A stretch of DNA of 26,536 nucleotides. Origin: a virus. This document shows positions 1 through 26,536 of the stretch, in pieces. The position numbers were made by a program, and so were the translations under genes. Location of the stretch: IMG/VR virus record IMGVR_UViG_3300042383_000620, positions 1-26,536 of that record; one strand, 5' to 3'. Under the pieces are notes generated by a model. That model worked only from the letters and a program-made list of their open reading frames with translations. It had not been told where the DNA came from and did not search any database. Numbering within the stretch: position 1 is the first letter of the stretch; every line of letters starts with the position of its first letter.

Positions 1-138
1 CTAACGGACAGCCGGCCACCGGCACAGTCCATAAGCTTTACCCCACAGCAACTCTCCCAGTCCATGGTCGACTTCCGTGCTGGGGAGCGTGCTCCTTTGA
101 ACATATCGACATCGACATCAACAAATAGGGGGCGTTAA
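1..138 (+). CDS. C-terminal end of an upstream virion gene (partial)
   Basis: Frame 1 is open from the first base to a TAA at 136-138, giving the last 45 residues of a protein rich in Ser, Thr, Pro and Asn that ends STSTNRGR. The stop shares its last base with the ATG of the next gene (TAATG), the coupling used throughout this strand, so this is a real gene end. Position just before the large virion protein and scaffold suggests a portal protein, because portal usually precedes scaffold and capsid. That rests only on gene order; no domain is visible in 45 residues. Confidence 0.6.
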   Translation, partial: LTDSRPPAQSISFTPQQLSQSMVDFRAGERAPLNISTSTSTNRGR

Positions 139-3100
139 TGGGTTATATCGGCGGGGGATCCGACACTTCCGGGGGCATGCTTCAGCCTGCGCCGTCAATG
201 CCGCGTGCTCCCAAGCCAGAGATAAAGCAGCCGATTGATATCAATCTTGACCCCACCAATCCAGTTGAGACAGTAGCTGCAGGAATTGGAAACCTGTTTA
301 CGGGTGTTGTCAGGGGAGCAGCTGGCGCAGCTGATTTCCTTGGAGGAGTTCCCGTAATAGGGGATGTCGGGAAGGCAATAGCCGGAGGCGTAGGCGCACT
401 TGGAGAAGTCGGACTTAAGGGAACCCTTCAGGTAAAAGATATTGCAAAGGGAGCCCTTGACCTTGCAATGGTTCCTGGCCAAGTTGTACAGACCGGGGCG
501 GCAGCAGTCAGGGCATCTGGTGTTTTTGGAGATAGGCCAGACGACGTAAAAAGCATGATGTCAAGCGGTAAGCAATTCGGGGAAGTTGTTGACTACCTAG
601 TAAAGAATAACCGTGCTTTTAGCGACAACGCAGCCGCCAACCTTGGGTTTGCTCTTGTCACTGACCCTCTAAACTACGTGCCAATAGCTAAGCCATTCAC
701 TATGGCCAGAGGCGCGGCAGGATTGGCAAAAGTTGAGGCCACAGCCCTATCCAGGGCTGATGACCTTATAGCTGCATCTAAGGCCGGAAAATCAGTATCG
801 GCCCTTGAGTCTGAGCTGGGGGTAACAGTTGCAGGCAAAAGGCCAAGCCAAATAAGGAGTGCAGTTCTCGCGGGTGCAATTAACCCTGAGGACGCCGCAT
901 TCCTAGATCGATGGAGAATCCCGGGAGCCCTATACGACGCGACTGTTGGTAAAATGGGCAGGGGTTTTGGGGCACTCACGTCTGCAATGCTTACTCCAGT
1001 ATTTATTGGAGCCACCAAGGAGCTACGGCAAGCCCCTAGGCTCACAGTAAAGTTCCTTGCGGATAATGGCAGGCCTGAACTTGCAGACAACCTTGCGCAA
1101 GCTATTGGCCGCGGTCTCAACCAGACCATGATATTTACAATCGGCAAGCTTTTCAACCGCTCTACTTCAAACGTAGCTACCGCAAGAGCAAACCGAGTTG
1201 TGTCCATCAGGAATCAAGGACGGGCACTAGAAAAGGCCGGAAGGGTTGCAAACGGTAAGGAGTGGGCAGCAAAAGAGCTAAATAACGAGGGCCTTTCTTC
1301 CGGCGACGCAGGATCGATGGAGCTCCTGAACCGAATCTGGGAGGCCTCTGACGATGCAGTAAGGGCTGCCCGAAGAGATTGGATCGACATACAGGTAAAG
1401 GCAGAAGTACGCCAGGTTGGAGCCGAGGCCGGAGGCAACTGGCAAACCATCCAGAAGGCTGGTGGCGTTAGGATGTCAGACTCGGCCCTCGAGGCATCTT
1501 CCCACATTGCGGAAGGGGCATACAAGCTTGAGAGACTTTCTCCTGAATTCCGAAGAACACTCTTCGTAGAAAAGGGTGCCGCCGCCGTGTCCGGCCATGG
1601 CAAGAAGCAGGTTGCTGACGCGTTCTCTGGGAATATTACACCGACAAGTCCAGAGGCCACTGCACTTCTTAGTCGATTCTGGGACGAGACTGTTTCTAAA
1701 ATGGGCCCAGAAGACCAAGCTCGATATGTCCAGCTCATGGAGATCGCCGCATATGGTAATCAGGGAACTAACGCAGCAATAATAAGAACAGCTCTTTCCG
1801 CCGTTGCCAAGGGGGATGAGAAGAAGCTAGCTGAAATTCTTGGTAAGGAAGTTCCTACTGCAAGGTTCGAAGAGCTACGAAAGATGCTGTCTGACCCGGC
1901 AAACACGAAGTACACCAGGATTAACCTTGTAAAGTCCGACAGTCTAACTAAAGAGCGTCTTGAATCTCTTAGGGACATTGCTGCCGCCGTGGAAAAAGGA
2001 GAGGCCATTCCCTCTGGAATTCTTGCGTCTCTTCCTGAGGAATTTGCCCAGATTGTCGGTGCGGCAAAAAGCCCTGACGATATAGCCGTAGCTATTGCTT
2101 CATACTTCCCTGACTTCGGCATGATAGTAAACCGTGCAGAAAAAGCGGTTTGGGCTGAAATGAAGTCCAACATAGACGAAATGATCAAGAGCGGGAACTA
2201 CGTTGTTAAGGCATCTGTTGACGAAGTTGCTGAGTTTCAAGGAATACTAAACAAGCTTAGCCCAGGTGCCGGAGCGGCCGTTCTGAAGTCTCTAGAGTCC
2301 GGTCGATACAGCCTTGGGTTTGCCCCAGAGTCTGGGGTAAGGGTTTCTATGGCCACAAAGGTAACGGACGACGCGGTTGAGTATATCCCGGATTCCGTAC
2401 TTCCTTTCATTGACAGCACAGCCAACCTCTTTGACGACACCCTAGAGCTTTCCGCTAACTCATTTAATAGGTCAGCTCTCCGACAAATGGCCGACAAGTG
2501 GCTGACCCCTGTTAGCTCTAGAGCGGTTCAAAATGAGCAGATTGCCACCGCAATCAGGCTAGCACAAAGGTACGGCGGAACCGAGGCGGACGGAAGAAGG
2601 GTCTTGGCGCAGATCAACGAGGAGGCCCTCCGTAGAAGGATGGTTCCTCGTGCTTTGATCATGGACGAGAACTTTGTAACAAAGACGTTCCAGTCTGCAT
2701 TTGGACCAAAAATCTATACTAAAATGATTGACGAAATAGGAGACCCTCGCAAGGCACTCATGACCCTTTATGCCGGATCAAAGGGGACCGTAGGGACTGC
2801 CCAGAACTTTACTGGTTGGGCAAAGACAAAGGTTCCCTCACTTGCTATAATAACAGATTACGTGTACCCTCAACTAAAGTTCCGATACAACCCGTTCTTC
2901 TTTGTTCAGGAGTACATTGAATCCCCATTCTTCAACCGGCTTCGAGGTATTAACCGGACAATGACAAGCGGAGAGTATAAAACTCGTCATGGCTGGATAA
3001 GAGCCCTTCCGTACGGTTCAAATTTTCTGGGAAGCCGCGTAGCACAGAGGGCCGGCATATCCAAGCTTGGAGAGGAGATCACACAGCCTATGGCCGCAAC

Positions 3101-4649
3101 GGTTCTTGGAGACTCTACCGCTGCAATAACCGCTGACCTTGACGTTATAAACTCCCTGGTTGCCCTTGGTGGGGCCCAGATTGGCAAAGTTGTCGACGAC
3201 ACAAAGAATGGCGCCATAGTAAGGCAGGGCTTGGCTCAAAGCATAAAAGGCGGGTTTGGGGACATGGTAAGGAATATTATAAACCCTTACCCTATGAAGA
3301 TGGCCAGGCGAGAAGAGGCCGCCCTGTCTATTGGGCTTGACGAGCTTGGGGCTGTTATGAGAACCCAATTCCCAAGGCAGTTTGTTCAGGGATCAAAAAC
3401 ATACGGAACAAATAACCCAAAAGAAATCTTAATCAACCTTATACGTGACGCTAAAAATGGTTATGTGAACCCAGTACGCGTTCTTGATGGAAACCGTCCA
3501 CCTGGCTTTGGGTTCTCTGCCAAGGGATCTCCAGATGCAGCCAAATCTCTGGCAGGAGACGTGTCTTCTCTCAGGGGCAAAGTGTCCGGGGCTTCAGACG
3601 AGGCATCTAAGATTGCCACGGCAAAAGCCGAGTCGATTATCCTTAAGGACGCTATAGAAAAGTCTGCTGCCCTTGGCAACGACGTTTCCAAACTGGCGGA
3701 ACTTAACATTAAGCTTATTGGCGTTAGGAGTGGAGACGAGGCCATAAAGATCATAGACAAGATGGCAGCGTTTGCCAATGAGGGACAGGCAATTGCCACG
3801 CAGTCAGTCAAGAACTTCGACCTGCTATCAAAAGCTATTAAGGAGTACCCAGAGCTTGCTGGATTTAACACAAAGGGATTTACAAGGGAAAGCCTTGCGG
3901 CATCTCTGGCAAACTTCCGAAAGTATGGCGGGGATTTCCCGGGACTAGAAAATGCCTTAACAAAGCTTCAGAAGGGTCAAAAGCTTGACGCAGAAGATGT
4001 TCGTGCGGTTCAGTTTGGAATGAACAAGCTAATCGGGGAGCATGGCTTCGAGGAGGTCCTACTTTCAGCTCTACGGGTTACACTAAAGGATACTGCAGAT
4101 GCTGCAAACAGAATCCACTTTTACAACCCTAACAGAACAGCTTTTGAAAGAAGCCTAAATCATCCCGTTCTTGGGATATACCCACTTTCTTACATGATGG
4201 GCAAGGTTGTTCCTGAGATGGCCAGGGCTGCTTTTGTAAAAATGCCGTTCACAAACAAGACGAGGCCATTTGCTGGATACGAAATGGTCAGGGAGGCCCA
4301 GGACCATTTGGCCACATGGGCGGAGACTGACCCCGAAGGGATGGACTCATTGTTCAAGTCGGATGCGGTATTCATGTTCAAGCAGCTTTTCCCGGCCGTT
4401 CCAGGTGATATTTCTGTGAGCGGTCCAAAGTGGCTTAATGCATACCTAATGCAGCTTGAGCGTGCCGGAAGGCCTCCTGCACCAGGACGAGAGCCTGCGC
4501 AGGCGGACCCGTTCTACGCAATACGGGCTCTTGCTGAACAGGGTGCAACGCAAAACGTATACGGAGTTCTAAAGAGATTCGGAGGGGTCGGATCAGAAGT
4601 ATGGGATTACTTCGATGGCCCTGTCGATTATGTTGAGCCAAACAAGTAA
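138..4649 (+). CDS. Very large (1503 aa) probable internal or ejected virion protein
   Basis: I cannot assign this to a named family with certainty. It lies between the presumed portal end and the scaffold gene, where phages often encode minor capsid, MuF-type or internal proteins delivered with the DNA. Residues about 40-105 are Gly/Ala-rich and hydrophobic with many amphipathic stretches; the middle is largely helical and Ala/Lys/Glu-rich. A C-terminal block around residues 1320-1360 carries an aromatic, Pro-rich patch (FYNPNRTAFERSLNHP, then YPLSYMMGK). No signal peptide and no catalytic motif are obvious. A large helical protein with membrane-active segments next to the capsid genes fits an ejection protein; a displaced tape measure is the alternative. 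The start is an ATG sharing a base with the previous stop, preceded by GGGGG. Codon use is rich in AGG and ATA, unlike the capsid gene. Confidence 0.6.
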   Translation: MGYIGGGSDTSGGMLQPAPSMPRAPKPEIKQPIDINLDPTNPVETVAAGIGNLFTGVVRGAAGAADFLGGVPVIGDVGKAIAGGVGALGEVGLKGTLQVKDIAKGALDLAMVPGQVVQTGAAAVRASGVFGDRPDDVKSMMSSGKQFGEVVDYLVKNNRAFSDNAAANLGFALVTDPLNYVPIAKPFTMARGAAGLAKVEATALSRADDLIAASKAGKSVSALESELGVTVAGKRPSQIRSAVLAGAINPEDAAFLDRWRIPGALYDATVGKMGRGFGALTSAMLTPVFIGATKELRQAPRLTVKFLADNGRPELADNLAQAIGRGLNQTMIFTIGKLFNRSTSNVATARANRVVSIRNQGRALEKAGRVANGKEWAAKELNNEGLSSGDAGSMELLNRIWEASDDAVRAARRDWIDIQVKAEVRQVGAEAGGNWQTIQKAGGVRMSDSALEASSHIAEGAYKLERLSPEFRRTLFVEKGAAAVSGHGKKQVADAFSGNITPTSPEATALLSRFWDETVSKMGPEDQARYVQLMEIAAYGNQGTNAAIIRTALSAVAKGDEKKLAEILGKEVPTARFEELRKMLSDPANTKYTRINLVKSDSLTKERLESLRDIAAAVEKGEAIPSGILASLPEEFAQIVGAAKSPDDIAVAIASYFPDFGMIVNRAEKAVWAEMKSNIDEMIKSGNYVVKASVDEVAEFQGILNKLSPGAGAAVLKSLESGRYSLGFAPESGVRVSMATKVTDDAVEYIPDSVLPFIDSTANLFDDTLELSANSFNRSALRQMADKWLTPVSSRAVQNEQIATAIRLAQRYGGTEADGRRVLAQINEEALRRRMVPRALIMDENFVTKTFQSAFGPKIYTKMIDEIGDPRKALMTLYAGSKGTVGTAQNFTGWAKTKVPSLAIITDYVYPQLKFRYNPFFFVQEYIESPFFNRLRGINRTMTSGEYKTRHGWIRALPYGSNFLGSRVAQRAGISKLGEEITQPMAATVLGDSTAAITADLDVINSLVALGGAQIGKVVDDTKNGAIVRQGLAQSIKGGFGDMVRNIINPYPMKMARREEAALSIGLDELGAVMRTQFPRQFVQGSKTYGTNNPKEILINLIRDAKNGYVNPVRVLDGNRPPGFGFSAKGSPDAAKSLAGDVSSLRGKVSGASDEASKIATAKAESIILKDAIEKSAALGNDVSKLAELNIKLIGVRSGDEAIKIIDKMAAFANEGQAIATQSVKNFDLLSKAIKEYPELAGFNTKGFTRESLAASLANFRKYGGDFPGLENALTKLQKGQKLDAEDVRAVQFGMNKLIGEHGFEEVLLSALRVTLKDTADAANRIHFYNPNRTAFERSLNHPVLGIYPLSYMMGKVVPEMARAAFVKMPFTNKTRPFAGYEMVREAQDHLATWAETDPEGMDSLFKSDAVFMFKQLFPAVPGDISVSGPKWLNAYLMQLERAGRPPAPGREPAQADPFYAIRALAEQGATQNVYGVLKRFGGVGSEVWDYFDGPVDYVEPNK

Positions 4650-4663
4650 CGCCATTTGGCGTT
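4648..4663 (+). other. Small hairpin between the 1503-aa gene and scaffold
   Basis: AACGCCA and TGGCGTT form an inverted repeat around two T residues (realistically a 6-bp stem with an ATTT loop). It begins inside the TAA stop of the large gene. No T-run follows, so it is more likely an mRNA processing or stability hairpin than a strong terminator. Confidence 0.45.
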
Positions 4664-4688
4664 GCATTTGGAAAAATAGGAGGAACGC

Positions 4689-5249
4689 ATGACGGACGAA
4701 GTCGTGACACCAGTCGTCACAGAGTCGGTCAACCTTGACGTGCAGGAAAATTTGCCTGTTGCCGAGGAACCCACTCAGGGCGCTGAGGACGTTGCCACTT
4801 GGAAGAAGCGTCTTGCTGGTAAGGACCAGGCGCTGACGGCAACCAAGAAGGAACTTGATGATGCTAAGCGCCAGCTGGACGATCTAGCAAAGTTCAAGGC
4901 ACAGATCGAGGAACAGAGCATGTCGGAATACGACAAGGCCCAGAACCGGATCAAGGCCTTGGAAAGCGAGATCACATCCAGTCGGGAACAGGCAAAGAGG
5001 GAAAGGCTCGCACGAGAATATCCTCTCTACAATCAGCTTTTGCAGGACACTGCCGGACTAGACGAAGACTCGAGGGCTGCTGCTTTCGAGAAATTCATCG
5101 CTGATGCGCGTACTGTAAGCGGTGAGGAGACGACATCTCTGGTTGATCCTAACAACCCACGAAGATCTGAACCCAAAGTTAATACCAAGCGCGATGCCTC
5201 GGCAATTGCCGATGAGCTTAAATCGCTTGGCAATCCATTCTTTGAGTAA
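4689..5249 (+). CDS. Capsid scaffolding protein
   Basis: The 186-aa protein is highly charged. It has an acidic N-terminus (residues 1-35), a long Lys/Glu-rich coiled coil (about 37-110, e.g. KKELDDAKRQLDDLAKFKAQ) and a C-terminal tail ending GNPFFE. This length, charge pattern and position directly before the capsid gene are typical of phage scaffolds, which template prohead assembly inside the shell and then leave. An AGGAGG site sits 6 bases before the ATG. The capsid gene starts 16 bases downstream, so the two are co-transcribed. Like the capsid gene it uses mostly AAG, CGN and ATC codons, consistent with high expression. No protease domain is visible. Confidence 0.82.
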   Translation: MTDEVVTPVVTESVNLDVQENLPVAEEPTQGAEDVATWKKRLAGKDQALTATKKELDDAKRQLDDLAKFKAQIEEQSMSEYDKAQNRIKALESEITSSREQAKRERLAREYPLYNQLLQDTAGLDEDSRAAAFEKFIADARTVSGEETTSLVDPNNPRRSEPKVNTKRDASAIADELKSLGNPFFE

Positions 5250-5265
5250 AGATTGAGGTAAGAAA

Positions 5266-6237
5266 GTGGCTACAACTAGTACCGCTACTACGAACTTCTC
5301 TGATCTCGTAACGCAACTTGTTGCGGCGCGAGCTCTTGAGGAGTTGCGTGCACGTGCAGTGCATGCGATGCCAGGGATGTATGTCCCTGCGCGTTTTGTG
5401 AAGGGCACGAACACCCTTCGCTACGCACGATACGCTGACCTTGGCGTCGTTACGTCGACGCTTTCGGAAGGTGTTGCACCAACTGACCAGGCCCTGACGA
5501 TCTCAAGCGAGTTCTTCACTGCTGATCAGTACGGTTCGACCGTCGCAGTGACGGACCTTGCTCAGATCGACAACCCACACGATCTCATTGGGATCGCTGC
5601 GGAGCGCATCGCCTACCAGGCGACTCGCTCGATGGATGTCATGGTCCGAGATAAGATCCACAGCTCGGCTAAGACCAGCGCAATTTTCGGCGCAACCGGC
5701 GCAACGACCCTCACCCAGAACACGGCCAACAGCGCAGTTGCTGCTGCGGGCGTGCTCAGCGGTGCATTCGTTAAGCAAATGGTTGCTCGACTCAAGGGCG
5801 CAAACGTTCCTCAGTTCGCTGATGGCACGTATCGCTGCATCATCCACCCAGCGCAGGAGTATGACCTCGTGTCAGACACCAGCGTCAACGGCTGGATCGA
5901 AGCAAACAAGTATGTCAACAACACCCCTCTTCTCACGAATGAGATTGGGCAGTTTGCTGGCGTACGCTTCATCGTGTCATCCGACGCGAAGGTTTACGAC
6001 ACCGCTGGCGCTTCGTCAGGGAACGTTTATAACGCTCTCTTCCTGAGCCCAGATGCGTACACCATCGGTGACTCGCAGACCCTCCAGAGCTACTTTGTGG
6101 CTCCTGGTGGCGATCACTCCGACCCACTCGCACAGAAGGCGTTGGTCGGTTACAAGATGCGCTTCGGCTCTCTCCTCCTCGATGAGGCAGGCGCCCGCTA
6201 TCGCATCCTGAAGACACAGGCTACGGTCTCTGTCTAA
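5266..6237 (+). CDS. Major capsid protein (N4-gp56 / HK97-fold type)
   Basis: The 323-aa protein resembles the N4-gp56 type of major capsid protein. It has an N-terminal helix (LVAARALEELRARAVHAMPG), a segment around residues 60-110 (LSEGVAP, then EFFTADQYGSTVAVTDLAQ) typical of the E-loop and P-domain, and a central receptor-like stretch (IIHPAQEYDL, about 195). It assembles the icosahedral shell. The GTG start at 5266 is supported by a GAGG site 10 bases upstream and by lying just after the scaffold stop. All Arg codons are CGN, all Lys codons AAG and all Ile codons ATC or ATT, with no AGA, AGG or ATA, unlike its neighbours. Two hairpins follow directly. Confidence 0.88.
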   Translation: MATTSTATTNFSDLVTQLVAARALEELRARAVHAMPGMYVPARFVKGTNTLRYARYADLGVVTSTLSEGVAPTDQALTISSEFFTADQYGSTVAVTDLAQIDNPHDLIGIAAERIAYQATRSMDVMVRDKIHSSAKTSAIFGATGATTLTQNTANSAVAAAGVLSGAFVKQMVARLKGANVPQFADGTYRCIIHPAQEYDLVSDTSVNGWIEANKYVNNTPLLTNEIGQFAGVRFIVSSDAKVYDTAGASSGNVYNALFLSPDAYTIGDSQTLQSYFVAPGGDHSDPLAQKALVGYKMRFGSLLLDEAGARYRILKTQATVSV

Positions 6238-6238
6238 T

Positions 6239-6300
6239 CTCAGCATAGTTAGCTGAGTGGGGCCCCGGCGGTTGTACCGCAAGTTTGCCGTCGGGGCCCC
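6239..6300 (+). terminator. Tandem hairpins after the capsid gene
   Basis: The first hairpin is CTCAGC / GCTGAG with a 7-base loop (6239-6257). The second is a 13-bp stem, GGGGCCCCGGCGG with CCGTCGGGGCCCC including one G-U pair, and a 16-base loop (6259-6300). No T-run follows. They begin two bases after the capsid stop, so they could end or attenuate transcription, or stabilise capsid mRNA against 3' decay. U-less terminators are common in actinobacteria. Confidence 0.7.
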
Positions 6301-6329
6301 CCACACCCAGCCATAGGAGGATAACCGAT

Positions 6330-7589
6330 ATGGCTGATACTGTCAAGGTCCTAGTCTGGGGAACTGCCGAGCAGGGCCCCTGCGCATATTTCCGTGGCCA
6401 CATGTTTGACGATGAGCTTAAAAGGCTTGGGATCGAGATGCGGCATATCGACAAGGTAGAGTTCGTTTCTCACCCACTGGCGGCAGGAATGAGCCAGGAT
6501 GAGGCAATGACTAAAGGCCTCCTTAAAATCGACACAAAGGATATAGATTGGGCGGATGTGATTATGTTCCGCCGATACTATAACTGCTCTGCCAAATGCA
6601 CTACTTGCGGGCTTGCAAGCAAAGACGGTGAGCTAATAAGGTCCCACCCTCACAAGATGGATCTTCGAGACGGTATCACGGAGATGACCTGGCCGGCCTT
6701 TGAGAGCCGAGCCCACAACAAGGGAATCATATACGAAACAGACGATAACCACTTCTTGATAAAACCGTGGAATGGCTATTTCCCTGACGTGGTCCAAGAG
6801 TGGCCACTTATCGAGAGAATGGCTAAGCGTGCAGACGTCATAACTACAAGCACAAAGCCTATAGCAGATTACTACGGCAAATTCAATGACAGCGTTAGGA
6901 TAATAAGAAATGCAATTGATCCGTCGATTTATACTACTGAGCATAGCCGTCCTGACATCAGTGGCGATCTTCCGCGTGTGGTCTACTATGGAAGTACGGT
7001 GCGAATGCGAGACTACGGAGGAGAATACGACCACGGCAAAAAGAGGTTTGTAGGAGGGTACTGCGGCAAGTCCATTGAGGAGTTGCGCAGCCCTATTAAA
7101 AAGCTCTGGAATGTGTTCATTGGGGTAAACCCAGGGACAGAGCACATTATTTCTCCGTTCTTTGACGAGGCATATCACTACGTTGAGAACATTAGGGGAT
7201 TTGCCGAAACCCTAACAAGAAGCTACCCAGACATAGGGATAGCCCCATTGGTAGGCGACGATTTCGACAGGAACAAGTCAGAGCTTCACTGGCTTGAGTA
7301 CACAATGGTTGGAGCAGCATTCGTTGGACAGAAGTTCAAGTACGGGGAGTCACCATACAGCATGGTCCGACATGGCGTGGACGGGATGCTGGCATCGACA
7401 AGATCAGAATGGTACAGCGCAATGAAGTCGCTGGTAGAAAGCAAGGATCTAAGGGAACAGCTTTCCGGAGCAGCTAAGGAGCGCATTTTGAGGGAGTACG
7501 ACTACAAGGAAAGGGCCCAGGAGTGGGCCGAGGTGTTCCGCTGGGCCGCTGAGCACCCGAACTATGGCCTACGAAAGAAGGAAGATTGA
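6330..7589 (+). CDS. GT-B fold glycosyltransferase (GT4-like)
   Basis: The 419-aa protein has an N-terminal Rossmann-type strand (KVLVWG, residues 5-10). Its C-terminal half has the classic nucleotide-sugar site of GT4-like enzymes: DIGIAPLVGDDFDRNKSELH (starting near residue 301), then EYTMVGAAFVG and a PYSMVRHGVDGML loop. It would transfer a sugar from an NDP-sugar donor to a protein or glycan. An unusual CSAKCTTC cluster near residue 86 could bind metal. The ATG at 6330 was chosen over an upstream in-frame ATG because AGGAGG lies just before it and the upstream start falls inside the hairpin region. Its place between capsid and tail genes, with sugar-nucleotide enzymes downstream, suggests virion glycosylation; superinfection-blocking surface modification is an alternative. 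Confidence 0.85.
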   Translation: MADTVKVLVWGTAEQGPCAYFRGHMFDDELKRLGIEMRHIDKVEFVSHPLAAGMSQDEAMTKGLLKIDTKDIDWADVIMFRRYYNCSAKCTTCGLASKDGELIRSHPHKMDLRDGITEMTWPAFESRAHNKGIIYETDDNHFLIKPWNGYFPDVVQEWPLIERMAKRADVITTSTKPIADYYGKFNDSVRIIRNAIDPSIYTTEHSRPDISGDLPRVVYYGSTVRMRDYGGEYDHGKKRFVGGYCGKSIEELRSPIKKLWNVFIGVNPGTEHIISPFFDEAYHYVENIRGFAETLTRSYPDIGIAPLVGDDFDRNKSELHWLEYTMVGAAFVGQKFKYGESPYSMVRHGVDGMLASTRSEWYSAMKSLVESKDLREQLSGAAKERILREYDYKERAQEWAEVFRWAAEHPNYGLRKKED

Positions 7590-8275
7590 TGGCGACATTC
7601 CAAAATCTCATAGACGATATCCAGTCGGATCTTCGCGACCCGAACGCCCTGACCTGGTCGGAGGCGGAGATCAAGTCGCTGATCAACCTTGGGGTTCAGC
7701 ACGTAGAGGGAGTGTATCCCAAGGAGATTGTCAAGGAGTACAACTACACTTCTCCTTTGATCTCGAATGGACTGAAGACGGTAGATATATCGACTACGAC
7801 AAACACTGCCGGTGGCGACCGGTTCTTGACAATATTCCGAATAGACGTCTTCGGAGGCTCAATAGGAAGCCGCACTGGGTACCTAGAAAGCATCGTCACG
7901 TCAAGTGGTGAGGGAGCGAACTCAGGATGGGAAATCCACGGAGGGGTGCTGTACTTCCCGCCTGGGTACACAATAGCCTCCCCTTCAGTTCTTCGTGTCT
8001 ACGGATATGGAACATACAACATCTGCGCGTCAGGAGTGTCTGCATCTGCCGTTACGGTAGACCTGGACGTCTCAGCAGAGAATGCCGTAAAGGTGTTCGT
8101 CCAGTCGGAGGCCCTATACCGACTCGTTGGCGACCGAGCGTCATTCCAACAGTGGCAGGTATCTTCTGGTGCAACTGACGTAACGCCAATCGGCATGAAC
8201 CAGCTTGCCTTCAGCGCCAGGCAGCGATGGAAGGACGAACTACGCCGAATCCGACGCATGCGCCGGGTGTCGTAA
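7589..8275 (+). CDS. Head-tail adaptor (connector) protein
   Basis: The 228-aa protein starts MATFQNLIDDIQSDLRDPNA, then WSEAEIKSLINLGVQHVEG, the pattern seen at the N-terminus of phage adaptor proteins (helix, LRD, W..EEI..WIN..). The middle is beta-rich and the C-terminus is very basic (RRIRRMRR). Such proteins dock under the portal and join head to tail. The ATG overlaps the glycosyltransferase stop (TGATG) with AAGGA upstream; a TTG immediately before is a less likely start. The call rests on N-terminal pattern and position. Confidence 0.62.
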   Translation: MATFQNLIDDIQSDLRDPNALTWSEAEIKSLINLGVQHVEGVYPKEIVKEYNYTSPLISNGLKTVDISTTTNTAGGDRFLTIFRIDVFGGSIGSRTGYLESIVTSSGEGANSGWEIHGGVLYFPPGYTIASPSVLRVYGYGTYNICASGVSASAVTVDLDVSAENAVKVFVQSEALYRLVGDRASFQQWQVSSGATDVTPIGMNQLAFSARQRWKDELRRIRRMRRVS

Positions 8276-9130
8276 ATGGATTTTAATCAGCCCATCAGCC
8301 TGCAGACTGCATCTGCTACGTTCCTGGAAATCAACACTATTACCTCGGCGCTTGGCCCTGCAACGCCGCTATCCGGCTATGCCGTTGACGGCGCGAACAT
8401 TGGGGCGTCCGGAGTCCGAGGATACACAGTGGAGGAAGCACAGAGGGACGGCATTAGGGGCGCAGAGGCCTTTCTAGGCCCAAGAAATGTCACCCTGGTT
8501 GTATCAGTTTACGGGAGCACAATTGGCAATTTCTGGGACAAGATAGACACTCTCAGCGGGTCTATGGACCCGTACCCTGACCCATTTGTAACGGATGACG
8601 GATTCAGGCAGTTAAGGTTCTATTCCCCAACAGGAGTTACCACTAAACAAGTATACATGTTGGTAAGGCCAACGGCTACTCCTGCCATTGGGGTTACAAA
8701 GAATCAGTCAATTGGTGCGTCTGCCAAAGGGTTTGCGACCAACACGCAGCTTCCGTTTATTTCCAAGGACCCTAGGAAGATTTCGGTTTCTGAGTCTACT
8801 GTTTCGATATCGGTGGGGACTACGACCGTTCCGTACACCGGTAACTACAAGTATTACCCGACGGTAATTGTTACAGCTTCCGGTACAAGCGCCTCGTACA
8901 CTCTTGGCGGGAAGACGGTTTCCCTTATAGGTCTTTCCTCAGGAACCAGCTACTACATCGACCACGGAAGGGCGACCCTTAGGATCGGATCTCCAACTGG
9001 AACCATATCCCAAGGTAAGTTCAATGAGGTTCTCATGACCGGCTTTGGCGCCATATATTCTGGTGCTAGCGTTGTACTAAGTGGAAGCGCGTCCGGTGGG
9101 TCTATAATCTACCGGGAGGCCTGGCTGTGA
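8276..9130 (+). CDS. Distal tail (Dit-like) protein
   Basis: The 284-aa protein is beta-rich and Gly/Ser/Thr-rich. It contains features seen in siphovirus distal tail proteins: a domain that opposes the tail tube (VTLVVSVYGSTIGNFWDKID) and a later galectin-like section (YPTVIVTASGTSASYTLGG, then YYIDHGRATLRIG). Dit hexamers link the tail end to the hub. The ATG begins right after the adaptor's TAA, and its own stop overlaps the GTG of the hub gene, so the three are translationally coupled. No tail-tube or tape-measure gene lies between adaptor and this gene, which is odd for a long-tailed phage. Family assignment is by pattern only. Confidence 0.58.
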   Translation: MDFNQPISLQTASATFLEINTITSALGPATPLSGYAVDGANIGASGVRGYTVEEAQRDGIRGAEAFLGPRNVTLVVSVYGSTIGNFWDKIDTLSGSMDPYPDPFVTDDGFRQLRFYSPTGVTTKQVYMLVRPTATPAIGVTKNQSIGASAKGFATNTQLPFISKDPRKISVSESTVSISVGTTTVPYTGNYKYYPTVIVTASGTSASYTLGGKTVSLIGLSSGTSYYIDHGRATLRIGSPTGTISQGKFNEVLMTGFGAIYSGASVVLSGSASGGSIIYREAWL

Positions 9131-10962
9131 GCCTTGCTACCGGCAAGTTCCGAGTCATCCTTTACAGCCTTGACACATCAACGGGCTGGAGAGGATCTGT
9201 AGCATCTGCTATATACGACCCCATTGAGGTTGGCGTATCTGAGCGTGCCAACGAGGTAGGAGAGGCCTACTGGGTGCTTCCAAACAACCACCCTCTTATT
9301 CTAGACTGCGTCCCTCTTACAAGGCACTACGAAATCCACAGGTACGACATCGATTCAAACAACTACAAGTGGGTTGGTGCGGGGGTCTTGGATGACGCCG
9401 AGGTGGGGGAAAACGAAACCACGTTCCGAGGAATAGACTACATGGCGGTATTCAATCAATACTACACGCCAACGGTTGCACTAACTTTTACGTCCACGAG
9501 CTACATTTCTCCAGACATTTCTCCGTCCACTGCAACAGATGATTTCCTAAAAACAATTTTCGGTTTTTCTGACGGGGCCACACTGAGCGGGACAGACGGG
9601 GATGACGATCCCTCCGGGGAGACCGCCCCTGGCGCCCAGGTATGGTTTTCTAACAAGGCGAACCTTAGGATAGAACAAATTGACGTGTCGTCAAAGGTGA
9701 GCGACACCCTGGTAATAAATGGTTCTACGGCGACCACCCCGAGCTCTACAATACTTTGGAATGCAGTTTGGGCAGGGACAATTACCGCAAATTTTGAATC
9801 AACCAAAACATGGAGATTCCGACTAGACGTAACACCGCCATCGCCAGAGTCCCCTAACGTTCCGGCGACTACGGGCGGAGTGTACGAAGCCACCTTTACT
9901 GGGGACTCGACGTTTGCCATTAACGATTGCGCTGTGACTCTGTACCCCTATGAGACGAAGGCGGCCATGAGGGCAATAATGATATCCAATGGCAGCACTA
10001 CTGCCGCGGCAGACTCTGCCCTTGAGACAAACAAGGGGAAGTTTGCCCTGAGAAAAGGGGTTACGTACAGCGCCCACATACACGGTGCTATATATCGAAC
10101 AAGCTCCGGAAAGGGGTACGCGCACTGGATACGGGGAAAGAACCCAGGTAAAACGGATAAGTTTACGTTAGGGACAGGTTATGAGACCTTTACCGACATA
10201 TTCGACCGAGTGTTCAACGCCGCAAAAACAACCTTCCCGCTTAGCCGGATTAGGTATGCCTCTAGGTCGGTATCCGGGTCCCCCTTCACAACACTTCTAA
10301 CATTCAGTGCCGGAGAACCCTCTGTAACATACCTGGCCAATACAGCACGACTTGAGATGGCCTCAAGAACGGACGGAGAAAAGACTATATTTGGAATATC
10401 CCATCCTCCTTCCACAGGCAGCTACAACGGGGACTTCCGGGTTAGGTGCAACGTATCGTCCTCAAACATTGACACGATCAGGCTGTCTTACCCCGAGACC
10501 ATCAGGGCCTACTCGTACAGCCCGGGAACATCGAGCGTAAAGACTCATATCCGCGTCATCCCCTCCACTCCGTTCCTTGCCGGTACGTCCAGCGGCGGTG
10601 CAGTGGGTATTTCAATTGACGGGTCTACGGCCACCACCGGAGAGGCATCCATCTACGGTGAGATCCCCCTACTAGAGACTAGGGCAGGGCTTGTTGATGA
10701 CATAGCCGCTGACCTGGAGGCTACCAGGCTTGCAGACTCCTCTAAGTCAGACAACACCAAGACGGTAAACATTGTCGTCAAGGAGGAAGCCCTTAAGCCG
10801 TGGGAGGGGTTTGATCTTGGCGACTCAGTTGCGGTTCACGTGGTACATGGAAACGTCAACCTTCCAAACGAGTCCCTAAACATAGCCGGAATGGACTGGG
10901 TGGGCTTTTCCGATGGGCACGAAGAGCTTACTCTGGAGCTAATTAATGGTAACAATTTCTAA
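9127..10962 (+). CDS. Tail hub / tail-associated protein (Gp37-like)
   Basis: The 611-aa protein opens with a hub-like domain (residues 1-130: LYSLDTSTGW, EVGEAYWVLPNNHPLI, HYEIHRYD, GVLDDAEV, TTFRGIDYMAVF). This resembles the gp27/Tal hub fold and the siphovirus ReqiPepy6 gp37-like family. The C-terminal section closes the hub (VDDIAADLEATRLADSSK, then EALKPWEGFDLGDSVAVHV). A Thr/Ser-rich insertion of beta character (about 170-330) may be a carbohydrate-binding or receptor-contact module. The GTG start forms GTGA with the previous stop. As the last large tail gene in the window it is the best candidate for contact with the host surface. Confidence 0.66.
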   Translation: MSLATGKFRVILYSLDTSTGWRGSVASAIYDPIEVGVSERANEVGEAYWVLPNNHPLILDCVPLTRHYEIHRYDIDSNNYKWVGAGVLDDAEVGENETTFRGIDYMAVFNQYYTPTVALTFTSTSYISPDISPSTATDDFLKTIFGFSDGATLSGTDGDDDPSGETAPGAQVWFSNKANLRIEQIDVSSKVSDTLVINGSTATTPSSTILWNAVWAGTITANFESTKTWRFRLDVTPPSPESPNVPATTGGVYEATFTGDSTFAINDCAVTLYPYETKAAMRAIMISNGSTTAAADSALETNKGKFALRKGVTYSAHIHGAIYRTSSGKGYAHWIRGKNPGKTDKFTLGTGYETFTDIFDRVFNAAKTTFPLSRIRYASRSVSGSPFTTLLTFSAGEPSVTYLANTARLEMASRTDGEKTIFGISHPPSTGSYNGDFRVRCNVSSSNIDTIRLSYPETIRAYSYSPGTSSVKTHIRVIPSTPFLAGTSSGGAVGISIDGSTATTGEASIYGEIPLLETRAGLVDDIAADLEATRLADSSKSDNTKTVNIVVKEEALKPWEGFDLGDSVAVHVVHGNVNLPNESLNIAGMDWVGFSDGHEELTLELINGNNF

Positions 10963-11210
10963 TGTCATACGCTCAATTTCAGGCCCTCATGGCCGCGATC
11001 AACAGCGTCAGGGAAGACCTGACCGAGCGGCTGGACCGTATTGAGACACGCCTAAGGGACGTAGAGGACTTCCAGACCAGGTCTGAGGCATTGGACGAGG
11101 CTGGACGTGACCGGTCAATTGCGCTACGATGGCGTGTGGGGATCGCTATTAGCGCCCTAGGGGCAGTCATGTCCTTCATACTACAGGCAATAAAGCTTGG
11201 GGGAAACTAA
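10962..11210 (+). CDS. Coiled-coil single-TM protein, XhlA/holin-like
   Basis: The 82-aa protein has an N-terminal coiled coil (about residues 8-45, SVREDLTERLDRIETRLRDV) and one C-terminal membrane helix (about 57-77, WRVGIAISALGAVMSFILQA) followed by a short polar end. This is the architecture of XhlA-type haemolysin/holin proteins encoded after phage tail genes. Both ends are coupled through TAATG junctions. It could act in lysis or anchor a complex to the membrane. A second small TM protein is encoded at 17062, so which one is the holin is open. Confidence 0.65.
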   Translation: MSYAQFQALMAAINSVREDLTERLDRIETRLRDVEDFQTRSEALDEAGRDRSIALRWRVGIAISALGAVMSFILQAIKLGGN

Positions 11211-12001
11211 TGTCTCAGGAGATACGGATCATTAAGATGCTGAAGGATCAGGGTCTGTCATTCTCTCAGATAGGCGAGAAGATTGGTCTAACCAAAGACC
11301 AGGTCCAGAAGAAGCTTAAGGCCTATGGGTCAGACGTTGACGAAGGCACATCAGAACTGTATAATAGTACAGAAGGACTGGACAAAAAGAATAATCGAAA
11401 AACTAATAAGAAGCTAAACAGAACTGTTAATAGTTCAGGAGTTCTGTATACACCCGGCGGAGATGACTACATCGGAGTCAACGTCGGGTTCTTTGATATT
11501 GAAAGCACTTACTCCAGCTGGCGACGGATGCTCGTGGGATCGATTGCCGACCAGTTCGGTAACGTTGAGACGTACACGCTGGACACCCATCCCGGAAAGA
11601 ATTGGCTTGACGACTCTAAGCTAGTCGAGGCATACGCCCGACGTCTCGAGGAGTTTGACGTGCTCTATTCATGGAACGGTAAGCTGTTTGACATCCCAGT
11701 AATCAACTCGCGCCTATTGAAGAACGATCTTAATCCGTGCGAGCCACAGATGCATGTGGACCTTATGTATAAGGCCACCGGATCTGCCCTGGCGATTGGC
11801 CGAAAGTCCCTAGAGAACGTGTCCAAGTACTTTGAGGTCAACAACTCCAAGACTCCGCTTGACGTGCGTATCTGGGATCGTGCTGACCACGGGGACAAGG
11901 ATGCATACGAATTGATTATCGAACATTGCGAAGCAGACGTATTGGTCCTTAGGGACGTGTTCGGAAAGCTAAAGAAGCTCGTCCACGTAATGCACCGATG
12001 A
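11210..12001 (+). CDS. HTH-fused DEDD-type 3'-5' exonuclease (YprB/RNase H-like)
   Basis: The 263-aa protein joins two modules. Residues 5-38 read as a helix-turn-helix (IKMLKDQGLSFSQIGEKIGL). A Lys/Asn-rich linker (about 45-75) follows, then an RNase H-like exonuclease. Motif I is FFDIES (D96, E98), motif II is SWNGKLFDIP (N and D161) and motif III is HCEAD (H239, D243). The H-x3-D spacing is that of DEDDy enzymes, with His in place of Tyr. It probably trims DNA or RNA ends, targeted by the HTH. The ATG follows from the previous TAATG junction and the gene overlaps RmlD through ATGA. Confidence 0.78.
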   Translation: MSQEIRIIKMLKDQGLSFSQIGEKIGLTKDQVQKKLKAYGSDVDEGTSELYNSTEGLDKKNNRKTNKKLNRTVNSSGVLYTPGGDDYIGVNVGFFDIESTYSSWRRMLVGSIADQFGNVETYTLDTHPGKNWLDDSKLVEAYARRLEEFDVLYSWNGKLFDIPVINSRLLKNDLNPCEPQMHVDLMYKATGSALAIGRKSLENVSKYFEVNNSKTPLDVRIWDRADHGDKDAYELIIEHCEADVLVLRDVFGKLKKLVHVMHR

Positions 12002-12855
12002 GAGTGGGCGTGGTCGGCAGCGGCCAAGTCGCCCAACACATCGTTGCCGAGGCTAAGGAAACAGGGCTTGACATCGTACTCATCGGCCGTGCCGATGGGC
12101 CTACGGTTTCTAACCGTGCATTTGATCCCAACCGCACGTGGGTTGACGGGGAGGACTTGATCCTCGCCGTCTCCGACTGCGACGTTGTGATCAACACGGC
12201 CGCGTTCCGTGACCTTAACTCGTGCGAAAAAGACAAGGCAACAGCAATGAAGGTAAATATCGACCTGCCCAGGCTCCTCTCTCAGAGGGGGCCTAGGCAG
12301 GTCTTTTTGTCTACGGATTATGTCTTCCGCGGCTTGCATGATAGTAAGCGAAAAGAAGACGACACAACAGACGCGGCCTGCGTATACGGTATCACCAAGG
12401 CCGCTGGCGAACGGGAGGTCCTGTCACTGGGCGGGGCGGTCGTAAGGATCGCCTCGCCCTGGGGCATTTATCCTAGCCCGGAGCGACCGCACTTCGTGGA
12501 CTCTATTGTCTCGAAGGGGATCGCTGCCGGGACACTGGACATGCCAACAGATCAGCACTTCTCTCCTACGTACCTTCCAGACGTAGCTAGCATTATCCTT
12601 GACGTGGCCGCAGATCCTAACATGTCGGGGATATTCCATGCTGTCAATGGTGGGTCTACCAACTGGAAAGACTTTACTGCCTATATCTTTGAAGTTCTTA
12701 GGTCGAAGGTTAAAGTAAAAGGCTCCGATAGGGGCGACATATTGCGGCCCAAGTTTGGGGCTCTTCAGAACACAAAGCTGCCACGTCCTAGGCACTGGGC
12801 ACTTGCTTTGGAGGAGTACCTGAAGGGGCCGATTCGAGCAGAGGACAGACGATGA
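11998..12855 (+). CDS. rmlD: dTDP-4-dehydrorhamnose reductase-like (RmlD family)
   Basis: The 285-aa extended short-chain dehydrogenase has an N-terminal nucleotide-binding loop (VVGSGQVA, residues 5-12), the RmlD signature STDYVF (T106, D107) and the catalytic YxxxK as YGITK (Y130, K134) followed by AAGE. Later it has the substrate-side PTDQHFSPTYLPDVA stretch near 180. RmlD reduces dTDP-4-keto-L-rhamnose to dTDP-L-rhamnose with NAD(P)H. It overlaps the exonuclease by ATGA and runs into the epimerase with a 4-base overlap. No RmlA or RmlB is in the window, so the substrate must come from the host or from genes outside. Exact substrate is inferred. Confidence 0.82.
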   Translation: MRVGVVGSGQVAQHIVAEAKETGLDIVLIGRADGPTVSNRAFDPNRTWVDGEDLILAVSDCDVVINTAAFRDLNSCEKDKATAMKVNIDLPRLLSQRGPRQVFLSTDYVFRGLHDSKRKEDDTTDAACVYGITKAAGEREVLSLGGAVVRIASPWGIYPSPERPHFVDSIVSKGIAAGTLDMPTDQHFSPTYLPDVASIILDVAADPNMSGIFHAVNGGSTNWKDFTAYIFEVLRSKVKVKGSDRGDILRPKFGALQNTKLPRPRHWALALEEYLKGPIRAEDRR

Positions 12856-13796
12856 ATATATTAATTACCGGGAACCTTGGGTATCTCGGATCAGTGCTAA
12901 CGAACATGGCTAAGATGCATGGGCACATCGTTCATGGTCTTGACAACGGAATGCAGGTAGCAACCCTGATTGAAGAGGATATGGTCTACGACGTTGACGC
13001 GCAGTACGCAGCAATCAAGGACATGGGGGACACGAGGTACGACGTTGTTTACCATCTGGCGGCCATATCCAACGATCCAATGGGAGATGCCTTCAAGGAT
13101 CTAACTCATGCTACTAACGTCGTTCTGGTTGAGGCGCTATGCGCTAAGTACCCGAACGCACGCCACGTGCTTGCCTCCTCGGCATCTGTCTACGGGGCGA
13201 TCCCGTCGACGGACATTGCCGATGAGAGGTACCCATTCAACCCTCTTACCGCGTATGCAGTGAGCAAGGTTGAAGCGGAGAAGGTGGTGAGGAGTAACTG
13301 GGATTACTCCATATTGCGCATGGGCACACTGTGGGGCGGGTCACCCAATTTCCGTAGGGACATCGTAGTAAACGCGTTTATGCACGAAGGCATTCACTCT
13401 GGGATCATCCGGCCGAAGGCCCAGGCCAGGCGGCCAATGCTCCATGTAGCTGATGCTGCTAGGACTATGATGCTGGCCGGCAGATCTGGCCTATGGATGA
13501 ACCGGGTGGTAAACGTTGGGGCGGAGAACACAACGGTCAGCGATATCGCCAAGGCCGTTGCATTCTACCTTGCCATTGACGTTGACTGGTCAGAATCCAA
13601 AGAGCCGGACAAGCGCGATTACGCGATGGACTGTTCAAGGTATAACAGTATCTCGGCTGAGCTGGCGCCTCTTCTTAGGGTAGGGGACATTGGGGCTATG
13701 GCCGGAGTTCGGTCTTCGGTGCTGGCTTACGGCAAGCCTTACCCGACCAGGCTAGAGCAATTGCGGACGTGGTTTGACAACTACAAAAATCCGTGA
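12852..13796 (+). CDS. NAD-dependent sugar epimerase/dehydratase (extended SDR)
   Basis: The 314-aa protein shows a full extended-SDR layout: GxxGxxG as TGNLGYLG (residues 6-13), HLAAISNDP (68-76), SSASVYG (109-115) and the catalytic YAVSK (Y135, K139), then RRPMLHVADAA and NVGAENTTVSDIA for substrate binding. The ISNDP variant is common in nucleotide-sugar epimerases of surface-glycan clusters. It would epimerise, reduce or dehydrate an NDP-sugar and is coupled to the RmlD-like gene, so the two probably act on the same pool. A promoter-like TTGACA overlaps its 3' end. Confidence 0.85.
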   Translation: MNILITGNLGYLGSVLTNMAKMHGHIVHGLDNGMQVATLIEEDMVYDVDAQYAAIKDMGDTRYDVVYHLAAISNDPMGDAFKDLTHATNVVLVEALCAKYPNARHVLASSASVYGAIPSTDIADERYPFNPLTAYAVSKVEAEKVVRSNWDYSILRMGTLWGGSPNFRRDIVVNAFMHEGIHSGIIRPKAQARRPMLHVADAARTMMLAGRSGLWMNRVVNVGAENTTVSDIAKAVAFYLAIDVDWSESKEPDKRDYAMDCSRYNSISAELAPLLRVGDIGAMAGVRSSVLAYGKPYPTRLEQLRTWFDNYKNP

Positions 13797-13802
13797 GAGA
13801 AT
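13774..13802 (+). promoter_or_regulatory. Candidate sigma70-type promoter for the recombination operon
   Basis: A perfect TTGACA at 13774-13779 lies 17 bases before GAGAAT at 13797-13802 (four of six matches to TATAAT). The -35 box is inside the last codons of the epimerase gene. Transcription would start about 13808 and enter the two-hairpin leader before the Cas4-like gene. Confidence 0.5.
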
Positions 13803-13806
13803 AGGG

Positions 13807-13860
13807 TCGTAGAGACCAATTTCTACGAGGGCTCCTGCGTAGGTCTCCGCAGGAGCCCTC
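13807..13860 (+). promoter_or_regulatory. Two-hairpin leader/terminator with complementary loops
   Basis: Hairpin A is TCGTAGA / TCTACGA with loop GACCAATT (13807-13828). Hairpin B is GAGGGCTCCTGCG / CGCAGGAGCCCTC, 13 bp perfect, with loop TAGGTCTC (13827-13860). GACC in loop A is complementary to GGTC in loop B, so the loops could kiss. No T-run follows hairpin B. It may end the sugar operon, regulate the recombination operon, or both. Confidence 0.65.
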
Positions 13861-13884
13861 AACTATCTGAGACTAGGTGGCGAT

Positions 13885-14541
13885 ATGTACGTTAAGGACA
13901 AGATCGACCAGGTCCTAAGGGACCGTAACGAAGTCGGTAGACCGTCTAAGAGAAAGTGGCGCGGCAGCCTTCTTGGTGGATGCGTCCGGGCGCACTGGTA
14001 CTCAGCCAACGGCGTGCCTGCTTCGGAGCCATTTACCGATGACACCCTGCGAGTATTCGCAATGGGTAATGCGGTTGGTGACTTCCTGGAGAAGGCACTG
14101 CGCGAGGCGTACGGAGACAGGATCAGATTCGAGGTTCCGGTTATATCAGACGAGTTCGACTTTGCCGGAAACATTGACGCCTTGATCCAACTAGAGGGCG
14201 GCAAGGTAATCGTTCTAGAATTTAAAAGCATCAAGCACCAAGGGTTCATCAGACTCAAGGACCCCAAGCCAGAGCATGCCATACAGGTGGCATCTTATGC
14301 CAGGCTGATCGGGGCTCAGGACATCGAGGCCTGGGTGGTATACGTCGACAAAGAGAACTACAACATCCTGGAGTTCCAGGTGGACATACCCTCTTGGGCC
14401 GACCGAGCCAGGAGAATACTAAATGTGCTAGACTACTATGGCGACCGAAAACCGCCACGGTTGCCAGAGGCCGACACACGGAAGTGGCCGTGTGGATGGT
14501 GTAATTGGCGGACAGAATGTCTAGGAGGTACAAATGGCTGA
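13885..14541 (+). CDS. Cas4/RecB-like PD-(D/E)XK nuclease with Fe-S cysteines
   Basis: The 218-aa protein carries the nuclease core AGNIDALI (D near 97), VLEFKS (E and K near 111 and 113) and a following QVASY motif (Q near 133). Four cysteines are placed as in Cas4/AddB iron-sulfur nucleases: one near residue 33 (GGCVRAHWY) and three in PCGWCNWRTEC at the C-terminus. In phages such enzymes resect DNA ends to feed single-strand annealing, and here the ERF annealing gene follows with an 8-base overlap. An AGGTGG site precedes the ATG. It is a stand-alone phage version; no Cas1, Cas2 or repeat array is present. Confidence 0.85.
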   Translation: MYVKDKIDQVLRDRNEVGRPSKRKWRGSLLGGCVRAHWYSANGVPASEPFTDDTLRVFAMGNAVGDFLEKALREAYGDRIRFEVPVISDEFDFAGNIDALIQLEGGKVIVLEFKSIKHQGFIRLKDPKPEHAIQVASYARLIGAQDIEAWVVYVDKENYNILEFQVDIPSWADRARRILNVLDYYGDRKPPRLPEADTRKWPCGWCNWRTECLGGTNG

Positions 14542-15055
14542 GGCCAAGAAGAACCTAGCTGCCAAGCTCGTGGACATCATGCGGGCAGTTGGATACATCC
14601 GTAAGTCTGGTACTAACCAGGCCCAGGGATACAAGTACGTAATGGCTACCGATGTGGCGGACGCGGTCCGCGAGGAGATGGCCAAGAACAACGTGTCGAT
14701 GGTTCCATCGTCGGTCGATGTGGTTGCGGAGGGGCTTACGCCTAGCGGCAAGCAGACTCTTCTTACACTTCGATTCACGTGGACTCTTACAGATGGAGAT
14801 ACTGGCGAGACGATTTCGTTCCAGTCCATTGGCACAGGATCGGATAGCAGCGACAAGGCTGCGTACAAGGCGGCCACCGGTGCGCTTAAGTACGCACTCC
14901 TGACCGCTTTCCTTATCCCTACAGGCGACGACCCGGAGAATGACAGCGGCGACAAGACAATTGCCGACGCAGCTGCTAGAATCTTCGAGGCTAAGCCAGC
15001 GGCAAAGGCGCCCGCCAAGACAGCGTCTGCAGACTTTGAAGGGGTGGACTTCTAA
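14534..15055 (+). CDS. erf: ERF-family single-strand annealing recombinase
   Basis: The 173-aa protein matches the ERF family. An N-terminal helical start (AKLVDIMRAVGYIRKSG) is followed by a conserved core near residues 95-133 (GTGSDSSDKAAYKAATGALK, then YALLTAFLIPTGDDPE), the ERF hallmark with Lys and DDPE. ERF proteins anneal complementary single strands and support recombination-dependent replication or circularisation. The C-terminus is a low-complexity Ala/Lys linker ending in acidic DFEGVDF, which resembles an SSB-type acidic tip. An AGGAGG site lies 7 bases before the ATG. It is coupled on both sides to a nuclease and an unknown protein. Confidence 0.88.
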   Translation: MAEAKKNLAAKLVDIMRAVGYIRKSGTNQAQGYKYVMATDVADAVREEMAKNNVSMVPSSVDVVAEGLTPSGKQTLLTLRFTWTLTDGDTGETISFQSIGTGSDSSDKAAYKAATGALKYALLTAFLIPTGDDPENDSGDKTIADAAARIFEAKPAAKAPAKTASADFEGVDF

Positions 15056-15447
15056 TGGAACGACTTGATCTTTGGTTTGGTAAGGAGGCTCCGGTGCGCA
15101 AGCGCATCGAGAAGCTTGGGGTAAACGCCCTGACCTTCCGCGGGCAGGCTCAGACAGCTGAGTATGATTCATGGGTGGCCAGCAAGAAGCAGGGTCCAGA
15201 GCCGACCGTACGGTATCTTAACGCATCGGTTACCGTGTTCGATGAAGGTCTATGTGAGCACGTCGAGAAGATTTACGCTTCGTACTCAAAGAAGCTGGAG
15301 TCAGACAGCCGGGATCCTCGACCGCACATTCATGTCATTGGCCGTTACAGCGGAGAGAAGAAGCTCTCCGATGATGGCAAGCGGTACTTCGTCGACTTCA
15401 ATGTTGTCGAGGCTAGCCCACTAATCTTTGGGCCACTTCGCAAGTGA
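15055..15447 (+). CDS. Hypothetical protein in the recombination operon
   Basis: The 130-aa protein is not recognised. It is mixed alpha/beta with a basic start (FGKEAPVRKRIEKLG), a central ASVTVFDEGLCEHVEKIY segment and a beta-rich end (PHIHVIGRYSGEKK, then YFVDFNVVEASPLIFGP). Length and strand pattern could fit an OB-fold DNA-binding protein, but no motif proves it. It is coupled to ERF by TAATG and to the next gene by GTGA, so it is a genuine member of this operon and may assist recombination. Confidence 0.7.
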   Translation: MERLDLWFGKEAPVRKRIEKLGVNALTFRGQAQTAEYDSWVASKKQGPEPTVRYLNASVTVFDEGLCEHVEKIYASYSKKLESDSRDPRPHIHVIGRYSGEKKLSDDGKRYFVDFNVVEASPLIFGPLRK

Positions 15448-15653
15448 CCGTAGAGTTCAGCGGTGCCAGGGCAGTAATCGAGGCTTCTCGATGCGCCCTG
15501 GACCGCGAATACTCTAAGCGTGACCACGCAGAGTGCGAGTGGTGTGCGCATCTTCCGGCAGACATCGTAAAGAGCGTCTGGATGTGGATGCGTAACCCCA
15601 GCAATTCGGCTGAGATCTCTAAGGAAGATCGAGGCGAGGAGCAGCTTTGGTAG
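15444..15653 (+). CDS. Small cysteine-containing hypothetical protein
   Basis: The 69-aa protein starts at GTG, forming a GTGA overlap with the previous gene. It contains CALDREYSKRDHAECEWCAHLP, with a CEWC knuckle plus an upstream Cys and two His that could bind zinc. The C-terminus is acidic. It is not recognised; placement among recombination genes and tight coupling support that it is real. Confidence 0.6.
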   Translation: MTVEFSGARAVIEASRCALDREYSKRDHAECEWCAHLPADIVKSVWMWMRNPSNSAEISKEDRGEEQLW

Positions 15654-16057
15654 CAGCGTTTCTGGCTGCAGTCATTGCGATCTGCGGGCACGGGACGACT
15701 GAAAAAGAAAAGGGCTGGGCGTCTTGGTATGCCTCTCCGCTAGCATCGAGCAGCAATTACAATAACCCCTGGTACACACGCGGTAAGAACAAGACCCTTA
15801 ACTTCGCAGCGGTAAAATCATTCCGCTGGGGCGACACTCCGTACAGCATTCATTTGTGTGCGGTTAAGACCGGCAAATGCGTTATAGCTAGAGTGGTCGA
15901 TCATTGTAGCGGCTGCACCGGCAAGCGACTAGTCGATCTAAGCCCGATACTTTTCACAGCGCTTGGCATCCCGCTCCATCATGGAGTGGCCAAGGTGTTT
16001 CTTAGGAGGTTGGATGGCAATCAAAGGTCCTCTTACTGCAGCCCAACGGCGCGGTAG
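15647..16057 (+). CDS. Exported double-psi beta-barrel (RlpA/expansin-like) protein, lysin candidate
   Basis: The 136-aa protein starts at TTG with GAGGCGAGGAG upstream. Residues 2-13 are hydrophobic (VAAFLAAVIAIC), a short signal or membrane anchor; the lipobox is imperfect. Residues 23-121 match the double-psi beta-barrel of RlpA and expansin-like proteins: GWASWYAS, ARVVDHCSGC (D85, H86, C87, C90), VDLSP (96-100) and a GVAKVFLRRL strand. Relatives bind or cleave peptidoglycan. As no classical endolysin is present in the window, this is the best candidate for a cell-wall-acting lysis protein. The four cysteines (71, 78, 87, 90) may form disulfides outside the membrane. The function as lysin is inferred. 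Confidence 0.75.
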   Translation: MVAAFLAAVIAICGHGTTEKEKGWASWYASPLASSSNYNNPWYTRGKNKTLNFAAVKSFRWGDTPYSIHLCAVKTGKCVIARVVDHCSGCTGKRLVDLSPILFTALGIPLHHGVAKVFLRRLDGNQRSSYCSPTAR

Positions 16058-16388
16058 GAATAATAGAAAGAGGGGGAACTCAATTGAGCTCTGGGCCTGT
16101 AAGGAACTTGGCATTTCTCGTACAGGAATGTTTGGAGGGAAGGCTGATGGGGGCAGACACGACGAGTGGCTGGTCATTCAAGTCAAATCCGGTCCGTCCA
16201 ACTTCTCGGAGAAGGTCTGGGGGCTTCTTGAGTCTCTTAAGCCGAACGCATCGCAGCTCAAAGCGGTAGTCTTTGCAAGCGCTGACGGACCAGGGGTCAA
16301 GCGCCGGGCGTACGTGGTAACAACCCTGGATGATTTCAAAGAGTGGTTTGGAGGGAGATATGGATCAGACACCGAAGATACTGAGTAA
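16014..16388 (+). CDS. Holliday-junction-resolvase-like PD-(D/E)XK nuclease
   Basis: The 124-aa protein begins with a basic stretch (QRRGRNNRKRGNSIE). It has E25 after RGNSIE, GKADGGRHD (D45, D50) and VIQVKSG (Q56, K58), an arrangement like archaeal Hjc and phage resolvases, with Gln in place of the usual Glu of ExK. It would cut branched DNA from recombination or before packaging. The ATG at 16014 is chosen because AGGAGG sits 4 bases upstream; an earlier in-frame ATG at 15963 lies inside the RlpA-like gene and lacks a site. It overlaps the RlpA-like gene by 44 bases and the RmlC-like gene by 29. Confidence 0.72.
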   Translation: MAIKGPLTAAQRRGRNNRKRGNSIELWACKELGISRTGMFGGKADGGRHDEWLVIQVKSGPSNFSEKVWGLLESLKPNASQLKAVVFASADGPGVKRRAYVVTTLDDFKEWFGGRYGSDTEDTE

Positions 16389-16875
16389 GGGAATCTTCCT
16401 GGACTCACGTGGGTTCTTCCAGGAAGTTGCTAAAGAAGGTGACGACGTCATGAATTCGATTGGCGTAATCCGTCAGATAAATATGAGCAAGAGCAAGAAG
16501 GGCACGCTTCGTGGAATCCATGCCCAGACAGGAATGTCTAAGGCTATGTGGGTTCCATTCGGTAGCGCACAGATCGTTGCCGTTAACCTTGACGTGACGT
16601 CAGGGGACTTCGGTAAGGTTGTAACGCACCACATGTCGGCAGGGGATGGGAAGATCTTCTGGGCTCCGGACAACTGGGGACGTGGGTTCCTGGCCCTGGA
16701 GGAGGGAACGACCGTGGCGTATGCGTGCTCTGATGTATATCGTCCAGGCCTAGAGTTTGGGGTAAACCCGCTGACTTGTGGAGTGTCGTGGGACACCGCG
16801 GCACTTGGCGGGATAGAGGTCTTGATCAGCGACAAGGACCGCGACGCCCAGGGCATCAAGGAGTTGAAGAAATGA
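16360..16875 (+). CDS. rmlC: dTDP-4-dehydrorhamnose 3,5-epimerase-like (RmlC family)
   Basis: The 171-aa cupin shows RmlC motifs in order: FLDSRGFFQE, IRQINMSKSKKGTLRGIHAQ with the catalytic His in RGIH, a DVTSGDFGK strand, APDNWGRGFLAL and AYACSDVY with the conserved Tyr. RmlC epimerises dTDP-4-keto-6-deoxyglucose at C3 and C5. The usual AHGF substrate-binding site reads GRGF here, so the substrate or reaction may differ (3-epimerase or FdtA-like ketoisomerase). The ATG at 16360 has GGAGGG just upstream; an earlier in-frame ATG at 16330 has none. It is separated from RmlD and the epimerase by 2.6 kb of recombination genes. Confidence 0.82.
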   Translation: MDQTPKILSKGIFLDSRGFFQEVAKEGDDVMNSIGVIRQINMSKSKKGTLRGIHAQTGMSKAMWVPFGSAQIVAVNLDVTSGDFGKVVTHHMSAGDGKIFWAPDNWGRGFLALEEGTTVAYACSDVYRPGLEFGVNPLTCGVSWDTAALGGIEVLISDKDRDAQGIKELKK

Positions 16876-17078
16876 TTCCAAAGAAAGCAAAAAGCAAGCC
16901 GTCTATCGACCAGGCGTTGATGGAGTGGCGTGTGATATTCGCCGGAGTGCTGCAGACGATTTACGATTCACAGGAAGTCGACTCAGAGTACGGCGAGCGA
17001 AATGACACAGCAGTCGAAGTTGCAGCCCAGGTTGCAGCTGAGATCTGGAAGGGAGTTGACCATGGCGACGACGCCTGA
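16872..17078 (+). CDS. Small helical hypothetical protein
   Basis: The 68-aa protein starts with an ATGA overlap on the RmlC-like stop. It has a basic N-terminus (IPKKAKSKPS) and an amphipathic, acidic helical rest (ALMEWRVIFAGVLQTIYDSQ, later AAQVAAEIWKGVDHG). It is not recognised. Coupling at both ends supports it as a real gene. Confidence 0.65.
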   Translation: MIPKKAKSKPSIDQALMEWRVIFAGVLQTIYDSQEVDSEYGERNDTAVEVAAQVAAEIWKGVDHGDDA

Positions 17079-17268
17079 GGAAGTACAGCAGCAGCCCAAG
17101 TTTGCACAACGAGTCATGGAGAGGATTACGTCCCCGGTTAGCGACCAGGCCGGCAAGCAGCGCATCGTTCTGGCCGTGGCAGCGGCCGCAGCTAGCACGG
17201 CCCCGCAGCCATTTGCTGCCGTGCTTGGAGTGCTCCTTGTCGCTCTGGCGTACGACCGTAAGCGATGA
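17062..17268 (+). CDS. Small membrane protein, holin-like
   Basis: The 68-aa protein has a polar, Gln-rich N-terminus (residues 1-33) and a hydrophobic Ala/Val/Leu C-terminus (about 34-64, IVLAVAAAAASTAPQPFAAV then LGVLLVALAY), ending in DRKR. This could form one long or two short membrane helices with a basic inner tail. The ATG at 17062 with GGGAG upstream was chosen over an upstream in-frame start inside the preceding gene. It lies about 1 kb from the RlpA-like protein and is a second holin candidate besides the protein at 10962. Confidence 0.65.
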   Translation: MATTPEEVQQQPKFAQRVMERITSPVSDQAGKQRIVLAVAAAAASTAPQPFAAVLGVLLVALAYDRKR

Positions 17269-17474
17269 TCCACTTCACTTGCCCTCAGTGTGATAGTGAG
17301 GCAGTATCTCCTCACCGAAAGAGGGCTAGGAAGTTCCTTATCCATGGGAGCAGGCAATACGTTGCAAGGATGTACTTGTGTGGCAATTGTCGGCACAGGT
17401 TTATCGTGGTATCATTCATAGCTCGCGGTAGAGCAGCTGCCGCGATAGAAGAGAGGTTGGAAGATGAGCATTGA
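17265..17474 (+). CDS. Ogr/Delta-like zinc ribbon protein
   Basis: The 69-aa protein has CPQC at residues 6-9 and CGNC at 39-42, separated by a basic segment (PHRKRARKFLIHGSRQ). The layout, with an aromatic strand before the second pair and RHRF after it, resembles the Ogr/Delta late-transcription activators and TFIIS-like ribbons. It may bind nucleic acid or RNA polymerase. It is coupled to the membrane protein by ATGA and overlaps MazG by 11 bases. The gene contains one copy of a 12-base word repeated in two intergenic regions. Confidence 0.68.
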   Translation: MIHFTCPQCDSEAVSPHRKRARKFLIHGSRQYVARMYLCGNCRHRFIVVSFIARGRAAAAIEERLEDEH

Positions 17475-17817
17475 CTTCACAAAATACCAGAAGATTTCAT
17501 CTAGCACTTCCGGAGCATTCGACGAGCTTGACGGCATCGAGGCTAGGACTGCGATAGCAGCTATGGGCCTTGCCGGTGAGGCCGGAGAAGTGGTTGATTA
17601 CCTAAAGAAGGTACTCGGGCATGGGCATCCTCTGGACCAGGACAAGGTTGCAAAGGAGCTTGGCGACGTCCTGTGGTATGTGGCAGAGATCTGCAGCGTG
17701 CTACAGCTTGACATGGGAGAGGTCGCTGAGGCAAATGTTAAGAAGCTTAAGAAGCGATACCCGGACGGATTTAGCAAGGAGCGCAGCGTTAATCGGGCAA
17801 CATATGCAGAGTACTAA
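17464..17817 (+). CDS. mazG: MazG-like nucleotide pyrophosphohydrolase
   Basis: The 117-aa protein shows the complete MazG-like active site: GLAGEAGEVVDYLKK (E39, E42) and KELGDVLWYVAE (E65, D68). The rest follows the family (NVKKLKKRYPDGF). MazG enzymes hydrolyse NTPs or dNTPs to NMPs and pyrophosphate; phage versions are proposed to shape nucleotide pools or ppGpp signalling during infection. One active-site domain in this length is the short single-domain type. The next gene starts inside its last codons, so MazG and the DUF1599-like protein are made together. Confidence 0.88.
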   Translation: MSIDFTKYQKISSSTSGAFDELDGIEARTAIAAMGLAGEAGEVVDYLKKVLGHGHPLDQDKVAKELGDVLWYVAEICSVLQLDMGEVAEANVKKLKKRYPDGFSKERSVNRATYAEY

Positions 17818-18163
17818 TACCGGGTACAAAGTGCCGGAGGCATTCAAGGATTACTTCTATAGCCTGTACGGTGATTGCTGGGAAATCCTGGTCTCTCGTC
17901 AGCGCGGCTATGGACCGACCAACATCGAAGCCCTTGGCCCTCATGGTGTGTTCTCTCGGCTGGCGTCTGACAAGTGCGCAAGGGTTTGGAACTCCATGAG
18001 CGGCAGCATCGAGGGCGGCAAGATAAACTTAAACGAGGACTGGTACGGACCGGAAGTCCGGGACGCCCTGGTCGACATTGCCAACTATGCCATGATCATG
18101 ATCTCTTTGGGTGAGCAGAAGTGGTCGACTCTTGCGAGGGACAACGATGGCAAGCAGGGCTGA
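17804..18163 (+). CDS. DUF1599 / nucleotide-modification-associated (Nmad1-like) protein
   Basis: The 119-aa protein contains YGDCWEILVSRQRGYGPTNI, HGVFSRLASDKCARVWN and a C-terminal ALVDIANYAMIMISLG helix. This Y-G, DK-x-R and D-x-ANYA pattern resembles DUF1599, annotated as nucleotide modification associated domain 1, whose members occur in phages near nucleotide-pool genes. The exact reaction is not established. The ATG at 17804 lies inside the end of mazG, giving a 14-base overlap; the longer in-frame ORF upstream is a shadow of mazG. Confidence 0.7.
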   Translation: MQSTNTGYKVPEAFKDYFYSLYGDCWEILVSRQRGYGPTNIEALGPHGVFSRLASDKCARVWNSMSGSIEGGKINLNEDWYGPEVRDALVDIANYAMIMISLGEQKWSTLARDNDGKQG

Positions 18164-18344
18164 GTTGGAGCTGGAGCGTCTCATCTCCGGCAGAAGGTTT
18201 ACGGCGGAGCAAATAGAGGCAGTACGTTCTTCGATTGTTCGCGGCGACGTCGACACCATTGCACACGCCGCTGCCGGGGGAGTAGCCCTGGCTATAGAGA
18301 TCATTAGGAAGTATGAGCAAGAAACCCAAAGACGAAGCGGCTGA
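18147..18344 (+). CDS. Small helical hypothetical protein
   Basis: The 65-aa protein is helical and charged (AELELERLISGRRFTAEQIE, then AIEIIRKYEQETQRR) with an Ala/Gly-rich middle (TIAHAAAGGVA). It is not recognised. The ATG at 18147 follows GAGGGA and overlaps the preceding gene by 17 bases; a GTG start at 18111 is possible. The next gene starts inside its 3' end. Confidence 0.6.
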   Translation: MASRAELELERLISGRRFTAEQIEAVRSSIVRGDVDTIAHAAAGGVALAIEIIRKYEQETQRRSG

Positions 18345-18477
18345 GTTCTTCCGGCGCGACGCTATAAAGCAGGGTATGTCCTTAAAAGACTACTGCGACA
18401 AATATGGCATCGACTACTGGGATCTAGTCGGGAAAACGCGCCCAGAGATTCCTATAAGCCAGACCAGGGTAACTTGA
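18313..18477 (+). CDS. Small (54 aa) hypothetical protein
   Basis: An ATG at 18313, with AGGA just upstream, opens a 54-codon frame to TGA at 18475-18477. The protein is charged and has an HTH-like stretch (AIKQGMSLKDYCDKYGIDYW) followed by PEIPISQTRVT. It fills an otherwise empty 180 bases and overlaps the previous gene in the manner of its neighbours. Its stop lies within the -35 box of the next promoter. Confidence 0.55.
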   Translation: MSKKPKDEAAEFFRRDAIKQGMSLKDYCDKYGIDYWDLVGKTRPEIPISQTRVT

Positions 18478-18502
18478 CCGTTCCCTGGTCTTCTGCTAGG
18501 AT
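18474..18502 (+). promoter_or_regulatory. Sigma70-type promoter for the replication genes
   Basis: TTGACC at 18474-18479, a 17-base spacer and TAGGAT at 18497-18502 give a near-consensus promoter of the kind used by actinobacterial host sigma factors. Transcription would start about 18509, leaving a 16-base leader that holds GGAGG before the ATG at 18525. It would drive the small genes, DnaB and perhaps the tRNA. Confidence 0.72.
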
Positions 18503-18524
18503 GCCCATAGGAAGGAGGCCATCT

Positions 18525-18797
18525 ATGGACATGGCATACACTAAGGATCAATTTAAGGGGCGCTACTACAGGGGTAACTGGGACGTCCCGGTGGTTCACA
18601 AGATGCTGGACTGGGCCGTCGAAAGAGCTGTCAAGAATGGTCACACGTTCTTGAGGCTTGTGGTTGACGACCCTAAGGTTTATGCCCTAAACTGCATGTA
18701 TTGCGAGTCTTGGGCTTGCATCTCATCCCACGGTGACGACTTTGGAATCTGGGGTGGAGTGGTATATCGAGAGTGCAACGGAGGCCGAAATGAATGA
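18525..18797 (+). CDS. Hypothetical protein, first gene after the promoter
   Basis: The 90-aa protein has an N-terminal basic/aromatic part (MAYTKDQFKGRYYRGNWDVP), a helix (KMLDWAVERAVKNG) and a Cys-containing C-terminal part (LNCMYCESWACISSHG) with a CMYC knuckle. It is not recognised. The ATG at 18525 has AAGGAGG upstream; the longer frame would start upstream of the predicted transcription start. An ATG two codons in is also possible. Confidence 0.66.
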   Translation: MDMAYTKDQFKGRYYRGNWDVPVVHKMLDWAVERAVKNGHTFLRLVVDDPKVYALNCMYCESWACISSHGDDFGIWGGVVYRECNGGRNE

Positions 18798-18930
18798 AGT
18801 ACAGGATTTCTGGGTTTACTGCCCATCCGAAGGTAAGAAGCATGGGCTGCTCGATCTCATGAAGAACGAGTCTGGCGGTCTTCTTCTCTATTGCAGCAAG
18901 TGCTACAAGCCACGAAAGAAGAAGGCTTAG
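18790..18930 (+). CDS. Small zinc-ribbon-like protein (46 aa)
   Basis: The 46-aa protein has one Cys near its start (WVYCPSEG) and a C-x2-C knuckle (LLYCSKCYKPRKKK) with a very basic tail, suggesting a degenerate zinc ribbon that may touch nucleic acid. The ATG at 18790 has GGAGG 5 bases upstream and overlaps the previous gene by 8 bases. The dnaB ATG follows one base after its stop. Confidence 0.65.
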   Translation: MNEVQDFWVYCPSEGKKHGLLDLMKNESGGLLLYCSKCYKPRKKKA

Positions 18931-18931
18931 T

Positions 18932-20221
18932 ATGCATCTAGCACCGCATGACCAGATAGCAGAGCAGGCGCTGGTAGGTAGCGTCCTTATTGATCCGTCC
19001 ATCTTCAGCCAGCTTTCTGAGCTGATTAAGAGGGACGACATTTACAACGTAGGTCTACAGGAAGTTTGGGGCGCCTTCGAGCGTCTTGACTCAAAGGGCG
19101 AGCCCATCGACCAGGTCACAGTTTATGAGGAGTCCAAGGCATACCCGGGTATTGCCAACATCATCACAGAGACCATGACATCTACTCCGTACGCCGGTAA
19201 TCCGCAGGCGTATGCGAAGATCGTTGCGGACAACGCGGTCTACCGCAGGCTGATTGAAGCAGCTCGCAAGATCGCAGAGCTGGGGTACAGCTCGCCAGAT
19301 TCGACTGAGTCAGCCCTGGACAGGGCCGAGTCGATCCTTTTCTCCGCCAGCCGAAGCCAGCGCAGCGGTAGGTTCTGGACAGCACCAGAGATGGTGGGCC
19401 GTGCCTACGACCGCATCGCCCGCATCGCGGCGGGGGAAAGCAGGGCTGGTGTACCTACCGGAATCGCTAGCATCGACCGAGTCACAGGCGGATGGCAGAA
19501 GTCTGATCTGATCATCATTGCCGCACGCCCTAGCGTCGGGAAGACAGCCCTGGCTACGACGATGGCTATGAATGCAGCAGCCGTTGGCAAGAAGATTGCT
19601 ATCTTCTCCATCGAGATGAGCTCTGAGCAGATTGGTGCCCGCATGCTTTCCTCTTCTAGTGGTGTGCCTCTACAGAATATCCGTCAGGGAGTTCAGAATG
19701 GAATGGACCTTGCTCGAATTGCTGCAGGAGTATATGAGATTGATAGGGCAGACATAAATGTAGACGACACGCCATCTGCAACCCCAGGAGAGTTGCGATC
19801 AAAGTGCCGACGTCTTCTTGCTGACAAGGGAGTTGATCTGATCATCGTTGATTACCTTCAGCTCATGAGCCCTGATCGCGTATCAAAGGACGGAAACCGC
19901 GTAAGCGACGTTAGCGACATCAGCCGCGGCCTTAAGATGCTAGCACGAGAGTTGAACGTTCCGGTTATTGCCCTTTCGCAGCTCTCGCGCTCTTCTGAGT
20001 ATCGTGAGTCTGGCGAGCCTCGCCTATCTGACCTTAGGGACAGCGGGGCGATTGAGCAGGATGCCGACGTGGTTCTCATGCTCTGGAAGAAGGGCGACGT
20101 TGCGTTTGACGACATCGACGAGACCGTGTATGCTAAGATTGCCAAGCACAGGAATGGGCCGACCGGCTTGGCTGAGCTACAGTTCCATCGACCCACGGCA
20201 AAGTTTAGTGAGGTGAGATAA
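18932..20221 (+). CDS. dnaB: Replicative DNA helicase (DnaB family)
   Basis: The 429-aa protein has the full DnaB plan. The N-terminal helical domain (residues 1-100: QIAEQALVGSVLIDPSIF) is followed by a linker and a RecA-like motor with Walker A ARPSVGKTALA (about 198-208), FSIEMSSEQI, Walker B LIIVDYLQLM (about 303-312), ALSQLSR and RDSGAIEQDADVVLML. It unwinds the fork as a hexamer and recruits primase. It is slightly shorter than bacterial DnaB (about 450-470) but has no gaps or intein. GAAGAAGG lies upstream of the ATG. No primase or polymerase gene is visible, so the phage probably uses host enzymes or has them outside the window. Confidence 0.94.
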   Translation: MHLAPHDQIAEQALVGSVLIDPSIFSQLSELIKRDDIYNVGLQEVWGAFERLDSKGEPIDQVTVYEESKAYPGIANIITETMTSTPYAGNPQAYAKIVADNAVYRRLIEAARKIAELGYSSPDSTESALDRAESILFSASRSQRSGRFWTAPEMVGRAYDRIARIAAGESRAGVPTGIASIDRVTGGWQKSDLIIIAARPSVGKTALATTMAMNAAAVGKKIAIFSIEMSSEQIGARMLSSSSGVPLQNIRQGVQNGMDLARIAAGVYEIDRADINVDDTPSATPGELRSKCRRLLADKGVDLIIVDYLQLMSPDRVSKDGNRVSDVSDISRGLKMLARELNVPVIALSQLSRSSEYRESGEPRLSDLRDSGAIEQDADVVLMLWKKGDVAFDDIDETVYAKIAKHRNGPTGLAELQFHRPTAKFSEVR

Positions 20222-20514
20222 TGGGAATCAAGATTGAAATTGACAATTGCGAGCATGGTCTTTGCAGCTGCATGGCTGAAAATATTCAGGCTAAGGTTAT
20301 GCCGGAGGCTCATGCAATCGGTTTTGCTGAGGGCTGCCTGACAATCCTTGAGGAGCTGCACTTGATTGCTGATGGCGTTGCAACTCTTGCGAAAGCCGGC
20401 AAGGATCACAAGCCAATGGTCAACACCCTGATCCGAAGACTTAGCTCCTCAACGAGGGAGAATTACGAGGCAGTTGTTGGACCTAGCAAAGTGGATTTGA
20501 GCCTTGCAAATTAG
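20221..20514 (+). CDS. Hypothetical protein coupled to DnaB
   Basis: The 97-aa protein begins with a TAATG junction on the dnaB stop. Its N-terminus has four cysteines (CEHGLCSCMAE, one further at about 40), and the rest is helical (CLTILEELHLIADGVATLAK). It is not recognised. Close coupling suggests a helicase partner or loader, but nothing in the sequence proves it. Confidence 0.6.
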   Translation: MGIKIEIDNCEHGLCSCMAENIQAKVMPEAHAIGFAEGCLTILEELHLIADGVATLAKAGKDHKPMVNTLIRRLSSSTRENYEAVVGPSKVDLSLAN

Positions 20515-20528
20515 GCAGTCTATGCCTT

Positions 20529-20571
20529 GCCCCAGAGAGCTATTTTCCGGGCCTCCTGGGGCTTCTGGGGC
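20529..20571 (+). other. Gap with alternative hairpins
   Basis: GCCCCAG at 20529-20535 can pair with CTGGGGC at 20556-20562 or with an identical second copy at 20565-20571, giving two mutually exclusive 7-bp stems. No T-run follows. The 74-base gap has no promoter that I can see. Confidence 0.4.
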
Positions 20572-20588
20572 CGGATTACGGGGGTTTT

Positions 20589-20930
20589 ATGAGCAAGCTT
20601 GAGACACCGGAGTGGGCAGATGGTGCCATTCTATACGACGGTTTCGATGATTGCCTGATCGGGTTCGGGACGCAGTTCAACCGGCCGGTGGCTATCTATG
20701 ACTACAACAAGTGCCTCGCCAAATTGGATTTGCAGTTTCGGGCAGAGTGCGAGTACGCGAGCGCATGCGAGTGCGACCACGATCTCGAAGCTCAGGAGTG
20801 GATGGACTTTAACGTCACCGGTGGATGGGTTGGAAATAACACTCCAATATTTTTGATTCGATCAGAGGAAGAAGATGAAGAGCCCCAGGGCTGCAAGCAT
20901 TGCAGCAGCGTAGGAAGTTGCGCCTGTTAA
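20589..20930 (+). CDS. Conserved phage hypothetical protein (GFDDCLIG / GGWVG family)
   Basis: The 113-aa protein has the conserved phage signature ILYDGFDDCLIGFGTQFNRP, a VAIYDYNKCL strand and WMDFNVTGGWVGNNTPIFLI near residue 73-92. Proteins with this pattern are widespread in phages but have no known function. The C-terminus adds an acidic run (EEEDEEPQ) and five cysteines (CKHCSSVGSCAC) that may bind a metal. The ATG is preceded only by a G-rich stretch. It is the last protein gene on this strand before the tRNA. Confidence 0.7.
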   Translation: MSKLETPEWADGAILYDGFDDCLIGFGTQFNRPVAIYDYNKCLAKLDLQFRAECEYASACECDHDLEAQEWMDFNVTGGWVGNNTPIFLIRSEEEDEEPQGCKHCSSVGSCAC

Positions 20931-20934
20931 TTTA

Positions 20935-21010
20935 GGGCCCGTAGCTCAACGGTTAGAGCACCCGGCTTATATCCGGGCGGTCCCAGGTTCGAATCCTGGC
21001 GGGCCTACCA
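20935..21010 (+). tRNA. tRNA-Ile (anticodon UAU)
   Basis: A complete cloverleaf is visible. The acceptor stem is GGGCCCG / CGGGCCT (one G-U), the D stem GCTC / GAGC, the anticodon stem CCCGG / CCGGG, the variable loop CGGTC and the T stem CCAGG / CCTGG with the canonical TTCGAAT loop. The discriminator is A and CCA is encoded. The anticodon loop CTTATAT gives anticodon TAT at 20968-20970, which reads AUA. Most bacteria read AUA with a CAU anticodon modified to lysidine, so UAU is unusual. The phage uses many ATA codons outside its capsid genes. It sits 4 bases after the 113-aa gene and before a terminator. Confidence 0.95.
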
Positions 21011-21025
21011 ACCTTGCCTCGCCTA

Positions 21026-21037
21026 TGTGATAGTGAG
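21026..21037 (+). repeat. 12-base repeated word, copy 2
   Basis: TGTGATAGTGAG occurs at 17289-17300 (inside the zinc-ribbon gene), here after the tRNA, and at 24926-24937 before the leftward operon. Here and at 24926 the surroundings also match (GCCTAT before, C after). A shorter form, TGTGATAGT, lies at 22475-22483. Confidence 0.6.
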
Positions 21038-21053
21038 CTAACCTTATACTGGG

Positions 21054-21098
21054 GCAAAAAAAGAGCCTACGCCGCGTGAGCGGCGTAGGCTTCTTTTT
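21054..21098. terminator. Bidirectional intrinsic terminator between convergent operons
   Basis: An 11-bp perfect stem (GCCTACGCCGC / GCGGCGTAGGC) with a GTGA loop at 21065-21090 is flanked by seven A residues on the left and TTCTTTTTA on the right. It therefore reads as a U-tailed terminator in both directions. It ends the rightward dnaB-tRNA transcript and the leftward small-gene operon, whose last stop codon lies in the T-run. Confidence 0.93.
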
Positions 21099-21228
21099 AC
21101 TTCTTGCTACTTGACACTAGCGAGATTGCCATTGCTACTAGGAACAATAGCATTGTAAAGAATCTTTCTACTTCTTCTCGTAGCGCTTTTCGCTTATCTT
21201 CATCTGATGCTCCTGGTAATCGTTTCAT
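21097..21228 (-). CDS. Small (43 aa) membrane protein, last gene of the leftward operon
   Basis: A 43-codon frame starts with ATG at 21228 after AGGAGGAGA and ends with TAA in the terminator T-run. The N-terminal half is charged (LPGASDEDKRKALREEVERF) and the C-terminal half is one membrane helix (FTMLLFLVAMAISLVS) ending SSKK. An alternative ATG four bases upstream gives only 10 codons. It could be a small inner-membrane regulator or inhibitor; the function is unknown. Confidence 0.68.
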   Translation of the reverse strand: MKRLPGASDEDKRKALREEVERFFTMLLFLVAMAISLVSSSKK

Positions 21229-21240
21229 TCATTTCTCCTC

Positions 21241-21864
21241 CTAGTCATCTGACTTTGCTGTGCTTGTAGCTGCATGCTCCTGTTGGCTGAAGTGATCAAC
21301 CCAGTAGTTGAACTGCGGATATACTTCTTCCATTAGGAAGCCGTCCATTCCGCCCCAGCCTGATAGTACGAAACCCCAGCATGAGTCTAAGTGCATTTCT
21401 GATTCGTTTTCGCATGTTGCGCACTTGACTTTGCGAGTGATTACATACCCTACTACATTTCCATTGATTACGCTGTCGAATGTTTCTACTGCGTTCTTGA
21501 GCATTGATTCCAGATCTTCTTTGTCGGTTACATATAGCGCTTGCTCTTTTGTGAGTGCAGCGAAGCCGCATTGACCGCTGTCCCATGGATCGCTGAACGA
21601 TCCAGTGCTGAGACGGACTACTCCGTGCGCCAGCATGTATAACGGCAATGACATTACATATTTGCCTGAGTCTAGTTCTGCTTGGAACTCGTCCATTGAG
21701 TCGCATGTCACATCTGTCTTGATGTACCTACCTGTACCTCTACTTCCTATGATAGTGAATTCTTTGTGATTCTCTGGATCTACATCCAGATCTTGATACA
21801 CTGCCCATTCGATACCGTGCGCATCGTTGCGTCCGGATTCGAGAGCCTTATCTGAGAACGGCAT
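21241..21864 (-). CDS. Conserved phage hypothetical (WDSGQ family)
   Basis: The 207-aa protein contains a block common in many phage proteins of unknown function: SLPLYMLAHGVVRLSTGSFS, then DPWDSGQCGFAALTKEQA, around residues 73-110. A later CATC plus a further Cys may bind metal, and the C-terminus is aromatic-rich (GWGGMDGFLMEEVYPQF). The ATG has GGAGG 9 bases upstream and overlaps the preceding gene by 17 bases. Confidence 0.75.
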   Translation of the reverse strand: MPFSDKALESGRNDAHGIEWAVYQDLDVDPENHKEFTIIGSRGTGRYIKTDVTCDSMDEFQAELDSGKYVMSLPLYMLAHGVVRLSTGSFSDPWDSGQCGFAALTKEQALYVTDKEDLESMLKNAVETFDSVINGNVVGYVITRKVKCATCENESEMHLDSCWGFVLSGWGGMDGFLMEEVYPQFNYWVDHFSQQEHAATSTAKSDD

Positions 21865-22246
21865 CTGCTACCTCCAAATTCTTTCCTTCACTTTTTTGTT
21901 CGTAGATCCAATCGTCTACTAAGTGTCTTGCGATTTCTGTCCAGTCTATTAGGCCCCAGGCGGCTTTTGTGATGTCGCCTATTGGCCCATACGAATGGTT
22001 GAAGTCGCATGACTCGAATGGTTCCATCCACATTGCGTCTGCCCATTCTTGCAGCCACATCTGTGTTTTGTATACTAGATCGTTCTTGTCGATTTGCATT
22101 GGTTGATCTTCTGAGTCCGAATAGTCATCGCTTACGATTACATTGATTGCGTCGTTTGCTACTTCATAGAACGATGAATCATTTGTAAGCCATAGATTCA
22201 TGTCCCATGTTTCGTAGTTAGACCAGCCGTTATATTCATTGCACAT
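21848..22246 (-). CDS. Conserved phage hypothetical (WSNYETW, DUF7249-like)
   Basis: The 132-aa protein starts MCNEYNGWSNYETWDMNLWL. The NGWxNYETW.xxLWL.ND motif is typical of a widespread phage and plasmid family (DUF7249-like) of unknown function. The rest is helical and Trp-rich (WLQEWADAMW, AWGLIDWTEIARHLVDDWIY). The start at 22246 makes a TGATG overlap with the upstream gene and has GAGGAGG nearby; the longer frame's ATG at 22285 has no such support. Confidence 0.75.
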   Translation of the reverse strand: MCNEYNGWSNYETWDMNLWLTNDSSFYEVANDAINVIVSDDYSDSEDQPMQIDKNDLVYKTQMWLQEWADAMWMEPFESCDFNHSYGPIGDITKAAWGLIDWTEIARHLVDDWIYEQKSEGKNLEVADAVLR

Positions 22247-22437
22247 CAGTCCTCCTCGTATAGATGCTTGTGCTTTGGCCAGCATTCTGAGCAGTATGCG
22301 TGGTATGGGTTTGGCTCAACGCCACCCTCCCAGTCGCCTGAGTCTTTGCCGCATACTTCACACCAGAATGAATCAAAGTGGAATACTCTGATTCCGATTG
22401 CTGCTGCATGTTCTTCTAACTCTTTTGTGTCAACCAT
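22246..22437 (-). CDS. Small zinc-knuckle protein
   Basis: The 63-aa protein has two CxxC pairs (WCEVCGKDSG and YCSECWPKHKH) spaced by about 22 residues, a compact zinc ribbon. AGGAGG lies 4 bases before the ATG, directly after a UUCG-loop hairpin whose 3' arm can pair with it. It is one of several tiny CxxC proteins in this operon. Confidence 0.7.
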   Translation of the reverse strand: MVDTKELEEHAAAIGIRVFHFDSFWCEVCGKDSGDWEGGVEPNPYHAYCSECWPKHKHLYEED

Positions 22438-22439
22438 AT

Positions 22440-22473
22440 ATCCTCCTTTGGGGAGGAGCCGAAGCCCCTCCCC
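22440..22473 (-). promoter_or_regulatory. UUCG-tetraloop hairpin next to a ribosome binding site
   Basis: On the leftward strand GGGGAGGGGC / GCTCCTCCCC forms a 10-bp stem (one G-U pair, possible only on this strand) capped by TTCG. AGGAGG of the zinc-knuckle gene follows 4 bases later, and CTCCTCC in the 3' arm could pair with it instead, so the site may switch between open and closed. It could also be a 3' processing or stability hairpin of the upstream gene. Confidence 0.7.
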
Positions 22474-22482
22474 ATGTGATAG

Positions 22483-22914
22483 TTACTTGACTCCCAACTT
22501 CTTGAGCTGCTGCTTTGGCTTGGCAGTTCGGTTGAGATTTACTGCGAATGTTACTACTGCTTTCTCGTAGAGATCGTCGAAGTCCACATTGTTTGATCCG
22601 CAATCGTTTGGATCCCAACTTCCTGTGTTGTATCCGGCATCTTCTGCGAGCCTACTTCGTGCTCCCCATCCGGTGTAGTGCTTGAGATTCTTGATTGCTT
22701 CGTGCAGATCACCGACGAACCTAACGGTTGCCATGTTGTGCTCTGCGTTGCTGTATCGTTTTGCCATCTGGCGCCCGATCTCGGCTACTGCCGATTCGAA
22801 TGCGTTGCTTAGCACGTCTAGGTCTACTTGACCACTGATGTCGATATTGATGTCCTTGACATCTGCCATTCTTGGCGGTACGCACTTGACCTTGTTCTTT
22901 AGTGTCTTACCCAT
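22483..22914 (-). CDS. Hypothetical protein
   Basis: The 143-aa protein has a basic start (GKTLKNKVKCVPPR), an alternating segment (DINIDISGQVDLDVLSNAFE), a helix rich in Ala and Arg and a C-terminal DDLYEKAVVTFAVNLNRTAK. It is not recognised. The ATG at 22914 lies in an 8-base overlap with the preceding gene and has GGAGAACA upstream; the longer frame from 23046 lies in that gene. Its TAA runs directly into a copy of the ACTATCACA word and the UUCG hairpin. Confidence 0.66.
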   Translation of the reverse strand: MGKTLKNKVKCVPPRMADVKDINIDISGQVDLDVLSNAFESAVAEIGRQMAKRYSNAEHNMATVRFVGDLHEAIKNLKHYTGWGARSRLAEDAGYNTGSWDPNDCGSNNVDFDDLYEKAVVTFAVNLNRTAKPKQQLKKLGVK

Positions 22915-23353
22915 TGTTCTCCTCCTTCTTGCGCTGTACAATGTACGCGCCTGTTCCAAAGTCGTACGAGATATCGTATGACTCATCAAAATCTTCGAAC
23001 TGATCACCTGATGTGTCGTACTCGAAGACTCTCTGTAGGATGGCATTCAAGAATGACCATCGCTTGTTCTCTTCTACTCCGTCACCATTGATGATCCTGT
23101 CCATTTCTTTGCCGGCTAGTGCTGCTGCTTTGAGCAAGTTCTTTTGAACTAGTCGAAGATCTCGCAGTACTTCTGGATTGAAACCTACAAGATCATCAAG
23201 TCGGTCAACGATGCTGTCGAGTTCTTCGTATACATTATTGCTTTGTGTCTCTGCATCGTTTGCATAGGAACTTGCGCTTTCTGCTGCGTTGCTTGCGTCG
23301 TATGCGCTACTCCTCGCTGAGTCGAGAAGTTCTCTCAATTGTTGAATATTCAT
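22907..23353 (-). CDS. Coiled-coil hypothetical protein
   Basis: The 148-aa protein is mostly helical. Residues 1-70 form an Ala/Ser/Asp-rich coiled coil (LLDSARSSAYDASNAAESAS), followed by a second helix (LRLVQKNLLKAAALAGKE) and a short acidic, aromatic end (DEDFDE-like, then GAYIVQRKKEENNG). No family is recognised. AGGAGA lies upstream of the ATG, which falls in the 3' end of the previous gene. Confidence 0.68.
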   Translation of the reverse strand: MNIQQLRELLDSARSSAYDASNAAESASSYANDAETQSNNVYEELDSIVDRLDDLVGFNPEVLRDLRLVQKNLLKAAALAGKEMDRIINGDGVEENKRWSFLNAILQRVFEYDTSGDQFEDFDESYDISYDFGTGAYIVQRKKEENNG

Positions 23354-23528
23354 TGGTCTCTCCTATTCTGTCCAGGTTGAAGTCCTGAACACTACTCATT
23401 GCTATTGATTGTGCGTACTCGCATTCGTCGCACAACCCATATCCGAAACCTTCAGAGTAAAACCCTGTTTGGACTGGATCGAAGCGTACTGAACAATCAG
23501 CACACTGGATCAGTCTCTTTTTCGCCAT
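23307..23528 (-). CDS. Small zinc-knuckle protein
   Basis: The 73-aa protein has QCADCSVRFDP and GLCDECEYA, two CxxC pairs about 20 residues apart, forming a probable zinc ribbon, then a polar C-terminal tail. A GGGGGTGA site precedes the ATG, which overlaps the RadC-like gene by 32 bases. The function is not known. Confidence 0.68.
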   Translation of the reverse strand: MAKKRLIQCADCSVRFDPVQTGFYSEGFGYGLCDECEYAQSIAMSSVQDFNLDRIGETNEYSTIERTSRLSEE

Positions 23529-24036
23529 CTACATCACCCCCTTTCGCGGCCATACTGAAGAAGTCTTCCATTACCAGTTCTGGGTTCCATAGATTTTGGT
23601 TCCCAGCCCGGATGCTAGTGTATCTGTTTTCTCCGATTACCAAATGGTCTAGTAGTTCGATATCTAGTAGTGCTGCAGCTCTGCACATTTCTGATGTTAG
23701 TTGTAGGTCTGCTTCGCTCGGTTCTGTATTGCCGCTTGGATGATTGTGAATCATTACCATTCCTGGTGCATTCTGGATGATAGTAGTGCGTACAATTTCT
23801 GCGATTCGCACGCTTGTACCAGTTGCTGTGCCTGTGTACACTTTTTGGATTCCGATTAGACCATTCTGGCCATCAAGCGATAGAACCCACAACCCTTCTT
23901 GGTCTGTTGACAATGCTGTTTCTTTGAATAGTTCATATGCTGTTTCCGGGCTAATGATCCTTGGTCTTTCTGATTCTCCTGTTGACTTGCGTGTGACTTC
24001 GATCTCGTACTGACTCCAGTTATCTGACTTAGCCAT
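23497..24036 (-). CDS. radC: RadC/JAB-domain (JAMM metalloprotease-like) protein
   Basis: The 179-aa protein contains a complete JAMM metal site: MIHNHPSGNTEPSEADLQLT with H97, H99, S107 and D110. It is followed by ELLDHLVIGENRYTSIRAG, the RadC C-terminal signature. The usual N-terminal helix-hairpin-helix part of RadC is missing; instead residues 1-60 are a different mixed segment. Such RadC-like proteins are common in mobile elements and phages; proposed roles include protease, deubiquitinase-like or anti-defence functions, none proven here. GGAGGT lies upstream of the ATG, which overlaps the previous gene by 8 bases. Confidence 0.87.
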   Translation of the reverse strand: MAKSDNWSQYEIEVTRKSTGESERPRIISPETAYELFKETALSTDQEGLWVLSLDGQNGLIGIQKVYTGTATGTSVRIAEIVRTTIIQNAPGMVMIHNHPSGNTEPSEADLQLTSEMCRAAALLDIELLDHLVIGENRYTSIRAGNQNLWNPELVMEDFFSMAAKGGDVDGEKETDPVC

Positions 24037-24250
24037 TTAGCACCTCCATAAGTTGCCATGTAACTACGCATTCTGCTTCATTGCATTCGTATGTGTAGCA
24101 ATTTAGTGTTGATGGCTTGCCAGGCCATTTGAATACTGCAAGGAATGGTTCGTTCCAGACGCGCATTGTAAAGTCTTCTTCGTCTAGATGTGACTTTAGT
24201 TCTTCTACTGCATCGCGTGCCGTTACGAACGCTTCGTGATAATCTGGCAT
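24029..24250 (-). CDS. Hypothetical protein with uncertain start
   Basis: From ATG at 24250 the frame gives 73 aa starting MPDYHEAFVTARDAVEELKS, with a later Cys/acid segment (LNCYTYECNEAECVVTW). AGGA is just upstream. A longer reading from ATG at 24358 would overlap the preceding gene by 86 bases. The protein is not recognised; the ending coupled to the RadC-like gene supports the reading frame. Confidence 0.6.
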   Translation of the reverse strand: MPDYHEAFVTARDAVEELKSHLDEEDFTMRVWNEPFLAVFKWPGKPSTLNCYTYECNEAECVVTWQLMEVLNG

Positions 24251-24272
24251 GCATCCTACTAGTCCGATTTCG

Positions 24273-24545
24273 CTATGATAGTGGTTCACTGCAGGACTCA
24301 ACTGTTTCCCATCCCAGTTCTTCGTATTCCCAATCGTACTCGTGTCCATTTTCGTCAATCTCCTTTGCTGCTAGACTATTGCTTAGCGCATACACGATTG
24401 TGCTGCGGTATACATCCTGGTGCTGTACCACTCTGATGCGCTTTTCGTATGTCGGATGGCAGGCTTCGCATGGCCCTGGGCATCCGTGTTTTTCTGTTTC
24501 TGCTTCAAATTTTGCTAGATTGAATTCTTTCGGCTGATGATACAT
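24273..24545 (-). CDS. Hypothetical protein with Cys cluster
   Basis: The 90-aa protein has CPGPCEACHPTYEKR near residue 22, a three-Cys cluster followed by His that could bind a metal. A YRSTIVYALSNSLAAKEI segment and a very acidic, Trp-containing end follow. AAGGAG lies 9 bases before the ATG, and it overlaps the previous gene by 41 bases. Not recognised. Confidence 0.64.
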   Translation of the reverse strand: MYHQPKEFNLAKFEAETEKHGCPGPCEACHPTYEKRIRVVQHQDVYRSTIVYALSNSLAAKEIDENGHEYDWEYEELGWETVESCSEPLS

Positions 24546-24762
24546 ATTGCAACTCCTTTCTTACTGATTTGATAATGTCATCTACTAGTGCTAGGCATCC
24601 TTCTCTGTCGTTTTGGGTCATCACCCACATTGACATGTTGATCTCCCAGCACATGAGGCAGTAGCTGCCTTGTACTGTTCCCCACATGCCATGCCAGTGT
24701 ACCATCCTTGCCGTTTTGAAGTCTTGCTGGCACCTCCGGCAGTTGCTCCTGATTGTTACCAT
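24505..24762 (-). CDS. Small zinc-knuckle protein
   Basis: The 85-aa protein carries NCRRCQQDFKTARM and SYCLMCWEINM, two CxxC pairs spaced by about 24 residues with HWHGMW between, probably a zinc ribbon. The C-terminal half is helical (CLALVDDIIKSVRKELQ). The ATG at 24762 overlaps the previous gene's stop (ATGGTAA). Not recognised further. Confidence 0.66.
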   Translation of the reverse strand: MVTIRSNCRRCQQDFKTARMVHWHGMWGTVQGSYCLMCWEINMSMWVMTQNDREGCLALVDDIIKSVRKELQYVSSAERIQSSKI

Positions 24763-24908
24763 AGGATTGGCTGGCCGTTGGCCGCTGCGTGCTTCTTACA
24801 CATGTGCAGTCCTTTCTTTGTGTTGAAGTCATGCGTGTATACTACTACATGCCCTAGCGCTTTGCATGACTTGTAAACGCATAGGTATGTCTTGTACTTG
24901 CTACCCAT
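24756..24908 (-). CDS. First gene of the leftward operon, small Cys/His protein (50 aa)
   Basis: A 50-codon frame starts at ATG 24908 with a strong AAGGAGG 5 bases upstream and stops with TAA at 24756-24758. The protein (start MGSKYKTYLCVYKSCKALGH, end MCKKHAAANGQPILW) has Cys at 10, 15 and 37 and His at 40, a compact zinc-binding layout. It is the first gene after the structured leader at 24926-25011. Confidence 0.7.
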   Translation of the reverse strand: MGSKYKTYLCVYKSCKALGHVVVYTHDFNTKKGLHMCKKHAAANGQPILW

Positions 24909-24925
24909 GAAACCTCCTTGCCTAT

Positions 24926-24937
24926 TGTGATAGTGAG
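24926..24937 (+). repeat. 12-base repeated word, copy 3
   Basis: TGTGATAGTGAG, with GCCTAT before it as at 21026. On the leftward transcript it reads CTCACTATCACA, 12 bases upstream of the GGAGG of the first operon gene. A role in regulating that operon is possible. Confidence 0.6.
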
Positions 24938-25011
24938 CGTTGCCGCTCCGTTTCTTACCGCTGCCGCGATTAGCGGCAGCGGCTCTTACGAGCAGTTGCG
25001 CAGCAACTGTT
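24935..25011 (-). promoter_or_regulatory. Three-hairpin leader of the leftward operon
   Basis: Between the 25-kb terminator and the first gene lie three perfect hairpins. They are CAGTTGC / GCAACTG (24993-25009, extended by A-T and G-U), CCGCTGCCGC / GCGGCAGCGG with a 5-base loop (24958-24982), and on the leftward strand GAGCG / CGCTC with a GCAA (GNRA) loop (24935-24948). I find no convincing -35/-10 pair. It may hold an operon promoter using a non-consensus sequence, or a structured 5' leader. Confidence 0.55.
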
Positions 25012-25023
25012 CCTTTTGGGGGG

Positions 25024-25061
25024 AAAAATAAACCCGCCCAGCCGCGTGAGCGGCTGGGCGG
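25024..25061 (-). terminator. Intrinsic terminator of the SSB operon
   Basis: A 12-bp stem, CCGCCCAGCCGC with GCGGCTGGGCGG and a four-base loop (25034-25061), is followed on the leftward strand by TTTATTTTT (25024-25032). It lies 20 bases beyond the membrane-protein stop. The tip GCCGCGTGAGCGGC is identical to that of the 21-kb terminator. Confidence 0.9.
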
Positions 25062-25081
25062 TAGTTGCTAGACCTGCTGGT

Positions 25082-25270
25082 CTAGATCTTGCGGTAGTGA
25101 TTCCGCAGTGCAACATTGATTTCGTCTCCGATCCAGAGTGATAGTCCGATTACCGCTATACCAGCGAATACACCGAACCCAACGCCCAGTGCGGAGCCGA
25201 AGGCTGCGTAGCCTGCTGCTCCGCCGAAGACGATACCTGCTACCAATAGGATCTTGTCTCCTGCGTTCAT
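25082..25270 (-). CDS. Two-helix small membrane protein
   Basis: The 62-aa protein has two hydrophobic helices separated by Gly/Ala (KILLVAGIVFGGAAGYAAFG and GVGFGVFAGIAVIGLSLWIG) and a polar basic end (NHYRKI). The Gly-rich helices suggest tight packing, as in holins and small pore or regulator proteins. GAGGAGG lies upstream of the ATG, which overlaps the SSB stop (ATGA). Early co-expression with SSB argues against a lysis role; a membrane anchor or superinfection protein is possible. Confidence 0.7.
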   Translation of the reverse strand: MNAGDKILLVAGIVFGGAAGYAAFGSALGVGFGVFAGIAVIGLSLWIGDEINVALRNHYRKI

Positions 25271-25605
25271 GCTGGAACCTCCTCATTCATGCTGTCTACA
25301 ACGATGTTGGTATAGTACACTGGCTTACCACCTGCGACATCTTTCTTCTTGATGTCAATGTGACCATTGAAGTCTACCAACTTACCTGCCTGTGCTGCAA
25401 GCGCTTCGGCTACTGTGCCGCTTGCGATGCAGCGGATGTAGCGCACCTTGGTATCTTCACCTTCGCCGCTGGTGGCAGCAACTGTGAAGGTTAGGCGTGC
25501 TGAACCGTACTGCGACTGTTCCTTGCTGAGATACTGGTACGATGGTGTCGTACCGTCTGCTCGGAACTGCTGGAACTTACCCGAGAGCCTAACCGTGTTA
25601 GCCAT
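25267..25605 (-). CDS. SSB-like OB-fold single-strand DNA-binding protein
   Basis: The 112-aa protein follows the SSB strand order: VRLSGKFQQFRADG (strand 1), ARLTFTVAAT, KVRYIRCIASGTVAEALAAQ (strand 3 with the typical Ala-rich turn), GKLVDFNGHIDIKKKDVAGG (strand 4) and VYYTNIVVDSM (strand 5). It would bind ssDNA during replication and recombination. It has no acidic C-terminal tip like bacterial SSB, but ends EEVPA. The ATG at 25605 has AAGGAG 9 bases upstream; an earlier in-frame start has none. It flanks the structured intergenic region. Confidence 0.78.
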   Translation of the reverse strand: MANTVRLSGKFQQFRADGTTPSYQYLSKEQSQYGSARLTFTVAATSGEGEDTKVRYIRCIASGTVAEALAAQAGKLVDFNGHIDIKKKDVAGGKPVYYTNIVVDSMNEEVPA

Positions 25606-25664
25606 GTCTGCTAACTCCTTTTGCTTTGTCCAGGTACCTGCTCGGAAGTCCCTTGCGGGGGCTG

Positions 25665-25690
25665 GACAACGAGAGTATCCATCGGTTGTC
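25665..25690 (-). promoter_or_regulatory. Inverted repeat with TTGACA upstream of SSB
   Basis: GACAAC (25665-25670) and GTTGTC (25685-25690) are arms of an inverted repeat whose centres are two helical turns apart. On the leftward strand the outer arm reads TTGACA, a perfect -35, but no -10 lies at the right spacing. It is best read as an operator or protein-binding site for the SSB operon. Confidence 0.4.
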
Positions 25691-25794
25691 AAGGGCGCCG
25701 CCCGCCAGGGCGGAGCCGCATTTGTACGAGGAGCTGTGAAGCGACGAGTGATAGTAGAGTGCTCGGGCTTGACCCGCGGGAGCGTGAGCGACTA

Positions 25795-25835
25795 GCGGGC
25801 TGCGCAGCGCTTATAAATAAATAAGCGCAGCCCGC
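25795..25835. other. GC-rich stem with AT-rich loop
   Basis: GCGGGCTGCGC / GCGCAGCCCGC (11 bp perfect) closes a 19-base loop containing TTATAAATAAATAA. An alternative inner stem, GCGCTTAT / ATAAGCGC, competes with it. A strong hairpin with an easily melted loop is typical of origin or terminator elements, but no T-run follows on either strand. Confidence 0.6.
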
Positions 25836-25888
25836 GTCACCCTTTACTCCGATGGTACTCTTGGAAGACCAGCCCCCAGACCGTATTG

Positions 25889-25966
25889 CGCGAAGCGAGA
25901 CGAGCCCGCATTTCGGCAGAACTGCGGAGACTGCGCCTTGCGCAGTCCTGCTCGGCTTGCTTCGCG
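25889..25966 (+). ncRNA. Candidate three-way-junction structured element
   Basis: An outer helix CGCGAAGC / GCTTCGCG (25889-25896 with 25959-25966, extended by two G-U pairs) is followed by an inner helix CGAGC / GCTCG (25901-25905 with 25950-25954). These enclose two hairpins: CCGCA / TGCGG, and GACTGCGC / GCGCAGTC with a 3-base loop (25929-25947). All pairs are Watson-Crick except the two G-U pairs, possible only on this strand. Confidence 0.6.
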
Positions 25967-26041
25967 TGGTGCGTTCTTGTGCCTGCTCTTGCGGGGTGCC
26001 ATGGTGTGCATGTTGGCTTATCTAGTGTTGAGCACGAATAC

Positions 26042-26086
26042 GGGTGATACACAGGCAGTGCCTGCTTACCCTGTGTAAATCAACCC
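26042..26086 (+). ncRNA. Long hairpin with three bulged bases
   Basis: All 14 bases of the left arm (GGGTGATACACAGG) pair with the right arm CCTGTGTAAATCAACCC, leaving three bulged A residues on the right side and a 14-base loop. A smaller GGCA / TGCC hairpin competes in the loop. It lies between the three-way and the four-way element. Confidence 0.6.
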
Positions 26087-26092
26087 TGATAA

Positions 26093-26169
26093 GCAGCGCA
26101 CCCTGCGAAGCAGGGGGGGGTACAAGTCCCAATGGACTTGTGCACCCTAGACCGAAGGTCTTGCGCTGC
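26093..26169 (+). ncRNA. Candidate four-helix cloverleaf structured element
   Basis: An outer 8-bp helix GCAGCGCA / TGCGCTGC (26093-26100 with 26162-26169) encloses three hairpins. The first is CCCTGC / GCAGGG with a GAA loop. The second is ACAAGTCC / GGACTTGT with a CAAT loop (26122-26141, extended by U-G and G-C). The third is AGACC / GGTCT with a GAA loop. Every stem is perfect and the first and last abut the outer helix without spare bases. It is not a tRNA: no TTCRA loop or CCA. The C(GAA)G tips are also very stable as single-stranded DNA. Confidence 0.65.
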
Positions 26170-26187
26170 GGAGACGGCGAATGTTCA

Positions 26188-26268
26188 AAGGGGGGGCTCC
26201 CTGGGGAGAATATATAGATTTCCGTCAACGCTTGGGTACACCCTGCCTCCGCCCTTGAGACCCCCCTT
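26188..26268 (+). ncRNA. Possible long-range helix closing the structured region
   Basis: AAGGGGGG (26188-26195) is complementary to CCCCCCTT (26261-26268), enclosing 65 bases that include a small CTCC / GGAG hairpin and an ATATATAGA element. G runs slide easily, so the exact register is uncertain. Confidence 0.4.
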
Positions 26269-26336
26269 AGATAACCCTTTTGTGCAATTTTCTGCAAAAA
26301 GTGCCAAAAACCTGTCTTATATATAGAGGACTATTA

Positions 26337-26378
26337 CAGGTACACCTGAATCTTAAACAAAGAAGGTATATATACCTT
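26337..26378 (+). promoter_or_regulatory. Two palindromes upstream of the rightward gene
   Basis: CAGGT-AC-ACCTG (26337-26348) and a perfect 16-base palindrome AAGGTATATATACCTT (26363-26378) lie 32-73 bases before the ATG at 26410. CAGGTACCTG, a similar palindrome, lies at 25631-25640 in front of the SSB gene. They look like operators. A further GGGCA / TGCCC hairpin (26383-26395) sits just before the ribosome site. Confidence 0.5.
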
Positions 26379-26409
26379 TAGGGGGCAGTCTGCCCTGGGA
26401 GATGTAACA

Positions 26410-26536
26410 ATGGGACGAGGAGATAAGCCGGGGCAGGACGAGTGGAGTCAAGGCCGAAAGGCTGCTGGTGAGGCAAGAGGCTACGCTCCAGCCCCTCGTG
26501 GCGCAGCTAAGCCGGTTAATCTCGGGACCGTACGTG
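26410..26536 (+). CDS. N-terminus of a rightward gene, partial
   Basis: An ATG at 26410, with GGGAG about 8 bases upstream, opens a frame that runs off the window after 42 codons. The visible part is basic and disordered (MGRGDKPGQDEWSQGRKAAG, then EARGYAPAPRGAAKPVNLGT). As the first gene of the rightward strand, upstream of the virion genes if the genome is circular or circularly permuted, it may be a terminase or other head gene. That is only position-based. Confidence 0.6.
   Translation, partial: MGRGDKPGQDEWSQGRKAAGEARGYAPAPRGAAKPVNLGTVR

Follow-up and report, generated by a model that had tools for sequence, protein, structure and literature searches.

The locus examined here raises the question of what a compact, cloverleaf-shaped structure in non-coding phage DNA is, and whether it works as an RNA or as a folded strand of DNA. 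The whole stretch of DNA that was analysed, hereafter the window, was the 26,536-base virus record IMGVR_UViG_3300042383_000620. The proteins encoded in the window include DnaB-like helicase, SSB-like, ERF-type, and RadC-like proteins, and its capsid protein is 25-32% identical to the capsids of 20 phage records listed (of 40), including Bacillus phage Page. The structure, referred to as element X, is located between a leftward gene block, with an SSB-like gene (25267-25605) as its first, and a rightward operon that begins at 26411. Element X and its parts are as follows.

26093-26169, + strand: element X, whole cloverleaf (four-way junction), from RNA and DNA folding; homologous copies in L008 and L018
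26093-26100, + strand: outer helix, 5' arm, 8 bp, from the RNA fold
26101-26115, + strand: hairpin 1, with a C(GAA)G tip and containing GCGAAGC; almost invariant across the three copies
26116-26148, + strand: hairpin 2, 14 pairs, with a 4-base loop and one bulge; covaries
26149-26161, + strand: hairpin 3, with a C(GAA)G tip; covaries
26162-26169, + strand: outer helix, 3' arm, including a CTG present in all three copies

An earlier, sequence-only reading had described this site as a perfect cloverleaf. Four helices were recovered, namely, an 8-bp outer helix around three hairpins whose loops of 3, 4, and 3 bases are GAA, CAAT, and GAA, but the middle hairpin is imperfect, with a T-G wobble, a G-T end pair, and a one-base bulge. 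Hairpins 1 and 3 have stems of 6 and 5 bp, and the GCGAAGC in hairpin 1 and the C(GAA)G tips on both were present as claimed. The junction contained no unpaired base in the RNA fold and one in the DNA fold. On the + strand, the RNA fold reached -51.1 kcal/mol (z -7.0; 0 of 200 dinucleotide shuffles equally good), and the DNA fold reached -30.5 (z -6.8; 0 of 200 shuffles). Among the 77-base stretches of both strands of the window (6615 positions, sampled every 4 bases), X folded best; the second-ranked stretch starts at a terminator-like hairpin near 25034, and the third is that of a further element, Y, described below.

The claim that X is not a tRNA agreed with ARAGORN and the Rfam tRNA model, both of which gave no tRNA at X. 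The sole tRNA of the window, at 20935-21010, is a tRNA-Ile (anticodon tat) closing the rightward block, and it is followed at 21064-21091, where two gene blocks meet, by a 12-bp hairpin with a GTGA loop. None of the Rfam 15 families, including GOLLD and ROOL, matched X or Y at the gathering score, and the four sub-threshold matches within 25600-26420 were all far under the cut-off. Away from X, a sub-threshold match to the Rfam radC RNA was observed on the - strand of L008 (1191-1310; 27.8 bits, cut-off 40, E 0.046). Open reading frames of 57, 64, and 91 aa overlap X, and a 254-aa open frame extends from X into the SprT-like gene of L018. Since the core length of X varies (73, 76, and 72 bases in the three copies) and X is missing in the nearest relatives, these frames probably represent no conserved gene, in keeping with the non-coding status assigned earlier. 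Element X is an unnamed covarying structure that is not a tRNA and lies outside the Rfam families. A published description of X was not found, although this does not prove that none exists.

Relatives of the window were obtained by searching with the SSB-like protein, which gave L002, L003, and L004, and by searching with a conserved motif, the SprT-like protein, and the capsid, which gave L008, L018, and others (the best 80 of 107 in one search). Homologues of X were found at the same place and with the same layout in L008 (2427-2502) and L018 (3638-3709), which align to the window around the site at 73% and 71%, respectively. Their folds reached -43.5 and -45.1 kcal/mol, and the tip order C(GAA)G, four bases, C(GAA)G was common to all three copies. 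Compensatory stem changes, which the sequence-only reading had suggested looking for in related phages, were present. Of 31 pairs placed by RNAalifold on the three copies, 7 had changed on both sides; this was matched by 2 of 500 shuffled controls, and slid partners gave 0-1, although three sequences are few for such a count. Pairing was broken by a bulge in hairpin 1 of L008, by an A-G in L018, and by a possible tandem G-A in hairpin 3 of L008, which otherwise consists of only two G-C pairs. The T-G wobble was conserved in all three copies.

In the three nearest relatives found, the stems were missing. L002 was approximately 95% identical to the window on the left of the site and 97% identical on the right, with X cleanly absent, and L003 and L004 were also without X. 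Loss of the stems with the flanks kept had been named beforehand as an outcome that would speak against the element, and this was seen in all three, with the closest flanks in L002. Therefore, an essential role for X alone as an origin, a terminase site, or a packaging site, as had been considered for it, is unlikely. The more general claim, a structured element able to act as RNA or single-stranded DNA, is supported by the layout and the compensatory changes in two more distant phages.

A covariance model built from the three copies detected X in 3 of 87 records (3 of 50 and 0 of 37), that is, in its own sources with one copy each, and many of these records are short and may stop before the site. 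The model otherwise matched only each copy on its opposite strand, L023:1-74 at 22.9 bits (E 0.011), and L003 at 15.8 bits (E 0.54); the latter two were not counted as X. As X was absent in the three nearest relatives, which are 97-99% identical in the block downstream, and was present in 3 of 87 records, it seems dispensable. Judging from these comparisons, X is a genuine yet optional module that is apparently not essential. L021 spans the site and has no cloverleaf, and over 27 letters its 3' flank is the same as in the window. Since L002 differs from the window in this same flank, the difference between the window and L002 seems, by eye, to be an exchanged segment with X in it.

No match to the model was found in 13 newly found stretches, and scanning viral and genome contigs with DNA patterns of X gave no new copy; a pattern match in L013 was judged by eye to be due to chance. 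In named phages and plasmids, only matches of 23-26 bases to X were found, those in phages lying in head protein genes of 6 records, and the 2-kb region had no DNA match in phage records. As for the host, no related capsid gene turned up when genome contigs were scanned with a single pattern. In L134, L135, L136, and L140, GACAAG-N4-CTTGTC hairpins occupy the same intergenic region in place of X, and some distant relatives add a TGGCAC..GTGCCA hairpin there. Contigs L019-L024, L131, L136-L139, and L141 end inside or near this intergenic region, through assembly breaks or biology; the idea of a cos site or genome end was rejected because, by eye, the contigs end at differing letters.

Element Y lies approximately 120 bases upstream of X.

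25883-25972, + strand: element Y, a long stem with two terminal hairpins (three-way junction), from folding, a covariance model, and alignment

Y was found in the window, L002, L003, and L004, and its letters were strongly different between the window/L002, L003, and L004; coordinates elsewhere were L006:11230-11319 (- strand), L005:6842-6922, and L007:8273-8353. A covariance model of Y (R2) matched these four of 42 records at E < 1e-14, with two weak others at E 0.13 and 0.62, and gave no match in L008 and L018. Both sides had changed in 9 of 32 pairs, a number reached by 0 of 500 shuffles, and sliding gave 1-4. When the helices of hairpins A and B were aligned by hand, 11 of 12 compared pairs differed among the window, L003, and L004, and all were Watson-Crick. 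Identity within Y was 42-76% for the window versus L003/L004 and 39-59% for L003 versus L004, and that of the 240-base left flank was 96-100%. On the right side, the window and L003/L004 were 53-69% identical at 25968-26032 and 52-58% identical at 26033-26092, and the corresponding values for L003 versus L004 were 57% and 87%. Thus, the fast change was not limited to the paired arms. On these alignments, Y is an element in which letters have been replaced and pairing retained. A strict short-gap junction search gave five matches, namely, Y of L003 and L004 on both strands and one site in L130, compared with 0.18 per set in shuffles and 0 in 25 kb of the left part of the window; it was too strict in that X and the Y of the window were missed. 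Separately, a stem-loop zone at 25771-25838 of the window was 72% identical to L002 between neighbours of 92-98%, and hairpins still form there with different stems.

The following features were also located around X.

25698-25713, + strand: hairpin CCGCCC/GGGCGG, with the loops GCCA, GCGA, GCA, and GCCA in the window, L002, L003, and L004, respectively
26185-26271, + strand: element Z, a long-range stem directly 3' of X with arms at 26185-26199 and 26257-26271, from a stem search
26281-26410, + strand: block upstream of the rightward operon with 97-99% identity in L002, L003, and L004, from alignment

The block at 26281-26410 presumably holds the promoter and leader of the rightward operon, and X is positioned upstream of it. 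In the stem-search listing, pairing of a G-run with a C-run similar to Z was also given for L003, L004, L008, and L018.

Hairpin tips and strand preference bear on whether DNA or RNA is the working molecule. GNA and GNNA loops on G-C stems are described as exceptionally stable DNA mini-hairpins (PMC4686876). Among perfect hairpins with a stem of 5+ and a loop of 3-4, C(GNA)G or C(GNNA)G tips were carried by 12 of 27 in six noncoding regions, corresponding to approximately 7 independent sites, versus 11 of 285 in 78,143 control bases. The mirror loops, C(TNC)G and C(TNNC)G, were counted in 0 of 27 and 3 of 285, respectively. In 17 regions, 6 C(GNA)G, 4 C(GNYA)G, and 3 C(GNRA)G tips were found, compared with shuffle means of 0.17, 0.07, and 0.10, and a single mirror loop stood against these 13 special tips. 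The argument from loops is nevertheless weakened by the small number of sites, by the fact that 3 of 6 special-tip tetraloops are GNRA, which RNA also favours, and by a GCTA loop in distant leader hairpins.

With regard to strands, all 7 X and Y sequences, including two nearly identical Y sequences, gave a more stable fold on the + strand than on the - strand, an advantage that would be expected of single-stranded DNA as well as RNA. Across all long stems of 16 regions, non-Watson-Crick pairs comprised 26 G-T and 26 A-C, indicating no strand preference, and over the whole region the - strand folded better in 2 of 6 phages. G-T wobbles within X and Y suit RNA at least equally. Few unpaired letters were conserved in X and Y, in contrast to what structured RNAs usually show; RNA hairpins are not typically tipped by GAA triloops, and branched folds are commoner in RNA.

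With a probability of roughly 0.4, we favour the reading that X is a folded single-stranded-DNA landmark that would work like the three-hairpin priming origin of phage G4. X is proposed to be a structure-first module in the control region between divergent gene blocks of a tailed-phage clade. The three hairpins would fold when the + strand becomes single, as the lagging-strand template, or under negative supercoiling of the intergenic region that lies between the divergent transcription units. The C(GAA)G tips could let the folded hairpins resist SSB, and folded X may then serve as the landmark at which a priming or replication-control protein acts, as the G4 stem-loops position primase; the extruded N4 hairpin, which positions the N4 polymerase, would be an analogous case. 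The DNA reading is preferred because pairing is kept without letters, few unpaired letters are conserved, the loops are biased, and the + strand is the more stable. Further reasons are that neither a promoter nor a terminator was recognised on the + strand, that genes for an SSB-like protein and a DnaB-like helicase are present in the phage, and that the layout is G4-like, with a CTG 3' of hairpin 3 in all three copies. This CTG lies within the outer stem of X, L002 also has a CTG there without X, and the likelihood of chance occurrence is appreciable. Counted against the DNA reading was that X is lacking in the three nearest relatives found and in 84 of the 87 records, many of which are short fragments; such optional presence would fit an accessory priming site and not a sole origin.

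Among the closest known systems is the G4 complementary-strand origin (G4oric), which is described in PMC6783573 as three stem-loops that keep SSB off, with a CTG 3' of them. One of the three stem-loops in the G4 origin sequence has a GNNA mini-hairpin tip. X likewise has three adjacent stem-loops on one strand within approximately 100 bases. However, no sequence similarity to X was found, the G4 record being in the searched collection; moreover, the outer helix of X covers the CTG, and the phage of the window has a tailed-phage capsid gene. The early promoters of N4, as described in PMC4496689, have on one strand a short stem and a 3-base loop closed by a sheared G-A, and the hairpin is extruded by supercoiling, stabilised on one strand by SSB, and acts as DNA. 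Hairpins 1 and 3 of X also combine a short stem with a 3-base G.A loop, but the N4 hairpins are single and X is branched. The hairpin/cruciform beside the variable repeat of the DGR of the Bordetella phage BPP-1 (PMC3240598) has a GC-rich stem in which structure and not sequence counts, and one of its strands carries a conserved G..A loop; this hairpin works as DNA. It differs from X in being a single hairpin with a 4-base GRNA loop, which the loops of branched X, with its two GAA triloops, do not fit.

Near the start of the contig, ahead of a scaffold-like gene, the window encodes a 1503-aa protein (138-4649), which had no family, phage-record, or PDB match. An N4-type virion RNA polymerase was considered for it and rejected, as the TxxGR/DxxGR and HD motifs were absent, in addition to the lack of a PDB match. 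No RNA polymerase family was found among the window proteins scanned.

An alternative that we consider almost as probable as the DNA reading is that X, along with Y and Z, belongs to a structured noncoding RNA of the + strand, or to a long leader, transcribed from an unrecognised promoter upstream of X. Such a molecule would act as a sponge or protein ligand, or would govern stability or readthrough in the rightward operon. Structured RNAs are usually recognised by branched, covarying folds, and the T-G wobble in all three X copies, the G-T in Y, and the more stable + strand in every X and Y sequence suit such a molecule. Phages are also described in PMC12286853 as carrying large structured RNAs such as GOLLD and ROOL, which resemble X and Y as ornate phage-borne structures of unknown role. 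X and Y, however, do not come near them in size, and few of their unpaired bases are conserved. Neither element matched Rfam, and GAA triloops are atypical of RNA tips. A sigma-70 consensus promoter-like site was not found within 25616-26536, including the block at 26281-26410, and neither was a + strand terminator-like site between 25616 and 26536. In a looser promoter scan, none of the five best + strand candidates lay upstream of X in the window or L008, and two weak ones did in L018. Moreover, X lies upstream of the conserved, presumed promoter block and not within it.

It is unlikely, in our assessment, that a mutational process in place of selection produced X, with intrastrand template switching copying arm onto arm, recombination exchanging hairpin cassettes, and X being a by-product without a function of its own. 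The strongly diverged yet complementary arms of Y would be expected from such copying, X and its 3' flank differ together between the window and L002 (the window flank being that of L021 over 27 letters), and the phage encodes an ERF-type annealing protein. However, the same four-way layout, loop sizes, C(GAA)G tips, and place recur in three diverged phages, and the loop bias is left unexplained by arm copying. That X is a small mobile element of the MITE, REP, or GC-cluster kind inserted in the window is very improbable despite the nearly clean empty site in the closest relative, L002, as no dispersed copies exist in the records (3 of 87, one each, always at the same site), pattern scans of viral and genome contigs gave no new copy, and no target duplication was seen by eye.

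On the DNA reading, a wider and decidedly speculative extension is that X and Y represent a new kind of control element in tailed dsDNA phages, situated between divergent operons and consisting of branched modules of folded-strand DNA that combine three- and four-way junctions with mini-hairpin tips of the DNA type. In such modules, the fold and not the sequence would be selected, arms would be rewritten, and modules would be swapped or dropped among close relatives. If the fold is the selected trait, these phages would offer a natural series of structure-kept, sequence-replaced modules, present or absent in close backgrounds. With such a series, one could ask directly whether the control signals of dsDNA phages are folded DNA strands and not RNAs, and what causes stems to be rewritten.

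Some minor repeats and hairpins were observed in the same intergenic region. A GGTRATACMC-like motif, with TGAYAA approximately 30-45 bases later, apparently occurs twice by eye, at about 26042-26092 and at 26234-26275 of the window, and also in L003, L004, L008, L018, L023, and L140; X begins, by eye, at the first TGAYAAG of this motif pair. In the leader of the rightward operon, at 26365-26395 of the window, the hairpins GGTATATATACC and GGGCAGTCTGCCC are mostly kept in near relatives, and several distant relatives have CTGGCC-GCTA-GGCCAG in the leader.
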